64,000 nt of DNA from Defluviitalea saccharophila (lineage in GTDB: Bacteria; Bacillota; Clostridia; Lachnospirales; Defluviitaleaceae), in the NCBI RefSeq assembly GCF_038396635.1, contig NZ_CP121687.1, positions 1-64,000 on the forward strand. Reading direction: 5' to 3'. Positions 1-64,000 of this stretch are shown here, in pieces. Position numbers and translations under genes: made by a program. The first letter of the stretch is position 1; the number at the start of each line of letters is the position of its first letter. Below the pieces are notes generated by a model. That model did no database searches and was not told the origin of the DNA. It was given only the letters and a program-made list of their open reading frames with translations.

Positions 1-672
1 CAGGTACAAGAAGAGTTAGTTCGTAGAAGTAGAGGACATATAAGTACTAGCGGAAAGAAAAGAAACTTTAGTTCAAATCATGTATTTTCACAAATTATCT
101 TCTGTGGTGAGTGTGGCGAAATATACCGTAGAGTTCATTGGAATAACCGAGGTAAAAAATCGATTGTTTGGAGATGCGTCAGTAGACTTGAGAATACAGG
201 GTTAACTTGTCATTCCCGAACTGTGCTGGAGGATATGATAGGCCTTGCTACGGTGGATGCGATTAATAAACTAATAGGGCAAAAGGATGGCTTTTTAACT
301 ATCTTAAAGGAAAATATAGAAACAGTGATAAGTGAAACGGACAATAATATTGTTGCCGAGATAGATAAAAAGCTAGAGGAATTACAAAAAGATCTTTTGA
401 GACTGGCTAATTCCAAAGAAGATTATAACAACATTGCCGATGAGATTTATAGGCTCAGAGAAGAAAGGCATAAGGCTTTAGCAGAAGAAGCTGGCAAAAA
501 AGGCTCCAAGCAAAGACTAGAAGATATGGAAAAGTTCCTAAATGAACAATCCACCCTCCTTGAGGAGTATGATGAGCAACTAGTAAGGAGACTTATAGAG
601 AAAATAACGGTCTATGATGATAAACTAACTATTGAATTTAAATCTGGTATAGAAATTGATATAGAAAAATAA
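1..672 (+). CDS. Large serine recombinase, C-terminal part (5' end outside window)
   Basis: The reading frame is open from base 1 to a TAA at 670-672, so only the C-terminal 223 residues are seen. Around residues 35-75 there is a zinc beta-ribbon of the recombinase family (CGECG, then single Cys residues in WRC and TCH). A charged, helical stretch follows (about residues 115-200), as in the coiled-coil of large serine integrases. The catalytic serine domain would lie upstream. Such enzymes excise or integrate mobile elements, so a mobile element probably ends at or near the left edge of this window. The family call is secure; which element it served cannot be seen. Confidence 0.88.
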   Translation, partial: QVQEELVRRSRGHISTSGKKRNFSSNHVFSQIIFCGECGEIYRRVHWNNRGKKSIVWRCVSRLENTGLTCHSRTVLEDMIGLATVDAINKLIGQKDGFLTILKENIETVISETDNNIVAEIDKKLEELQKDLLRLANSKEDYNNIADEIYRLREERHKALAEEAGKKGSKQRLEDMEKFLNEQSTLLEEYDEQLVRRLIEKITVYDDKLTIEFKSGIEIDIEK

Positions 673-684
673 AACGAATTTGAC

Positions 685-724
685 CGCCGATTGAGGTGCA
701 GTGGCATCTTAGTCGGCGCTTTTT
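685..724 (+). terminator. Intrinsic terminator after recombinase
   Basis: CGCCGA at 685-690 pairs with TCGGCG at 713-718, with further inner pairing that includes G-T pairs. A run of T follows (720-724). It closes the recombinase transcript before the ars promoter. Confidence 0.8.
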
Positions 725-749
725 GTCGTTAACTTATTATAAAACCATA

Positions 750-805
750 TTGACAACTATCGATATGCCTGATATTCTTGTTATAAGATATCGAGAATAT
801 TCGAT
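750..805 (+). promoter_or_regulatory. ars operon promoter and ArsR operator candidate
   Basis: TTGACA at 750-755 is followed after 17 bases by TATTCT at 773-778. Just downstream, 790-805 (ATCGA, GAATAT, TCGAT) is an inverted repeat lying between the -10 box and the arsR ribosome-binding site. A dyad in this place fits autorepression by ArsR. The promoter is seen in the sequence; operator function is inferred. Confidence 0.6.
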
Positions 806-841
806 GTCATTGATACATATGAATATATAGGAGGTAATTTT

Positions 842-1177
842 ATGAAACATTCATATGCAGATTATGTTCCTGCAATTAAGGCTATGTCAGATGAAACACG
901 GTTAAAGATTATAGATATGCTATCGTGTGGAGAAATGTGCGCATGCGATATATTAGAAGAATTCAGTATTTCTCAATCCACTCTTAGTTATCATATGAAG
1001 ATATTATCTGAAAGCGGTCTTGTAAATGCAGTACGTGATGGGGCTTGGATGAGATATACATTAAACAAGGAAAAAACGGATGAGGTTATAGCTTTCTTTA
1101 CATGCATAACAAACGATAAAGAAGATTGTATTTGTAAAAAGAGCAAAAATAAAAAATCTGATAATCAATGTTGTTAA
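842..1177 (+). CDS. arsR: ArsR/SmtB-family arsenic-responsive repressor
   Basis: This 111-residue winged-helix protein represses the ars operon and releases DNA when As(III) or Sb(III) binds. The helix-turn-helix lies at about residues 45-70 (SQSTLSYHMKIL). The metal-sensing element is CGEMCACD at about residues 29-36, equivalent to the ELCVCDL motif of classical ArsR. A Cys-rich tail (DCICKK and a terminal CC) could add thiol ligands. The start is set by TAGGAGGT just upstream. It is the first gene of the ars operon and is followed 13 bases later by arsD. Confidence 0.93.
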   Translation: MKHSYADYVPAIKAMSDETRLKIIDMLSCGEMCACDILEEFSISQSTLSYHMKILSESGLVNAVRDGAWMRYTLNKEKTDEVIAFFTCITNDKEDCICKKSKNKKSDNQCC

Positions 1178-1190
1178 GGAGGATTTAGTA

Positions 1191-1550
1191 ATGAAAAATA
1201 TTGAGATTTTTGACCCAGCAATGTGTTGCTCGACAGGAGTTTGTGGACCATCTATTGACCCAGAGCTGTTAAGAGTAGCAACTGTTATTAATTCGCTTAA
1301 AGAAAAAGGGATTATTATAAAAAGGCATGGTTTGTCAAGTGAACCTCAGGATTTTATCTCCAATAAAGTTATAAGTGAAATTCTACAAAAGGAAGGAGCA
1401 GATATTCTTCCTGTAACACTGGCAGATGGTGAAATTGTAAAAACCAAAAGCTACCCAACAAACGAAGAGTTTTCAGAATGGTTAGGGGTGGAAATAAGCA
1501 CAAAACCTCAAAAGAAGAGCGGCTGCTGCGGACCAAAGGGGTGCTGTTAA
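1191..1550 (+). CDS. arsD: ArsD arsenite metallochaperone
   Basis: ArsD (119 residues, the usual length) hands As(III) to the ArsA ATPase and acts as a weak second repressor. The chaperone cysteines are visible in MCCSTGVCG at residues 11-19 (Cys12, Cys13, Cys18), and the C-terminus carries two CC pairs (GCCGPKGCC). AAGGAGG precedes the ATG. The gene is tightly packed between arsR and arsA, which starts one base after its stop, suggesting coupled translation. Confidence 0.94.
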   Translation: MKNIEIFDPAMCCSTGVCGPSIDPELLRVATVINSLKEKGIIIKRHGLSSEPQDFISNKVISEILQKEGADILPVTLADGEIVKTKSYPTNEEFSEWLGVEISTKPQKKSGCCGPKGCC

Positions 1551-1551
1551 G

Positions 1552-3324
1552 ATGTTAAAGAATAATTATGAGCCATTTAGTTTAGATGGGATAAATCTGA
1601 CTAAGTATATGTTTTTCACAGGAAAGGGTGGTGTAGGTAAAACCTCAACCGCTTGTGCTGTGGCAGTAAATTTAGCTGATAATGGAAAAAGTGTTCTCCT
1701 TATAAGCACTGATCCTGCATCCAATTTGCAGGATGTTTTTAATACTGAGCTTGATGGCAAAGGTGTGCCGATTGATGGAGTGCCGGGTTTAGTTGTGGCG
1801 AATCTTAACCCAGAGGAAGCTGCCAGAGAGTATAGGGAATCGGTTATTGCTCCATATAGGGGGAAGTTGCCGGATAGTGTAATTGTAAATATGGAGGAAC
1901 AACTCTCAGGTTCATGTACAGTTGAAATTGCCGCTTTTGACCAGTTTTCGAACTTCATCACTGATAAATCCACAGAGAATAAATACGATTATATTATTTT
2001 TGATACTGCTCCCACAGGGCACACACTTCGTATGCTGCAATTACCATCAGCCTGGAGTAATTTTATCAGTGAAAGTACACATGGGGCGTCATGTTTAGGT
2101 CAGCTCGCTGGACTTCAAGATAAAAAGGATATGTATAAGAATGCGGTTGAAAACCTTGCAGATAAAGATAAAACAACTTTGATATTGGTATCAAGGCCGG
2201 AGGAAACTCCTTTGATTGAAGCTGAACGTTCAAGCAATGAGCTTAGTGAGCTAGGGATAAACAATCAGGTTTTAGTTATCAATGGTATACTGAGTGAAGC
2301 AACTGACGATGTTTCGATTAAAATGTTAGATAAGCAGCAAAAGGCTTTGGAAAATATGCCACAGGGTTTAAAAAAGTTTAAAATTTTCACTATACCACTT
2401 CGTTCCTATAACGTTGTAGGTATTGATAATATTAAAACATTTTTATATAGTGACGATTACACAAAAAATAATTTTTATAGCAAATCCTTAAATTTAAGAC
2501 ACCTAGATGTTCTGATTGAAGATATTTATAGGGCAGGTAAAAAAGTGATATTTACAATGGGCAAAGGCGGTGTTGGAAAAACAACTATTGCTGCAACCAT
2601 TGCTGTGGCTCTTGCTAGAAAGGGTGTTAAGGTACATTTAACATCTACAGACCCAGCTAATCATCTCAAATATGTGGTTGAAGATACTGAAAATATTAAG
2701 CTAAGTAAAATAGATGAAAAGCAGGAACTATTGCGATATCAAAATGAGGTATTAAGTAAGGCTCGTGAAACAATGAGCGAAGATGATGTTGCTTATGTTG
2801 AAGAGGATTTACGCTCTCCATGCACACAGGAGATTGCAGTATTTAGAGCATTTGCTGAGATTGTTGACAAGGCTGAAAACGAAGTTGTAATAATTGATAC
2901 TGCACCAACGGGTCACACGCTTCTGTTGCTTGATTCTACACAGAGTTATCATAAAGAGGTTCAGAGAACAAAAGGTGAAACGCCAATATCTGTTCAAAGA
3001 TTACTTCCAAGACTTCGGGATGAGAAACAAACAGAGGTTATTATTGTTACATTACCTGAAGCAACACCGGTATTTGAAGCTCAGAGACTGGGTGATGACC
3101 TGAATAGAGCGGGAATTAATAACAAATGGTGGGTGGTTAATCAGTGCCTTTCATTGACGAATACTAAAAATAGTATGTTAATAGCTCGCGCTGATGCTGA
3201 AAAGCAATGGCTGGAAAAAGTTAAGCAAATAAGTTCTGATAACTTTGTTGCAATCCCCTGGTTTCAGGATGCATCAATTGAAAATATAGTGAACTTTTCT
3301 GGAGGTAGTAAAAGTGATGAATAA
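1552..3324 (+). CDS. arsA: ArsA arsenite pump-driving ATPase
   Basis: This is a full-length, duplicated ATPase (590 residues). Each half has a deviant Walker A motif GKGGVGKT (about residues 24-31 and 337-344) and a switch-like DTAPTGHT. The three As(III)-binding cysteines known from E. coli ArsA have clear counterparts: SGSCTVEIA, HGASCLGQ and RSPCTQEIA. It would power arsenite export at the membrane with cargo from ArsD. In this operon the pump is Acr3, which can also work alone, so coupling of ArsA to Acr3 is inferred from gene order. The stop overlaps the start of the next gene. Confidence 0.95.
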   Translation: MLKNNYEPFSLDGINLTKYMFFTGKGGVGKTSTACAVAVNLADNGKSVLLISTDPASNLQDVFNTELDGKGVPIDGVPGLVVANLNPEEAAREYRESVIAPYRGKLPDSVIVNMEEQLSGSCTVEIAAFDQFSNFITDKSTENKYDYIIFDTAPTGHTLRMLQLPSAWSNFISESTHGASCLGQLAGLQDKKDMYKNAVENLADKDKTTLILVSRPEETPLIEAERSSNELSELGINNQVLVINGILSEATDDVSIKMLDKQQKALENMPQGLKKFKIFTIPLRSYNVVGIDNIKTFLYSDDYTKNNFYSKSLNLRHLDVLIEDIYRAGKKVIFTMGKGGVGKTTIAATIAVALARKGVKVHLTSTDPANHLKYVVEDTENIKLSKIDEKQELLRYQNEVLSKARETMSEDDVAYVEEDLRSPCTQEIAVFRAFAEIVDKAENEVVIIDTAPTGHTLLLLDSTQSYHKEVQRTKGETPISVQRLLPRLRDEKQTEVIIVTLPEATPVFEAQRLGDDLNRAGINNKWWVVNQCLSLTNTKNSMLIARADAEKQWLEKVKQISSDNFVAIPWFQDASIENIVNFSGGSKSDE

Positions 3325-3849
3325 AAGTGATGCTGGCTGTTGCTCTTGTGGCAGTGGCTGCTGCGGACAAGAACAGAAAAAAAAAGGCAGATTATAATAG
3401 ATTTTCTTTATCTTGATCTGAGTGTATGTAAGAGGTGTCAAGGAACTGAAACTAATCTTGAGGATGCAGTTAATGAAGTATCAACGGTATTAAGAGCGGC
3501 AGGGTTTGATATAGTATTGAATAAGATTAATATAAATTCAAGGGAGTTAGCCATTGAATACCATTTTTTGAGTTCACCAACAATTCGTGTAAATGGCAGG
3601 GATATTGCTCTTGAGGTTAAGGAATCTTCCTGCAAGGAATGTGGAGATCTATGTGGCGACTCTGTGGATTGCAGAGTTTGGGTGCAGGATGGTATAGAGT
3701 ATACGGAACCACCAAAATCCATAATTATTAACGCAATTTTGAAAGAAGTTTATGATGGCCATAGTTCAATTCCCTTGACAAATGAGAAATATGAAATCCC
3801 ACAAAACTTAATTACATTTTTTGATAGCTTAGAAAGAAAGGAGGATTGA
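3317..3849 (+). CDS. DUF2703 ars-operon protein with -1 frameshift at a run of nine A
   Basis: GGAGGT at 3301-3306 points to an ATG at 3317, overlapping the arsA stop. That frame encodes a Cys-rich head (CCSCGSGCCG) and ends at TAA 3395-3397. The conserved DUF2703 body (LYLDLSVCKRCQGT, SSPTIRVNG, CGDLCGD, about 155 residues) lies in the -1 frame, and the frames meet at A9, 3377-3385. A shift back by one base, or a transcript with a tenth A, joins them. The CxxC and the Pro after SS suggest a thioredoxin-like fold; a thiol or arsenic role is inferred from the operon. The shift could be programmed, a mutation or a sequencing error. Confidence 0.8.
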
Positions 3850-3854
3850 TTTAC

Positions 3855-4907
3855 ATGAGTAAGGAACGTAATAGTGGAATTGGATTTTTTGAAAAGTACT
3901 TAACCGTATGGGTTATTTTATGTATGTTTGCAGGTGTATTGATTGGAAAGTTTTTACCCGGAATTCCAGCGTTTTTAGGACGTTTTGAATATGCAAATGT
4001 TTCAATACCTATGGCGATTTTAATCTGGCTTATGATATATCCAATGATGCTAAAAGTAGATTTTCAAAGTATTAGAAATGTAGGAAAAAATCCTAAGGGG
4101 CTTTTTGTTACATGGATAACTAACTGGTTGATAAAGCCTTTTACCATGTTCGGCATTGCATGGCTGTTTTTCTTTGTAATTTTTAAATCTCTAATTCCGG
4201 CAGAATTGGCACAAGACTATCTTGCGGGAGCAATACTTCTTGGAGCAGCACCGTGTACAGCGATGGTATTTGTATGGAGTTATTTGACCAAAGGCAACGC
4301 AGCTTATACCGTCGTGCAAGTGGCAACAAATGATCTTATAATTCTCATAGCTTTCACGCCTATAGTTGCGTTTCTTCTAGGTGTGGGCGGCGTAACCATA
4401 CCCTGGGACACTCTTATTTTATCTGTAGTATTGTTTGTTGTTATCCCGCTAGCTGGTGGCATAATTACCCGTAATTACATCACAAAAAGGCGAGGACTCG
4501 ATTACTTTGAGAATAGCTTTATACCGAAGTTTGGGAATGTCACCACCATAGGTCTATTGCTAACATTAATAATAATCTTTTCATTCCAGGGCGATGTAAT
4601 TCTGAATAATCCACTGCATATTGTTTTAATTGCTATACCATTAATTATTCAGACTTTCCTAATCTTTTTCATTGCATATCTAGCAAGCAAGGTTATAAAA
4701 CTACCTCATGAGATAGCAGCGCCTGCTGGTATGATTGGTGCCTCTAACTTTTTTGAACTGGCAGTTGCCGTTGCGATTGCATTGTTTGGAACACAAAGCC
4801 CAGCTGCACTTGCTACCATTGTAGGGGTTCTAACAGAAGTGCCTGTTATGTTGATATTAGTAAAGATAGCGAATAATACAAGGCACTGGTTTCCAGAAAA
4901 AAGCTAG
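3855..4907 (+). CDS. acr3: Acr3-family arsenite efflux permease
   Basis: This is a ten-helix integral membrane protein of about 350 residues that exports arsenite from the cytoplasm. The conserved cysteine of Acr3 proteins is present in GAAPCTAMVFVWS, and the GASNFFELAVA segment in the second half is also typical. AAAGGAGG at 3837-3844 fits ATG 3855; a TTG at 3846 in the same frame is only one base from that site and is less likely. The gene follows the DUF2703 gene directly and precedes arsC. Confidence 0.95.
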   Translation: MSKERNSGIGFFEKYLTVWVILCMFAGVLIGKFLPGIPAFLGRFEYANVSIPMAILIWLMIYPMMLKVDFQSIRNVGKNPKGLFVTWITNWLIKPFTMFGIAWLFFFVIFKSLIPAELAQDYLAGAILLGAAPCTAMVFVWSYLTKGNAAYTVVQVATNDLIILIAFTPIVAFLLGVGGVTIPWDTLILSVVLFVVIPLAGGIITRNYITKRRGLDYFENSFIPKFGNVTTIGLLLTLIIIFSFQGDVILNNPLHIVLIAIPLIIQTFLIFFIAYLASKVIKLPHEIAAPAGMIGASNFFELAVAVAIALFGTQSPAALATIVGVLTEVPVMLILVKIANNTRHWFPEKS

Positions 4908-4924
4908 AAAGGAGGTAATGCTTA

Positions 4925-5326
4925 GTGAGTAATAAACTAAAGGTCGCATTTATATGTGTTCATAATTCATGTCGAAGCCAAATAGCCGAGGCACTTGGTA
5001 AGCACTTTGCAGGAGATATATTTGAAAGCTACTCTGCTGGCACAGAAACAAAACCTCAAATTAACCAGGATGCTGTGCGCCTAATGAAAGAGCTTTATGA
5101 TATAGATATGGAGAAAACTCAACATTCAAAGTTGCTTGATGAAATACCTCCAGTAGATATTGTTATTACAATGGGGTGTAATGTGGAATGCCCTTACCTT
5201 CCATGTAAACACAGGGAAGATTGGGGGTTGGATGATCCTACAGGTAAGAGTGATGAGGAATTTAAAAAAGTAATATCAACTATAGAAACAAAAATAAAAG
5301 AGTTAAAAGCAAAACTAAAGTCATAA
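4925..5326 (+). CDS. arsC: Thioredoxin-coupled arsenate reductase ArsC
   Basis: This 133-residue enzyme of the low-molecular-weight phosphatase fold reduces arsenate to arsenite for export by Acr3. The P-loop CVHNSCRSQ is at about residues 11-19. The redox pair of the thioredoxin-coupled class is seen in GCNVECPYLPC, followed by the DDPTGKSDEEF region. A GTG at 4925 follows GAAAGGAGGT (4907-4916) with good spacing; the nearby ATG at 4919 runs straight into a stop. It is the last ars gene. Confidence 0.94.
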   Translation: MSNKLKVAFICVHNSCRSQIAEALGKHFAGDIFESYSAGTETKPQINQDAVRLMKELYDIDMEKTQHSKLLDEIPPVDIVITMGCNVECPYLPCKHREDWGLDDPTGKSDEEFKKVISTIETKIKELKAKLKS

Positions 5327-5372
5327 TAATTATAACGCCAATTACAAATCTAGTAGTTGGCGTTATAATTAT
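5326..5372. terminator. Bidirectional hairpin ending the ars operon
   Basis: A perfect 16-base inverted repeat (5326-5341 and 5357-5372) has TTGGCGTTATAATTAT as its right arm. It begins at the arsC stop. The AT-rich outer stem can serve as the U-tract on either strand. Confidence 0.75.
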
Positions 5373-5495
5373 ATATGTCGATATGTTCCCGCCTACCGAT
5401 AGTGCAAAAAGTGCCTTTGACTTGTTTCCGACTACCGACAATGTAAAAGACATCAATCCACCCCGCTCGTTGCATGTTGTGAGTGTGGTATTGAT
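5373..5495 (+). other. Spacer with imperfect direct repeat upstream of the intron
   Basis: No complete gene is seen here. A 16-base motif ending in CTACCGA or its near copy occurs at 5384-5399 and 5423-5438 (14 of 16 bases equal, 39 bases apart). Both copies translate into a similar YR.CK pattern. One frame runs up to the intron boundary with a CCECG cysteine cluster and continues after the intron for seven codons plus a stop when the intron is removed. This may be a decayed zinc-ribbon gene, but I do not recognise it. Confidence 0.4.
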
Positions 5496-6003
5496 GTGTG
5501 CGTCCAGCTAAGCTGGCAAATGCTAGCAGGTGAAAGTCCTGCAGTGGTAAAGGTAGGGCAGCCACTTAGTCAGTAACCAGCGTATGGAGTAATCTATGCG
5601 TTGAAGCGTTACGGAATGTTCCGAAAGGAGCAGGCAAACTGGCGGGTTGTAACATAAAGTGAATACTGCCGCACCGTTATTTACATTTCCGAAAGGAAAC
5701 AACAGGGAGTCGAGCTGCGACATCAACAGCGAAGACAGCAGACGGTATGAAGAACCCTAAATGCAATACCTAAGAACCCTGCGGTGTAGAGGTAACGACA
5801 CGTCAGGAAAGTATTTGTCGGAACTGGAGAGAGCCTACTTTGCACAGGAAACTGTAAATAGGAAGCATATAAGCAAAAGCGAAGTTGCTTTCTGCAAAGA
5901 GGCAGTCAGAAGTGCTCATAGTACCAAGGATTGTACAGACAACAAAACTGTGCATAGGGAAGGGGCACAACTTTATTCAAGTCTGTAAAGGAGGTAGGTA
6001 CCG

Positions 6004-7302
6004 GTGATTGCCGAAAAAGCTATAAACACCCATGAAAAAGTACGAGACTTCCAAAACAGACTATACCTTACAGCCAAAGCTGACCGAAAGAGAAGGTTCT
6101 ATGCGTTGTATGACAAGATATACCGTAACGATATCTTAGAAGAAGCATGGAAACGGGTAAAACAGAATGGTGGAACAGGCGGTATTGATAAAGTCAGCAT
6201 TGATGATGTGAAAACGTACGGCGAAGAAAAACTGCTGGGCGAAATAGCGGAAGAATTGAGGACTGGGAAGTACCGGTGTAAGCCTGTCAGACGAAGTTAT
6301 ATTCCAAAACCGGATGGTAGAAAAAGAGCATTGGGGATACCTACGATTAAGGACAGAATAGTACAGATGGCAACAAAGATAGTGATAGAGCCTGTGTTTG
6401 AAGCAGATTTTCAACCCTGTTCGTATGGATTTAGACCGAAAAGAAGTGCCAAACAAGCAATGGACAGGATATTTGAAGTTTCTGACAAAGGTGGTGCACT
6501 ATGGGTAATAGATGCTGACATAAAAGATTATTTTGGTAGCATCAATCATGATAAGCTACTTTTGCTAGTCAAACAAAGAATAACTGACCGTAGAGTGTTA
6601 AAGCTGATAAAAGGCTGGTTAAAAGCGGGGGTATTGGAAAACGGTAGGTATAGTGAGAGCACACTGGGAGCACCACAGGGAGGAGTTATTTCTCCACTAT
6701 TGTCCAATATATATCTGAATTATTTTGATGTGTATTGGAATAAAGCCTTTGGACATCTGGGTGAATTAGTGCGTTATGCAGATGATTTTGTGATATTGTG
6801 CAAGAGGTTATCTCATGCAGAAGAAGCCTTTCGCGCTGTGAAGTGGATAATGGGAAAGCTGGAACTAACACTACATAGTGAGAAGACAAGGCTAGTTGAT
6901 ATGTATTTCGGAAAGGACAGTTTTGATTTTCTTGGCTTCAATAATAGATTTCAGCGTTTTAGAAATAAAAACTGGCAGTGGTATTGGACGCTACAACAGA
7001 TACCGTCTAAGAAGGCTATGAAGAAAATGAGGGCTAACATAAAAGAGGTGTTTGCCAGTCCAAGCAAGCTACTGTTAAGTATGGAAGAGATGGTGAAGCT
7101 ACTCAATCCTAAAATCATTGGCATGAGAAACTATTATACCAGAAGATTTACCAGACCATGGTTATGGAAGATAGATAAGTATATCAATTTCAAGTTTACT
7201 CGGTGGTACAATCGGAAGAAACAACGCAATTATAGGCTAGGAAATGCAGCAAAGGTCAGAGAATTGACTAAACAGGCAGGACTAGCAAGTATGTGTGGCT
7301 GA
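6004..7302 (+). CDS. ltrA: Group II intron reverse transcriptase/maturase
   Basis: The 432-residue protein helps the intron RNA fold and splice and copies it into DNA. The reverse-transcriptase core shows PKPDGRKRALGIPTIKDRI, SYGFRPKRS, the GAPQGGVISPLLSN block and the catalytic RYADDFVIL. A maturase X domain follows (about residues 330-410). There is no HNH endonuclease at the C-terminus, so mobility would rely on single-stranded or replication-fork targets. The GTG start at 6004 follows AAAGGAGGT (5986-5994). The protein ends just before domain V. Confidence 0.95.
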   Translation: MIAEKAINTHEKVRDFQNRLYLTAKADRKRRFYALYDKIYRNDILEEAWKRVKQNGGTGGIDKVSIDDVKTYGEEKLLGEIAEELRTGKYRCKPVRRSYIPKPDGRKRALGIPTIKDRIVQMATKIVIEPVFEADFQPCSYGFRPKRSAKQAMDRIFEVSDKGGALWVIDADIKDYFGSINHDKLLLLVKQRITDRRVLKLIKGWLKAGVLENGRYSESTLGAPQGGVISPLLSNIYLNYFDVYWNKAFGHLGELVRYADDFVILCKRLSHAEEAFRAVKWIMGKLELTLHSEKTRLVDMYFGKDSFDFLGFNNRFQRFRNKNWQWYWTLQQIPSKKAMKKMRANIKEVFASPSKLLLSMEEMVKLLNPKIIGMRNYYTRRFTRPWLWKIDKYINFKFTRWYNRKKQRNYRLGNAAKVRELTKQAGLASMCG

Positions 7303-7326
7303 AAGCTGAAGGAAGAAGAATATCGG

Positions 7327-7398
7327 AAAGCCGTATGCGGGAAAACCGCACGTACGGTTTGATGAGGGGACGGTGGTAACCCCACTGTTCTACTCTAT
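7327..7398 (+). ncRNA. Group II intron domains V and VI
   Basis: Domain V is a 34-base hairpin with the AGC catalytic triad near its start, a GAAA tetraloop, and the conserved right arm GCACGTACGGTTT. Domain VI (7361-7398) pairs GGGGACGGTGG with CCCCACTG-type sequence. It carries a candidate branch-point A at 7392, seven bases from the 3' end. Confidence 0.88.
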
Positions 7399-7673
7399 CA
7401 CGGCAATAAGCCTTTATTTTACTAATGGGATAAATCCATGTTGTCTACTCAACCAAAAAGACCAAAATGCGCACACGGAAACATGTCGACAGGGATTTTC
7501 AGATTGAATTTAGCGATGTTCTTTTCTTCTATCAAGGCGTTAGAAGAGGTTTTTTCTATCTCTTTTTCTAAGATTCCAAATCTACTAGTGGGATTTGTAT
7601 TTAATTTAAGTCCAGTAAATTATATAATTTGATTGAGTAGTATCACTATTGATTATCTGGATGGTGAAGGAAT
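7399..7673 (+). other. Spacer after the intron
   Basis: An open frame of 64 codons (7438-7632) has no ribosome-binding site and no family features, so I do not call it a gene. The region supplies the GAAGGA site for the next gene. Nothing else is recognised. Confidence 0.4.
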
Positions 7674-8522
7674 ATGAATTACTTTAATGTCATTAATGAT
7701 TCAATTGAATTTATTGAATCAGAAATCAAAAATTCAATTTCTCTTGACCAGCTATCAGAAAGAGCTAATATCTCGAAATATCATCTTATTCGTATATTCA
7801 AAGCTTTAACTGGTAAAACACCTAAGGAATACATCGATGAAAGAAAGCTTACTGAAGCAATGAAGTTAATTGAAAATCATGGATGGAATATCGCTGAAGC
7901 TGCCTTTGAATACGGGTTTGAATCCCATGAGGTTTTTTCAAGAAGGTTTAAAAATGTGTATGGGCTAAAACCCTCTGAAGTAAAGAAAGGTAGAGGCAAC
8001 ATTAATAAGTTTGAACGCATTCATGTAGTTGAAAGAGACTTTACCAATAGCAACAACAAACTTTTTCCTTCCTTTACTATTAAAGAACAGTGTGAACAGA
8101 AAATCATTGGAAGGAGAATTCTTTTTAACCCTTATGATACGAACCAGATTCAAAGTATTACTAAGTTTGCAGAGGATTTTGTAGAGGAATATTCTCAAAT
8201 AAAGCCCTTAGAGAATCTTTATGGTGTTGTTTGCAGCGAAGGGGCAGGACAGGAGCAAATGTGTTATTTTTCAGGCACAAAAACAGAAGAGAGCAATCAG
8301 CCATTCAAGATGGAGAGTATTAGTCTGCCTGCTTCCGACTATGCAGTGTTTACTTATACTGGCAATATGGCGAATATTTACGATGTCATATTTGCTGATG
8401 TATGTACGACTCTGACTCTCACCGGAATGCAATTTAATAAGACAACCATTGATTTGTATGAGTTTTATAATAAGGATTATCACCAGACAAAAAAATTCAA
8501 CATCTATATCCCGGTAAGATAA
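7674..8522 (+). CDS. AraC-type regulator with GyrI-like effector domain
   Basis: The 282-residue protein has an N-terminal AraC DNA-binding domain with two helix-turn-helix units (about residues 8-105; SKYHLIRIFKALTG and AAFEYGFESHEVFSRRFK). A C-terminal GyrI-like/Rob-type domain (about 130-282) would bind hydrophobic effectors. The layout matches multidrug-sensing activators. GAAGGA precedes the ATG. It lies about 100 bases upstream of an Ntn amidase gene in the same direction, which may be its target. A second protein of the same layout is at 39180-40055 on the other strand. Confidence 0.9.
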   Translation: MNYFNVINDSIEFIESEIKNSISLDQLSERANISKYHLIRIFKALTGKTPKEYIDERKLTEAMKLIENHGWNIAEAAFEYGFESHEVFSRRFKNVYGLKPSEVKKGRGNINKFERIHVVERDFTNSNNKLFPSFTIKEQCEQKIIGRRILFNPYDTNQIQSITKFAEDFVEEYSQIKPLENLYGVVCSEGAGQEQMCYFSGTKTEESNQPFKMESISLPASDYAVFTYTGNMANIYDVIFADVCTTLTLTGMQFNKTTIDLYEFYNKDYHQTKKFNIYIPVR

Positions 8523-8624
8523 GATTCCTTAAAGTTTGCAATAATCATCAAGATTTACAGTTTCAAAAAAGCTAATCTAATACTAGGAAGTAAGTTTACT
8601 GATAGTATTGGAGGAGCATTTTTT

Positions 8625-9635
8625 ATGTGTACGGTATTATTTATGAAAACCGAAGCTGGATTTCTGCTCGGTAAAAACAATGATAATTTCTTTAGCGAAG
8701 GGATATTGTTTACCAATAGAAGAGGGATTATTAAGAGCGCATTAATAATGCCTCCATGCAATCCCCTACAGTGGAAGGTAAAGTATGGAAGTCTGAGTTT
8801 TTCGCAGTGCGGTAAGGAACTGCCTGTGGGAGGAATGAATGAAGCAGGATTAGTTGTTGAGCAAACAACCCTCCCTGATACTAAGTATCCAGAATATAGA
8901 GGAGGAGCAGGTGTTGGAGAACTTCAGTCCATACAATATTTGCTGGACACCTGTGTAGATGTTCAGGAAGCCATCCGATATATAGAGAATACAGAGATCT
9001 GCCAACCCACATGGCCCATCCATTATGTTATAGCGGATGCGTCCGGCAATATGGCTGTCATTGAATATATCCAGAGAGAAAGAAAAATTTTCACTGGAAA
9101 AAATATCGCTGCAAAAGTTGTGACCAACAGTAGGTATGATAAGGCTAATGCTTTGTATCTTCAAAATAACTCAGATATACGATGTGAAAACGAATATGAA
9201 TATAATTCTCTTCAGCGTTTTTATAAAGCAGCAGATATCCTGAATTCAACTGAGTATTTTGATATTTCTTCTGCATTTATGTACTTAGAGCAACTGGAAC
9301 GCATTGATACTGTATGGAACATCATCTATGATCCACAGAACTTAAATATCTATTTTAGAACAAAAGACTCTGTAGAGATTAAAAATGTCAACCTCAGAGA
9401 AATTGATTTTGGAGAAAAATCACAGCCATTGTTATTTCCTCTTTCATATCCAATAGAGGGGAATATCAATTGCAAATTCATGAAGTATTCTAGAGAGAAA
9501 AACAGTGAACTGATAAACAAATTTTTTAAAAATGAATTAGTGGCGTCAGTGATGGGCATTACAATACCAGATGAATTGCTGGAATACTTGGCTTCATATC
9601 CCGAGCTTATGGAGGAAGCTAATCAATACCACTGA
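8625..9635 (+). CDS. Linear amide C-N hydrolase (choloylglycine hydrolase/C45-like Ntn hydrolase)
   Basis: The 336-residue protein starts MCTVLF. Removal of Met1 would free Cys2 as the nucleophile of an N-terminal-nucleophile hydrolase. The early GKNNDNF segment fits the Arg/Asp loop of this superfamily, and GGMNEAGLVVEQT at about residues 67-79 is the conserved second block. Substrates of the family include bile salt amides, penicillin V and acyl-homoserine lactones; the substrate here cannot be chosen. There is no signal peptide, so it is probably cytoplasmic. GGAGGAG at 8610-8616 sets the start. Confidence 0.85.
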   Translation: MCTVLFMKTEAGFLLGKNNDNFFSEGILFTNRRGIIKSALIMPPCNPLQWKVKYGSLSFSQCGKELPVGGMNEAGLVVEQTTLPDTKYPEYRGGAGVGELQSIQYLLDTCVDVQEAIRYIENTEICQPTWPIHYVIADASGNMAVIEYIQRERKIFTGKNIAAKVVTNSRYDKANALYLQNNSDIRCENEYEYNSLQRFYKAADILNSTEYFDISSAFMYLEQLERIDTVWNIIYDPQNLNIYFRTKDSVEIKNVNLREIDFGEKSQPLLFPLSYPIEGNINCKFMKYSREKNSELINKFFKNELVASVMGITIPDELLEYLASYPELMEEANQYH

Positions 9636-9654
9636 ATTATATATAGGTGATTAG

Positions 9655-9893
9655 ACAAATAAGCATTCAACAATTATTACTGGTGAGATAATGGGGAGCA
9701 GGTTTATTTCAAGAATAGATTCTAAGGTGAAAAAGATAGGGGAGCTATTTGTTGGCTATAATGAATCGGTGGGATATGTTTATGTTGCAGGGGAATATCT
9801 TTAATGCGCGCTTCCCTGCGAGAGAGCATTCTTGTAAATGGAAAACTGAATTGTATTGCCAGACTTGATGGAGGAGTAACGATTTGGGATTGA
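9655..9893 (+). pseudogene. Short broken coding remnant
   Basis: Two consecutive open frames, 9655-9804 (50 codons, no start) and 9804-9893 (ATG start, ending VTIWD), overlap at TTAATG and look like the tail of one gene split by a frameshift. I cannot name the family. There is no ribosome-binding site for either piece. Confidence 0.35.
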
Positions 9894-9900
9894 ACTACAA

Positions 9901-9929
9901 AGGCCTGCCAAGGGGAAAAAGGCAGGCCT
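9901..9929. terminator. Hairpin terminator below the S-layer fragment
   Basis: AGGCCTGCC at 9901-9909 pairs perfectly with GGCAGGCCT at 9921-9929. On the minus strand it follows the stop of the SLH fragment by a few bases. Confidence 0.6.
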
Positions 9930-9934
9930 AAATA

Positions 9935-10699
9935 TTATTTAAGATTTTCTACCATGCGTACTGCCATTAATAGAGCTTGTTCTCTGGTGGCGCTTGCATA
10001 ATCTCTTGCTTCTTCTTCGGTCATCGTAGCACGGGGGCTGAACTTATTATTTCCTGTACCGTTGATAATGTTATTTGCGACCATAAAATATACGCTGTCT
10101 TTTGCCCAACTGGATATCTTGTCGTCATCCGCAAAAGGTGCTACCTTGGTGTAGGGAAGAGTAAATTGGCTGTCGGTCTGAATGGTCCAGCCTACAAGAG
10201 TCACTCTTTTGAATACACGGGTCAGCATGGTAGCTGCCTGTTCACGGTTCAGCAGTACATTTGGACTGAACTTATCTGTTGCAGTGCCTGTTGTAATGCC
10301 GAGATTGTATGCTTTTAAGACCTCCACATCTTTTATGTCTGTGAAGGGGTTATTAACAGCGGGAATAGCCTTTGTACCGGAGAGGGCTTCGAAAACTTTT
10401 ACACTCATTGCCGAAAACTCTGCTCGGGTGATGGGTTTGGTCAAATCTGCTCCTTTCAAAGAATCGGGGATAAGACCCAACTCATCGGCTTTCTTGAGCT
10501 CATTTGTAGCCCAAGATGAAGCATTGCCCCAGGCAGGAGCTCCAAACTCAACCACATTAGACCAATTAGATGTAAGGACAAGGGTACCGTTTCCTTTATG
10601 ATATTGATAACGTGCACGGAGTCTGACGTGGGTATCCTCCGTTACTTTTTCAGCTACACTGGCCAGCTCTGCATACAGATAATACCGAAAAGCTGCTGA
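9935..10699 (-). pseudogene. S-layer homology (SLH) domain protein, 5'-truncated
   Basis: The minus-strand frame is open from 10699 to the stop at 9935 but has no convincing start. It begins in the middle of a protein with a TAG just upstream. Residues before about 50 look like the end of an extracellular domain. Then come three SLH repeats, seen as TRAEFSAM, NREQAATMLTRVF and the degenerate TMTEEEARDY with FSPR upstream. SLH repeats anchor surface proteins to the cell wall. A signal peptide and the main body are missing, so this is a relic left by rearrangement. Confidence 0.75.
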
Positions 10700-10776
10700 C
10701 TATAAAAGAAGGGGACTTTGTACTGGATGCATTCTGTCTGTTTTTTGGTGACAAGTTTTATTTTTCAACTTTATAG
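10675..10776 (+). pseudogene. C-terminal remnant of an unrecognised gene
   Basis: A plus-strand frame of 33 codons ends at TAG 10774-10776 and has protein-like composition (EKLLTIKEGDFVLDAF). It overlaps the truncated 5' end of the SLH fragment on the other strand. Both pieces stop making sense near 10675-10700, which marks a likely recombination junction. The family is not recognised. Confidence 0.3.
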
Positions 10777-10967
10777 GATCTCAAACCTATACAAAATAGC
10801 TCACAGATATCTAAAGTAAATTTAGATTGCAAATTTCGACCATAATCATTATACTTATAATTAATTGGAATTTTATAGAAGCCTGCTCACCGATTTATGG
10901 GTTTGGTAAAAGTGTCAAGTGTTTTGATGATACAAATTTAAAGTTCAATTTAAAGGAGAACGAAGAT

Positions 10968-11573
10968 ATGGGAGGATTGAATCCAATAAATACTTCGAAA
11001 CAAAAAGCAAGATTATTCATTATTGTTCTTGCAACGGTGCTTGTCACTGTTGTAGTTACATCTGTCCTTTTCCAAAAGGGACATGAAAAAAAGGAGAATG
11101 TGCAGATAATAACAGTTTCTACCCTGGAAAAAATCATCAAAGTCAGTGAACTATCTACTTTTACTGCTGTATACAATGGGATTGCTGAAGTGAAGAACAA
11201 AAATAATCCTGATCTGACCGACTATTTTGTATCGTATGAGGCACGAGTAAATGCAGGAATTGACTTTGATAAAATTGCTATTACAGTGGATGATGAGGCC
11301 AAAATCATAAAGGTAGATATTCCGGATGCTTATATTACCGACATCAATGTGGATATATCCTCCCTGGATTTTATTTTCTACAACCAACATGCAAACAAGT
11401 CAACAATAACGCAGGAGGCGTTTAAAGCTTGTGAAGCAGATGTTCAGGAAGAAAGTGAGAAGGAGGATGCCATTCTTAAACTGGCTCAGCAAAATGCTGT
11501 AAATGTAATAAAGGCACTGGTTAATCCGATTATAGAACAGTTAGATGCCAACTATACTTTGGTGATTGAATAA
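10968..11573 (+). CDS. DUF4230 membrane-anchored protein
   Basis: The 201-residue protein has one N-terminal transmembrane helix (about residues 17-36) followed by an extracytoplasmic DUF4230 domain. A typical pattern is a beta-rich stretch (YNGIAEVKN, YEARVNAGIDFDKI, IIKVDIPDAYI) and a long C-terminal helix. AAAGGAG at 10953-10959 fits ATG 10968 rather than the upstream in-frame codons. The next gene starts 12 bases later and encodes the same domain as a lipoprotein. The function of the family is unknown. Confidence 0.8.
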   Translation: MGGLNPINTSKQKARLFIIVLATVLVTVVVTSVLFQKGHEKKENVQIITVSTLEKIIKVSELSTFTAVYNGIAEVKNKNNPDLTDYFVSYEARVNAGIDFDKIAITVDDEAKIIKVDIPDAYITDINVDISSLDFIFYNQHANKSTITQEAFKACEADVQEESEKEDAILKLAQQNAVNVIKALVNPIIEQLDANYTLVIE

Positions 11574-11585
11574 GGGGGGCCGGGG

Positions 11586-12248
11586 ATGAAAAAAATATTA
11601 GTTCTTTTACTAACAGCTATTATACTAGTGATAAGCACATCTTGCAAACAAGCAGAACCAGAGCCTATCAACATGGAACCAAAGGTATCGCAAATGAAAT
11701 CTATTTGTGAGTTGGCTGTAATGGAGTGCTATTACCACAATGTTGCAAAATTAAAAGAGGAAGACGCGGAAGGAATACTCTGGTGGAAGAAAGACAAGCA
11801 TTTCTGGATAGAGTACAGTGGCATAGTAAAATTGGGTATAGATGCATCATTGGTAACCATGGAAGTAAACGGGACACAAATCAAAATAACGCTTCCAGAA
11901 GCCAAAGTACTTGGTTGTAAAGTAGATTCTACATCCCTTCAAGAAGATTCGTATATTGTAGATGTCAAATCTGCAACCATAAGTGCGGAAGATGAAGTAA
12001 AAGCTTTTGCAGTAGCCCAGCAACAGTTAGAAGAAAACGCAGCCAGCAATAGGGCACTTTTGGCAGAAGCACAGCAAAGAGCACAAACATTACTGGAAGA
12101 ATATATCATCAATATTGGAAATGCCTTGGGCCAAGAATATTCTATTCAATGGGTTTATCTGGATTCTCAAGGGAAGCCCCTTAGTAGCACTATTAACACA
12201 CCTATTACTGAAAATGAACCAGCCAATACAGAGAATTCCTCTAATTAA
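11586..12248 (+). CDS. DUF4230 lipoprotein
   Basis: The 220-residue protein has a lipoprotein signal peptide with a lipobox at STSC (Cys20). The mature part shares the DUF4230 layout of the preceding gene: a YSGIVKLGIDASLV strand region, a KITLPEAKV segment, then a helical tail. A Thr/Asn/Glu-rich end follows. The two genes look like an ancient tandem duplication, one copy tethered by a helix and one by lipid, perhaps working together outside the membrane. The start follows a G-rich site (AAGGGGGG). Confidence 0.8.
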   Translation: MKKILVLLLTAIILVISTSCKQAEPEPINMEPKVSQMKSICELAVMECYYHNVAKLKEEDAEGILWWKKDKHFWIEYSGIVKLGIDASLVTMEVNGTQIKITLPEAKVLGCKVDSTSLQEDSYIVDVKSATISAEDEVKAFAVAQQQLEENAASNRALLAEAQQRAQTLLEEYIINIGNALGQEYSIQWVYLDSQGKPLSSTINTPITENEPANTENSSN

Positions 12249-12539
12249 AACCTTGTTTCTCTGTGCAGAACTATATTAAATCCTGAAAGAAGTTTGTAGT
12301 ATATGATCCTCTATAAAAAGACTAAGAAAGTATACAAGTCTATTTATGGAGGATTATTTTATGGGAAAAGCATCATTAGCTGTTCAGAGTTCTATACAGC
12401 AGCTATAATAAAGATAATGAGGTTTTATTATGAAATCAATCCAAGATAAGAAAAATTAAACATTAAAGGATTGCTTGATATCTTCTGGCAGTGTTGGTAT
12501 AAAGCATGTCTGTGAGTGGAGAAGAAGGGAGAAATGACA
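12249..12539 (+). other. Intergenic region, no gene called
   Basis: Only tiny frames occur, for example a 15-codon frame at 12361 preceded by GGAGG. It has no homology that I recognise and may be chance or debris. Confidence 0.35.
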
Positions 12540-13292
12540 ATGAAAAAGTACATACTGGAGGCATGTGTTGATTCGGTGGAGTCAGCCATTGCTGCATTAA
12601 AAGGCGGAGCCAATCGGTTGGAATTATGCAGTAGTCTTATTATCGGTGGAACTACACCTAGTATTGGTTTATTCCGGCAAGTAAAAGAACTCTGCAATGT
12701 TCCAATTCATGTATTAATTCGGCCAAGATATGGCGATTTTCACTATACTGAGAAGGAACAGCAGGTCATGATAGCTGATGTTGAGATATTTCAAAAAGAA
12801 GGGGCATCAGGAGTTGTGATAGGTGTTCTGAATCCAGATGGCAGTCTTAATGAACAATTTATGCGAGAAGTAAAAAAGAGAGCAAAAGGAATGTCTATCA
12901 CCCTGCATCGTGCTTTTGATGTATGTGCTAATCCATTGGAAACTATGGAAAAAGCGATTGAGCTAGGCATAGATACCATATTAACCTCTGGTCAAAGAAA
13001 CCATTGTTTAGAGGGAATGAATTTAATCACAGATTTAGTAAAAAAAGCTGCAAATCGTATTGATATTATGATAGGCGGAGGAGTCAATGCCAGTGTGATT
13101 AAAGAGTTATATCCCATAACCCATGCAACCTCTTACCATATGTCAGGAAAATCAATAAAACCCAGTGGGATGACTTATCGTAAAGAGGGAATATCCATGG
13201 GCGTAGCATCCTTGGACGAATATTCAATTTGGCAGACAGAGGAAGAGAATATCAAAGCAGCGAAGGAAATTTTAGAACAATACGTAATATGA
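12540..13292 (+). CDS. cutC: CutC-family copper homeostasis protein
   Basis: The 250-residue TIM-barrel protein begins with the family motif LEACVDSVESA and shows GGANRLELCS, IRPR and LHRAFD, all characteristic of CutC. Despite the name, its biochemical role is unsettled. AAGGGA at 12525-12530 gives proper spacing to ATG 12540, while ATG 12534 and GTG 12516 in frame are less well placed. The next gene starts 24 bases after its stop, so the two are probably cotranscribed. Confidence 0.9.
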   Translation: MKKYILEACVDSVESAIAALKGGANRLELCSSLIIGGTTPSIGLFRQVKELCNVPIHVLIRPRYGDFHYTEKEQQVMIADVEIFQKEGASGVVIGVLNPDGSLNEQFMREVKKRAKGMSITLHRAFDVCANPLETMEKAIELGIDTILTSGQRNHCLEGMNLITDLVKKAANRIDIMIGGGVNASVIKELYPITHATSYHMSGKSIKPSGMTYRKEGISMGVASLDEYSIWQTEEENIKAAKEILEQYVI

Positions 13293-13316
13293 AAGTGTAA
13301 AGTTAGGAGGAGAAAT

Positions 13317-14063
13317 ATGAATGGATTTCATACATTAATGTATCATGAAATAGTAGATAGAGAAGGATACGACAGAGCAAAGTATAAAGGCATAAAAGTA
13401 CAGCAAGATTATTATGATGTTCTTCCTGAAGGACTTTTTTGTTTTAAGGATGAGTTTGAAAAACAGATGACCTATCTGTATGAGAATGGGTATACTACCC
13501 TTACCATAGAACAAGTGGTTGATTTCTATTATAATAACAAACCAATTCCTGAAAAGTCTGTTCTTTTGACTTTTGATGATGCATACAAATCGGTGCTGTT
13601 AAATGCGTATCCAATTCTTAAGAAATATAATTTTCATGCGGTTTGTTTTGTAGTATTAGGTTGGCTTTTTGATAAAGAACAGAAATATACGAAGGATTAC
13701 TCTGTCTGCATGTCCGGGGATGAGCTGTTAAGTATGAATGATGTCTTTGAATATTGTAATCATACGGATTTGCTTCATATCAGAAAAGGAATGGAATCTG
13801 CATTACAAACTGAAGATAAAGATACCATAATGGCAGACTTAAGCAAATGTGAAGATTTTGTTACTACAAAGAAGATTTTTGCATATCCTTTTGGTCTCTA
13901 TAAAAAGGAGAATATAGAATGGTTACAAGAATTCGGTACCCTTCTTGCCTTCACATCTTTTGATGGGTTCAACACAAAGGAAACAAATCCTCTGGAACTT
14001 CATCGAAATGCTTGTCTGCTTCAATATAGTATCAATGATTTTATAAAAATGTTAGAAGTGTAG
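13317..14063 (+). CDS. Polysaccharide deacetylase (NodB-like) family protein
   Basis: The 248-residue protein has MYHEIV near the start and LLTFDDAY at about residues 82-89, which supplies the Asp-Asp motif of carbohydrate esterase family 4. The usual HxxxH zinc motif is not evident: CNHTDLLHI near residue 143 is the nearest candidate, so activity may be altered. There is no signal peptide, suggesting a cytoplasmic location, unlike cell-wall deacetylases. AGGAGGAG precedes the ATG. Confidence 0.78.
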   Translation: MNGFHTLMYHEIVDREGYDRAKYKGIKVQQDYYDVLPEGLFCFKDEFEKQMTYLYENGYTTLTIEQVVDFYYNNKPIPEKSVLLTFDDAYKSVLLNAYPILKKYNFHAVCFVVLGWLFDKEQKYTKDYSVCMSGDELLSMNDVFEYCNHTDLLHIRKGMESALQTEDKDTIMADLSKCEDFVTTKKIFAYPFGLYKKENIEWLQEFGTLLAFTSFDGFNTKETNPLELHRNACLLQYSINDFIKMLEV

Positions 14064-14159
14064 AAAACAAAAAAGTAATAAATTACGTTTCAAAATATTC
14101 AAGATCAAGGGTACCTAAATGGCTTTCATTAAAAGTTGTTGACATTAGATGGAGTGAGA

Positions 14160-14738
14160 TTATGCAAGAAAAACCGGAAGTAATATTTCATCAACCAATA
14201 CTTCAAGACGTTTTACATCAATAGTTTTTTTCCTGAGAAGGTTTTCCACACGAATCAAATCAAAAGGCAGGGTCAGTGTCGCATCGCTGACCTCTTTTAT
14301 TTTTTCACCTCTGGCTTTAGCAAAATCAAGCAATTTTCGCATAACAAGGATATTTTTCTTTGTTGCGTGAATCTCGATTTCAGACATTTTTTTGTTGTCT
14401 TGTCCCATTTCAAACAAAATAGCATTCATTATTTCATGACTACCCTCTGAATAAATCCTTTGATAGAGTGTAAGCAACTGCAGCAAGTCACTACGCAGAC
14501 TTCCGGTATCTTCAATTTTATCAATCAATTCCCCACCCAGTGCTTTTGTCGTTTTATATACCATAATTTCATGAACTAACTCAAATGTTGTTTTCCATCG
14601 GCGGTATATTACAGTACGGCTTGTTTTAGCAGCCTGTGCTATTTGTTGAAATGTGAGATTCGTATAGCCCACTTTTTTTATCATTTCTATTGTGGCGTTA
14701 TAAATGCTTTCACTCAGTGCATCTCCGCGTCTACGCAT
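14160..14738 (-). CDS. TetR/AcrR-family repressor
   Basis: The DNA-binding domain is at about residues 8-50 (LTFQQIAQAAKTSRTVIYRRW), followed by a helical ligand domain. Of three in-frame ATG codons I prefer 14738 because GGAGG lies seven bases upstream; 14771 would add 11 residues with a poor site. It is transcribed away from the MFS exporter gene at 14924 and probably represses it through the shared intergenic region. Confidence 0.85.
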   Translation of the reverse strand: MRRRGDALSESIYNATIEMIKKVGYTNLTFQQIAQAAKTSRTVIYRRWKTTFELVHEIMVYKTTKALGGELIDKIEDTGSLRSDLLQLLTLYQRIYSEGSHEIMNAILFEMGQDNKKMSEIEIHATKKNILVMRKLLDFAKARGEKIKEVSDATLTLPFDLIRVENLLRKKTIDVKRLEVLVDEILLPVFLA

Positions 14739-14858
14739 GTTTTTGCCTCCATTGTTCATTTCATCGTTCATCCTTTCGCTGGAAAGAGTTAAATATATAA
14801 CTTTTCAAACTTATTATAAAATATTATAACATTTTTTTGAGGAAAAATAGGACACATA

Positions 14859-14899
14859 TTGTACTTTATTTTAAAAAGAGTTATATTATTAAGGTACAA
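14859..14899. promoter_or_regulatory. Candidate TetR operator before the MFS gene
   Basis: TTGTACTTTA at 14859-14868 and TTAAGGTACAA ending at 14899 form an interrupted inverted repeat around the AT-rich promoter region (TATATT near 14882) of the exporter gene. Its place in the divergent tetR-MFS spacer suggests that it is the repressor site; this is inference. Confidence 0.45.
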
Positions 14900-14923
14900 A
14901 ATGTATCTTAGAGAGGTGAGTAT

Positions 14924-16348
14924 ATGAAAAAAGAAAAATCAACAAAAGGAATTATGGGTATTGTGTGGATCTTAGTGTTTGGAGCACTTCCACCAATGCT
15001 GGATACTACTATTGTGAATATTGCAGTGAATGATTTAGCAAAAGTTTTCTCTGCGACTTTTGCTGTTACGCAATGGGTTGTAACCGGGTATACTCTTGCT
15101 TTGGGAATTGCGGTTCCATGTTCTGGGTGGCTGATTCGGAAGTATGATGGTAAAAAAATATTTATGGGATCGCTAAGTTTGTTTTTAACTGCTTCACTGC
15201 TTTGTGGTCTTTCATGGGACATGCCGAGTTTAATTGCATTTCGCGTGTTACAAGGTTTTGCCTCTGGTCTGATGATTCCAACTTTAACATCTTTGATTGT
15301 GCAAATTGCAGGGAATGATAATCTTGGGCGTTTTATGTCTATCGTTGGCATTCCGAATGTGTTTGCTCCAATTATTGGTCCCATTATCGGAGGATTGATT
15401 TTGCAATATTTGTCATGGCATTGGTTATTTTTTGTGAATCTTCCTGTCGGAGCAATTGCTTTACTGATGATGCAATGGAAACTGCCTAAATTTGAGGCGA
15501 TGGATAAATCTGCGAAACTGGACTGGATTGGTATCTTTTTATTGGCAATGATATCAGGAATGTTTATCTTTGGGGTAACAGAAATCAGGGCTTCAAGATC
15601 CCATATAATCGGTGTTTCAGCATTTGCAGCTGGTATTGCTTCTATAGTTATATATCTGTTTTATGCATGGAAGAAGAAGGATTCTGCCTTGATTCCGTTA
15701 AGTTTGTTTAAATCAAAAAATTTCACTGCATCGTTTGTTTCTTTGTTTTTAGCTGGTTTTGCCACCAATGGACCTATGCTTATATTTCCGATGTTTTTTC
15801 AGAATGTGCGTGGTCTGAATGTTATCCTATCGGCGCTTTGGCTGATACCACAAGGCGTGGGGATGCTGGTGACGCGGCCTTTAATCGGTAAAATGACGGA
15901 TAAAATCGGAGCACGATTTGTTGTTATTCCTTCGGTTATTATAACTATTGCCGGAACCATTCCGTTTGTATTTTTTGATGCCGTCACACCTGAGTGGATC
16001 ATTTGGGTTATACTATTTTTACGTGGAATGGGCGTTGGAGGAATCAGTATCCCTATTATGAGTGATTCCTATTTAGGTCTTCAAAAGTCCCAAGTTCCTG
16101 CAGCCAGTGTTGCTACTCGAATTATCCAAAACGTAGGTGCTGCCTTTGGGTCCGCAATTCTGGCAACGGTAGTTAGCAATGCACTTCATGGGAAAGAAGC
16201 AACAGCAGCCAATATCGTTGGTGCTTATCAGAGAGGCTTTCTTACAAGCTTAATTTTTATGGTAATCAGCATAATACCTGCCCTGTTTTTAACAAATAAG
16301 CTAAACGATAAAGTTACTAAGCAATCTAATCAATTATTCCAACAATGA
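14924..16348 (+). CDS. MFS multidrug exporter, DHA2 (14-helix) family
   Basis: The 474-residue protein has about 14 hydrophobic helices. It shows the family marks LDTTIVNIAVNDLA in helix 1, QWVVTGYTL in helix 2 and the antiporter motif GAAFGSAIL near the end. It would export drugs by proton antiport. GAGAGGTGAG precedes the ATG. The divergent TetR gene is the likely local regulator. Confidence 0.9.
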   Translation: MKKEKSTKGIMGIVWILVFGALPPMLDTTIVNIAVNDLAKVFSATFAVTQWVVTGYTLALGIAVPCSGWLIRKYDGKKIFMGSLSLFLTASLLCGLSWDMPSLIAFRVLQGFASGLMIPTLTSLIVQIAGNDNLGRFMSIVGIPNVFAPIIGPIIGGLILQYLSWHWLFFVNLPVGAIALLMMQWKLPKFEAMDKSAKLDWIGIFLLAMISGMFIFGVTEIRASRSHIIGVSAFAAGIASIVIYLFYAWKKKDSALIPLSLFKSKNFTASFVSLFLAGFATNGPMLIFPMFFQNVRGLNVILSALWLIPQGVGMLVTRPLIGKMTDKIGARFVVIPSVIITIAGTIPFVFFDAVTPEWIIWVILFLRGMGVGGISIPIMSDSYLGLQKSQVPAASVATRIIQNVGAAFGSAILATVVSNALHGKEATAANIVGAYQRGFLTSLIFMVISIIPALFLTNKLNDKVTKQSNQLFQQ

Positions 16349-16494
16349 TTTTTCAGAGAAGCTTTTGTCTAATCGGATGATGGAAGAGTTCAATTGTGTT
16401 GAATTGACTAATTACCGACGTTATAAAATAGGCTTTTTTTCAGTTTTTTTCTATGCAATACAACAATATTCCAAAAGAATAAATTCATTTGCTC

Positions 16495-16529
16495 AATCAT
16501 GATCACTCGTAAAACGGGTGACCATGATT
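16495..16529. terminator. Hairpin after the MFS gene
   Basis: AATCATGATCAC at 16495-16506 pairs with GTGACCATGATT at 16518-16529, with one internal mismatch. There is no clean T-run, so terminator function is only likely from position. Confidence 0.45.
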
Positions 16530-16584
16530 TATTATGTATAGATTCAATAAAAGTATTGGATGCTAAAAATTTAATAAAAAAGGA

Positions 16585-16613
16585 TTGACAGAAGCACTAT
16601 TCTGTTATAGTAT
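16585..16613 (+). promoter_or_regulatory. Promoter of the T-box leader
   Basis: TTGACA at 16585-16590 is followed by overlapping -10 candidates: TATAGT at 16606, TAGTAT at 16608 and TATATT at 16611. The 17-base spacing favours 16608-16613. Transcription would start about 16620, directly ahead of the T-box fold. Confidence 0.7.
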
Positions 16614-16900
16614 ATTAAACAAATAAGAATACTAGGAATTGCGATGACAGGAAGAGTAGGTTAAAGGAAATCTACAGAGAGAAATCCTCGTAGGCTGGAA
16701 GGGATTTTAGATTGAGATTAACTGAAGTGCATCCTTGAGTACCGGATCGAACCATAAGTAGTAGACTTCGGCGGGACACACCCGTTACAGTGTTAAGGTA
16801 TATGAGTACCTAAAATAATGAGATGCCGGATTGCGTATTCGGTAATCAGAGTGGAACCGCGGAATAGAATTCTGCCTCTGAATAGGGGGAGAATTTTTTT
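16614..16900 (+). promoter_or_regulatory. T-box riboswitch leader, specifier probably UGC (Cys)
   Basis: The T-box core AGAGTGGAACCGCGG lies at 16848-16862. Stem I can be folded: GTTAA/TTAAC and AATCT/AGATT helices, an AGAGAG bulge, the distal-loop GGCTGGAAG, and AGGA/TCCT below the specifier loop. In that loop the 3' strand reads GAAG-TGC-A before TCCT, which puts UGC (cysteine) where tyrosine leaders have UAC. The terminator AATTCT/AGAATT (16868-16895) with a T-run ends the leader. Uncharged tRNA-Cys would allow read-through into the transporter operon. Confidence 0.88.
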
Positions 16901-16962
16901 GTTGCAAAATTATATCTTCTTAAATTTGAAAGGATGTTCAGCATGATTGAAGGGATCAAAGC

Positions 16963-17628
16963 ATGAAGCTTAACTGGCAATTTATAATAGATAGCTTGCC
17001 CCTTTACTGGGAAGCAGCATGGACCACACTGAAACTTGGTTTTTGGGGCATATTGTTTTCATTAATGATTGGCTTTATATGCAGTATAGTTCTGTACTTT
17101 AAAGTAAACGTTCTAAAAACAGTTGTAAACATTTACATAGAGCTATCCCGAAATACCCCGATTCTTATTCAATTATTCTTTTTATACTTTGGACTTACCA
17201 AAGTAGGAATAGCCTTAAGTGAGACTACATGTGCCATTATTGGTTTGTCCTTTTTAGGTGGAAGCTATATGGCGGAGGCTTTCAGGAGTGGCTTGGAAGC
17301 TGTAGGCAAAACACAGCTTGAATCCGGATTAAGCATAGGTCTTTCAAAAAGCCAACTGGTGAGATATGTGGTTCTTCCTCAGGCGTTTTCAGTGAGTGTG
17401 CCTTCAATAGGTGCAAACTGCATTTTCTTGCTGAAAGAAACTTCCATCGTAGGAGCAATTGCAGTGGTTGACCTTATGAATGTAACAAAAGATCTGATAG
17501 GCATGTATTATCAAACTTTAGAAGCCTTGCTTATGCTGGTGGTTATATATTTAGTCATGATCTTGCCTTTATCTTTAGTTTTGACATGGCTAGAAAGGAA
17601 AGTGAGGTATGCAGAATTTGGGAATTAG
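16963..17628 (+). CDS. Amino-acid ABC transporter permease (cysteine/cystine, predicted)
   Basis: The 221-residue inner-membrane permease has about five helices and the HisMQ-type loop motif with ESGLSIGLSKSQLVRYVVLPQA at about residues 126-147, which contacts the ATPase. It begins with the short conserved IIDSLPLYWEAAWTTLKLG. GAAGGGA precedes ATG 16963. It is the first gene after the T-box leader and overlaps the second permease by 20 bases. Confidence 0.9.
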   Translation: MKLNWQFIIDSLPLYWEAAWTTLKLGFWGILFSLMIGFICSIVLYFKVNVLKTVVNIYIELSRNTPILIQLFFLYFGLTKVGIALSETTCAIIGLSFLGGSYMAEAFRSGLEAVGKTQLESGLSIGLSKSQLVRYVVLPQAFSVSVPSIGANCIFLLKETSIVGAIAVVDLMNVTKDLIGMYYQTLEALLMLVVIYLVMILPLSLVLTWLERKVRYAEFGN

Positions 17629-18286
17629 TGTTTTTTTAAAGGGAAGAAATTTGATCCGCCTTTTTGAAGGTCTGATCGTTACAGCAAGAATTGCATTTAT
17701 TGCGATTATTATTGGCTCATTGTTTGGAATTATTTTAGGAGTTATTTGGACATCAAAGTCAAAGTGGATTCGTTCAATTTGCCGTGTGTATTTAGAGTTG
17801 TTTAGGATCATACCGATTCTTGTTTGGTTGTTCATTATGTATTTTGGAGTAACTACTGTTCTAAATATAGATTTAAGCGGTGAGCTTGTTTCTATTATTG
17901 TTTTTACCCTTTGGGGTGCAGCAGAGATGGGAGATATCGTAAGAGGTGCTTTAGAATCCTTGCCAAAGCATCAGATTGAGTCTGGAAAAGCGATAGGACT
18001 GAGTTTTTGGGGACTTTACAGATATATTCTGATACCTCAGGCTGTAAGGAGAATGCTGCCGGGGGCTATCAATCTAGCTACAAGAATGGTTAAGACCACA
18101 TCACTGGTAGTTTTAATTGGCGTTATAGATGTTATAAAAGTAGGACAGCAAATTATAGAGACTTCTCGTATAGAAGTACCGACAGCATCTTTTTGGGTGT
18201 ATGGTTTTCTATTTGTATTGTACTTTGTAATTTGTTATCCTCTTTCGATCTTATCCAGGAGACTGGAAAACAAATGGAATGGTTAG
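17609..18286 (+). CDS. Amino-acid ABC transporter permease, second subunit (cysteine/cystine, predicted)
   Basis: The 225-residue protein is a paralogue of the preceding permease with the same layout and an EAA-type loop (SGKAIGLSFWGLYRYILIPQA). The two would form the heterodimeric membrane channel. The start at 17609 lies inside the end of the first permease, with AAAGGA upstream, so translation is coupled. Confidence 0.9.
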   Translation: MQNLGISVFLKGRNLIRLFEGLIVTARIAFIAIIIGSLFGIILGVIWTSKSKWIRSICRVYLELFRIIPILVWLFIMYFGVTTVLNIDLSGELVSIIVFTLWGAAEMGDIVRGALESLPKHQIESGKAIGLSFWGLYRYILIPQAVRRMLPGAINLATRMVKTTSLVVLIGVIDVIKVGQQIIETSRIEVPTASFWVYGFLFVLYFVICYPLSILSRRLENKWNG

Positions 18287-18296
18287 GGGGTTCATC

Positions 18297-19046
18297 ATGC
18301 TTAATAAAGAAGATGAAGTATTACTTGAAATAAAGGGTTTATATAAGAAATTTGACGATATGACGGTTTTGGATGATGTTCATTTAAGCGTTAATAAAGG
18401 CGAAGTGGTTGTTATTCTGGGGCCTTCTGGCTGCGGAAAAAGCACTCTTTTAAGGTGTCTTAACGGCTTGGAGAAAATACAGGGAGGAGAAATAAAATAC
18501 CGTAATAAAAGCCTTGTTGATCAAGATGTGAACTGGCAGGATATCCGCCAGCATATAGGAATGGTGTTTCAGAACTACGAACTTTTTTCCCATATGACCG
18601 TGATTGAAAATATTCTTTTAGGCCCTGTTAAAGTGCAAAAAAGAGATAAACATGAAGTAATGGAGCAGGCAAATCAGTTATTAGACAGGGTGGGACTGTT
18701 AGATCGAAAAGATTCTTATCCTCGTCAGCTTTCTGGAGGGCAGAAACAGCGAATAGCGATTGTCAGGGCTTTGTGTATGAATCCAGAGATTATGCTTTTC
18801 GATGAAGTCACGGCATCACTTGATCCTGAAATGGTTAGAGAAGTTCTGGATGTAATACTGAGCCTCGCAAAACAGGGTATGACAATGCTTATTGTTACTC
18901 ATGAGCTGTCATTCGCCCGAGCTGTGGCTGATAAAATAGTGTTTATCGATAAAGGAAAAATCTGTGAGATATCAGATCCTGATGAATTCTTTATTCATCC
19001 AAAGACAGAACGTGCGCAGCACTTCTTAAATAAATTTCAATATTAA
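18297..19046 (+). CDS. Amino-acid ABC transporter ATPase (cysteine/cystine, predicted)
   Basis: The 249-residue ATPase carries Walker A GPSGCGKST (about residues 38-46), a Q-loop, the signature LSGGQKQRIAIVRAL, Walker B MLFDEVTASLD and the switch His in VTHE. AGGGGG at 18285-18290 supports ATG 18297; an in-frame ATG at 18279 overlaps the permease end and has no site. It energises uptake through the two permeases. Confidence 0.92.
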   Translation: MLNKEDEVLLEIKGLYKKFDDMTVLDDVHLSVNKGEVVVILGPSGCGKSTLLRCLNGLEKIQGGEIKYRNKSLVDQDVNWQDIRQHIGMVFQNYELFSHMTVIENILLGPVKVQKRDKHEVMEQANQLLDRVGLLDRKDSYPRQLSGGQKQRIAIVRALCMNPEIMLFDEVTASLDPEMVREVLDVILSLAKQGMTMLIVTHELSFARAVADKIVFIDKGKICEISDPDEFFIHPKTERAQHFLNKFQY

Positions 19047-19070
19047 ATTAAAAAGAAAGGAATGATTAGA

Positions 19071-19973
19071 ATGAAAAAAATTATCCAATTATTAACGATT
19101 GCAGTATTGGTACTGGGGGTGCTTGCAGGCTGCAGCAGTAATGCAAGTTCAACTGCTAGTACATCAGAAACTACTAATACAGAAGTAAGTACGCAAGAAA
19201 CAAGTACTTCAGAAGAAAAGGGTTCTCTTGCTGAGATTAAAGAGAGAGGTACGATTAGAATTGGTGTATTCAGTGATAAACATCCATTTGGTTATGTAGA
19301 TGAAAATGGAGAAAACCAAGGATTTGATGTGTATATTGCCAGAAGATTTGCCAAAGATCTTTTAGGAGACGAATCCAAGGTTGAATTTGTTTTGGTGGAT
19401 GCAGCAAGCAGAGTAGCTTTCCTGGAATCCAATAAAGTTGATATCATCATGGCTAATTTTACAGTTACAGAGGAAAGAAAAGAAAAAGTAGATTTTGCTA
19501 ACCCATACATGAAAGTTTCTCTTGGAATAGTTTCTCCGGAAAATGCTCCAATTACCTCAGTTGAACAGTTAAAGGGCAAAAAAGCTATTGTGGCTAAAGG
19601 AACTACTGCTGAAACCTTTTTGACCAAAAATTATCCCGAAATAGAACAATTAAAGTTCGAGCAATATACAGAAATCTTTGAGGCATTAAAAGACGGCCGC
19701 GGAGATGCTATTGTTAACGATAATACAGAAGTGATTGCTTGGGCAAAACAGAATCCCGGATTTGTTGTTGGTGTAGCATCATTAGGCGGTCAAGACACCA
19801 TAGCACCAGCTGTTAAGAAGGGCAATAAAGAACTCCTTGATTGGATTAACCAAGAACTTGAACTTCTAGGACAAGAGAATTTTATACACGAAGCATATGA
19901 TGCAACTCTGGCAGAAATATACGGAGAAGACTACAAAGAAGAACTTGTAATAGAAGGCGGAAAATTAGACTAA
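19071..19973 (+). CDS. CjaA-like cysteine-binding lipoprotein of the ABC transporter
   Basis: The 300-residue protein has a lipoprotein signal with the lipobox LAGC. After a Ser/Thr linker comes the family-3 solute-binding fold: GTIRIGVFSDKHPFGYVDE, LVDAASRVAFLESNKVDII, VDFANPYMKVSLGI, IAPAVKKGN and an end resembling EAYDATLAEIYG with VIEGGKLD. This pattern closely follows my memory of Campylobacter CjaA, a structurally characterised cysteine-binding protein. Together with a UGC T-box at the operon head this makes cysteine the most likely ligand. AAGAAAGG spacing favours ATG 19071. Confidence 0.88.
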   Translation: MKKIIQLLTIAVLVLGVLAGCSSNASSTASTSETTNTEVSTQETSTSEEKGSLAEIKERGTIRIGVFSDKHPFGYVDENGENQGFDVYIARRFAKDLLGDESKVEFVLVDAASRVAFLESNKVDIIMANFTVTEERKEKVDFANPYMKVSLGIVSPENAPITSVEQLKGKKAIVAKGTTAETFLTKNYPEIEQLKFEQYTEIFEALKDGRGDAIVNDNTEVIAWAKQNPGFVVGVASLGGQDTIAPAVKKGNKELLDWINQELELLGQENFIHEAYDATLAEIYGEDYKEELVIEGGKLD

Positions 19974-20001
19974 TCCAAAAATCATAGGAAGAAAATAAAA
20001 G

Positions 20002-20071
20002 GGCTCGAAATCAATAATTTAGGCGGGATTTATTCTAGTCCTGCGTTCTTATTGATTTTAAGCCTATTTTT
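20002..20071 (+). terminator. Terminator of the cysteine transporter operon
   Basis: A long hairpin pairs GGCT with AGCC, AAATCAATAA (20008-20017) with TTATTGATTT (20049-20058), and an inner GCGGGA with TCCTGC. TATTTTT follows at 20065-20071. Confidence 0.8.
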
Positions 20072-20256
20072 ATGTAAAAAATATGAAATATATAGAGGCT
20101 TTACAGTATTAAGGCCATTGATTTCTTACAAAATACTGATTTAAAGATGCTTACCTTGGGTCACAAAGGGGATAAGATATTTATTAATCGCTTTAATTAT
20201 CAAACCATATGAAGATGTTGTTAGAACTTAAGTTTGTATATGTGGATAAATGCGAA

Positions 20257-20294
20257 AAAATTACCCATGACATAAAAACATGAGTAATTTTTTT
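20257..20294 (+). terminator. Isolated intrinsic terminator
   Basis: TTACCCATG (20261-20269) pairs with CATGAGTAA (20279-20287), followed by a T-tract to 20294. The stretch 20072-20256 upstream contains no recognisable gene, so the transcript it serves is unknown. Confidence 0.6.
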
Positions 20295-20323
20295 GTTTTT
20301 TTACTCATATTTTATTGAAATAG

Positions 20324-20449
20324 GAAAAGGTTACACATATATTAGAAGAAAAAGGATTCTTGACATCGCAGAAAGTTGGTAAAGAACGAATATTCCTCAA
20401 TAAGCGTTTATTTGAGATTGTACAACAAGCTGGTGCGGAAAACTGTTAA
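20324..20449 (+). pseudogene. C-terminal remnant of a Fic-like or winged-helix protein
   Basis: A frame of 41 codons runs from a TAG at 20321 to TAA at 20447 without a start codon. It reads as a winged-helix end (HILEEKGFLTSQKVGKERIF followed by FEIVQQAG), like the C-terminal DNA-binding part of Fic-family proteins. The rest of the gene is absent. The family call is tentative. Confidence 0.4.
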
Positions 20450-20836
20450 GCTAATTTATTTTTAGTTGATCTTGCTATAACTTTATAACATATCCATCAT
20501 ACCATTAGACAGTTTCATTAAGAAAAAATTTTTTTAAGTTATTTATATCAAAAATCATATCTTTCTATATTATAATCTAGTGCCTTCACGGCGATGCTGA
20601 TACAATTATTTTTATAACTGGATTTATTTGTTTGGAGCCATTCGATTTTCCTAAAATCAGGTGATCAATACGGATGCTTAGGAACACATAATAGATCATG
20701 ATAGAATCTTTGGCTAATAAGCGTAGTGTTATTAGTGCATCAGACGGATTTGTATAACTTAAGTAGAATAATTGCAACCGGCAATTTATGTCCATAATAT
20801 TTATGATTTACTACGATTATTGTAGAGGTGATGAAT
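20450..20836. other. AT-rich spacer, no gene called
   Basis: A minus-strand open frame of 69 codons (20586-20795) has no good ribosome-binding site and no family features. Otherwise nothing is seen except GAGG upstream of the next gene. Confidence 0.4.
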
Positions 20837-21508
20837 ATGATATTTTCTGAAAAACTACAACTATTAAGAAAAAGTAAGGGATATACGCAAGAAGAACTTG
20901 CTGAGCAACTGAATGTATCCAGACAGGCAGTTGCAAAATGGGAATCTGGACATGTGTATCCGGATATAATGAATTTGATTCAAATCAGCAACCTGATGAA
21001 TGTGACAGTAGATTATCTTGTAAAAGATCAAGCGTGTTCGATTAGCCCTGTCTCAACAAAATTTAATGATATGGATGAAATTATTGATTTCAGGCTTGAA
21101 GCAAACATCAATACATATGCTGCATTAATGAATGAAGTTGATTCTACAAGACTCGACTCCCATGATTTTAGATATGTTCGAGGGCCCTTTGTATATCATG
21201 ATACATATGTTGGAGCAGAACAGTTTGCCGGGGAAGAAGCGATTTGGAAAGATGGTAAATCAGTATATGCAATGAATTATATGGGCAGGGTACTTAGCGA
21301 TAAGTTTAGCGGAAATTTTCTAAAGGAAGCACTTAGAAAGGCTGATCGTCAAATGCCGTATCGAGGACCTGAATATTATCAATCAGGAGAGTTCATTTAC
21401 AAGTCCAAAGTATCAGGGGACTTTTCATGGTTTCAGGGATATGAGGAAATATATTGGATGACCGAAAAGGTATATGAGTGTTATTTTCATGGTGGATTAA
21501 TGCGATAA
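20837..21508 (+). CDS. XRE-type regulator with C-terminal DUF5680 domain
   Basis: The 223-residue protein has an N-terminal Cro/CI helix-turn-helix (about residues 4-58; YTQEELAEQLNVSRQAVAKWE). It is joined to a DUF5680 domain (about 80-223) rich in aromatic residues (FRYVRGPFVYHDTYVG, FSWFQGYEEIYW). DUF5680 has no known function but is common in Clostridia, often fused to this HTH. ATG 20837 is spaced eight bases from AGAGG; earlier in-frame GTG and ATG codons overlap that site. Confidence 0.88.
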   Translation: MIFSEKLQLLRKSKGYTQEELAEQLNVSRQAVAKWESGHVYPDIMNLIQISNLMNVTVDYLVKDQACSISPVSTKFNDMDEIIDFRLEANINTYAALMNEVDSTRLDSHDFRYVRGPFVYHDTYVGAEQFAGEEAIWKDGKSVYAMNYMGRVLSDKFSGNFLKEALRKADRQMPYRGPEYYQSGEFIYKSKVSGDFSWFQGYEEIYWMTEKVYECYFHGGLMR

Positions 21509-21636
21509 TTCCAAGAAATAGTTTGTATCACCTATCATGAACAATATACGTCAAGTTTAATTGAGCAGTGATTAATGAATAATTTTGGATGAGGTAAAAA
21601 ATATGGGGGAACTCATTGATATAATAAAATAAAGTA

Positions 21637-22233
21637 ATGAATAATATTATGCTTCATACCGGAAGCCGGACAACTCAGATTGATCATATTGTGGTTTCCA
21701 ATTATGGTATATTTGTCATTGAAACGAAGAATTATAAAGGTTGGATTATAGGAAATGAATTTGATGATTACTGGACTCAGATCATTTTCAAAAGAAAGGA
21801 AAAACTCTATAATCCCATAAAACAGAATTTTGGACATATCCAGGCTTTGAAAAGTGTTCTTAATGAGTTTGGTGATGTCAATTATATTTCTATAGTGGCT
21901 TTTACTACAAAAGCTGATTTGAAGGTTACGGCGAATACAGATGTTGTATATACTGTTAACTTGTTAAAGACTATCCGTAAATATTGCAATGAGATAATTT
22001 CTGATTCCGTTAAAGAGCAGATCTATAATAAGTTGCTTTCGCTGAATATCGACAACAAAGAGAATCGGAAAGAACATATTCATGCTATACGTAATAATCT
22101 TGCAGAGAAGTATAAAAAGGTTTCTGACAATATATGTCCTGAATGTGGAGGAAAATTAGTATTGAGAAACGGTAAGTACGGACAATTTAAAGGGTGTAGT
22201 AATTACCCAAAATGTAGGTTTACTTTGAAATAG
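21637..22233 (+). CDS. NERD nuclease-like protein with topoisomerase-type zinc ribbon, short N-terminus
   Basis: The 198-residue protein holds the NERD core (RTTQIDHIVVSNYGIFVIET then KNYKGWI). The conserved D, E and K are those of PD-(D/E)xK-like nucleases. The C-terminus is a zf-C4 topoisomerase ribbon (CPECGGKLVLRNGKYG, then CSNYPKC). Full NERD proteins usually have about 40 more residues before this point, including a GE motif. Here an in-frame TAA lies just upstream of the ATG and no ribosome-binding site is seen, so the 5' end may be lost. Confidence 0.75.
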   Translation: MNNIMLHTGSRTTQIDHIVVSNYGIFVIETKNYKGWIIGNEFDDYWTQIIFKRKEKLYNPIKQNFGHIQALKSVLNEFGDVNYISIVAFTTKADLKVTANTDVVYTVNLLKTIRKYCNEIISDSVKEQIYNKLLSLNIDNKENRKEHIHAIRNNLAEKYKKVSDNICPECGGKLVLRNGKYGQFKGCSNYPKCRFTLK

Positions 22234-22365
22234 TGATACTCAAAAACATCTTTAATCCAACAATACTCAACAATAGTAAAATTCTACATAATAAGTCTAT
22301 TGTAACAATAGGATATGTTGTAAAATTAAAAGGCATAAATGTAAATAAATTTATAGGAGGAATAA

Positions 22366-23958
22366 ATGATGAAGAGCTCCAAAAGATTTTTAGCAGTATT
22401 TCTTGTCGTGACATTCATTATTACATCTATGCCGCAATTAACATATGCTAACAAAGCTATAAATAGCTTTGAAAATTCTATAGGCGATGAGACTGAAATA
22501 GATTGCACTAGACTAGATAGTGGTGTGATAGAACAGATTTTGTCTGAGGAAAAGTTTGAGCTTATTAATACGGAAGATAATGCGTATAAATTTTCAATGG
22601 ATATCCTTGCCTCAGAACGTATAGAAAATCAAATATTCGTGAAAGAGAGTTCTTATACCAGTGTTATATCAAATAACAGAGCAGTATTAGGAACTATTAT
22701 AGATTTAGAGTATGATGAAGGTAAAATAGAGAAAGCAAGATTGAAATTTAAAGTTGGTCATCAATATATAGATAATACGGGAAGTGAATATGCTGTAGTT
22801 GATAAAGAGTTTGAAGGAATAAAAAGATTTCAAGTTTTTAAGTTTTTTGAGGATTTTAATAGGTTATTTCCAATAGAATCATATTATGATGTGGAAAATA
22901 ATATAGTTTATGCGGAAGTATATGGACCAGGTACATACGGTATATTGGATTTAGAGAAATGGTTTTATGATTTGGGAATCACTCCTGAAATGATTAAGGA
23001 AGAACTTACAGATTCAGTAGATATTGTTTTTGTTGTCGATACTACAGGTTCTATGGAAAAGACAATTAAAAATGTTAAAGAAAATATGGAAAATGTGATA
23101 ACTACTTTATATAAAGAGGGAATATCTCCATACATTTCGGTTATCGATTATAATGAATATTTCTCTAACCAGGATAATGGACCAACAGTTTTAAGAAAAC
23201 CAAACGGAGAAGTATGGGCATACAATAAGGAAGAAGCGATAGGATTGGTGAATCAATTAAGGATTAAAGGAGACAGCCGTAAAATATCTTTAGATGCGCT
23301 AGAAAGGGTCGAAGGAATAGATTTTAGAGATAGTTCAGTAAAATTTATAGTGTTGATAACGGATAAAGGATATTATACCATTAACAAAGATGGCATAAAT
23401 CCTTTACTTGAAATGACTGATTTGCTGATCCCTGATCATATAATTACCTCTGTTGTAACAAGCACATCTTTTGAATCTGCATATCAACCTCTAATAGAGG
23501 CAACAGAAGGAAAATGGTTTAATATACATTCAGATTTTAGCTTGCAATTAAGCGATTTTATTTTATCGAGAACGCAACGATATAATATACATTCAATTGT
23601 AGCCGAAGTAGTGAAAGCAGAGTTAATTTATCTTCTATTTTTTAGTTATATAGAAGAGGAATCACAAAAAGAATGGGTCAATCTTATCGAACCAAATAAT
23701 CGCTATTCAATAAAGATTATACTCATAGGGAATGCATTTCTATTTGGTCCACAGAAAATAGCGGTTTTTTGCACAGATCTTAATGATGATAAAACAGTAC
23801 AGGTTATTTCTACTTCTATTGCCAATGATGGGAAAAATTTATATGAAGAAAATTATGACTATGAATGGATGGATAATGGTGTTATTCTTACATTTATGGG
23901 AGAAGAGCAAGTACCAGAAAAGCATACAATTATATGGGATGAAGTGTTTAATAAATAG
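22366..23958 (+). CDS. Secreted von Willebrand factor A domain protein
   Basis: The 530-residue protein begins with a signal peptide (about residues 1-28, ending TYA). After a beta-rich domain, the vWA domain starts near residue 218 with IVFVVDTTGSM, which supplies the MIDAS DxTGS metal site. The conserved later Thr and Asp positions are less clear (DKGYYTI region). It probably binds a protein partner or surface ligand. AGGAGG at 22355-22360 supports ATG 22366 or 22369. The C-terminal 130 residues match nothing I recognise, and there is no sortase or SLH anchor. Confidence 0.8.
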   Translation: MMKSSKRFLAVFLVVTFIITSMPQLTYANKAINSFENSIGDETEIDCTRLDSGVIEQILSEEKFELINTEDNAYKFSMDILASERIENQIFVKESSYTSVISNNRAVLGTIIDLEYDEGKIEKARLKFKVGHQYIDNTGSEYAVVDKEFEGIKRFQVFKFFEDFNRLFPIESYYDVENNIVYAEVYGPGTYGILDLEKWFYDLGITPEMIKEELTDSVDIVFVVDTTGSMEKTIKNVKENMENVITTLYKEGISPYISVIDYNEYFSNQDNGPTVLRKPNGEVWAYNKEEAIGLVNQLRIKGDSRKISLDALERVEGIDFRDSSVKFIVLITDKGYYTINKDGINPLLEMTDLLIPDHIITSVVTSTSFESAYQPLIEATEGKWFNIHSDFSLQLSDFILSRTQRYNIHSIVAEVVKAELIYLLFFSYIEEESQKEWVNLIEPNNRYSIKIILIGNAFLFGPQKIAVFCTDLNDDKTVQVISTSIANDGKNLYEENYDYEWMDNGVILTFMGEEQVPEKHTIIWDEVFNK

Positions 23959-24015
23959 TGCATTTAAGAGAAACTTTGTATAATGAAATTTTATCTGTCA
24001 ATTCTACATAACCTA

Positions 24016-24051
24016 TTGATATAAGTTCATATGAATATGAACTTATATCAA
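24016..24051. repeat. Perfect inverted repeat downstream of vWA gene
   Basis: TTGATATAAGTTCAT (24016-24030) is perfectly complementary to 24037-24051. There is no T-run. It may be a factor-independent 3' end stabiliser or a bidirectional terminator. Confidence 0.55.
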
Positions 24052-24095
24052 AGATAAATTTGGATAGAATTAAGCAAATAGATTCCGTGATATTC

Positions 24096-24124
24096 TTGAC
24101 AATTGTCGGTTTGTAATATATAGT
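24096..24124 (+). promoter_or_regulatory. Strong sigma-A promoter
   Basis: TTGACA at 24096-24101, a 17-base spacer and TATAGT at 24119-24124 make a near-consensus promoter. It lies about 200 bases before the chemoreceptor gene and directly ahead of a terminator. Confidence 0.7.
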
Positions 24125-24129
24125 ATTTT

Positions 24130-24166
24130 AAAAGCAACGAGGCGAAGAACCTTGTTGCTTTTTTGT
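24130..24166 (+). terminator. Terminator immediately after the promoter
   Basis: AAAAGCAACGAGG pairs with CCTTGTTGCTTTT, followed by more T. With a start near 24131, transcripts from the 24096 promoter would end after roughly 40 bases unless they read through. Confidence 0.7.
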
Positions 24167-24322
24167 TTTTATCAAAAAAGTTTTATATTACTTAGAGGAT
24201 AGATACGGGATGATGAAAACATCTAATATGTGGTTTCAACAGTATGAATTTTATTAAAAATCGTTGTTTATAAGTGGATATTTAAAGACTATTAAGATTG
24301 ATATGAAAAGGAGGAATTGAGG

Positions 24323-25834
24323 ATGAGAAGACATAAAGAATTGAGAAAAATTTCGGAAGAGGCATATAGCATAAGATGTCATACAAAGGAAATGCTTAGT
24401 GGTAATCTGGATATTAAAATCGATACAGATCAATTTGAGTTTTTAGGAGCTTTAGCTGAGGACATTAATCAAATCAATAGTACCTTTAATTCCTATATTA
24501 ACGAGATATCTCATGTATTGGCTCATCTGTCCGCCGGGAACATGGCAGTTACTTTTTCGAAGAATGTACTTTATCAGGGAGATTTTTTGCCAATTAAAAA
24601 TGCGCTTCATAAAATCAGGCATTCACTGAATTGTTCTTTTGAAGAGATTCATAAGCTATCCCTGGAGATAGATGCTATGAGCAGTCATGTTGAGAATGGT
24701 TCCATTTTCCTGGCAGACAACACGACCGAGCAGGCAGCTTTGATTTCTGATTTGACAGAAACCATATATGATATTACGGACAAAACAGTAAATAATGCAG
24801 TCAATGCGGAGGCAGCAGCAAAAACCGTTGAGGCGATAACAAAGGAAACCGAAATCGGCAGAGACTATATGGATCAGATGTTATTCTCTGTTGATAAAGT
24901 AAAGTCTTCCATCGATGATATATCTAATATCATTGGGTTGATTAATGAAATTGCCGGACAGACCAGATTATTGGCTTTAAACGCAACGATTGAGGCTTCA
25001 AGAGCCGGAGAGGCTGGTCAAGGTTTTTCAGTAGTTGCCAGAGAAGTCAGCAAACTGGCTCAGAAAAGTAGCGAAGCTGTTGCTCAAACTACGCAGTTAA
25101 TTAATAATAGTAAAGCTGCAGCCGATGAAAGTGCAAAAATCACGAAAAGAACAGTAGAAAGCTTTAAAAACATACAGGATTCGATTGAAGGAGTAGCCGT
25201 TTTATGTAAGGAAATAGCAGATCTATCCAATATTCAGGCAGAAAATCTTAAAGAAACATCAGCTATCATTACGAATATATCAGAAGGCGTACAAAGTAAT
25301 GCTGCTTACGCTCAGGAAAACAGTGCAGGAGCGACTAATTTATCAAATATCTCGGATCATTTAAAGAAGATCCTTCAACGTTTTCGATTACTAGGGCAAA
25401 AAAATACAGTAGTCATTGATAGGAAAGCAGAGGAGGCATTCACAAGAGAGCTTACCAACACCTTGGTGGCAAAGTTATTTCAAGCAACCACCACCCAGGC
25501 AATAGATAGGATATTGGAGACGGAGATTGAAAAACATAAAGATATTGAATGTCTGTATATTATTAATGGAGATGGCAAGCAAATAAGCCATACGATTATG
25601 AATCCAAAGATTATAGTGGAACAGGATGAAAATTTTAAGCCTGCAATGCCCGGAGAAGATTACAGTTCAAAAAAATATTTCCGCCAGGCGATGAAAAATA
25701 AGCAGGAATGGTACACTTCTCTGGAATATATATCAAAAGCTACAGGGAACTTATGCAAGACGGTTTCATTAGCATATGAGGCTATTGATAAAGAAACTTA
25801 TGTGCTTTGTATCGATTTGTTATGCAGATTCTAG
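24323..25834 (+). CDS. Soluble methyl-accepting chemotaxis protein with C-terminal Cache-like sensor
   Basis: The protein (about 503 residues) has no membrane helix. After two HAMP-like helical segments, the signalling domain is at about residues 150-360, with the hairpin-tip motif [20 protein letters not shown]. The C-terminal part (about 375-503) resembles a PDC/Cache or PAS-type sensor ([13 protein letters not shown], then [11 protein letters not shown]). Sensing at the C-terminus in the cytoplasm is unusual for a chemoreceptor. AAAGGAGG at 24307-24314 favours ATG 24323 over the TTG at 24317. Confidence 0.88.
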
Positions 25835-25982
25835 AGCGGCAGACATGATATCGATTTTGAAGCTAAATATTCTGATAGAATTTATGCTATAAAAGATAGA
25901 AAAAACGCTGTTTTTGAAATTGTGACGAGTTCAAATTCTTATTGCCTGACAAACTAAATACGGAAAACTATATCTATAGTGT

Positions 25983-26019
25983 AATAAGTGGGCGGTGCTA
26001 CCGTACTGCTTATTTTTTT
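25983..26019 (+). terminator. Terminator in the spacer before the VTC gene
   Basis: AATAAG and an inner GCGGT pair with ACCGT and CTTATT, followed by TTTTTTT. The rest of the 25835-26158 spacer shows no gene. Confidence 0.7.
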
Positions 26020-26158
26020 GAGAAATTTAATGGCAGCAGTATTGATAAATATTAATCTATTCAAATATAAAAATTCATTTAAAGTTCAGATAACCAACAA
26101 ATGCACTTCAGTTTAATGGCTTACAATGAGATTATTCAAAAGAAAAGGAGTGAAAAGA

Positions 26159-26836
26159 ATGCAAAAATCCCGAGGCAGACATGAGCTCAAGCACTATATC
26201 AATTATGCCGATGTATTAGAGCTTAGGACAAGGCTTCCACTTGTGGCGAGTCTCGACAAAAATGCGACAGAGGGAATAGGCTATCGGGTAAAGAGCCTCT
26301 ACTTTGACAATTACAACGATAAAGTAATAAAGGAAAAGATCGATGGGGTTAACGAGCGAGAAAAGTTTCGCTTGCGTCTTTATAACGATGATACATCCTT
26401 TATCCGGCTCGAAAAAAAGAGCAAAAAAAGTGGTATTTGTTTTAAGGAAAGTACTGTCATAACAGCAGATGAATGTAAGCGCTTGCTTGACGGGAACATT
26501 GCAGTGCTGAAAGAAAATGGTAGTCCCTTGTGCCAGGAGTTATATGCCAAAATGCATTATCAGCAGCTGCGCCCCAAAAATATTGTAGATTATCAGCGAG
26601 AGGCATTTATCTATCCAATGGGCAATGTACGAATTACCTTGGATTATGATATTCGTACAAGCAACACCGTACACGATTTTCTACAACCTGAACCCATTCC
26701 CATACCCATTCAGGGAGTTTATATTCTGGAAGTAAAATATGATAACTTTCTACCTGAGCTCATTCGTGGTATGGTTTCTCTCTCCAGCAGAAGAAGTACC
26801 GCGTTTTCAAAATACGCAGTAACAAGAATAGTATAA
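26159..26836 (+). CDS. VTC-domain polyphosphate polymerase
   Basis: The 225-residue protein is a stand-alone VTC catalytic domain, which makes polyphosphate from ATP in a tunnel lined with basic residues. Seen features are the RHELKHYI start, VKSLYFDN, EREKFRLRLY, RLEKKSKKSG with its Lys pair, and near the end ITLDYDIRTS and ILEVKYDNFLPE. There is no SPX or membrane domain. AAAAGGAG fits ATG 26159. The next gene, 16 bases on, is a DUF4956 membrane protein, a frequent partner of bacterial VTC proteins. Confidence 0.9.
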   Translation: MQKSRGRHELKHYINYADVLELRTRLPLVASLDKNATEGIGYRVKSLYFDNYNDKVIKEKIDGVNEREKFRLRLYNDDTSFIRLEKKSKKSGICFKESTVITADECKRLLDGNIAVLKENGSPLCQELYAKMHYQQLRPKNIVDYQREAFIYPMGNVRITLDYDIRTSNTVHDFLQPEPIPIPIQGVYILEVKYDNFLPELIRGMVSLSSRRSTAFSKYAVTRIV

Positions 26837-26852
26837 ATTGGAGGTATGTATA

Positions 26853-27524
26853 ATGACATTTAATGATATTTTTAAATCAAGTTTCTTAGAAAAAGCAGTA
26901 GAATTTTCTTTTTTAGACGTAGCCATTGCAATGCTTATGAGTTTTGCTATCGGACTTTTTATTTTCTATGTGTATAAAAAGACATTTGCTGGTGTTATGT
27001 ACTCTTCATCCTTTGGTGTTTCCATTATGGCTATGACCTTGATTACCACACTCATTATTCTCGCGGTAACATCAAACATTATATTGTCCTTGGGTATGGT
27101 AGGTGCCCTATCTATTGTTCGCTTCAGAACAGCGGTTAAAGAACCTCTGGATATAGCATTTCTGTTTTGGGCAATTTCAGTAGGAATTGTCGTAGGAGCA
27201 GGGTTGATTCCTATGGCAGTAATTGGATCTGTTTTTATTGGTATTATTCTTTTGGTGTTTGTGAATAAGAAAAGCAGCGATACACCATATATAGTGGTAA
27301 TTAATCTTGACAACGATGAAGCAGAAAACGCCTGCATGGCATTAATAAAAGAAAAGACTAAAAAAAGTTTAATAAAGGCAAAGACAGTTACCCAAAGCGG
27401 CATCGAGCTTACCGTTGAAGTACGACTTCTGGATATGTCAGCGAAACTTCTTAATGAATTACTGAATATCAATGGTGTGAACAATGCTTGTCTTGTAAGC
27501 TACAACGGTGATTATACCGCTTAA
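26853..27524 (+). CDS. DUF4956 membrane protein
   Basis: The 223-residue protein has four predicted membrane helices (about residues 15-145), with a conserved segment GALSIVRFRTAVKEPLDIAF between helices. A cytoplasmic alpha/beta tail of about 80 residues follows. By context it may anchor the VTC polymerase or carry polyphosphate through the membrane; that role is inferred. GGAGGT at 26840-26845 fits ATG 26853. It lies between the VTC and CotH genes. Confidence 0.88.
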   Translation: MTFNDIFKSSFLEKAVEFSFLDVAIAMLMSFAIGLFIFYVYKKTFAGVMYSSSFGVSIMAMTLITTLIILAVTSNIILSLGMVGALSIVRFRTAVKEPLDIAFLFWAISVGIVVGAGLIPMAVIGSVFIGIILLVFVNKKSSDTPYIVVINLDNDEAENACMALIKEKTKKSLIKAKTVTQSGIELTVEVRLLDMSAKLLNELLNINGVNNACLVSYNGDYTA

Positions 27525-27549
27525 GCGGGCTAAGATTCGAGGTGAAAGA

Positions 27550-29319
27550 ATGATACAAAGTAAAAAAATAAATATCATTGTTGCGATAGCCGTGGTTTTC
27601 GCCTTGATAACAAGTATTTCATTCGTAATAGCAGGAAATATTTATAATAAAAATGGCAGTATAAAAACTGAGCCGGAATACGCAACTAAAGTTTTTGGTA
27701 CAGATATTATTTCTATTGATATTATTGCAGATGAAGAGGATTGGAAAGAAATGCTTGACAATGCCATTAGCGAACAATATATTATGGCCGATGTGGTTGT
27801 CAATGGAACAAAGTTTCAAAATGTTGGTATTCGTCCAAAGGGTAACTCCAGTTTAACCCAGGTGGAAGCTTCTGATAGTGACAGATACAGTTTTCGCATC
27901 CAATTTGATGAATACATCAAAGGTCAGTCCTGTTTTGGGCTGGATGGCATTGTGGTCAATAATATGATTGGCGATAATACTTATATGAAAGAATATGTTT
28001 CGTATGAACTTATGCGAGAAATCGGAGTAGATGCTCCATATTTCGGATTTGCTGATATCAATGTTAATGGCGAAGGTTGGGGACTTTATCTTGTTGTAGA
28101 AACATATGGCGACAGCTATGAAGCAAGAACCTTCGGAACAACCAGCGGGATGATGTATAATGTAAAAAGCATGGATATGGGAAGACGAGAACAAGGTGGT
28201 ATCAGTTTCCCAGGAGGCAATAGAAAGCCACCGGGACAGAGACAAGAAGGTAAACAAGAGGTTAAGCAAGAAGGCAATATCCCGAAAGACGCTGGTATGC
28301 AAATACCGATAGATGAACAAAAGGAGAAAAGACCAATGGAGAGGCTGGGTGAAAATTTCGGCGGTCCCATGGGCGGCAGAGGAAGTAATGGGGGCAGTCT
28401 GGAATACACAACAGACGACATTTCCTCATATAGTGCGATTTTTAATAATGTTGTAGGCAAAGGCAGTGAGAATGATTTTAAGCGAGTGATTAAGGCATTA
28501 AAGGCTTTGTCCAAGGGACAAGATATAGAAACTTATTTTGATGTTGACAAAATTTTAAAGTATTTCGCAGCGCATACCATCGTGGTAAACCTTGATAGTT
28601 ATTCATCCAGCATGGCACAAAATTACTATCTATATGAGAATAATGGCAAAATTACGGTTCTTCCCTGGGATTATAATTTGGCATGGGGAGGATTTCAAAC
28701 TGGGAACGCATCATCTGTGATTAATTTTCCGATAGATACACCTGTAAGTGGTGTTGAAATGAATTCCCGTCCTTTGATAGAAAAGCTGTTTTCCAACGCG
28801 GAGTATTTAGAAAAGTATCATAGTTATTTACAAGAGCTCATGACAAACTATTTTTCAGACGGAAAATGGGAAACAAAAATTGAACAACTTGATGCGCTTA
28901 TTTCTGATTACGTTAAGAATGACAACACAGCCTTTTGTACTTTTGAAGAATATAAAACCGCAGTTGAAGCTTTTAAAATCCTTGGGAATCTGCGCTACCA
29001 AAGTATTCAAGGTCAGTTGGATGGTACTATTCCGTCTACTACTGCTGAGCAAGCTGCAAATCCGGAAAAACTTATTTCAGCTGGTGATTTACGTCTTTCT
29101 TCTTTAGGCAGTATGATGGGCGGTGGCAGACCCGGCGAAATGAGAAATAGAGCACCTAACAGGAACAATTCTACAGATGGCGAAAGATTCGATACTGTAC
29201 AGATGGGAAATATGCCCGGTGGTAAAAGCAACTCTGAAAGTTTACTGATTTATTTAGGATTATTTATATTTGTTTTGCTTTCTACATTTATTGTAGCAAA
29301 GAAGAAAAGAAATTATTAA
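27550..29319 (+). CDS. CotH-family kinase, membrane-anchored and extracytoplasmic
   Basis: The 589-residue protein has an N-terminal hydrophobic segment (about residues 8-30) and a C-terminal helix before KKKRNY. The kinase region shows VGIRPKGNSS, the GINVNG-like DINVNGEGWGLYLVVE, and the active-site block LPWDYNLAWGGF. A Gly/Pro/Lys/Gln-rich insert with GGPMGGRGSNGG interrupts the fold at about residues 215-290. CotH kinases phosphorylate spore-coat or surface proteins. A GAGGTG site precedes ATG 27550, inside the spacer after the DUF4956 gene. Confidence 0.9.
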   Translation: MIQSKKINIIVAIAVVFALITSISFVIAGNIYNKNGSIKTEPEYATKVFGTDIISIDIIADEEDWKEMLDNAISEQYIMADVVVNGTKFQNVGIRPKGNSSLTQVEASDSDRYSFRIQFDEYIKGQSCFGLDGIVVNNMIGDNTYMKEYVSYELMREIGVDAPYFGFADINVNGEGWGLYLVVETYGDSYEARTFGTTSGMMYNVKSMDMGRREQGGISFPGGNRKPPGQRQEGKQEVKQEGNIPKDAGMQIPIDEQKEKRPMERLGENFGGPMGGRGSNGGSLEYTTDDISSYSAIFNNVVGKGSENDFKRVIKALKALSKGQDIETYFDVDKILKYFAAHTIVVNLDSYSSSMAQNYYLYENNGKITVLPWDYNLAWGGFQTGNASSVINFPIDTPVSGVEMNSRPLIEKLFSNAEYLEKYHSYLQELMTNYFSDGKWETKIEQLDALISDYVKNDNTAFCTFEEYKTAVEAFKILGNLRYQSIQGQLDGTIPSTTAEQAANPEKLISAGDLRLSSLGSMMGGGRPGEMRNRAPNRNNSTDGERFDTVQMGNMPGGKSNSESLLIYLGLFIFVLLSTFIVAKKKRNY

Positions 29320-29394
29320 AAAATTGCTAATGTTGGGCTAAAGCTCAGATTACTTGTATCTTAACTTTGTTTACGTTAAAATATTTATACGTTT

Positions 29395-29453
29395 AAAGAT
29401 AATCGCTCTGTGGCAACTGTGATTTTTTATAACAGGCGCAGAGGATTGTCTTT
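29395..29453 (+). other. Long hairpin in the leader of the two-component genes
   Basis: AAAGATAATC (29395-29404) pairs with GATTGTCTTT (29444-29453) through ten base pairs including one G-T. Inner TCTG/CAGA pairing adds to it. It ends seven bases before the AGGAGGGG site of the response regulator. It could control translation or mRNA stability. Confidence 0.5.
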
Positions 29454-29472
29454 AAAATAGGAGGGGTTATCC

Positions 29473-30156
29473 ATGGCGAGAATATTGATTTGTGATGATG
29501 AAGAAGGTTTAAGAGCGGTGATAAAACGATATGCCTTGTTTGAAGGCCACGAGGTTTTCGAAACCTGTAACGGTATGGAAGCGGTGGAATTATGCAAAAC
29601 TCAAACTTTTGATATTATTATAATGGATGTTATGATGCCGGAGCTTGATGGTTTTTCAGCGGTGAAAGAAATCCGCAAAACATCAGATACTCCGGTTATT
29701 ATGCTTTCTGCCCGTGGTGAAGAATATGACAAAATTTTAGGCTTTGAAGTGGGCGTGGATGATTACGTGGTAAAACCTTTTTCTTCAAAAGAAATTATGC
29801 TTAGAGTAAACGCAATTTTAAGGCGAATGAAAACATCGCAAACGCCCAAAGAACAAGATGGGCATATCATTTTTGAAAAAGATGGCTTTTTGGCAGATCT
29901 GACTGCTTATAAGGTTTTTATCGACGGAGAACAGGTAGATATGGCGCCGAAAGAATATGACCTTTTGTTTTTTCTCATACGCAATAAAAATATTGCTGTG
30001 CCGAGAGAAAAGATACTTAGCGAGGTATGGGGACACGACTATTTTGGTGATGATCGAACACTCGATACCCACATGAAATTACTCCGAAAGCATTTAGGAA
30101 AATATGCAGGGCTTATTACAACTCTTAGAGGATTGGGGTATCGTTTTGATGGATAG
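29473..30156 (+). CDS. OmpR-family response regulator
   Basis: The 227-residue protein has an N-terminal receiver domain with acidic DDEE (residues 9-12), the phospho-acceptor Asp in IIMDVMMPELDG (about residue 53), a conserved Ser in MLSARG and Lys in VVKPFSS. A C-terminal winged helix follows (about 128-227; DDRTLDTHMKLLRKHLG). ATAGGAGGGG precedes the ATG. The stop overlaps the kinase start by eight bases. It is 153 bases downstream of cotH and could control that operon. Confidence 0.93.
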   Translation: MARILICDDEEGLRAVIKRYALFEGHEVFETCNGMEAVELCKTQTFDIIIMDVMMPELDGFSAVKEIRKTSDTPVIMLSARGEEYDKILGFEVGVDDYVVKPFSSKEIMLRVNAILRRMKTSQTPKEQDGHIIFEKDGFLADLTAYKVFIDGEQVDMAPKEYDLLFFLIRNKNIAVPREKILSEVWGHDYFGDDRTLDTHMKLLRKHLGKYAGLITTLRGLGYRFDG

Positions 30157-31444
30157 ATTAAAACTGAAATGGAAAGTTTTTATCTTCTTATTGACTTTTT
30201 GTGGATTTTTGCTCTTTATTCTTTGGCTGTTTCAAACGGTTTTTTTAAATGATATGTATAAGTTGATTAGACGAAACGAACTTCATAAAGCTATGAATCT
30301 TGTTGAAGAAAATATCAACAGTCCTGATTTTGATGATATTTTATTTCGCCTTGATGTTGAAAAAAGTATTATGGTAGTGGCTACAAGAGAATTTGTTAAG
30401 CCAAAGAACCCAACCCCAAATGGTCCGAGAGGGATACGTCCTGAGACCATTACGGAAACAAAAGAGTTTACCTTATCAAATGGAGAAAAGATTTCCCTTA
30501 CTTTTCATGCTATGATTACACCTGTAGACGCAACAGTGTCAACTCTAAAAATGCAGTTATATATTATTACTGCTATAATGATTTTGGCTTCTGTTGCCAT
30601 TGCACTTGTGCTGTCAGATGTCATTGCAAAGCCTCTTGTTCGACTGAATGAAAGTGCTAAAAAACTATCCAAGGGCAATTATAATGCGGATTTTAATGGA
30701 ACTGGATATTTAGAGGTAAAGGAGCTTTCTGATACCCTGAATTCAGCTGCAATCGAATTGTCTAAGGTGGATGAATTGCGGCGTGAGCTAATTGCAAATA
30801 TTTCACACGATTTAAGAACACCACTTGCTCTAATTTACAGCTATGCTGAAATGATGCAGGATTTTCCTGATGAAATAAGTTCTACACAGCTGCAGACTAT
30901 TATGTCAGAAACCAAGAGGCTGTCATCTCTTGTAAATGATATCCTTGATGTATCTAAACTCGAAACAGGTACAATGGAACTTCACCTGCGAAAATATAAC
31001 CTTACTGAAAGCATTGAGAAAACAGTTGAACGGCTTTCAGAACTTTTGAGAAATGACGGATATACTATAGAATTTAAGCATTCTGAAGATGCGTATGTCA
31101 TTGCAGATGAAGCAAAAATCACTCAGGCTTTATACAATTTACTAACCAACGCTGTAAACTACAGCACAGAGGACAAGCATATCATTGTGAAACAAAGCAG
31201 GGTGTACAATACTGTGAGAATCGAAGTGCATGATCATGGAGATGGCATTGCACCGGAAGACATGCCTTATATTTGGGACAGATACTATAAAGTTGACAAA
31301 AAACATAAACGGGCAATCACAGGAACGGGACTTGGGCTTTCCATCGTTAAAAAAATTTTTGAGCTTCATGGGGCAGACTATGGGGTGGAGTCTGAATTTG
31401 GTAAAGGCTCGATTTTTTGGTTTCAACTAGAATTAAAAGGATGA
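30149..31444 (+). CDS. Sensor histidine kinase
   Basis: The 431-residue membrane kinase has two helices (about residues 9-30 and 133-157) enclosing a roughly 100-residue extracytoplasmic sensor. A HAMP domain follows, then the HisKA His in NISHDLRTPLALI, the N-box NLLTNAVNYS, and G-boxes DHGDGIAPED and GTGLGLSIVKKI. ATG 30149 lies within the regulator stop region and is preceded by GGGG. The sensor contains a proline-rich loop (PKNPTPNGPRG). It would phosphorylate the preceding regulator; the stimulus is unknown. Confidence 0.93.
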   Translation: MDRLKLKWKVFIFLLTFCGFLLFILWLFQTVFLNDMYKLIRRNELHKAMNLVEENINSPDFDDILFRLDVEKSIMVVATREFVKPKNPTPNGPRGIRPETITETKEFTLSNGEKISLTFHAMITPVDATVSTLKMQLYIITAIMILASVAIALVLSDVIAKPLVRLNESAKKLSKGNYNADFNGTGYLEVKELSDTLNSAAIELSKVDELRRELIANISHDLRTPLALIYSYAEMMQDFPDEISSTQLQTIMSETKRLSSLVNDILDVSKLETGTMELHLRKYNLTESIEKTVERLSELLRNDGYTIEFKHSEDAYVIADEAKITQALYNLLTNAVNYSTEDKHIIVKQSRVYNTVRIEVHDHGDGIAPEDMPYIWDRYYKVDKKHKRAITGTGLGLSIVKKIFELHGADYGVESEFGKGSIFWFQLELKG

Positions 31445-31461
31445 ATTCGAGGAGGGGACAT

Positions 31462-32565
31462 ATGAAAATTTCAAAGAATGATGCATTAGTTTGGTTTGAC
31501 TTTTTTTCTCAACTGGACGAGGAGGAACTCAGTACAAAACATAAAGAAATCATTTATGCTACCTTTGCACAAATAGAGGCTGCAATCGATTATAGAAACG
31601 ACAGATTAATGTCTGAAATCAAAAATTTAAAAAACTTAGACAACAGAACTTATTTTGTAGGAAATGAAAAGAAATTTCCGGGAGGATGCCGTTCCTGTCT
31701 GTTAGGGACTGGTTTAAGTGCCATCAGAAAAACAAATAAATGCAATATAGAGTGTAAGTTTTGTTATAATTACGGGGAACTGGAAGATATTCCGCCGATC
31801 GGCGAAGGTATGTGGGAAATTGGGGGCACTAAGTTTTATGAAAAAGATCTTGATTTACTTCTTTCCATATACCAGAAACCTACTGGTATTGCCTATGTTT
31901 ATTTAGAACCTTTTATGGAAATAGAAAAATATTATCCGGTTATAAAGAAATTCAGCGACGCAGGGATTCATCAACATTTATATACCAATGGCACTTTGGC
32001 TACAGAGGAGAATCTTAAGGCATTAGGTGAAGCCGGTCTTGATGAAATACGTTTTAATTTAGGTGCCACGAATTGCTCAGATAAAGTGATTGAAAACATT
32101 GGAATAGCCAAAAAATACATTAAGAGTGTAGGGATAGAAACCCCAATGACGCCCGAGTTTTTCGAAAAATTCTTTGAGAAAAAACAATCCATCTTAGATA
32201 CAAAATTAGATTTTATCAATTGTGCAGAATTACATTTAAATGAAAATAACATAGACAACTATTATGGGGAAAACATGTATATATCCAGACATGGCTATAT
32301 ATCTCCCATATGGAGCAGGGAATTAACTTTGAAATTTATGAAAATAGCCGATGGAGAAAACTGGGATTTAGCAGTTCATGACTGCTCAAACTATACAAAG
32401 TTTGCCAGAGGGTTAAATCTAAGTAGTAAATCAGGCATGTGGTTTGGGGCAAGTAATTATGCCTGTGAGTTTCCCAAAATTCCATATGAGGTATTTTTAC
32501 CGATACTCAATGATGACAGTTTTGAATTTTTAAGGCTATTACTAAAATATTGTGGAGGGAATTAA
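31462..32565 (+). CDS. Radical SAM protein of unknown substrate
   Basis: The 367-residue protein has the iron-sulfur motif CNIECKFC (CxxxCxxC) at about residues 97-104, preceded by another Cys pair (GGCRSCLLG) that may hold a second site. The barrel shows IAYVYLEPFME, HLYTNGTLA and EIRFNLGA, typical of the SPASM/Elp3-like SAM fold. More Cys occur near the end. GAGGAGGGG at 31450-31458 sets ATG 31462. It starts 17 bases after the kinase gene and is probably cotranscribed. Its product is unknown. Confidence 0.88.
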   Translation: MKISKNDALVWFDFFSQLDEEELSTKHKEIIYATFAQIEAAIDYRNDRLMSEIKNLKNLDNRTYFVGNEKKFPGGCRSCLLGTGLSAIRKTNKCNIECKFCYNYGELEDIPPIGEGMWEIGGTKFYEKDLDLLLSIYQKPTGIAYVYLEPFMEIEKYYPVIKKFSDAGIHQHLYTNGTLATEENLKALGEAGLDEIRFNLGATNCSDKVIENIGIAKKYIKSVGIETPMTPEFFEKFFEKKQSILDTKLDFINCAELHLNENNIDNYYGENMYISRHGYISPIWSRELTLKFMKIADGENWDLAVHDCSNYTKFARGLNLSSKSGMWFGASNYACEFPKIPYEVFLPILNDDSFEFLRLLLKYCGGN

Positions 32566-32579
32566 TCCCAATATGCAGA

Positions 32580-32610
32580 AATGCAGGGATTAATCAAATA
32601 ACCCTGCATT
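32580..32610. terminator. Hairpin between radical SAM gene and ISL3 remnant
   Basis: AATGCAGGG (32580-32588) pairs perfectly with CCCTGCATT (32602-32610). It overlaps the last codons of the transposase on the minus strand. Confidence 0.6.
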
Positions 32611-33922
32611 AAGTGCTTTAATATATTCTTTAATTGGTACTCCATAATCCTTTGGCAAATCATTAGAGAAGTTAAATGAGTCATACATCATATGGCTAAA
32701 TGTATTGGTAGCATACTTTGGTTTTTCAACCTTATGATTAAGACAGAATAGAGCCTTTGCTCGTAGGATTTCAAAGTCATAACCTCTGCCAATACGGTCA
32801 TATTCTCTTATGAGGTTGTTTAAACCTTCTACTATGGCATTGGTAACCCTACCATCAAAGTAGTTGAAAACTTCAACCTTGAGCCTATCAATGGTTTTGG
32901 CAATATCTCTAAATTCTTTAAGGTCTTTTGGTATTGATTTCTTCCAGTTCTCATAATACTCTATAGCCTCTGACTTGGTTTTGCATTTATACATATCAAA
33001 TAAGCCTTCTTTGAGGTCGTAGGCAGTCTTTAATACTGGAAGGGTGCTAAACACCATGCGTCCCTATAAATAATGTGCGTAGGATTGAGTTTATGAGGTC
33101 TTTTGAGCAATACATACCTATCCTTCTTGAGAGTAGTGTTTTGCTTTTTAGTTAGTTTAGCCTTTTGAGCCTTTCTGATAGTGTTTAATGCTTCATTTGC
33201 CATTTTGATAACGTGATACTCGTCTATAACTACATAAGCATTTGGTAGAGCCTCATAGACTGCATCACGGTAAGGCTTCCACATATCCATAGTAACGATT
33301 TTAACGTTCTCTGGGTTCTTTAACCGTTTAAGCCATGCAACAATAGTCTCCTTATCCCTATTACGAGTGAAGTCCATAAGAGTGTTTTGTTCTCCATTTA
33401 CAAAAACACCCCTATGCTTACCTTGAATGAACAATTCATCTATGCCTAATATCATAGGTGTTTCAAGTTCAGTCTGATAGTTTGGAAGGTCTTTGATATG
33501 CTCCAAGAATATGTTTTTAATCGTGGAGTCTGATATATCCAGTTCCTTTTGTAAGGATAGGAATGTACGCTTTTCTGACTCGGTTTTAATGTACTCTATA
33601 AGTCTTATAGTCATTCTGCCTTTATTAGGAATACTTTTACATTCCTCTGTGAATATTTCGTTGCACTCCATGCACTTATAACGCTTACGTTTAAACATTA
33701 AGCCAACTCGCCTGTTGGTCATGTTAATGTCCCTTACTTCTTGAGTACGATTACTATGTACTCTTAAACGTGGCTCATAAACGCCACATAAAGGGCATAC
33801 AGAAGGTTTTTCCTTCATTGAGACGTATATTATATCCTTATATCATATTCATTGTGCTTTAAATCGGTTATAACGAATTCTGGAAGGTCTAATAACTTTT
33901 CCAGTAGTCTATGTTCTGACAT
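32590..33922 (-). pseudogene. ISL3-family transposase, frameshifted
   Basis: A full transposase can be rebuilt from three frames. The head begins at ATG 33922, with AAAGGAGG upstream, and runs to a stop near 33830. The middle (33818-33030) has the zinc finger (CPLCG, CMECNEIF) and catalytic part (LGIDELFIQGKHRG, VTMDMWKPYRDA). The tail (33057-32590) has LKTAYDLKEG and the conserved Glu region (VEGLNNLIR). About five extra bases near 33830 and one missing base near 33050 break the frame. Terminal inverted repeats were not found. The copy is dead. Confidence 0.85.
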
Positions 33923-33942
33923 ATATATTCCTCCTTTGGGAA

Positions 33943-33957
33943 GCCCCCAAAGGGGGC
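33943..33957 (-). terminator. GC-rich palindrome after the phage-like block
   Basis: GCCCCCAAAGGGGGC is a perfect palindrome just past the stop at 33962 of the leftward gene. It can form a five-to-six-pair hairpin, though no T-run follows on the minus strand. Confidence 0.45.
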
Positions 33958-33961
33958 GAGA

Positions 33962-34234
33962 TTACTTTTTAATGTCCATTATTAGGTTTGCACCATTAGT
34001 AAATCCTGCAAAGTAGCACCTTCTTGATTCATAAGCAATTATTGCACCTATTGCTTCATCAATGTCGGAAAATGCGTCAGAATCTTTAGGTAATAGAGCC
34101 TCTAATTTGTCCAGTGCTTTACCTAATTGGTCTTGAACTTGTTTGAATTCTTGTGGCTCATAATCTATAGCCCTTGTATCAATGCTCTCTTGATATTGAT
34201 AGTAGGACTCAAGAATAAGGCTATTATTTAGCAT
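33962..34234 (-). CDS. Small DUF6809-like protein
   Basis: The 90-residue acidic, helical protein has a central KLEALLPKD helix and ends with AIIAYESRRCYFAGFTNGAN. This resembles small DUF6809-type proteins found in clostridial phages and plasmids; the match is from memory and tentative. Its start overlaps the end of the antirepressor gene by seven bases, so it belongs to the same leftward operon. The function is unknown. Confidence 0.55.
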   Translation of the reverse strand: MLNNSLILESYYQYQESIDTRAIDYEPQEFKQVQDQLGKALDKLEALLPKDSDAFSDIDEAIGAIIAYESRRCYFAGFTNGANLIMDIKK

Positions 34235-35115
34235 GATACAGCCACCTCCTTGTTGTAAGTAACCTTAAAGGTCTTACCGTTGCTTACAATTTCAGCAGGG
34301 AAGGCATTATCATTAATCCATTGTCTAACTTTATCAATAACTGACTTGGTATATTGGGTTGTAGTGCCAACATGACCATGTCGTTCGTAGGTTACAGTTT
34401 CCTTTTCAGTATCAGCAATATCAAGTTTTGACAGTATTGCATTTACTGCTTGTGCATGAGGCTTATTACTACTGGAATAGATACCAACAGCCTGTGCTAT
34501 ACCTTGAAGGTCAAATAACTCTCTATCAGCCTTAATTTCCTCTATAGGGAGTTCAATGCCACCTTTGCGATATATCTGTTTAAGAGCCATAGCCTTGTAT
34601 TGAGCCTTTAAGCCTATTTCCTCAAAGATAGGTAGCATAATCTTTGCAGTATCATTCAATGTGGTTAGGCTTTCGAGTTCATCAGCCTTTGCTCTTAAAT
34701 GCTCTGGGTTAGCATTATTGCTTATATAAGCACCAGTTTGACGAATTTCTGGGAGTACATCTCTACGAAGTCATTTCCTGAATGATACTCCTATAGGCTT
34801 ATCAGTGTATTGAAGAAAGCCATATAAGCCATCTTCATAGAAGATTGTAAGGTTAGCAGTATTTTGACTGACCAATTTTACTTTGGTCAGTGAGTTGACC
34901 ATCTTCTTGAAGGCTTTTAAATCGTCTTTAAGAAGTATCTCATATTCAACACCAGTTTCAAACTGCTCTGCCTCAATACATTGACCTATTGTAGTTGATG
35001 GGTCAGCATAACCAAACATAGATACTATTTCGTTGGCTATCCAACAAAGTTTATTGTTCCAAACAAATGTATGGATTTCATTACCGTTAAATTCCTTAAC
35101 TATAAGGTTATTCAT
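34228..35115 (-). pseudogene. ant: Phage antirepressor (BRO-N/Ant type) with one in-frame TGA
   Basis: The first 114 codons (ATG 35115, GGAGGAAAT upstream) form a BRO-N-like domain (FNGNEIHTFVWNNKLCWIA, GYADPSTTI) and end at TGA (34771-34773) right after SFRK. Translation in the same frame continues with LRRDVLPEIRQTG, linking helices and a C-terminal DNA-binding part (to 34228), all typical of phage antirepressors. The consensus at the break is FRKW or FRRW, so TGG became TGA. The second half has no ribosome-binding site. Such proteins inactivate phage repressors. Confidence 0.82.
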
Positions 35116-35139
35116 TATATTTCCTCCTTTTAATCACCC

Positions 35140-35156
35140 AAGGAGTATGCTATAAT
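35140..35156 (+). promoter_or_regulatory. Extended -10 promoter on the plus strand
   Basis: TATGCTATAAT (35146-35156) contains an extended -10 element (TG, one base, TATAAT). No good -35 is seen. CACCCAAGGA (from about 35136) and TCCTTTGGGTG (35169-35179) form an inverted repeat around it, which may be a regulator site. Confidence 0.5.
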
Positions 35157-35162
35157 GAATAT

Positions 35163-35239
35163 GCAATATCCTTTGGGTGTTGTTGGTTTAGGAAGTCCGT
35201 ACAGTCGCCAAACTTGAGACGGGCTTCCTATTATTTTTT
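35163..35239 (+). ncRNA. Candidate small RNA opposite the repressor-antirepressor junction
   Basis: From the extended -10 at 35151-35156 a transcript would start near 35163 and end at a strong terminator: TAGGAAGTCCGT (35189-35200) pairs over 12 bases, one being G-T, with ACGGGCTTCCTA (35219-35230), followed by TTATTTTTT. The T-run is present only on this strand, so the hairpin terminates rightward RNA. The RNA of about 77 bases is antisense to the spacer between the RHH gene and the antirepressor gene. Expression is not shown. Confidence 0.5.
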
Positions 35240-35413
35240 GATTTTCTTGACACTCAATTTTACTTCCTTTTCGATTTGAAAATCACCGTTGATATAACCC
35301 GTCATAAATGCTTCTAAAACATCATTCATGGTTACTTCATTCTTTGCACAGGTTGCTTTAAATTCTTTTTGAATATCTTCATCAATGGTTGTGGTAAATT
35401 GTTTTCTTGGCAC
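35231..35413 (-). CDS. Ribbon-helix-helix (Arc-like) DNA-binding protein
   Basis: The 60-residue protein has the RHH pattern: an N-terminal strand with alternating residues (RKQFTTTIDEDIQ), helix A (KEFKATCAKN) and helix B after the turn (TMNDVLEAFMTGYI), then a basic tail. A GTG start is preceded by AAGGAGGTG. Its own promoter is covered by a long inverted repeat, fitting autorepression. It lies directly upstream of the antirepressor gene on the same strand, like arc before ant in phage P22. Confidence 0.82.
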   Translation of the reverse strand: MPRKQFTTTIDEDIQKEFKATCAKNEVTMNDVLEAFMTGYINGDFQIEKEVKLSVKKIKK

Positions 35414-35425
35414 TTAATCACCTCC

Positions 35426-35462
35426 TTGACAATATATTAATCTACTTAAATATATTTGTCAA
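35426..35462 (-). promoter_or_regulatory. Promoter and palindromic operator of the RHH gene
   Basis: On the minus strand TTGACA (35462-35457), a 17-base spacer and TAATAT (35439-35434) form a strong promoter. The same bases are an inverted repeat: TTGACAATATATTAA on one side and its near complement ending TTTGTCAA on the other, covering both promoter boxes. Repressor binding here would block transcription of the whole leftward operon. Confidence 0.75.
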
Positions 35463-35501
35463 AACATTTGTGAAGATATTTGTTGAATTAATTTAAAACA
35501 T

Positions 35502-35526
35502 AAAAAAAGACTATCTAAAATAGTCT
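35502..35526 (-). terminator. Leftward intrinsic terminator
   Basis: AGACTAT (35508-35514) pairs with ATAGTCT (35520-35526). Read on the minus strand it is followed by seven T. It would stop leftward transcription entering from beyond 35530. The flanking spacer 35530-35787 has no gene, only a short decayed frame (EELPDEYKPE) near 35607-35650. Confidence 0.65.
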
Positions 35527-35787
35527 AAACTGCAAGATTATTAAATTAAACTTTCATACCAATTTTTAACACCACAATAATTTAGGAATAACCATTTTTA
35601 ACCGAGGAAGAGTTACCAGATGAATATAAACCAGAATTAATGAATTACTAAAATTTTGGTGCCTGTTAGTCTATTTTCCACCTTTCCACATTTGAATGCA
35701 TAACCTCTTATTCATTATAATGATAATGGAATATGAAGGTTGAAAGGTTTCATTGAATAGGTAAATGTTTAATATGAGGGGGATGGT

Positions 35788-36420
35788 ATGTTAAAACAAA
35801 GGTTAAGAAACAAAGTATCTACTTTTTCCAGCTATCTTGAGATTTTCATAAGTGGGATTATTTTAATTGGAATCGCTATTTTATCTATATCTCTTTTTCA
35901 AGATTTATACCGAATAGCTCAATCCATTTTCACTGGGAATATTGTATTTAGTACTGAAGAATTTTTAAGTCATGCTCTTCAACTCATTATTGGAGTTGAA
36001 TTTATTAAGATGTTGGCAAAACATACTCCAGGAAGTGCTGTAGAAGTACTACTCTTTGCTGTTGCAAGAAAGCTAATAACGAACCATGGTTCTATGTTGG
36101 ATTTATTGATAGGAGTCTTGGCAATTGCTATATTATTTGGTGTTCGAAAGTATCTGAGTTCTTCTATTTATTATAAAAGTAATAGTGGCTTACTTGTGAA
36201 TGGTGGCATTTCTGTGATGGATTTAAACAATAAAATGGGTTTAAACATTTCAACAGATTTAGGACATACTGTTGCGGGAATTATTACAAATTATGCAGAG
36301 CAACATGAAGAAAAAGTTAGACCTGGTTATGAAGTAGAATTATCTAATTTAAAGCTAGTAGTCTATTCTATGGATGAAAATTTAATTAAGCAAGTAGAGA
36401 TTATAAAAAAGAATAAATAG
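35788..36420 (+). CDS. PsiE-like membrane protein with transporter-associated domain
   Basis: The 210-residue protein has four hydrophobic helices (about residues 15-130) resembling the phosphate-starvation-inducible PsiE family, with VEFIKMLAKHTPGSA between helices. A C-terminal soluble domain of about 75 residues resembles the CorC/HlyC transporter-associated domain (LGLNISTDLGHTVAG-like NISTDLGHTVAGII, then RPGYEVEL). The combination suggests an ion- or ligand-gated membrane protein; its function is unknown. A G-rich site precedes the ATG. Confidence 0.75.
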   Translation: MLKQRLRNKVSTFSSYLEIFISGIILIGIAILSISLFQDLYRIAQSIFTGNIVFSTEEFLSHALQLIIGVEFIKMLAKHTPGSAVEVLLFAVARKLITNHGSMLDLLIGVLAIAILFGVRKYLSSSIYYKSNSGLLVNGGISVMDLNNKMGLNISTDLGHTVAGIITNYAEQHEEKVRPGYEVELSNLKLVVYSMDENLIKQVEIIKKNK

Positions 36421-36435
36421 TATTTAGTCAATGTA

Positions 36436-36462
36436 AAGGAACCTCAAAAGAGGTTCTTTTTA
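36436..36462 (+). terminator. Intrinsic terminator after PsiE-like gene
   Basis: GAACCTC (36439-36445) pairs with GAGGTTC (36450-36456), followed by TTTTT. Confidence 0.85.
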
Positions 36463-36675
36463 TAATGGTTTTAAACACCTATGGCAGATTGTTTCACAAA
36501 ACACAGCTGGAGCTTTTAAAAGTTCTTCTTGTAAACAAAGCACCAATAATTAGGATTGCCTGAATACTTAGGATATCCCTAAGCTTGATCCCTCTAAAAA
36601 TTTTTTTATTATGGACCGATACATAAATTAAGAAAGTAAAATTTGGATCATTATAATAATAAATCGGGTGAAGCT

Positions 36676-37506
36676 ATGTTTATCAATTTTGTAACTGAGC
36701 TTAGAATTATTAATCATATGAATAGCATTCAAAGAAATCAAGATGTACTTGCCCTACGTTTGGCTACTGGTCAAAGGATTAATTCTGCTGCCGATGATCC
36801 AGCCGGACTCTCCATTTCTGAAAAAATGAGGTCTCAGATTCGGGGATTAAGACAGGCGCAAAGGAATGCTTTAGACGGAATATCCCTCATTCAGACAGCT
36901 GAGGGCGCTATGAATGAGATTCATTCCATTCTTCAAAGAATGAGAGAACTATCGGTTCAAGCAGCCAATGGTACAAATACGGACGAAGACCGTGCTCATC
37001 TGAATGATGAATTTCAACAGTTAAAAGAAGCTATTTCTCAATTTGCTCGGGATACAGAGTTTAATACCCAGCCGCTTTTAGATGGCTCTAAAAAAGATAA
37101 TGGTATAAATCTTCAGATTGGACCCAATGCAGGAGACAGTATAAAAGTTAATATTGGAGATATGACGGATTTAGGTCTTGATGCACTGGATATTTCTACT
37201 CAGGAAGGTGCAGAAGAGGCATTAAAAGCATTGGACGATTCCATCAAAAAGGTTTCTTCAGAAAGATCAAAATTAGGTGCCATACAGAATCGTCTTGAAC
37301 ATACCATAAATCATTTGGCAAACTACGAAGAAAATCTTACAGCCGCAGAAAGTCGTATACGAGATGCAGATATGGCCCAAACAATCATGGAGTATACTAA
37401 GAATCAATTATTATTAATGGTCAGCCAAGCAATATTGGCACAATCCATGCGAATGAAAAGAGAGCGTATTATGATGCTTTTATCCAGTTTAGATGTTAGA
37501 TTATGA
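36676..37506 (+). CDS. Flagellin-like protein with unusual C-terminus
   Basis: The 276-residue protein has the flagellin N-terminal D0/D1 helices ([42 protein letters not shown]) and the C-terminal D1/D0 region ([27 protein letters not shown]). Only a short variable centre (LQIGPNAGD) separates them. The last helix departs from the normal flagellin end: after QAILAQ it has [20 protein letters not shown] instead of an AN..P...L-type end. It is alone, with no flagellar genes around. It may be a minor or specialised filament protein. A GGGTGA site precedes ATG 36676. Confidence 0.88.
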
Positions 37507-37521
37507 ACACATTAATGAGAG

Positions 37522-37560
37522 ATACCGATTGAGGTGAAGAATGCCTTAGTCGGTATTTTT
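37522..37560 (+). terminator. Intrinsic terminator after flagellin gene
   Basis: ATACCGA (37522-37528) pairs with TCGGTAT (37550-37556), with inner pairing, then a T-run. Its loop resembles that of the 685-724 terminator. Confidence 0.85.
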
Positions 37561-37678
37561 AAAGATCAATAATCAACTTAATAATTTCATAAATATTTTA
37601 AGAAAACCAATCAGAATTATTGAAATAAACCTAAGATTAAGATATAATTAAGCTCAAAAATTTTTAAGAGGTGATTTC

Positions 37679-38080
37679 ATGTTCCTTTGGAAAGATGAAT
37701 TTAGTTGTAATGTAGATCTAATTGATAGTCAGCATAAGCAATTATTAGAGATTGGTTCCAAGTTATATAATATTGTTCGACTTGGAGATAAGTACGACCA
37801 CTATGATGAAATATTAGAAAGTTTACATGAGTTAGCAGATTATACAATATATCATTTTAACTCTGAAGAGGAATTAATGTTATCATCAAATTATTTACGC
37901 TATTTTTCTCATAAGCAAGAGCATCAAAAATTTATTGATAAAGTCAATGATGTTTTAAGACAGGATATCGATGAAAAACAGAAAAAAATTACGATGGATA
38001 TTATTATCTTTATTGCAGATTGGATTGAAAATCATATTCTGAAACACGATGTTGAGTTTGGTAAATTTTTGAATTCCTAA
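37679..38080 (+). CDS. Bacteriohemerythrin
   Basis: The 133-residue four-helix protein binds oxygen at a di-iron site. The ligands are visible: DSQHKQLLE with the first His, HFNSEEELM with His and Glu, HKQEHQKF with two His, and HDVEFGKFL at the end with the last His and Asp. It may buffer oxygen or deliver it as a signal, which suits an anaerobe. AGAGGTGA precedes the ATG. It is transcribed alone. Confidence 0.93.
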   Translation: MFLWKDEFSCNVDLIDSQHKQLLEIGSKLYNIVRLGDKYDHYDEILESLHELADYTIYHFNSEEELMLSSNYLRYFSHKQEHQKFIDKVNDVLRQDIDEKQKKITMDIIIFIADWIENHILKHDVEFGKFLNS

Positions 38081-38135
38081 GAAGTATCTTAAAATGCTTT
38101 AACTGTGCAATTAGTTTTTATAATTTGAAACATCT

Positions 38136-38160
38136 TGCATCCGCATAGGATGCATTTTTT
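38136..38160 (+). terminator. Terminator after hemerythrin gene
   Basis: TGCATCC (38136-38142) pairs with GGATGCA (38148-38154), followed by six T. The dispersed repeat begins inside this T-run. Confidence 0.8.
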
Positions 38161-38238
38161 ATTGCATAGGAAATTCCTTCAGATTTCCTATGCAATAAAA
38201 ACCCCTCCGGGCATAATGCACACGCGAAACTCTTTCTT
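38156..38238 (+). repeat. Dispersed hairpin repeat, short copy
   Basis: The 83-base unit holds a perfect inverted repeat TTGCATAGGAAAT ... ATTTCCTATGCAA, then a conserved GGGCATAATGCACAC block and GCGAAACTCTTTCTT. It matches the copy at 48401-48541 except that 58 internal bases are missing and a few bases differ. Both copies start in the T-run of a terminator. Confidence 0.85.
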
Positions 38239-38400
38239 GGTAATTGGATTTTATTGAAATAATATTATTTTTGTATTCAAAATCTATACTGAATATGATA
38301 GAATTTGGTATACTATAAGTAATAATGCATTTCTAAATCGTGGCTCATATGACACAGAAACAGACTTGCATAAGATAAAATTCAATAAGGAGGAAATGTG

Positions 38401-39114
38401 ATGATACCAACACCACATATTGAAGTAAGAAATAAGGATGAAATTGCGAAAACTGTGTTAATGCCTGGAGATCCACTGAGAGCAAAGTTTATCGCTGATA
38501 CATTTTTAACAGATGTAAAACAGTTTAACAGTGTTCGAAATATTTTTGGGTATACAGGAAATTATAAAGGAAGAAGAATCTCCGTAATGGCCAGTGGAAT
38601 GGGTATGCCCAGTATAGGCATCTATTCCTATGAGCTCTTCAAATTTTATGATGTAGAAAATATCGTTAGAATTGGGTCCTGTGGGGGATACACTCCTGAT
38701 GTAAAATTATATGATGTTATTTTAGCAAAGGATGCATGGAGTGAATCCAGCTATGCTAAAGTACAGGGAGGATATGAAGGAGATACTATCGAAGGAAGTC
38801 CAGAGTTAAATCAAAAATTAATAAACGCTGCAAATGAATTAGGTATACCTATACATATAGAAAGAATTCATTCTTCTGATGTTTTTTATAGAGAAAATTC
38901 AGGAGAATATAAAGAAATTTTTAAGAAGCATGGTTGCGTAGCAGTAGAAATGGAGGCTTTTGCACTTTTCCATAATGCAAAGGTTCTTGGAAAAAATGCG
39001 GCTTGTTTGCTTACCGTATCTGATAATTTAGAAACCAGAGAAGAAACTACTGCTGAAGAAAGACAAAATTCATTCACAAATATGATGAAAATTGCTTTAG
39101 AATTAGCAGAATAG
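38401..39114 (+). CDS. deoD: Purine-nucleoside phosphorylase, DeoD type
   Basis: The 237-residue enzyme splits purine nucleosides with phosphate to base and ribose-1-phosphate. It begins IPTPHIEVRN, has the phosphate loop MPGDPLRAKFIA, the block ASGMGMPSIGIYSYELF, and the nucleoside-site EMEAFALF with SDNLETREET at the end. These match the hexameric DeoD class. AAGGAGG at 38387-38393 supports ATG 38401; a GTG at 38398 is also in frame. Confidence 0.95.
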   Translation: MIPTPHIEVRNKDEIAKTVLMPGDPLRAKFIADTFLTDVKQFNSVRNIFGYTGNYKGRRISVMASGMGMPSIGIYSYELFKFYDVENIVRIGSCGGYTPDVKLYDVILAKDAWSESSYAKVQGGYEGDTIEGSPELNQKLINAANELGIPIHIERIHSSDVFYRENSGEYKEIFKKHGCVAVEMEAFALFHNAKVLGKNAACLLTVSDNLETREETTAEERQNSFTNMMKIALELAE

Positions 39115-39129
39115 AATCAAATAAAAATA

Positions 39130-39163
39130 AGAAAGACATTTGTCTAAGGACAAATGTCTTTCT
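39130..39163. terminator. Bidirectional terminator between convergent genes
   Basis: AGAAAGACATTTGTC (39130-39144) pairs perfectly with GACAAATGTCTTTCT (39149-39163). It serves deoD and the convergent AraC-type gene. Confidence 0.85.
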
Positions 39164-39179
39164 GTTTATAAACGAATAT

Positions 39180-40055
39180 TTAATTGCTTCCTTTTTTCTT
39201 AACTGGAACCCAAATTTCGCAATAAGCGTAGCCTTTTTTGTGTTCGTTCATTTTAGTAAAAGAAAAATTAGGAACATTGATTACTTCATAATCCGAAGTA
39301 GGAAGCCACTCGGAATAAACTCTTGCCATTGTTTCCTGCATGGTAGAAGGAAAAGGTCCTTCATTTGGGAATACTGCCCAGGTACCAGCTGGAACTGATA
39401 CTTTTTCTAATTTGTCACTGATTTGATTTTCGGTGGTCAAGACACCGATCATGTGGGTTAAATAGCCTTCTTCTTTTAAGAAATTATAGTCAGCATCATA
39501 AGAAGCATTAACTACTTCGTAAGGTGCTATATTTTGAAGTGCATGCATTTCTTCTCTTTGTTCTTCTGTTATACTTTGTGCCAGTTTTACAATCTCGTTA
39601 TTTACACCTTCAAACTGCATGGGAACCCGTTTGCTAACACCTACAATGTTAAATGCTGGTTTTTCTTCAATTCTAAATTCCATAGAAATTCCTCCTTTTA
39701 CGGTTATTATAAATGAAAGTTTGGGAAAAGATTTACTTATTCCATTTTTGATTACATCAGAGGGCAAGAATCCACTCCATTTTTTAAATGCCCGAGTAAA
39801 ACCATCCACCGACTGATACCCATATTTAAATGCAACATCCGTTACTTTTTCTCCCCGTAACAAATCCTTATTTGCTTCAGACAATCTTCTGTTTTTGATA
39901 TATTCATTAAGGGTCAATCCTGAGAGATAGAAAAATATTTTTCTGAAGTGATAGTCTGAAACACCAGCAAGTTCTGCAATTTTTTCCAGGGATAAATCCT
40001 CATCGGTTAAGTGTTCTTCGATATAGTCAATTACGTGATTTAATTCGTTTAACAT
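39180..40055 (-). CDS. AraC-type regulator with GyrI-like effector domain
   Basis: The 291-residue protein has an N-terminal AraC DNA-binding domain (about residues 8-105; SDYHFRKIFFYLSG, VAFKYGYQSVDGFTRAFK) and a C-terminal GyrI-like/Rob-type effector domain (about 125-291; MEFRIEEKPAFNIVGVSKRV). It resembles the protein at 7674-8522 in layout. The RBS GGAGGGAG precedes the ATG. Its upstream neighbour, DUF4256, is divergent. Confidence 0.9.
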   Translation of the reverse strand: MLNELNHVIDYIEEHLTDEDLSLEKIAELAGVSDYHFRKIFFYLSGLTLNEYIKNRRLSEANKDLLRGEKVTDVAFKYGYQSVDGFTRAFKKWSGFLPSDVIKNGISKSFPKLSFIITVKGGISMEFRIEEKPAFNIVGVSKRVPMQFEGVNNEIVKLAQSITEEQREEMHALQNIAPYEVVNASYDADYNFLKEEGYLTHMIGVLTTENQISDKLEKVSVPAGTWAVFPNEGPFPSTMQETMARVYSEWLPTSDYEVINVPNFSFTKMNEHKKGYAYCEIWVPVKKKGSN

Positions 40056-40311
40056 GTGCTCCCTCCTTTCATGTCTCTATACTACCAAAATTATTGTAAG
40101 GATACTCGACTTTTTTAATACAAAAAGTATCGAATCAATTGTACATTCTATAATAAGCATATTTTTTGCTTGTGTCATATAGAGTTTTCAGTTGCAGAAA
40201 AGTTTTGAAGCATTTTACTTAATGGTATAAAATGATATTAATACGCTCACATTTTATATAAAGAGCCAAGGAGCCTGTTCCTCCGGCTCAGAATGATAAG
40301 GAGGAGTAAAT

Positions 40312-40854
40312 ATGTCAAATGAAGAATTACTCAATATATTAAAAAATCGTTTTAAGGCTAATATGAATCGCCATGAAGGTCTGGAATGGGTGAAGGTTGA
40401 AGAAAGGTTAAAATCTAATACAGAAAAACTTCAGTACCTCTATGAAATGGAAAGAACCGGCGGCGAACCGGATGTTATTGGCGTGGATGAAAAAACTAGC
40501 GAATATATTTTTTGCGATTGCTCTGCGGAAACTCCTATAGGGCGCAGAAATGTTTGTTATGATCATGAAGCGGAGGAGACACGCAAAAAGAAAGGAGTAT
40601 ATCCGGAAGGCAATGCAATGGATATGGCTGCTGCCATGGGCATCGAACTTCTTACTGAGGAGCAGTATCGGGAGTTACAGAAATTAGGGGAATTCGATAC
40701 GAAGACTTCCAGCTGGCTGAAAACCCCTTCTGATATAAGAAAACTTGGAGGAGCCATTTTTGGCGATCGCCGCTATGGGCATGTTTTCATATATCACAAC
40801 AGTGCTCCTTCTTTCTATAGTGCCAGGGGATTTCGCGGATTATTAAGGGTGTGA
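40312..40854 (+). CDS. DUF4256 domain protein
   Basis: The 180-residue protein matches the DUF4256 family: LEWVKVEERL, MERTGGEPDVIG, YIFCDCSAETP, RRNVCYDHEA and a C-terminal RYGHVFIYHNSA. Cys residues in FCDCS and NVCYDH are conserved in my recollection. The function is unknown. AAGGAGGAG precedes the ATG, behind a small GAGCC/GGCTC hairpin at 40263-40289. Confidence 0.88.
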   Translation: MSNEELLNILKNRFKANMNRHEGLEWVKVEERLKSNTEKLQYLYEMERTGGEPDVIGVDEKTSEYIFCDCSAETPIGRRNVCYDHEAEETRKKKGVYPEGNAMDMAAAMGIELLTEEQYRELQKLGEFDTKTSSWLKTPSDIRKLGGAIFGDRRYGHVFIYHNSAPSFYSARGFRGLLRV

Positions 40855-40942
40855 AACATCTGTCTATTGTGGCAGGTGTTTTGAATTGCTATGGAAGATG
40901 TGATAGAATAGGCATGATTAAGGACAAAAGAGAGGAAGAACA

Positions 40943-41866
40943 ATGAATAGCAATTACTATAGAATTAATAATTATAAAAATTTGGGGAACCAGTTTGAAG
41001 AAATGGGAGAGTTAGAAAAAGCCTTAGAATTTTATAAAAAGGCATTCAAATTTAAGGAAGCTTCAAATGATATTGACCTTCTTTTAGATATGGGATTATT
41101 ATATGAAGAATTAGGGGAAGAAGAACTGGCGAAGGAAAAATTTCTGCAGATATTAGAAATCGATCCTAAAGAAGCAAGGGCATACTATGGTCTGGGTGTT
41201 TTATATGATGAGCGAAATCAGTATGAAGAAGCCCTTGCCTATTATAAAAAAGCTATAGAGTTTGATCCAGACTATGACAGGGCATATTTTTTTGCAGCCA
41301 ATGTATATGACCAAATAGGGCAGAAAGAAGAAGCAATTCATTATTATAAAAAAGTGATTGAATTAGTACCGGATGATTTCTGGGCTTATGTCAATATGGG
41401 CTCTATTTATGAAGAATTGGGTGAAAACAAAAAAGCGTTGGAGTATATGAAAAAAAGCTTATTGATTGAAGAAGAGCACTATATTCCTTTATTCAATATA
41501 GGCGTTATACTCAAAAAGATGAGAAATATAGAAGAAGCCAAAGAATATTATCAACGAAGCATAAAATCTAATCCTGAATATCCCTATAGCTATCTTAATC
41601 TAGCGATTCTTTATAAAGAAAGGGAAGAATATGAGAAAGCCATAGAAATTCTTACGAAAGGAATTTATTACAATAGGCAATCGGCTTTTTTATATTACAA
41701 TCGAGCTTGTCTGTATATTCATTTGAAAAAATTCGAACAAGTTATAAAAGACTTATGTTTAGCGATTAAGATATATCCAAAATTTATTGAGCATATAAAA
41801 AATGACGAAGAATTAGAGCCTATCAAGGATTTAGAGGTTTATAAAATACTTATTCATAAAGAATAA
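40943..41866 (+). CDS. Tetratricopeptide repeat protein
   Basis: The 307-residue protein consists almost entirely of TPR units of 34 residues, about eight of them, with the A-G-A-P pattern clear (AYYGLGVLYDERNQYEEALA, AYVNMGSIYEELGENKKALE). There is no signal peptide or enzyme domain, so it is probably a cytoplasmic scaffold. Partners are unknown. AGAGGAAG precedes the ATG. Confidence 0.9.
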   Translation: MNSNYYRINNYKNLGNQFEEMGELEKALEFYKKAFKFKEASNDIDLLLDMGLLYEELGEEELAKEKFLQILEIDPKEARAYYGLGVLYDERNQYEEALAYYKKAIEFDPDYDRAYFFAANVYDQIGQKEEAIHYYKKVIELVPDDFWAYVNMGSIYEELGENKKALEYMKKSLLIEEEHYIPLFNIGVILKKMRNIEEAKEYYQRSIKSNPEYPYSYLNLAILYKEREEYEKAIEILTKGIYYNRQSAFLYYNRACLYIHLKKFEQVIKDLCLAIKIYPKFIEHIKNDEELEPIKDLEVYKILIHKE

Positions 41867-41882
41867 CACATATTTTATTATT

Positions 41883-41926
41883 TGCCTTCTGGTAGTCAAT
41901 ATTAGCCTGCCAGGAGGCATTTTTAT
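41883..41926 (+). terminator. Terminator after TPR gene
   Basis: TGCCTTCTGG (41883-41892) pairs with CCAGGAGGCA (41910-41919) with one mismatch, followed by a T-run. Confidence 0.8.
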
Positions 41927-42054
41927 TTTTCATCATTGAGAGGTATATATATCGAAACATGAAATAATTTTATTTAAAAACAATAAATATTTATTGTAAT
42001 ACGATAAATACTATGATAAAATCAAATCAATAATTAAATAAGTGAGGTGCTTTT

Positions 42055-42534
42055 ATGAAACGAGAAACTCTCTTCTTAAAATTTGTTGTTATTCTTATGG
42101 GAATTCCAGTTCTTGCATTAAGCATATTTGTACTGCCTGGATTTGCTGAATATGCGGCAAAAATTGTTCCGGAATTCCCCTATATAAAATATTTCTTTTC
42201 AATTGGTTTGTATATCACAGCGGTAATATTTTTCTTTGCATTGTATCAAACTTTAAAACTTTTAAGCTATATTGATCAAGGCAAGGCATTCTCAGAGTTA
42301 TCGGTTAATGTTTTAAAGAAAATTAAATACTCTGCTATTGCCATCGGTGCGATCTATGTAGCAGAGCTGCCAATCATTTATCTCATTGCAGATGCTGATG
42401 ATGCTCCAGGACTCATATTAATTGGATTAATTATTACCTTTGCTTCCGTGGTAATTTCAGTCTTTGCCGCTGTTCTTGAAAAACTATTAAAACATGCTTT
42501 TGAGATAAAATCTGAAAATGACTTAACGGTTTGA
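42055..42534 (+). CDS. DUF2975 membrane protein
   Basis: The 159-residue protein has four membrane helices and the DUF2975 mark LLSYIDQGKAFSELSVNVLKKI between helices 2 and 3 (about residues 75-95). This family is regularly followed by a small Cro/CI regulator of the YozG type, as here. GTGAGGTG precedes the ATG. The function is unknown; the pair may form a membrane-linked regulator. Confidence 0.88.
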   Translation: MKRETLFLKFVVILMGIPVLALSIFVLPGFAEYAAKIVPEFPYIKYFFSIGLYITAVIFFFALYQTLKLLSYIDQGKAFSELSVNVLKKIKYSAIAIGAIYVAELPIIYLIADADDAPGLILIGLIITFASVVISVFAAVLEKLLKHAFEIKSENDLTV

Positions 42535-42544
42535 GGTGAAAATA

Positions 42545-42760
42545 ATGGCGATAATAATTAATATTGACGTAATGCTGGCCAAAAGAAAAATGAGTGTAAC
42601 AGAACTTGCGGATAAAGTGGGAATAACCATGGCGAACCTTTCTATTTTAAAGAATGGAAAGGCAAAGGCAATCAGATTATCCACTTTAGATGCGATTTGT
42701 AAGGCTTTAGATTGTCAGCCTGGAGAGATTTTGGAATACAAAAGAGATGAAGAGATTTAG
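42545..42760 (+). CDS. Small Cro/CI-type regulator (YozG-like)
   Basis: The 71-residue protein is a single helix-turn-helix (LADKVGITMANLSILKNG) ending with the typical LDAICKALDCQPGEILEY. GAGGTGA at 42533-42539 overlaps the end of the DUF2975 gene and points to ATG 42545. It is translationally coupled to the membrane partner. Confidence 0.9.
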   Translation: MAIIINIDVMLAKRKMSVTELADKVGITMANLSILKNGKAKAIRLSTLDAICKALDCQPGEILEYKRDEEI

Positions 42761-42830
42761 TTGAATAAATTTAGGGAGATATAGTGAAGCAAACTAAGAT
42801 TAAATAAGATTGATGAGGAGATGAATCAGC

Positions 42831-44078
42831 ATGGACATTAGCAATTTTATTATTGAAAATATGAATAATCCTCGCGAACTAGAAAGAATGTTTAGAAAAG
42901 AGCCAGAAGCTTTTAAAAAGTCCTTTCTATATGCATGGGAACAAAATCCCGATTCGCAGGTTCTTGCCGTTTGGCATGAAAGATTGAATTTTAAAGAGAA
43001 TGAAAACATACAGAAGGCTTCGCTGATTAATAAAGCGTTTTTATCCATGGGTGTTTTAGCAATTTTATCTGGAATAACCACCAGGATACTCTTGTATTTT
43101 ATTGAACAGCAAGCCATAGCACCTATTAACCTTATCTTTGGCATACTTCCATTTATGGCAGCCTATTTTTTGTACAATAATGGCACCAAAAAAAATATTG
43201 TTTATACTGTTGCGGTGTTATTCCTTGTCTCTGGAATTTACCTTAATATCATTCCTTTTGAGCAGAAGGATGGTATAATCTTGGCTTATTTACACCTTCC
43301 CGTTTTCTTATGGATATTATTAGGGCTTGCCTTTACAGGGAATGAATATAACATAGGTAGTGCAAGAATCAATTATCTTAAATTTAATGGAGAATTTTGT
43401 ATTCTCTATGCCAGTATGGCAATCAGTGGGATGTTATTAACAGCCCTTACCATGCGGTTATTTGGTGTTATTGGCTTGCATATAGAAGAGTTTTATTTTA
43501 AGAATGTTGTTTTATTTGGTGTTGCTTCCCTTGCTGTTGTTGCTTCCTATCTGATATCCAGGAATCTCAAACTCACTAAGAATCTTGCACCCTATATAGC
43601 TAAAATTTTTAGTCCTCTGGTGTTAACTACATTGATAGTATATTTGATAGCAGCTATTTGGGTAGGGAAAAATCCGTTCTTGGATCGTAATTTCCTGATA
43701 TTATTTAATGGAATACTTATTATAGTATTGGCTGTCACCATATTTTCCATTACAGAAAGCGGCGAAGAGGGGAGAAAGAGTATTTCTGACTATATAAATT
43801 TTACTTTAATTGTTCTATCTCTTATTATTGACAGCGTGGCTTTTTCAGCTATGGCATTTAGACTTTCACTTTATGGAATTACACCTAACAGGCTTGCTAC
43901 CTTGGGGCTTAATATTCTTTTCTGGGGAAATCTGCTTTGGATTATGCTTTCCTATATCCGTTTTCTGCAAAATAAAGCAAGGTATTCAACCATTCAAGAT
44001 GCCGTTACAAAATATTTGCCAATCTACGGACTTTGGGCAGCTTTCGTTACACTTGCCTTTCCCTTGATTTTTAAATAA
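42831..44078 (+). CDS. DUF4153-like multispanning membrane protein
   Basis: The 415-residue protein starts with a soluble helical part (about residues 1-70; REDLERMFRKEPEAFKKS-like) and then has ten or more membrane helices. The organisation and the LAFTGNEYNIGSARINYLKF segment resemble DUF4153 proteins. No transport motif is visible. GAGGAG precedes the ATG with somewhat long spacing. It follows the DUF2975-HTH pair by 70 bases and could be cotranscribed. Confidence 0.65.
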   Translation: MDISNFIIENMNNPRELERMFRKEPEAFKKSFLYAWEQNPDSQVLAVWHERLNFKENENIQKASLINKAFLSMGVLAILSGITTRILLYFIEQQAIAPINLIFGILPFMAAYFLYNNGTKKNIVYTVAVLFLVSGIYLNIIPFEQKDGIILAYLHLPVFLWILLGLAFTGNEYNIGSARINYLKFNGEFCILYASMAISGMLLTALTMRLFGVIGLHIEEFYFKNVVLFGVASLAVVASYLISRNLKLTKNLAPYIAKIFSPLVLTTLIVYLIAAIWVGKNPFLDRNFLILFNGILIIVLAVTIFSITESGEEGRKSISDYINFTLIVLSLIIDSVAFSAMAFRLSLYGITPNRLATLGLNILFWGNLLWIMLSYIRFLQNKARYSTIQDAVTKYLPIYGLWAAFVTLAFPLIFK

Positions 44079-44090
44079 AATTTAACAATA

Positions 44091-44132
44091 GAAAAGAGCT
44101 GACTCCAATTCAATGAAGAGTCGGCTCTTTTC
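44091..44132. terminator. Bidirectional terminator between convergent genes
   Basis: GAAAAGAGCTGACTC (44091-44105) pairs with GAGTCGGCTCTTTTC (44118-44132), with one G-T pair. Confidence 0.85.
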
Positions 44133-44149
44133 GTGTGATAACCAATTTA

Positions 44150-45049
44150 TTAACACTTAAGCATATCTAATAACCTTAAATAATGATTGGCTTCTCTTAA
44201 TACATGGTCTGCCAACAGAGGAGGAATAATGGATTTTATTTTGCATTTTAATAATCCTTCTGTAGCTTGTCGCTTAAAATCCCTGATGGCTTCCGTATCC
44301 TGCAGGCTCTTATGAATCATTTGATTTTCAGGTGTTTTAGCACATTCTTCTGTAAGTTTTTCAAATTCTTTCGCAGAGGCTTCTGCAATTTTTTTGAGAG
44401 TTCTTTCTGTCGGATCTAACATGCCATCAATAAATTGAGCATGCTCACCCATGGTATGATTCCAGAAATTCAACTCATCGCATAAGGTTTTAATTGGAAG
44501 TTTTCTTTCATGGAGAGCTTTTAATATATCCAGATAGTAGTCTGCTTCATGGATAAGATGTTCTAACATTTCGGGATATAAACTTATAAAGATTTTACAT
44601 TCTGTGGAGAGTGCAAATAGTTGCTTTTTAAATGCAATGACTTCTTTAAGCAGGTAATAAGATTTTCTATTTAAATCATATACTACATTTTCTAACCATT
44701 CATCACGATGGTGTCTTGGCATATCTACCAATGCATACTCGCATCTGGTAATATTTGTATTAATACTTGCTCCGGTCAATCTTGAAGTGACTTCTTCAGC
44801 CTTTAGGGTATAAGGCGTTACATATTCATTGGATTTAATAGCCTCCTCAGATACAATTCCTTTAGCATAATGTACTGTTTCTAACAGAAGTTGTTCAAAT
44901 TTCTGCTTCAGCATATTGGCTTTTGAAATAAAGGCTGGATTAACTGGTTGTAGATTGGTTTCTATAAAAAATAAATGCTCTTTCATGATTCTTTGGAAAA
45001 AAAGGTTTATCTCTATAGAAACCCTAATGAAATCTTGTCTCGATAACAC
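44150..45049 (-). CDS. DUF2935 ferritin-like/hemerythrin-like protein
   Basis: The protein (about 299 residues) consists of two similar helical bundles. It has metal-ligand-like motifs EHLFFIE, HEADYYLDIL, WNHTMGEHAQFIDG and DHVLREANHYL. These fit DUF2935, a family with a predicted metal site. A GTG at 45049 is correctly spaced from GGAGGAG, while the upstream ATG at 45067 is part of that site. The function is unknown; an oxygen or metal role is inferred. Confidence 0.82.
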   Translation of the reverse strand: MLSRQDFIRVSIEINLFFQRIMKEHLFFIETNLQPVNPAFISKANMLKQKFEQLLLETVHYAKGIVSEEAIKSNEYVTPYTLKAEEVTSRLTGASINTNITRCEYALVDMPRHHRDEWLENVVYDLNRKSYYLLKEVIAFKKQLFALSTECKIFISLYPEMLEHLIHEADYYLDILKALHERKLPIKTLCDELNFWNHTMGEHAQFIDGMLDPTERTLKKIAEASAKEFEKLTEECAKTPENQMIHKSLQDTEAIRDFKRQATEGLLKCKIKSIIPPLLADHVLREANHYLRLLDMLKC

Positions 45050-45117
45050 GGTAGCTCCTCCTTCCATAATATTCCTTAATATATAATACTATGGAAAAGG
45101 GAAAAAGTGACGTAGTA

Positions 45118-45146
45118 TTGACATAATCTTAAACCTGTACTAATAT
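45118..45146 (+). promoter_or_regulatory. Promoter of the MATE exporter leader
   Basis: TTGACA at 45118-45123, a 17-base spacer and TAATAT at 45141-45146 give a strong promoter. Transcription would start near 45152. Confidence 0.75.
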
Positions 45147-45151
45147 TGTTA

Positions 45152-45260
45152 TGAATTGAATAGTTATGAAAAGCCTGTTCTTTGCCACCGGGTAAAGAAT
45201 TTATGGTGTTCTGAAGCATTCCGTTAGGTCTTAGAAGGGATGTTTTTAGGACGCCTTTTT
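45152..45260 (+). promoter_or_regulatory. Probable guanidine-IV (mepA-motif) riboswitch
   Basis: The leader has a first hairpin TTCTTT/AAAGAA with the loop GCCACCGGGT. A second hairpin AGGTCTTA (45226-45233)/TAGGACGCCT (45247-45256) is followed by T5 and acts as terminator. An alternative pairing CATTCC/GGGATG would compete. The CACCGGG loop, the GTTAGGTCTTAG segment and the place before a MATE gene match my memory of the mepA motif, which binds guanidinium and switches the exporter on. The class call rests on recall, not alignment. Confidence 0.7.
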
Positions 45261-45283
45261 ATTTGTTTTGAAAGGAGAAGCAT

Positions 45284-46636
45284 ATGGGAAATTATATCTT
45301 AAAAGATTTTGCAAAATATGTTAGTTTGAATATCCTTGGAATGATAGGTCTTTCCTGTTATATTTTAGCGGATACTTTTTTTATAGCAAAAGCGTTGGGA
45401 GCAACGGGAATTGCAGCACTGAATTTTTCTATTTCTATTTATAGTGTAATCCACGGCATAGGGCTGATGATTGGGATTGGGGGTGCAACAAGATACAGTA
45501 TTTTAAAATCCCAAAATGATGATGAAAAGGCTCATGCAGTATTCACGACCTGTATGAAGTTAGGTGTTTTGATTGGTGCAGTTTTTGCATGCATTGGTAT
45601 ATTCGGTTCAAGAAATTTAGCAGTTATTTTAGGAGCTGATACAACTACACTGCCTTTGACTAAAACCTATTTAACAACCATACTATGCTTTACACCTTTT
45701 TTTATTATAAACAATATTATGCTTGCATTTGTACGCAATGATCATAACCCGAATTTATCTATGACTGCGATGTTAACAGGTAGCTTTTCAAATATAATAT
45801 TGGATTATCTATTTATGTTCCCTCTAAGGATGGGGATGTTTGGCGCTGCTTTTGCAACATGTCTGGCACCTATCATAAGTATTGGTATACTGCTATTGCA
45901 TTTCAGGAAGGGAAAAGCTCAGTTTAGATATATTTCCTGTAACATGAATTGGTCAAATATTTTTGATATCTTTAGTTTAGGCTTGTCTGCTTTTATTACG
46001 GAGGTTTCTTCTGCTGTTGTACTTATCACCTTTAATCTGGTGATTTTAAATCTTAAGGGGAATTTAGGGGTTGCTTCATACGGAATTGTTGCTAATATAG
46101 CCTTGGTAGGGGTATCGGTATTCATTGGGATTGCCCAGGGGATGCAGCCTCTTGTTAGTTATGGATATGGATTACAAGATCATATGGTTTTAAAAAAAGT
46201 ACTAAAATATGCAGTAATTACTTCCCTCACCATTGCATTCATTATGTATTTAGGAATGTATTTCAAAGTAAACTTTATCGTTGGAATATTTAATAGTGAT
46301 GGGAATTTTGAAATCGCCCGAATTGCAAAAGAAGGATTGATTATATATTTTATTGGCTTTTTCTTTGCAGGAATAAACATCATTATGACTATGTATTTGA
46401 GTTCCTCTGAGCATGCAAAGGAGGCTTTTGCTATTTCTATGGCACGGGGATGCGTGCTTATTGTTCCAATGGTATTTTTATTAAGCAGCATTTGGGAAAT
46501 GACAGGCATATGGCTGGCTTTTGTTGCAACAGAGTGCATTGTAACAATGATATCACTTTGGACGGTGGCAAAGTTAAGAAAAACAGCAGACAATCATGAG
46601 AAGGTTTTTACCAGTATTCCGGAGGAATCCTATTAA
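45284..46636 (+). CDS. MATE-family efflux transporter (MepA-like)
   Basis: The 450-residue protein has twelve helices in two six-helix halves and MATE marks: a start with LGMIGLSCYILADTFFIAKA, GIGGATRYSILK in helix 2, and GIAQGMQPLVSYGYG at the second-half repeat. It would export cationic compounds using Na+ or H+. The leader suggests guanidinium as a natural substrate or inducer. GAAAGGAGAAG precedes the ATG. Confidence 0.92.
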   Translation: MGNYILKDFAKYVSLNILGMIGLSCYILADTFFIAKALGATGIAALNFSISIYSVIHGIGLMIGIGGATRYSILKSQNDDEKAHAVFTTCMKLGVLIGAVFACIGIFGSRNLAVILGADTTTLPLTKTYLTTILCFTPFFIINNIMLAFVRNDHNPNLSMTAMLTGSFSNIILDYLFMFPLRMGMFGAAFATCLAPIISIGILLLHFRKGKAQFRYISCNMNWSNIFDIFSLGLSAFITEVSSAVVLITFNLVILNLKGNLGVASYGIVANIALVGVSVFIGIAQGMQPLVSYGYGLQDHMVLKKVLKYAVITSLTIAFIMYLGMYFKVNFIVGIFNSDGNFEIARIAKEGLIIYFIGFFFAGINIIMTMYLSSSEHAKEAFAISMARGCVLIVPMVFLLSSIWEMTGIWLAFVATECIVTMISLWTVAKLRKTADNHEKVFTSIPEESY

Positions 46637-46697
46637 AGCTTCTATTATACATTGAGTATGATAAAATAGTACCATGATAAGATAAAGGGAGAACGGT

Positions 46698-47411
46698 ATG
46701 AAATTAGAACTAAAATACGGCACTCGAAGTATACCTTTTGAAGTAGTACGGGCAAAAAGAAAAACAGTAAAAATAGTAGTAACCCCACCTGATCAGGTGG
46801 TTGTTACTGTTCCCATGAAGATGAATAAAGATCAAATTTTAGATATCGTCCAAGTAAAGGGGAAGTGGATTGTACAAAAAATAGATTATTTCAAAGAATT
46901 TGATTATCTCCCTGTGAAAAGAGAATACGTGAATGGAGAACTTTTTATGTGTTTAGGAAACCATTATCCTTTGTACATTGAATATGATTCAGATATTAAA
47001 AAACCGGAAGTCATGTTATCTAAGGATCAATTTATTATTAAAACAAATATGCAAAGTAAAGAAGTCATAAGAAAAGCCATGGAACAGTGGTATAGAGATA
47101 CGGCAAAGAATGTCATAGAGGAAAGAGTAAAATATTATCAAAAGTATTTTTATATAGAGCCAAAGGATATCAAAGTTAAAGAGCAAAGGAAAAGATGGGG
47201 AAGCTGTACTTATGACAATCGGCTTTTATTTAACTGGAGATGTATTATGGCAACATTAGAGAGTTTAGACTATGTTGTTGTTCACGAAATGAGCCATATG
47301 GTTCATAAAAACCATTCAAAGCAATTTTGGAGCTTTGTAGAAGCGATACTTCCTGATTATAAAGCAAGAAAACTTTGGCTTAGAAATAACGGAATTAAAA
47401 TGAATATATAA
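46698..47411 (+). CDS. YgjP-type zinc metallopeptidase (M48/DUF45)
   Basis: The 237-residue protein ends with the zinc motif VVHEMSHMVHKNHSKQFW, containing HExxH and a downstream His (about residues 194-210). KRWGSCTYDNRLLFNW is the typical YgjP segment. It is a predicted cytoplasmic protease of unknown substrate. AGGGAG precedes the ATG. No operon partner is evident. Confidence 0.9.
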   Translation: MKLELKYGTRSIPFEVVRAKRKTVKIVVTPPDQVVVTVPMKMNKDQILDIVQVKGKWIVQKIDYFKEFDYLPVKREYVNGELFMCLGNHYPLYIEYDSDIKKPEVMLSKDQFIIKTNMQSKEVIRKAMEQWYRDTAKNVIEERVKYYQKYFYIEPKDIKVKEQRKRWGSCTYDNRLLFNWRCIMATLESLDYVVVHEMSHMVHKNHSKQFWSFVEAILPDYKARKLWLRNNGIKMNI

Positions 47412-47519
47412 AAATACTTTTAAGTTTGAAAATAAAGAAATATTCTAACTTCATATTAAAAGTAATGATTAAATGATTCTTCGAATATATTATAATGATC
47501 AATATTCGAGGAGTTTGTT

Positions 47520-48338
47520 ATGAAAATGTTCAAAGTGGTAAAAGGGAAAAAAATCGTTTTAACAATTCTTTTATGCGTGGCAGCGTATTTTTTGGGTGGC
47601 AGAGTGGCAATGCTGGCAGATACCCATAAGCAAGAAGTGATGAGTAGATCTGTCGAAGAAAACTGGGGACTTGGATTTTCCACACCGGGTCAGCCGCCTA
47701 AAGCCAATGCAACAGCAGAACAATTAAAACAGTATGATGCTTATTATATTGGGGACACCAATAAAAAGGTTATCTACTTAACCTTTGATGCAGGGTATGA
47801 AAACGGTTATACCTCTGCCATACTGGATGCATTGAAAAAGCATAATGTGCCTGCGACTTTTTTTATAGTTGGTAACTACATCAAAACAAGTCCTGACTTG
47901 GTTAAACGAATGATCGATGAAGGACATACTGTGGGAAACCATACATATAATCATCCCAACATGTCTAAAATGAACTCGATGGAAACTTTTCGCAAAGAAC
48001 TTGAAGATTTGGAGATTGCTTTTGAAAAGGCTACAGGACAGAAGATGGCGAAATATTATCGACCTCCTCAAGGCAAATATAACGTGAACAATTTGAAGAT
48101 GGCAAAAGAAATGGGCTATAAAACGTTCTTTTGGAGCCTTGCCTATGTGGATTGGTATACAGATAAACAACCTACAAAGGATGAGGCATTTAAAAAATTA
48201 TTGGGAAGAATTCACCCCGGTGCAGTTGTTCTTCTTCACAGTACGTCTAAGACCAATGCTGAAGTTCTGGATGAACTTATTGGAAAGTGGAAAGAGATGG
48301 GGTATACATTTGATTCCTTAGATCATTTGGTGCAGTAA
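47520..48338 (+). CDS. pdaA: PdaA-like N-acetylmuramic deacetylase (delta-lactam synthesis)
   Basis: The 272-residue protein has one N-terminal membrane helix (about residues 11-28). The catalytic NodB domain shows YLTFDAGYENG, ATFFIVGNYI and the zinc pair VGNHTYNHPNMS, then YYRPPQGKYN and LLHS near the end. The DAGYENG form is typical of PdaA, which helps make muramic delta-lactam in spore cortex. This supports an endospore former. The start follows GAGGAG. Confidence 0.88.
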   Translation: MKMFKVVKGKKIVLTILLCVAAYFLGGRVAMLADTHKQEVMSRSVEENWGLGFSTPGQPPKANATAEQLKQYDAYYIGDTNKKVIYLTFDAGYENGYTSAILDALKKHNVPATFFIVGNYIKTSPDLVKRMIDEGHTVGNHTYNHPNMSKMNSMETFRKELEDLEIAFEKATGQKMAKYYRPPQGKYNVNNLKMAKEMGYKTFFWSLAYVDWYTDKQPTKDEAFKKLLGRIHPGAVVLLHSTSKTNAEVLDELIGKWKEMGYTFDSLDHLVQ

Positions 48339-48362
48339 AAAAGTTTTTCATCTTTGAATAAT

Positions 48363-48405
48363 AGCACTTCCTGGGGACGATACTCGTTACAAGGAAGTGT
48401 TTTTT
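48363..48405 (+). terminator. Terminator after pdaA
   Basis: CACTTCCT (48365-48372) pairs with AGGAAGTG (48392-48399), with a G-T and an A-T pair extending it, then TTTTTT. The second dispersed repeat begins in this T-run. Confidence 0.8.
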
Positions 48406-48541
48406 ATTGCATAGGAAATTCCTTCAGATTTCCTATGCAATAAAAAACACTCTGGGCATAATGCACACTCGCGCGTATTGTATTTTGTCGGCTTCGCCGA
48501 CCGCGCTCGGTGCGAGAGTTTCGCTTGCGAAACTCTTTCTT
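48401..48541 (+). repeat. Dispersed hairpin repeat, long copy
   Basis: The 141-base unit has the same outer hairpin and GGGCATAATGCACAC block as 38156-38238, plus 58 extra bases. These extra bases carry CGGCTTCGCCG and half of a second perfect hairpin (AGAGTTTCGC/GCGAAACTCT). The high GC of this insert contrasts with its surroundings. Confidence 0.85.
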
Positions 48542-48614
48542 ATTTACATTTGACATTAAAAAAATTTATATGTCATAATAGTCTAGAATTCAAATAATTA
48601 AAGGAGCGACGTAT

Positions 48615-49211
48615 ATGTTGAAAAAAGAAGAAACAGCATTATTAGTTGTTGATATGCAATATGGCGGAGGAGCACCGGATGGATCCCTGGTAAAGATGTT
48701 AAATGTAGATGTAACAAAGCAGGAAGATATAGTAACGCCAATCATAAAATTAAAGGATTTCTTTAACGAAAATAATATGTTAGTGGTTAATGTAAAAACC
48801 GAATATGAAGAAGACTTTAGTGATTGGGAAATGCTGAGTAAAAGATTTGAAGTTAAAAAATACGGTCATTTTATAAAAGGCTCTGCCGACGCAGAAATTA
48901 TTCCGCCTCTAGCACCTCGAGAAGGAGAGGAATTAATTATCAAAAATCGATGGAACGCATTTTTCAATACGAAATTAGATGAACTATTAAAAGAAAGAAA
49001 TATAAAAAATTTAGTAATTGTTGGTGCAGCTACGGATGTTTGTGTTTTAGAGACTTGCAGCTATGCCTTTTCTTTAAATTATAACTGTATTGTACCGATT
49101 GAAACCACGGCATCTTTTAACGCTGAAAGAAAGAAAATGGGCTTAGAAATGCTAAGTTTCGGAAGAAGCCAAGTGGTTCATGTTGAAGAGGTATATAAAA
49201 TGTTCCAATAG
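48615..49211 (+). CDS. Isochorismatase-like cysteine hydrolase
   Basis: The 198-residue alpha/beta protein has the catalytic Asp in LLVVDMQYG (about residue 13), Lys in IIKNRWNAFFNT and Cys in GAATDVCVLETCSYAF, the triad of the isochorismatase/nicotinamidase superfamily. The substrate is unknown. AAAGGAGC precedes the ATG. It is followed closely by a flavodoxin-type reductase gene. Confidence 0.9.
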   Translation: MLKKEETALLVVDMQYGGGAPDGSLVKMLNVDVTKQEDIVTPIIKLKDFFNENNMLVVNVKTEYEEDFSDWEMLSKRFEVKKYGHFIKGSADAEIIPPLAPREGEELIIKNRWNAFFNTKLDELLKERNIKNLVIVGAATDVCVLETCSYAFSLNYNCIVPIETTASFNAERKKMGLEMLSFGRSQVVHVEEVYKMFQ

Positions 49212-49297
49212 AATTTAAAATATAGGATTTGGAATTTATAAATTTTAAAAACATCAGCATACTAATGTTGAATACAATTTTTAAAGGGGCTGATGTT

Positions 49298-49969
49298 TTG
49301 AAAAAATTATTATATATTACAGTGAATTCAAAGCCAGAAAACTTATCCACCAGCAGAACGGTTGGAAGAGCTTTTGTTAATAAATTTGTTGAAAGATATA
49401 CGGAATTTACGATCGAAGAACTGGACCTATATAAAGAGCATATTCCTAGATTAGAATATCAGTATTTTGAAAGCAGAAATTGTATTATAAATGAAGAAGC
49501 TGCAAAAAAATTATCGGTTAAGGAACAAAAAGAAGTTCAAAGAATCAGGGAGTTGTGCAATCAATTTATCGAAGCAGATGTTTATGTCATTGCATCCCCA
49601 ATGTGGAGTTTATCCTTTCCTGCTCCATTAAAAGAATATATTGACTGTATAGTACAAACTGGCAAAACAATTTCCTTTCCAAAGAAAGGCGAAAAGCCCG
49701 AAGGACTTTTAAATGACAGGCCAAGGGCTGTAGTCTATATCCAATCCTCCGGTGGAAATATTCCGTGGATTATGGGGACGATGTTTAATAAAGGTGTGGA
49801 TTATGTTGAAACCATAATGAATTTAATGGGTATAGAAAAATTCGAAAAACTATTGGTGGATGAAACAGGTAATACCGAAGAAGAGAGAAGAGTTGCCATC
49901 GAAAAAGCCAAAGATAAGATCGATAAAATTATCGACAAGATAGATATAGTAGAACCTGCATTAATCTAG
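49298..49969 (+). CDS. FMN-dependent NADH:quinone/azo reductase
   Basis: The 223-residue flavodoxin-like protein shows YITVNSKPENLSTSRTVG at the FMN phosphate site, the block ASPMWSLSFPAPLKEYID, and YIQSSGGN in the second flavin loop, as in AzoR/AcpD enzymes. A TTG at 49298 is well spaced from AAAGGGG (49282-49288). The in-frame ATG at 49229 would add a hydrophobic stretch with no ribosome-binding site. Confidence 0.85.
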   Translation: MKKLLYITVNSKPENLSTSRTVGRAFVNKFVERYTEFTIEELDLYKEHIPRLEYQYFESRNCIINEEAAKKLSVKEQKEVQRIRELCNQFIEADVYVIASPMWSLSFPAPLKEYIDCIVQTGKTISFPKKGEKPEGLLNDRPRAVVYIQSSGGNIPWIMGTMFNKGVDYVETIMNLMGIEKFEKLLVDETGNTEEERRVAIEKAKDKIDKIIDKIDIVEPALI

Positions 49970-50021
49970 GTATTTATGATTAAATGGGGTTTCATACAAT
50001 TAAATCAATACTCTATATTGC

Positions 50022-50053
50022 AAACTCTTAGGAAAATTTCCTAAGAGTTTTTT
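50022..50053 (+). terminator. Terminator after azoreductase gene
   Basis: AAACTCTTAGGAAA (50022-50035) pairs perfectly with TTTCCTAAGAGTTT (50037-50050). The true loop is larger because a one-base loop is impossible, and T follows. Confidence 0.85.
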
Positions 50054-50146
50054 AGAACCTAACATATCTCATTGCCCAGTAATTTTTAAAGTTTTGTTGA
50101 AAGAAGCAACAAGCGGTAAAGATATTTCGTCAATTGTATTGTATAA

Positions 50147-50542
50147 ATGATTATAAAGAAGGGAATGAGGGTTATTACTAATAAAGTGTTTTATTTCATT
50201 GCTTTTCTTTTAATGAGTATAGGATTGGCTGGCTGTGGAGCAATCTCAAAAGACAATTCTTCTTCATTAAAAGTGAGTTTTGAGGCAGTGGTGATTGAGA
50301 ATGGAGAAAGCCTTATAGTTGTTCCAGATACAAGCAGTAATGAAGCTAAGTCATCAGATAAAATTGTAGTTCATACTAATAATGCATCCATTATGGATGC
50401 TAATAATCAGGAAATTCAAATAGAAGATATTCCAATAGGTCATATAGTGGAAATTACTTATAATGGAGAAATCATGGAATCCTACCCCGCTCAGATATCT
50501 GCTGATAAGATTCAACTTCGTGAAACTAGTTTAACAAATTGA
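50147..50542 (+). CDS. DUF3221-like lipoprotein
   Basis: The 131-residue protein has a signal peptide with lipobox LAGC (Cys30), then a small beta-rich domain (IENGESLIVVP, HIVEITYNGEIMESYPAQI) as in DUF3221/YobA-type lipoproteins. The start is uncertain: ATG 50147 has no clear ribosome-binding site, and ATG 50165 sits too close to AAGGG. It is a surface protein of unknown role. Confidence 0.7.
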   Translation: MIIKKGMRVITNKVFYFIAFLLMSIGLAGCGAISKDNSSSLKVSFEAVVIENGESLIVVPDTSSNEAKSSDKIVVHTNNASIMDANNQEIQIEDIPIGHIVEITYNGEIMESYPAQISADKIQLRETSLTN

Positions 50543-50613
50543 ATTCATTATATTAACAACTATTACATTAATTTCATATGATGTAGTAGCGTTAATTTAA
50601 GGAGTGTTGAATA

Positions 50614-51900
50614 ATGAATTCATATAATTGGAACTGGCCGCATTTGCAAATACCAAACTATAGGGTACCAAATCCCTATCCGTTTTATAATTATATGCCA
50701 ACCGGTCATTTTGACAACTTATACAAACAACATAGTGACGGTTTAGAAGATGACTTGATGCGTCAAAGACCACAGGAGATCAATAGAATCATGGCACTGA
50801 TCGATCAACAATTCGCTAACTTATATGCAGAACTTCAGAGTTATGGGGTTCCGAGAATTGTAACCACTAATATTTTTAGAAGTATTGTGGCCTATGTGCT
50901 GGACAATGAAAATAGATTCACTGGAAATCTTCAACAAAGGACCAATGCCCTATTTAATGCTTATGTAAGAGACAACGTCTTTGTTCCTATCATTTTACGG
51001 GGATATGGGGTACCCAATAATCGTATCAATCAAATCATCAGAACGATTATACGCTTTGTATTGGAAAACATAGGAGAACAGCCTTCTACGGGCTGGAGTG
51101 AGTGGGAAGATTTAGGTGGGGTATTGACTTCAGCTCCAGCTGTAGCATCCTGGCAGCCCAATCGGCTAGATGTGTTTGGCCGAGGTCAAAATAATGCATT
51201 ATGGCATAAATGGTGGGACGGTTCCAGATGGAGTGAGTGGGAAGACTTGGGCGGTGTATTGACCTCCGCTCCTGGAGCGGTATCATGGGGTCGAAATCGA
51301 ATAGATGTGTTCGGTCGAGGCCAAAACAATGCATTATGGCATAAATGGTGGGACGGCTCCAGGTGGAGCAATTGGGAAGACTTAGGCGGTGTATTGACCT
51401 CAGCCCCAGCTGTAGCATCCTGGGCGTCCAATCGATTAGATGTATTTGCACGAGGCCAAAACAATGCATTATGGCATAAATGGTGGGATGGCTCCAGGTG
51501 GAGTGAATGGGAAGATTTAGGTGGTGTATTGACCTCCGATCCAGCAGCAGTGTCCTGGGGTCCTAATCGAATTGATGTATTTGGCCGCGGGCAAAATAAT
51601 AGTCTATGGCATAAATGGTGGGACGGATTCCGATGGAGTGAATGGGAAGATCTGGGTGGAGGTGCGATTACCTCAGGACCTGCAGCTGCATCCACAGCTC
51701 CAAACCGATTAGAAGTTTTTGCCCGTGGATCAAACAATCACCTGTTATTTAGAACCTGGAACGGATCGAGTTGGAGTGGATGGCGTTCCCTTGGGGGAGA
51801 TATTACTTCAGAGCCTGCAGCAGTGTCTTGGGGCGGTACTAGACTGGATGTATTTGCAAGGGGACGAAACAATCATCTCTGGCATATTTGGAGATCATAG
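50614..51900 (+). CDS. PLL-type beta-propeller lectin-like protein with six repeats
   Basis: The 428-residue protein has a Tyr/Pro/Asn-rich head (residues 1-45), a helical domain (about 50-150) and six C-terminal repeats of 45-46 residues. Each has W(S)xWEDLGG, an ITS.PA. strand, NR.DVF.RG..N.LWH and WW.G. These are PLL/DUF346 repeats, seen in fucose-binding lectins of Photorhabdus, where they close into a propeller. No signal peptide is present, so release or display needs another route; a spore-surface role is possible. AAGGAG precedes the ATG. Confidence 0.85.
   Translation: MNSYNWNWPHLQIPNYRVPNPYPFYNYMPTGHFDNLYKQHSDGLEDDLMRQRPQEINRIMALIDQQFANLYAELQSYGVPRIVTTNIFRSIVAYVLDNENRFTGNLQQRTNALFNAYVRDNVFVPIILRGYGVPNNRINQIIRTIIRFVLENIGEQPSTGWSEWEDLGGVLTSAPAVASWQPNRLDVFGRGQNNALWHKWWDGSRWSEWEDLGGVLTSAPGAVSWGRNRIDVFGRGQNNALWHKWWDGSRWSNWEDLGGVLTSAPAVASWASNRLDVFARGQNNALWHKWWDGSRWSEWEDLGGVLTSDPAAVSWGPNRIDVFGRGQNNSLWHKWWDGFRWSEWEDLGGGAITSGPAAASTAPNRLEVFARGSNNHLLFRTWNGSSWSGWRSLGGDITSEPAAVSWGGTRLDVFARGRNNHLWHIWRS
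51094..51897 (+). repeat. Six tandem coding repeats of about 135 bases
   Basis: Units begin at 51094, 51229, 51364, 51499, 51634 and 51772. The first four are nearly identical in DNA as well as protein, while the last two are diverged. This suggests recent duplication or gene conversion among units 1-4. Confidence 0.9.
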
Positions 51901-51902
51901 AA

Positions 51903-51946
51903 AACAGGAAAAAGCGTGCATATCAATTTGCACGCTTTTTCCTGTT
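51903..51946. terminator. Bidirectional terminator between convergent genes
   Basis: AACAGGAAAAAGCGTGCA (51903-51920) is perfectly complementary to 51929-51946. Confidence 0.9.
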
Positions 51947-51991
51947 CTCAAATGGAATGCTATTATAAGCTTTAAAATTAGAAAAGTAGTA

Positions 51992-52690
51992 TTAATAGGT
52001 AAAAACAGCTTCAACTCTTGCAGCAATATCCATTTGACCGGGTTGGATTGGCGTAGCAATATCGGTTTTTGCAAGAGTAACACTGTACGGGGAAAAGGGA
52101 ATACTGCTTTGTTCAATTATCTCAATGGGGATCGTTGAAACATTTATATTCATGTTTCTTCCAATGAACATGGCTTTTGCAGTGGCATCATCAATTGCTT
52201 TTAATAGGGCCTGCTGATAATACTGGGACGGGTTCGCGATGGCAAAAGTTACATTATTAATCACATTTGCTCCGCTCTCCACTGCCAGATCGACTATTTC
52301 TCCGACTAAATTAATGTCTTTTATGGTAACTCTTAAGATATGTTCTACAACATATCCGTTAAATTTTTGCTGGCCATTGATATATTCATATTGCGGAAAG
52401 ATATTATAGGATTGAGTTTGGATATCATCAGAAGATACGCCAATACCGTTTAAGGCAGCTATAATTTTTGAAGAGATCTCTGCATTCTCTTGCTGTACTT
52501 GCCTAAGTTCCATTCCTCGGGTCTGCACTCCCAGTGAAACCAGGGCAATATCCGGTTCTGCCTGTATGAAGCCTTCTCCTAGTACTCTTAGTTCTCCATG
52601 ATTGGCATTTGAGTTTAACGTGCCATTTGTTCTCGTCTGAAGGTTGTAAGGAACTGATTTTCTATATCCATAGGGAAAAGAATATGGCAT
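51992..52690 (-). CDS. SIMPL (DUF541) domain protein
   Basis: The 232-residue protein holds a SIMPL domain with GEGFIQAEPDIALVSLGVQT, ALNGIGVSSDDIQTQSYNI and an end DIAARVEAVF. Members are usually periplasmic or secreted, but this one has no signal peptide and starts with a Tyr/Pro-rich stretch. The function is unknown. AAAGGAGG precedes the ATG. Confidence 0.88.
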   Translation of the reverse strand: MPYSFPYGYRKSVPYNLQTRTNGTLNSNANHGELRVLGEGFIQAEPDIALVSLGVQTRGMELRQVQQENAEISSKIIAALNGIGVSSDDIQTQSYNIFPQYEYINGQQKFNGYVVEHILRVTIKDINLVGEIVDLAVESGANVINNVTFAIANPSQYYQQALLKAIDDATAKAMFIGRNMNINVSTIPIEIIEQSSIPFSPYSVTLAKTDIATPIQPGQMDIAARVEAVFTY

Positions 52691-52905
52691 TTTGTCCTCC
52701 TTTTATTTTAAAAATATCGTTACTTTATTATATGAGAATTTGAATAAATTGGAAGTTGTAATTAAAATATAAATTTTAAGGAAAATTATAAAAAAATATA
52801 GTATACTAATCCTATATCCAAAACATGACATTCGATTGATATTAAATAAGCTTCCTGGTTTGAGAGATAAAGGTCTAAGCAATGTTTTGTAAAAGAGGTG
52901 AATCC

Positions 52906-54027
52906 ATGTTTTATGAAAAAAGAATACATATTATAAGTGTTGTTTTGCTCTTTGTCTTTTATCTTTTTTATTCCTCATCCTTAGGTTTGGCACAGGAGAC
53001 GATAACCGTTTTTTCTGAGACAGAAGAAAAGCTTGGCTCGATTTCTGAAAAAGAACAAAAGGTTCTTCAGGAATTGTTTTTTATTTTACAGGATATAGAG
53101 GAAATGGAACGTCAGCAAGTTGAGATAGAAGGAGATATTAAAAAAATAAAAGATGAAATTGAAAACGTATCGAATCGTATTGAAAAAGAAGAAAATATTT
53201 ATGGACAGAAAAGAGATACCTTAAAAGAAGTTCTTCAAGTCTATCAAAGAAGAGGACCGGCATCTTATCTGGAAATCATTCTGTCTTCGGACAGTTTTTC
53301 TACTTTAATCAGAAGAATCAATATCATAAGAGATTTAAGCCGCAACACAGGAGCTCTTCTTGAGGAATTAGATGAAAGAAAACAGATTTTACAAGAAGAA
53401 AAGAGTAAATTGGACGATGCATTGTTTTCATTGGAAGAGAAGCAGGGAGAACTTAAGAAAGCTTTACTGAATAAAGAAAAATTAAGAAATGATATGGAAG
53501 ATTACCTGGCATCTTTAGATGTTGAACGTTCATATTATGAGAACCAATTAAACCAGATTGATAAGGCTTGGACAGAGGCAAAGAAAACCCTTACAGATTC
53601 CATTGCTAATTTTTCCGATGTATTAAAACAAGGGAATTTGCCGTATGAAAAAATAAAAGTTACGATTACCCTGGGAAGAGTTAAAGGTTCTATTGATGAA
53701 GAGACATTTAATCAAGTGGCAAAACAATACATTGGTGATAAAGCTATAGAATTTCATTTTTATGAAAATAAAATCCAGGCAATCATTCCTGACAGCCAGT
53801 TTTCCGTATCCGGTTCATTTATTATTGTAGACGGCCATACACTGCAGTTTGTAGCAGAAGAAGGAAGTTTTTACGGCATGACACTTACTGAGGAATCTTT
53901 AGAAGAAATCTTTAGAAATGGACAAGTACAGCTCAATCTTGAGCCGGTATTATATGGTAATGAATTGGAAAGCGTAAAAATTAAAGAAGGCTATTTTGAA
54001 ATAAGCAGTAAAGTATCTTTTTTCTAA
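52906..54027 (+). CDS. PcsB-like coiled-coil protein without a hydrolase domain
   Basis: The 373-residue protein has a signal or anchor helix (about residues 5-28) and long coiled coils. The hinge region RRGPASYLEIILSSDSFSTL is the mark of PcsB/CwlO-type FtsX partners. Instead of a CHAP or NlpC/P60 hydrolase, it ends with about 140 residues of beta-rich sequence (KVTITLGRVKG, FIIVDGHTLQFV) that I do not recognise. AAGAGGTG precedes ATG 52906. FtsE- and FtsX-like genes follow at once, so it is probably their outside partner. Confidence 0.82.
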   Translation: MFYEKRIHIISVVLLFVFYLFYSSSLGLAQETITVFSETEEKLGSISEKEQKVLQELFFILQDIEEMERQQVEIEGDIKKIKDEIENVSNRIEKEENIYGQKRDTLKEVLQVYQRRGPASYLEIILSSDSFSTLIRRINIIRDLSRNTGALLEELDERKQILQEEKSKLDDALFSLEEKQGELKKALLNKEKLRNDMEDYLASLDVERSYYENQLNQIDKAWTEAKKTLTDSIANFSDVLKQGNLPYEKIKVTITLGRVKGSIDEETFNQVAKQYIGDKAIEFHFYENKIQAIIPDSQFSVSGSFIIVDGHTLQFVAEEGSFYGMTLTEESLEEIFRNGQVQLNLEPVLYGNELESVKIKEGYFEISSKVSFF

Positions 54028-54051
54028 ATTAATGAAGTAGGTGGATTAGAA

Positions 54052-54732
54052 ATGATTGAAGCAAGAGGAGTATATTTAGAATATCGTGATGGCACAAAAG
54101 CGTTAAATGATGTTAATTTGCAAATAAAACGAGGGGAAATCGTCTATATTATTGGACCCAGTGGATCGGGAAAAACCAGTTTGCTTAAGCTTTTTATGGG
54201 AATTGAGCAGCCAACTTCCGGGAAATTAGCGGTTCTTGGAAAAGAAATTAATAAAGAGCATAAAAGAAATATCAGAGAAATACGAAGGAAGATAGGGCCT
54301 GTTTTTCAAGAATTCAAATTAATACCCGGAAGAACTGCTATAGACAATGTGATTTTAGGGATGAGAGTATTGGGAATGCCTCGGGTATTATTGAATAAAA
54401 ACGCCTTAGAGGCTTTAGAAAAGGTTGGATTAACCCATAAGGCATTTTCAAAAGTAGACAATTTGTCCTGGGGAGAAAGGCAGAGGGTTGCCATTGCCAG
54501 AGCAGTGGCAAGAAAGCCAGCACTTATTCTGGCCGATGAACCAACCGGCAATTTGGATATTAAAAATGCATTACGTATCATGGAGCTTTTACGTTCTTTT
54601 AAAGACGAACAAACTACGGTTATTATAACAACCCATGCGACTCATTTAATTGAAAATTTAAATGAAGGTATTTTATTAAAAGTGAACAAGGGAACTATTC
54701 AGCAGGAGTCAATGGGGAGGGGCTTGCAATGA
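54052..54732 (+). CDS. FtsE-like ABC ATPase
   Basis: The 226-residue ATPase shows Walker A GPSGSGKTS (about residues 35-43), Walker B LILADEPTGNLD and the switch His in ITTHATH. The signature is LSWGERQRV, with Trp replacing the first Gly of LSGGE, an uncommon change that could slow ATP hydrolysis. It would drive the adjacent FtsX-like permease mechanically. The end overlaps the permease start by four bases (ATGA). Confidence 0.88.
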   Translation: MIEARGVYLEYRDGTKALNDVNLQIKRGEIVYIIGPSGSGKTSLLKLFMGIEQPTSGKLAVLGKEINKEHKRNIREIRRKIGPVFQEFKLIPGRTAIDNVILGMRVLGMPRVLLNKNALEALEKVGLTHKAFSKVDNLSWGERQRVAIARAVARKPALILADEPTGNLDIKNALRIMELLRSFKDEQTTVIITTHATHLIENLNEGILLKVNKGTIQQESMGRGLQ

Positions 54733-55616
54733 AAAATATCATTTATAATATAGGCTATTTTATAAAAGAAGCAAGGATAGTTTTTAAACTGAACTTTTGG
54801 TCCAATGTTCTTTCTCTTTTTAGTATAGGACTAATTCTATTTGTTCTCTCTCTGGTGATTTCCGGATGGAGCATTAGTACGGAAGTGCTTACTCTAATCC
54901 AAAATGAAGCAGAAATCAACATATATACTGACGAGGAAATAGATGAAAAAAGTATAGAAAAAGTTATTGAGAAGATCAATTTAATTGACGGCATTTTAGA
55001 AAGCAGAGTGGTTCAAAAAGAGGAAGCATATGAAAGAATGGAAAAAGTATTGGGGGAAGATGCAAAGGTACTGAAATATTTTGATGATAATCCTTTTCAC
55101 TTTTTCATCGAAGCCAAAATCGATGTTGAGAAAATAGAATCGATCAATAAGGAAATAAAATTGATTCCTAATGTCCAATATATAAGAGATAATAGAGAAA
55201 TACTAATTCGTCTGAGAAGTATTGCACGAGGCTTTAGAATCCTGGGAACATTTTTTATTGCGGCTGTCGGAATTTCTACAATCGTCATTATCTCTCATAT
55301 TATAAGACAGGGCATTTACAACAATAAAGATGAAATTAATACCCTCAGATTATTAGGGGCTTCAGAGGTATTTATTGCTCTGCCATTTTTAATGGTAGGC
55401 TTGGTATTAACTGTTGGAGGAGGAATGATTGCTGCTGCTTTGTTATATACGGTGCTGATACAATTTTATACTTACATATCAGGACCTCTTCCCTTCATTC
55501 CTTTGCCCCCTCTGCAAACGATGGCGAAAAATTTAACTTCTATGATCTTATCCATAAGTATACTCTTAGGAATTATCGGGAGCATCATAGGACTATCGTC
55601 TTCAAAGCAGAAATAA
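54729..55616 (+). CDS. FtsX-like membrane protein
   Basis: The 295-residue protein has four membrane helices in the FtsX arrangement: one N-terminal helix, an extracytoplasmic domain of about 130 residues (about 50-180; INIYTDEEIDEKSIEKVI, then NPFHFFIEAKI), then three helices. It signals from the ATPase to wall enzymes. It starts inside the ATPase stop codon after GGGGAGGGG. It is probably a second or divergent FtsEX set, since the partner lacks a hydrolase. Confidence 0.9.
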   Translation: MKNIIYNIGYFIKEARIVFKLNFWSNVLSLFSIGLILFVLSLVISGWSISTEVLTLIQNEAEINIYTDEEIDEKSIEKVIEKINLIDGILESRVVQKEEAYERMEKVLGEDAKVLKYFDDNPFHFFIEAKIDVEKIESINKEIKLIPNVQYIRDNREILIRLRSIARGFRILGTFFIAAVGISTIVIISHIIRQGIYNNKDEINTLRLLGASEVFIALPFLMVGLVLTVGGGMIAAALLYTVLIQFYTYISGPLPFIPLPPLQTMAKNLTSMILSISILLGIIGSIIGLSSSKQK

Positions 55617-55771
55617 TTAAAGATGTTAATATAATAATAAAGACATTAATATCTTAATATCAGAATAGTAGTCATATATTGACAATAAGGATTAGAATAA
55701 TGTAAAATAAAAATATACTGAAAATTATAAAATCATGCTCAAGGCTTTCAGATGATATTTGGGGGGATACT

Positions 55772-56929
55772 ATGGGACTTGATGTAAGAACTCTAACTAT
55801 TATAATTATGATTGTTATTCTTATATCGTGTTTTGTTATGATTGCCCTTTGGATTGTATACCCATCTGAAAGAGGAATTGAATCTTGGGCATTATCTGCT
55901 TCAACTGGAGCCGTAGCTTTTATAGCTTTAACACTGCAGCCGATCCTTGGAAGCTATGCGGTATTTTTAAATAATGCAGGAATTTTAGCTTCATCTTTAA
56001 TATTATTAGAAGGAATCTTACGATTCCGAGGCTTTGGCAATGAGTCTCACCGAAGGCATCCATTTATATTTTTTCTTCTGTTGTTTATTGTTGTCTCATA
56101 TTTTAATCGAAATTATCCAACAGCACGATATCTTTTTCATGATTTTTTTGTATCCATTTTATTAACATTATCTTCATTTTTTATTATTTATAAAACCCAT
56201 GGCATGGAAATTTTAGTTCATTCCATTGCAGGGGGATCAATTTTCATTCTTGTGCCTATTTTCACTTTTAGGTGGTATTTAGCCTTAAGCGGCAGAATAG
56301 AAACTATGTTGATTGGCTCAACACAGCATCCTATTATGCAAGTTCTTTTTCTTTTTGTAATTCCATGGGCTGTTGGATGGACTTATGGATTGAGTCTGGT
56401 AATAGGATACAGGATACAGCAAAAACTTAATATGACGGCTATACAAGATGAACTGACAGGCTTAGGTAATCGCAGAAGATTGGTACAGATTATGGATGCT
56501 TTGCTTAAGGAATGTGAGTCGGTTGAAGAACAATTTTTTATGTTTATGCTGGATCTGAATGGTTTTAAGAAAATTAACGATCAATATGGTCATTCTATCG
56601 GGGACGATATTCTCGTTTTGGCGGCAAAAGGCATCCGAGAGTCGATTGAAAGTTATGATTTTGCAGTTCGATTTGGCGGAGATGAATTCATAGTCTTATA
56701 CCGTTACCAAGATGGAAGAAACATCGATTCTTTATTAAATAGATTAAGAAATTCTATAGAACAAATTAGAATGTTAAATGGAGCCATGGTTCAGATCAGA
56801 ACCAGTATAGGCGTTGCAGTTTGTCCCGATGATGGGACAACCTTGGATGAACTCTTATGTGTTGCTGATAAAAGGATGTACAAAGATAAACAAGAGAGAA
56901 AATTGGTTTCAGAAATCATGGATATATAG
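55772..56929 (+). CDS. Diguanylate cyclase with membrane sensor
   Basis: The 385-residue protein has six or seven N-terminal membrane helices (about residues 8-215). A GGDEF domain follows (about 225-380) with DELTGLGNRR, DLNGFKKINDQYGHS and the active site RFGGDEFIVLY. It makes cyclic di-GMP. The inhibitory RxxD site five residues before GGDEF reads ESYD, so product inhibition may be absent. GGGGGGA precedes the ATG. Confidence 0.94.
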   Translation: MGLDVRTLTIIIMIVILISCFVMIALWIVYPSERGIESWALSASTGAVAFIALTLQPILGSYAVFLNNAGILASSLILLEGILRFRGFGNESHRRHPFIFFLLLFIVVSYFNRNYPTARYLFHDFFVSILLTLSSFFIIYKTHGMEILVHSIAGGSIFILVPIFTFRWYLALSGRIETMLIGSTQHPIMQVLFLFVIPWAVGWTYGLSLVIGYRIQQKLNMTAIQDELTGLGNRRRLVQIMDALLKECESVEEQFFMFMLDLNGFKKINDQYGHSIGDDILVLAAKGIRESIESYDFAVRFGGDEFIVLYRYQDGRNIDSLLNRLRNSIEQIRMLNGAMVQIRTSIGVAVCPDDGTTLDELLCVADKRMYKDKQERKLVSEIMDI

Positions 56930-56935
56930 TTAAAA

Positions 56936-56980
56936 AAATCCCTCCTATTGTGTTGAATATTAACACATTAGGAGGGATTT
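56936..56980. terminator. Bidirectional terminator between convergent genes
   Basis: AAATCCCTCCTA (56936-56947) pairs with TAGGAGGGATTT (56969-56980), with inner TGTT/AACA. Confidence 0.88.
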
Positions 56981-56983
56981 CTT

Positions 56984-58354
56984 TTATTCAACTTCAGGAG
57001 TTTCTTTTTCTCCAATGGAGAGTAAGAGATTTAAAAGTATACCTACAACTGCAGCTGTTGCTAAAGCTGGGAATTGAGTTCCGAACATTGGAATCATTCC
57101 ACCTTCAAAATTGAAACTGCCTCCAAGACCGATGATCAAAATTACTGCAATGACTGCAAGGTTTTTGGAACTGAACATATCCACTTGCTTGTCCATCATG
57201 ATGGTGATTCCTTGCGCAGCGATAACACCGAACAGATATATTGAAAGTCCGCCGATCACTGCGGTTGGTATAGAGTAAACTATATTAATGAGAGGTGTAA
57301 AGCATGAAATAATCATTGTGATAATGGATGCTGCTATTAAAACAGGTACGGAGAAATTTTTTGAGATTGCCATGGCACTGATATTTTCACCGTAGTTTGT
57401 CCCAGCAGGACCTCCAATTAAAGCCGAAATAATATCTCCAATTCCGTCTCCGATAAGATTTAATCCCAATTTATTTTCTAAGTCATATTTCTTTTTTGAA
57501 CCTTTCTTTTTAGCCAGGTCATTTACATAGATGTCAAGCTGATAAATATGGGCGGTTGATTCAGGAACAGTTGCAATGGCTATAGGCATGATTGCAACAA
57601 CTGCTGCCCATGATGGTTTTGGGAAAGTGAATATTGGAAGACTGATGATACTGGTTGATTCTATTGTATTAAAGCTTACAAAAGGAATTCCTGTTACTGC
57701 TCCTATAATAAGAGCGGATACATATCCTGTACATAATCCAAATAATATTGGAAGTTGGCTGAGTTTACCTTTAAGGTACACGGAATATAATATGGTTGCT
57801 AATAAAGTAATGATAGCGATAACCCATGCCCAGTTTGTTGCAGCACTTTGGCTTGCTTCTGGAATATTTTGTGGAATGGCAGATGCATTGCCTAAAGCAT
57901 TGGCAGATAAAGATAAACCAATAATGATTGCAATACTTCCTGTTACTGTAGGAGGAAGAACTCTATCAATGATTTTTTTACCACTTTTATTAATAATCAT
58001 CCCTGCTGCAATGGAAACAAGTCCTGACATAATAATACCGAATTGTGCAATTGAAATTTTGTCATTCAGTGAATAGTTAGCATATGCTTCTGCACTCATG
58101 ATAGAAGCGATTGCAGCAATATAGGAAAAACTAGAGCCGTAGTACAGCGGAATTTTCTTTCCTGTAACCAGAATGAAACCTAGAGTAGCGAGACCGCTGG
58201 CAAATATCGTTGTGGATACATGAAATCCTGTGATCAATGCAACAAGAACTGTTGCCGGAAACATTACTACGATTTGTTGAAGAGCAAAGAGAATGAGTTC
58301 AATAAAAGGTGGTCTTTCATCAGGTAAATAACCTATTACTTTATTTGTTGTCAT
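56984..58354 (-). CDS. Uracil permease (UraA/PyrP family)
   Basis: The 456-residue, 14-helix transporter of the NCS2 family imports uracil with protons. Marks are PLYYGSSFSYIA, the glutamate in IATVPESTAHI and GGPAGTNYGENISAMA, which fit uracil more than xanthine members. ATG 58354 lies behind AGGAGG. The frame continues upstream to 58534, but that part covers the regulatory leader and is not coding. Control by the PyrR-type attenuator supports the uracil assignment. Confidence 0.9.
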   Translation of the reverse strand: MTTNKVIGYLPDERPPFIELILFALQQIVVMFPATVLVALITGFHVSTTIFASGLATLGFILVTGKKIPLYYGSSFSYIAAIASIMSAEAYANYSLNDKISIAQFGIIMSGLVSIAAGMIINKSGKKIIDRVLPPTVTGSIAIIIGLSLSANALGNASAIPQNIPEASQSAATNWAWVIAIITLLATILYSVYLKGKLSQLPILFGLCTGYVSALIIGAVTGIPFVSFNTIESTSIISLPIFTFPKPSWAAVVAIMPIAIATVPESTAHIYQLDIYVNDLAKKKGSKKKYDLENKLGLNLIGDGIGDIISALIGGPAGTNYGENISAMAISKNFSVPVLIAASIITMIISCFTPLINIVYSIPTAVIGGLSIYLFGVIAAQGITIMMDKQVDMFSSKNLAVIAVILIIGLGGSFNFEGGMIPMFGTQFPALATAAVVGILLNLLLSIGEKETPEVE

Positions 58355-58402
58355 AATGCTACCTCCTGTAATTAGTAATAATATATTGTTTGGAAAAACC
58401 GC

Positions 58403-58518
58403 AAAAAAAAATCCTGCACACAGCAAGATTATATATTTTGGCTTAAGCGGGCCCCAAAATTGCACGCTAAGAAATATGATAAATCTTACTGGTATCTCTG
58501 TACCGAGTTTAAAGATTT
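58403..58518 (-). promoter_or_regulatory. PyrR-type attenuator
   Basis: On the minus strand AAATCTTTAA and AAGATTT (58518-58481) enclose a hairpin GGTA-CAGAGA-TACC. The UUUAA side, CAGAGA hexaloop and AAG return match PyrR-binding loops of pyr leaders. A terminator follows: AATCTTGC/GCAGGATT (58430-58410) with a long T-run to 58403. UMP-bound PyrR would favour termination and lower uracil uptake. Confidence 0.8.
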
Positions 58519-58594
58519 TTTTTGCTGAATACATTAAAACACATGAAAGGAATTTTGTAAATAGTTTTATGCAATAAATTTAAAAATTTGATTA

Positions 58595-58951
58595 TCACTT
58601 ATGTGAATTTTTTCTAAAAAATTTCGGATTATACAAAATATAGTTTATCACTATGGCATATGGAAGAACATATCCAATAAGGGATTCTATAATAGCAATT
58701 CCTTTTGATATGCCAAAGGGGGTCAAGTCTCCATACCCTACCGAAAATAAAGTAGTAATACTAAAGTAGAATGATCGGGTAAATAGATCTAAGAATTGAT
58801 GTTGATGAAGGGATGAAGAATAATGGTCTACGATACATCCTAAATTCAAAAGATCTGATACGATGTACATTAAGGAGAAAATTGACGCTACAGAAATATA
58901 TAAAAAACATAAAAACAATATATTATAAATCATCATAGTTTTCCTGCGCAT
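58595..58951 (-). CDS. Two-helix potassium channel subunit
   Basis: The 118-residue protein has two membrane helices flanking a pore loop with the selectivity filter TLFSVGYGDLTP, the hallmark of K+ channels. There is no RCK/TrkA regulatory domain, so it is a minimal pore, like KcsA-type channels. ATG 58951 is spaced seven bases from GGGGGA; an ATG at 58966 overlaps that site. It would act as a tetramer. Confidence 0.9.
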   Translation of the reverse strand: MRRKTMMIYNILFLCFLYISVASIFSLMYIVSDLLNLGCIVDHYSSSLHQHQFLDLFTRSFYFSITTLFSVGYGDLTPFGISKGIAIIESLIGYVLPYAIVINYILYNPKFFRKNSHK

Positions 58952-59228
58952 CAGAAGTTCCCCCATAAATTAAAAACATTTGTTAAATCATATGTCATCC
59001 TAAGAAGCTTTATTATACCTTAACTATGAATTTTTAGATCAACAAAATTCAATATAATGTAAATTATTTCTTATAATGGTTTTAGTTACTTATAATTCTT
59101 CTGTTTTTATTATTCGATTATTATATTATATAGTCTGTTTTTTTGTTGTATTATGATATATAATAGATAATAAATACTTTATTAATACTTTTTATTTTAT
59201 ACAAAAATACTAAAATGGGGGAAATGTT

Positions 59229-61334
59229 ATGCAGAAGAGACTAAACATATTTAGAGCGAAGAATGAAGCAAAAGAGATTAAGAACACACATAAGACAAAA
59301 CAAAATAAATTTAATTTATGGACAAAACTTCAAAATAATATTGGCATAGCACAAAAGTTGATTACCTCTTTTATCGTTTTAAGTATTATACCGTTGTTTT
59401 TGACCGCAGGATTTTCGTATATCAATGCTGAAAAAACTGTTGAGCAAAAAGTGGGTTTTTATTCTGAGAAGATGGTCCAACAAATCGCTAATAATATTGA
59501 TTTAAAAATTAAAGAAATTGAAAATATACCCAGGATGGTTCAGTATAACAGTAAATTACTTGAATATATTCGAAAGGAAGAATTCAATAATCTGTTAGAA
59601 AAAATCAACACAGAGAGTGAAATAGAAAATATTTTGCTTAGTATCGAAAATTCTAATAACAGTATAAAAGGCATTAATATTTATAAAGAGAATGGAGAAG
59701 TATTTGGATCGAATTTTAGAATTGAAAACAGTGACGGCACATCAATGAGTGCAGACTATGGAAAAGTCTTTGAAGAGCTTATGAAAGATTCGGAAGAAGA
59801 ATTGGTGTGGGTAACTGGACTCAATAATTCATACGACTACATCATTTTGTTAAAATCTATTAAAAATTTTGTTAATACAAAACCTATTGCAGTTTTAGCA
59901 GTCTATATAAAAGCAGACGAAATCACTTCATTATTTAAAGAAATGGACTTTAGCGACACTGGAAGTATGTTTTTATTAAACCCAAATAAAAATATTATTG
60001 GAGATATAAATAATGAAAATATTGGAACTCAAGTAACCGATGGATATTTGGATAAAATATATGGAGAAAATCTATTTGGTAATTTTAGAGATGCCGACAA
60101 TGTAATAAGTTATGCCACTACTAAAAATGGTTGGAAAGTTATAACTAAGGAGCCTATTTCATCCCTAATGGCAGAAATGGTAGTTGTAAGAAAGGGAATT
60201 CTTTGGATAGGAGCCGTATGTATCTTAGTTGCAGTAGCCATTGGAATACTTATATCGCTAAGCATATCCAAACCGCTTAAAATGATCATGAGTCTTATGG
60301 GGAAAGTAGAGCAAGGAGATTTAACCGTATCACTAGATATTGAAGGCAAGAACGAGATTGGGAAATTATCTGCCAGTTTTAATCACATGATAGAAAATAT
60401 TAGAGACTTGCTTCTAGAGACACATGGTATAACACAAAAAGTAGAGCAGGATACAAATATAATTAAGACTTCTTCAGAGCAATCGGCTTTAGCAGCGGGA
60501 CAAGTTGCCAATGCGATTAATGAATTGGCAAACGGTGCGGCAGAGCAGGCAAAACAAGCAGATAATACGAATTTATTAATGGATCAGTTAGCGGATAATA
60601 TCAATCATGTTGTAAAAAGAATAGAAGACATTATGAATACAATTGAAGTAACGGAATCTTCCAGGGATTATGCTGCTAAGACCATGGATCAGTTAAACGA
60701 GAAAACAAAGGTTACAATAGAATCCTCTCATAAAATTAATAAAGAGATACAAGAATTAAATGAAAAAGCAAAAGAAATCATTCAAGTTGTTAAAGTAATT
60801 ACTGGAATAAGTGAACAAACCAATCTGCTTGCTTTAAATGCTGCGATTGAGGCAGCCAGAGCAGGGGAGGCGGGTAAAGGTTTTGCAGTTGTGGCAGAAG
60901 AAATCCGTAAATTGGCCCAAGGAACTAAGGATGCAACTGGAATGATCAGCCAAATTATTTCTGATATTCAAATGAAGACCGAAAGTACAGTGTCTGTAGT
61001 TAAGACCTCTGACAAGATCTTTGAAGAACAACAGGAAATCGTAAATAAAACGGATCAGGCTTTCAATGAGATGGCACAGTCTATACAAACTATGATTGGA
61101 CAAATAGAAGATATCAATAATAAGATTCAAGATATAGAGCATCAGAAACACCAAACAGTTGAAGCGATTGAATATATTGCATCTATTGTAGAAGAATCAG
61201 CAGCATCAATAGAAGAAGTAACTGCAACCAGCGAAGAACAAACCAGTTCAGCAGAACAATTAGCAGTACTAGCAAATAATTTGGCAGTAGCAATGGAAAA
61301 CTTGAATAATTCTTTATCTCATTTTAAAATATAA
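59229..61334 (+). CDS. Methyl-accepting chemotaxis protein with dCache-type sensor
   Basis: The 701-residue receptor has a basic cytoplasmic head, helix 1 (about residues 43-63), an extracellular Cache-like domain (about 65-310) and helix 2 (about 322-345). A HAMP domain and a full signalling domain follow, with [20 protein letters not shown] near residue 530. The ligand is unknown. A TGGGGGA site precedes the ATG. No other chemotaxis genes are near. Confidence 0.94.
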
Positions 61335-61404
61335 ATATGTATTTAATAGCTGTATCACTGTTTTTTCTTACAAAAGCATAAAATACTTTTAGGAGGATAT
61401 ACTC

Positions 61405-62577
61405 ATGGATAATTTTGTTTTTCAAAATCCAACAAAAATTATTTTTGGAAAAGCTATGGAAACTCGTGTTGGAGAAGAGGTAAGCAAATATAGCAAGAAA
61501 ATACTGCTTCATTACGGTGGAGGAAGTATTAAAAAAACTGGTTTATATGATAGAGTTATTTCATCTTTAAAGGCTGCAGGGATTGAGTTTATAGAACTCC
61601 CCGGTGTTAAACCCAATCCAAGATTAAGTCTTGTAAGGGAAGGTATCAAAATTTGCCGTGAAAACAATATAGACTTTATTCTAGCGGTAGGCGGAGGAAG
61701 TGTGATTGATTCCGCAAAGGCCATTGCCTTAGGGGTTGTTTATGATGGAGATGTCTGGGATTTTTATACAGGGAAAGCTTCCCCAAAAGCTGCTCTTCCT
61801 ATAGGGACGATTTTAACCATTCCTGCTGCCGGAAGCGAATCCAGTACCGGATCTGTGATTACCAATGAAGATGGCTGGTATAAAAGGTCTGCAGGCTCAA
61901 CCCTTCTTTATCCCAAATTTTCAATACTTAATCCAGAGCTTGCCTTTACACTGCCAAAATATCAAGTAGCTTGCGGTGCTGCAGATATTTTAGCCCATTT
62001 GATGGAAAGATATTTTACCAATACCCAAAGTGTTGAGCTAATCGACAGAATGATTGAATCAACCATGAAAACAGTTATTAAATATGTTCCTATGGTACTG
62101 GAAGATTCTAATAATTATGAAGCTTGGGCACAAGTGATGTGGGCAGGAACATTGGCTCATAATAATTTGCTTAATACAGGAAGAGTTGGAGACTGGGGTT
62201 CCCATGACATCGAACATGAAATAAGTGGCATTTACGATGTAGCCCATGGAGCAGGATTAGCTGTTGTATTTCCTGCATGGATGAAATATGTTTATAAACA
62301 TGACCCTAACAGATTTGTCCAATTTGCTGTGAGAGTATGGAATGTTGAACAGGATTTCTTTGATCCTGAGAAAACAATATTGCAGGGAATTCAAAAACTT
62401 GAGGAATTTTTTACATCCATAGGACTTCCTACCCGTCTTGAAGGTTTAGGCATTACTGACGATAGACTGGAAGAGATGGCTGACAAGGGTACTGATTCGG
62501 ATCAAAAGACATTGGGCAATTTTGTAAAACTTCGAAAAAATGATATTTATAATATCTTAAAGCTAGCTCAAAAATAG
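61405..62577 (+). CDS. Iron-containing alcohol dehydrogenase (butanol dehydrogenase/YqhD type)
   Basis: The 390-residue enzyme has the NADP-binding LAVGGGSVIDSAKAIA (about residues 94-109), the AAGSESSTGSVIT block and metal ligands in AADILAHLMERYF, HDIEHEISG and DVAHGAGLAVVFPAW. It follows the YqhD/BDH class that reduces aldehydes such as butanal with NADPH. TAGGAGGATA precedes the ATG. It fits a fermentative host. Confidence 0.93.
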   Translation: MDNFVFQNPTKIIFGKAMETRVGEEVSKYSKKILLHYGGGSIKKTGLYDRVISSLKAAGIEFIELPGVKPNPRLSLVREGIKICRENNIDFILAVGGGSVIDSAKAIALGVVYDGDVWDFYTGKASPKAALPIGTILTIPAAGSESSTGSVITNEDGWYKRSAGSTLLYPKFSILNPELAFTLPKYQVACGAADILAHLMERYFTNTQSVELIDRMIESTMKTVIKYVPMVLEDSNNYEAWAQVMWAGTLAHNNLLNTGRVGDWGSHDIEHEISGIYDVAHGAGLAVVFPAWMKYVYKHDPNRFVQFAVRVWNVEQDFFDPEKTILQGIQKLEEFFTSIGLPTRLEGLGITDDRLEEMADKGTDSDQKTLGNFVKLRKNDIYNILKLAQK

Positions 62578-62581
62578 AAGT

Positions 62582-62617
62582 AAAAAAGTTAGTATCCGCG
62601 GGATACTAACTTTTTTT
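62582..62617 (+). terminator. Terminator after alcohol dehydrogenase gene
   Basis: AAAAAAGTTAGTATCC (62582-62597) pairs perfectly with GGATACTAACTTTTTT (62601-62616). Confidence 0.9.
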
Positions 62618-62757
62618 GAGAATAAATCGTATATCCTTTTGTGTGTAGAAATTGGAAAGTGGAATTGCATTATATAGATGTAATTTTTATTTTTTTATGT
62701 TACAATGGGTACTGGTTATTATGATCTACAAAAAGTGCAACGGAAGGAGTTTACATT

Positions 62758-64000
62758 ATGAAACGAAAGTTTTGCTTTGTGTTGACATTTATGTTTTTAT
62801 TAATGAATATTGTTCCTATTTCAGCCCAAGAAACCTCATTGCCCTTACAATCAGAAGCTGTCATTTTAATTGAAGAAAACACCGGTAAAGTACTATACGA
62901 GAAAAATTCCTCTCAAAAAATGTATCCAGCCAGTACGACAAAAGTATTGACTGCTTTAATCGCTTTAGAAAACGCAGACTTAAATGAAGTTATAAAAGTT
63001 GGGAATGAAGTATATCAAGTACCTTTAGATGCAAGTAAAGCAGGGCACAATCCTGGAGACGAAATTACATTAAAAGATTTGGTGACATCTTTATTATTGC
63101 CTTCTGGCAACGATTCTGCATTTGTTATCGCTTCGTATTTAGCGAAGAAAAATACCGGCAATGATTCTTTAGATATAAACAGTGCTATGACGGAATTTGC
63201 AGCAATCATGAATGAAAGAGCCAAAGAAATAGGCGTAAAGAATTCCAATTTTGTAAATCCTCATGGATATCATAATGAAAATCATTATACAACGGCGTAT
63301 GATTTAGCCTTAATTACAAGGGAGGCTTTAAAAAATCCTGTATTTAGAGAAATTGTAAAACAGCCTTCTGCAAATATAGGCAGTGAATCCAGCCCAAATC
63401 AACAAAAATTATCTTTCAGAAACAGGAATTTGCTTTTGGACTCAAGAAACAGTAATACGTATTATCCTTATGCTACTGGAGTTAAGACAGGATTTACCGA
63501 TGAAGCAGGGGAATGTCTGGTTGCCTCAGCCACAAAAGACAACTTGAATTTGATTGCAGTATTATTAAACTCACCAGTGGATGCCCGCTGGAACGATGCA
63601 AAGACCTTATTTGATTATGGCTTTGAAAATTTTCAATTTCATCAGGTTGCTAAAAAAGGAGATATAATCGATAAAGTATATGTGGATAAACATTCTCCTA
63701 AAGGTCCTTCTGAATTGGAAGTTTTGATTAAAGAAGATTATACAGGATTATTTCATAAAAATGATATTTCTCGTATCCAAAAAACAATCTCCTGGGCACA
63801 GGAGCCTCTAGTTGCACCTATTACAGAAGGACAGAATGTAGGGGAAGTGACATTTATCCTGGATGGAGAGATATTATCGAAAATTGAGCTGATTGCGAAA
63901 TATGGTATTGAAAAGCGTACCATATGGGATGTGATGTTTTCAATTAATGCCATTCCTTATTGGTGCGGGGGAATAGGCGGTGTTCTTATTTTATTCACTA
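62758..64000 (+). CDS. D-alanyl-D-alanine carboxypeptidase, DacA/PBP5-like (3' end outside window)
   Basis: The frame is open from ATG 62758 (GGAAGGAG upstream) to the window end, over 410 codons. A signal peptide (about residues 1-25) is followed by the penicillin-binding triad: PASTTKVL (SxxK), LPSGNDSA (SxN) and TGVKTGFTDEAG (KTG). A PBP5 C-terminal domain (about residues 295-395) follows, then the start of a membrane anchor. It trims peptidoglycan stem peptides outside the membrane. The stop codon is not seen. Confidence 0.93.
   Translation, partial: MKRKFCFVLTFMFLLMNIVPISAQETSLPLQSEAVILIEENTGKVLYEKNSSQKMYPASTTKVLTALIALENADLNEVIKVGNEVYQVPLDASKAGHNPGDEITLKDLVTSLLLPSGNDSAFVIASYLAKKNTGNDSLDINSAMTEFAAIMNERAKEIGVKNSNFVNPHGYHNENHYTTAYDLALITREALKNPVFREIVKQPSANIGSESSPNQQKLSFRNRNLLLDSRNSNTYYPYATGVKTGFTDEAGECLVASATKDNLNLIAVLLNSPVDARWNDAKTLFDYGFENFQFHQVAKKGDIIDKVYVDKHSPKGPSELEVLIKEDYTGLFHKNDISRIQKTISWAQEPLVAPITEGQNVGEVTFILDGEILSKIELIAKYGIEKRTIWDVMFSINAIPYWCGGIGGVLILFT

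Follow-up and report, generated by a model that had tools for sequence, protein, structure and literature searches.

Control of an antirepressor by antisense RNA is known from phages P22 and P1/P7. In the immI region of P22 the order is arc-sar-ant, and the sar RNA covers the ribosome site of ant; the C4 RNA of P1/P7 and ant are transcribed from one strand, and C4 is then processed. Antisense RNAs also act on the replication genes of plasmids. In pT181, stem-loop IV, in which the ribosome site lies, can form once RNAI has bound; without RNAI its 5' arm pairs with a pre-emptor sequence (in the account given in PMC5703833). The stem induced in pSK41 hides the ribosome site and thereby acts on translation (PMC5703833). 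The copG-rnaII-repB region of pMV158 and pE194 has a ribbon-helix-helix (RHH) gene, an opposite-strand RNA, and an effector, giving two-lock control; RNAII of pMV158 acts beside an atypical ribosome site through its 5' tail, and the available portions of PMC4485353 and PMC5703833 describe no Shine-Dalgarno (SD) switch for it.

The locus considered here lies in a 64,000-nt stretch of the Defluviitalea saccharophila genome (contig NZ_CP121687.1, positions 1 to 64,000, forward strand; called the window), and its features are collected in Table 1. On the minus strand the order is RHH gene, 115-bp spacer, ant frame, DUF6809 gene, and ISL3-family transposase. The best explanation, which is held to be probable, is an ISL3-borne RHH-ant cargo with a pre-emptor switch worked by antisense RNA.

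Table 1. Features of the transposon and its RHH-ant cargo, with positions in the window
Feature	Position	Strand	Basis
8-bp target duplication, left copy, ATTTTTAA	32526..32533	.	identical to 35594-35601
Left terminal inverted repeat, 22 bp, GGCTATTACTAAAATATTGTGG	32534..32555	+	19/22 identical to reverse complement of 35572-35593
ISL3-family transposase, two overlapping frames (33030-33818 and 32590-33057)	32590..33818	-	Pfam DDE_Tnp_ISL3
DUF6809 small protein, last cargo gene	33962..34234	-	Pfam PF20648, E 1e-5, just under cut-off
ant, BRO-N antirepressor of phrog_2011 kind, in-frame TGA at 34771-34773	34228..35115	-	profile and homologues
SD of ant, AAGGAGG on mRNA	35123..35129	-	sequence
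mRNA hairpin 2, -17.9 kcal/mol; 5' arm (about 35158-35179) is the predicted pre-emptor under the antisense RNA	35135..35179	-	folding
Anti-SD CTCCTT on mRNA	35140..35145	-	pairs in hairpin 2 or with SD
Extended -10 TGCTATAAT of antisense promoter	35148..35156	+	sequence; block common to L180 and L041
Predicted antisense RNA, about 75 nt	35163..35239	+	5' hairpin, terminator hairpin, T-tail; start inferred from -10
Terminator hairpin, 12 pairs, T35189-A35230 (hairpin 1 on mRNA)	35189..35230	+	sequence, folding
RHH (Arc/CopG-like) repressor gene	35231..35413	-	phrog_3180 'Arc-like repressor', E 2e-10
Sigma-A-like promoter of RHH-ant operon, TTGACA-17-TAATAT	35434..35462	-	sequence
Right terminal inverted repeat, 22 bp, reverse complement GGTTATTCCTAAATTATTGTGG	35572..35593	-	pairs with left repeat
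8-bp target duplication, right copy, ATTTTTAA	35594..35601	.	perfect match to left copy

An Arc-like RHH gene ahead of a BRO/Ant-type gene on the minus strand had been predicted from the sequence, and the profile matches agree with this. The RHH product is placed in the Arc/CopG group through phrog_3180; its Pfam match to ParG (E 0.0014) is below the cut-off. A palindromic operator ahead of the RHH gene is clear in four relatives (L011, L054, L056, and L064), and in the window none stands above shuffled sequence. The N-terminal half of ant (34771-35115, minus strand) matches Bro-N (E 1.6e-5), and the same frame runs on to 34228 past the TGA. Homologues in L041 and L011 match phrog_2011 (E 1e-77 and 2e-130, respectively), and the homologues, which are 287-297 residues long and include intact relatives, read through the TGA position; ant of the window is thus one gene of ~290 codons broken by a nonsense codon. 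The module does contain the antirepressor frame that was predicted, but in a broken copy, and so the device may control nothing here and may be a relic. The DUF6809 gene has a weak counterpart in L041.

The module was originally taken to be a prophage module like P22 immI. Comparison of sequences, by terminal repeats and target duplication, places it instead within a 3,060-bp ISL3-family transposon (32534-35593). The 8 bp of the duplication are the usual length for ISL3. Both transposase frames match DDE_Tnp_ISL3 (E 6e-36 and 3e-21), are separated by one frame break near 33051, and share 56-59% identity with the L041 transposase, which is open. When the empty site is read through, the open C-terminus of a radical-SAM gene is restored (Radical_SAM match). 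The element, present in one copy in its own genome, has decayed, with the frame break in the transposase and the stop codon in ant. Judged by its sequence, then, the locus is an ISL3-family transposon near the 3' end of a radical-SAM gene, and its cargo consists of the RHH gene, the antirepressor, and the DUF6809 gene. A prophage remnant is ruled out, since no further phage genes adjoin and the terminal repeats and target duplication bound the module. The radical-SAM gene (31417-32565) is cut at its 3' end by the element, whose end supplies a new stop, leaving a product of 382 aa with an altered C-terminus.

A second ISL3 element of the same kind, L041, has related ends at contig base 1 and at about 3069; it carries an HTH_17 gene replacing RHH, the spacer RNA, an intact ant, a DUF6809-like gene, and an open transposase. 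This clostridial-type transposon (1-3069), which is inserted in a ComEC-like gene, lies on a contig assigned to an archaeal MAG (Candidatus Methanomethylicia), probably through mis-binning. In a third genome, L180 has the left-end sequence and the cassette in common with the window element together with a different RHH gene; no transposase was seen within the stretch of L180 examined.

The RHH-ant spacer holds a plus-strand RNA candidate, which would be transcribed from an extended -10 promoter and end at a 12-pair terminator; both of these predicted signals are confirmed, and the RNA would be about 75 nt long. No good -35 element is present upstream of the extended -10 TGCTATAAT. In C. difficile, TGNTATAAT promoters lie upstream of 245 mapped starts (PMC7438776). 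The T-tail TTATTTTTT follows the stem directly on the plus strand (35231-35239), and on the sense side the stem runs into AACC with no T-run, so that the terminator would act in the plus direction only. The plus strand from 35158 to 35240 folds at -28.5 kcal/mol, compared with -15.7 (sd 3.0) for shuffled sequences, of which 0/200 are as low. Taken alone, TGNTATAAT is unremarkable in the window (10 found vs 6.8 expected); the case rises above chance because the arrangement recurs at many independent loci with changed yet complementary stems. Both main promoter types have the extended -10 in a matching position, as do L041, L180, and the Streptococcus and Fusobacterium phages, the versions of this element across families being TGCTATAAT, TGTTATAAT, TGATAGAAT, TGATACAAT, and TGATATAAT; at the Clostridioides type 1 loci the antisense promoters are less clear. 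In the relatives the T-tail follows the stem on the antisense strand only, and the sense side is not T-rich. Hairpin and T-run are thus kept together, the loss of the T-run having been named beforehand as the sign of a plain mRNA structure. As was also foreseen, the RNA would start past the ant ribosome site, about 30 nt from the SD, and run away from it; consequently, it cannot act by covering this site as P22 sar does.

In the mechanism proposed, repression of the RHH-ant operon promoter by the RHH protein would be a first lock, and the ~75-nt RNA, made constitutively off the opposite strand of the spacer, a second. In free mRNA, hairpin 2 would hold the anti-SD in its 3' arm, leaving the ant SD open. 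Once the antisense RNA had paired both with hairpin 1 and with the pre-emptor, which is the 5' arm of hairpin 2, the anti-SD would be released, pair with the SD, and turn off ant translation. Folding of the window leader behaves in this way: with the bases under the antisense RNA blocked, SD opening requires 9.0 rather than 2.0 kcal/mol (+7.0), a rise that in shuffles of the intervening sequence is -0.4 (sd 1.3; 0/100 as high). Among 31 leaders, which include close variants, 30 show a rise of +2.6 to +9.7 kcal/mol; the sole exception is L083, which has an insert before the SD and no switch. A pT181-like leader, used as a control, gives +9.0 kcal/mol. Blocking of hairpin 1 alone has little effect in the window and in most promoter-type-2 leaders. 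These energies are thermodynamic only and depend on an inferred start of the antisense RNA. In the computed folds the antisense-covered region competes with the SD-hiding stem, which supports a pT181/pSK41-type pre-emptor switch at the RHH-ant spacer; antisense binding, an effect on translation, and a biological use would be what this model predicts. The likely use would be zero leak of the antirepressor, yet a burst when repressors are absent, for example on reaching a naive cell or following induction. The logic of the device would match plasmid copy control as known from pT181, pSK41, and pMV158 (order CopG-RNAII-RepB), except that an antirepressor takes the place of Rep.

The stems covary among the relatives. 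In 16 aligned hairpins, 97.5% of cells are paired, compared with 69% in shuffles, and the covariation score is 0.84, compared with 0.27 in shuffles (0/500) and at most 0.20 in slid controls. For 25 distinct arm pairs, pairing reaches 99% between own partners and 54% after partners are swapped (0/5000 permutations), although the arms were picked by the analyst as stems, which favours the own-partner value. Anti-SD and SD also change together, as in CTCTTTC with GAAAGGG (L055), CTTCTTTCAAA with TTTGAGGAGG (L056), and CTTCTTTG with CAAAGGAG (Streptococcus).

The original prediction had pointed to P22 sar as the parallel of this RNA; its nearest kin appears to be plasmid ctRNA (pT181, RF00242). 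The Rfam model ctRNA_pT181 (RF00242) matches the antisense strand of L041 at 45.8 bits (E 4e-4), Streptococcus phage Javan197 at 34.4 bits, a Clostridioides phage at 33.6, and others at 32-34; these matches fall exactly on the spacer RNA and, at 32-46 bits, lie below the gathering score of 56. The window RNA itself gives no match to RF00242 up to E 5, and thus none at the gathering score. A pT181-like plasmid leader contains CTGACCAAAGTTTG and GATTCCTTAAACGAAATTGAGATTAAGGAGT, and Clostridioides loci contain CCGACCAAAGTTTG and CATTCCTTAAAAAATTTCAATTAAGGAGT; common to both are the loop CTGACCAAAGTTTG and an SD stem, ATTCCTT...AAGGAGT. On the antisense strand the loop CAAACUUUGGUC is found in most relatives and is replaced by TACAGTCGCCAAACTTGAGA in the window, where, as in L170, a U-turn-like loop motif (TTTGGCGAC) lies on the mRNA strand and not on the antisense strand. 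A hairpin model (R1) built without the window RNA gives this RNA 21.9 bits, the top score in the window; since ordinary terminators of the same genome reach up to 31 bits with R1, this match lends weak support. The tie is L180, where the window's promoter/hairpin-2 block TATTCATTATAGCATACTCC stands beside a pT181-type loop, in a cassette upstream of an Ant with the C-terminal domain of the window Ant; because L180 joins the two, the window RNA can be linked to the pT181-like family. The likeness of loop and SD stem makes common descent of the cassette RNA and pT181 ctRNA likelier than chance, while convergence is a possible alternative for sequences so short.

Set beside P22 immI, the locus has an RHH repressor, an opposite-strand RNA, and an antirepressor, a likeness by description, but unlike sar the window RNA would start some 30 nt past the SD and leave the ribosome site uncovered. 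With C4 RNA (RF01695) of P1/P7 immI it would have antisense control of an antirepressor in common, and there is no Rfam match of RF01695 in the window. Like the pT181 ctRNA/repC leader, the cassette would combine an antisense RNA with a terminator hairpin, pre-emptor logic, and an SD in the induced stem, and its Clostridioides relatives add the loop CAAACUUUGGUC and the SD stem; unlike it, the downstream gene is an antirepressor rather than RepC, and the window has a different loop and no T-run after the SD stem. The pSK41 RNAI-rep leader, likened by description, is similar in that a stem formed upon antisense binding masks the ribosome site and affects translation (as PMC5703833 describes it); there, however, a replication initiator is controlled, by an antisense RNA of other sequence and length. 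With pMV158 and pE194 the likeness lies in the two-lock order, of which the window has the first two members (RHH gene, antisense RNA) followed by ant, whereas the plasmid effector is Rep (PMC4485353, PMC5703833).

Further examples of the cassette, made up of small repressor, opposite-strand RNA, and antirepressor operon, come from gut-metagenome phages and from phages of Clostridioides, Streptococcus, and Fusobacterium. A search for RHH-spacer-Ant sets in clostridial prophages, which had been proposed as a check, finds them in Clostridioides with hairpin and opposite-strand T-tail kept; the same spacer precedes nearly all Clostridioides prophage homologues of Ant, and also antirepressors that share the C-terminal domain only. 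The antisense promoter core of one type, used as a scan pattern, located the cassette in more Clostridioides and gut-metagenome phages, and extension by BLAST added Fusobacterium phage phiFN37 and Streptococcus phages Javan197, Javan119, Javan326, and others. The gene upstream of the spacer is mostly RHH; it is HTH_17 in L041 and L008, and an RHH gene is absent ahead of the spacer in L057 and L061. Downstream lies either an antirepressor or small genes and then an antirepressor. Counted as negatives are L050 (a Flavonifractor phage), with ant but no antisense spacer, and L009, with a hairpin but no T-tail. The pattern TTCATTATARCA..ACTCCT gave nothing but chance matches in viral_contigs, and CATTATAGCATACTCC, searched in class genomes, gave one chance match (L189). 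Candidates L178, L181, and L184 were not accepted as antirepressor cassettes, hairpin model R1 being too short to be specific.

Other explanations of the spacer can be weighed against these data. Regulation of the P22 sar type, in which the RNA occludes the ribosome site directly, or acts through transcription interference plus RNase III, with no switch, would fit the immI-like order of small RHH repressor, opposite-strand RNA, and ant. It is unlikely, however, in view of the position and direction of the RNA, which are the same in every relative, and of the anti-SD:SD stem, which recurs in leaders of differing sequence and for which direct occlusion has no need. Somewhat more doubtful still is the view that the hairpins are mRNA structures only, serving processing or stability of the RHH-ant operon, with the opposite promoter and T-tail incidental. 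The mRNA strand does fold well too (z -4.1), and TGNTATAAT by itself is not rare in the window, but the relatives keep the T-tail on the opposite strand with no T-rich sense side, the extended -10 stands at the same place in different families, and it is the antisense strand that an Rfam antisense ctRNA model matches.

A switch of the pre-emptor kind could also work mainly by transcription attenuation, as known for pT181 and pIP501, in which transcripts end at the SD stem, with translation secondary. Several leaders (Streptococcus phages, L072, and L061) have 5-7 T after the SD stem, and pT181 works in this way according to PMC5703833; the T-run is nevertheless absent from the window, where GAAATATAATG follows the SD, and from the main Clostridioides type (AAGGAGGAAATATAATG; AAGGAGTGTAATAG), making attenuation as the main effect rather improbable. 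Under the preferred reading, an SD switch acting on translation, the relatives with a T-run would perhaps add transcription termination as in pT181, and the window would not. That the plus strand encodes a small protein of 20 codons from 35155 is barely credible: its frame is open and AAGGAG lies nine bases before the ATG, yet the frame is not conserved in L041, L054, and the Clostridioides type 1 leaders, and the ATG overlaps the -10 and so would fall outside the RNA. A sense-strand leader peptide (ATGAAATATTCTATC in many leaders, ATGAACAATCC in L041) was rejected, as Clostridioides alleles have no SD for it and the frame is broken in L055, L056, and L058; the antisense promoter and the pre-emptor arm account better for these sequences.

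If the antisense-RNA switch is as proposed, it would be a third, unrelated solution to antirepressor control, used in phages of Clostridia, streptococci, and fusobacteria and borne by a transposon as well, and its control device would be borrowed from, or shared with, plasmid copy-number control. It would explain why a conserved spacer recurs before antirepressor operons, and would mean that one regulatory cassette swaps its output (Rep, antirepressor, or protease-antirepressor operon) between kinds of mobile element, offering a well-understood switch to probe in the lysogeny decisions of these phages. In open-licence PMC papers no description of such an RNA for antirepressors was found, an absence that is not proof of novelty. 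More speculatively, and with little probability, ctRNA plus a small-repressor lock could form a portable "silent until entry" device across rolling-circle plasmids, phages, and transposons; ISL3 transposons carrying it together with an antirepressor would then, on arrival in a new cell, express the antirepressor zygotically, thereby inducing a prophage already resident there and leaving along with it.

Several features of the relatives may be noted. In L064, from 10444 onward, the leader is followed by an IrrE/ImmA-type protease (Peptidase_M78) and then by an AntA-ANT antirepressor, under the same lock. Clostridioides prophages often have two tandem cassettes 2-2.7 kb apart (L113, L133, L148, L150, L159, and others), in which the N-terminal Ant domains differ and the C-terminal domain is common. 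A block, GGTCGGTTGAGTAAAATAAT, is conserved upstream of many Clostridioides cassettes (for example, near 5596 in L051); it was found in a single orientation, so that a repeat pair is not evident. In Javan197, Javan119, and Javan326 (L167-L169) the cassette sits among late genes (hyaluronidase or capsid), outside the usual lysogeny region. CRISPR repeat arrays (CRISPR-DR3, CRISPR-DR14) are close to several Clostridioides cassettes (L053, L054, L056, and L058). Finally, the antisense strand of L181 has, near 1501, a ctRNA-like hairpin with an CCGACCAAAG loop upstream of a possible primase; the ctRNA-like family may have further output genes.
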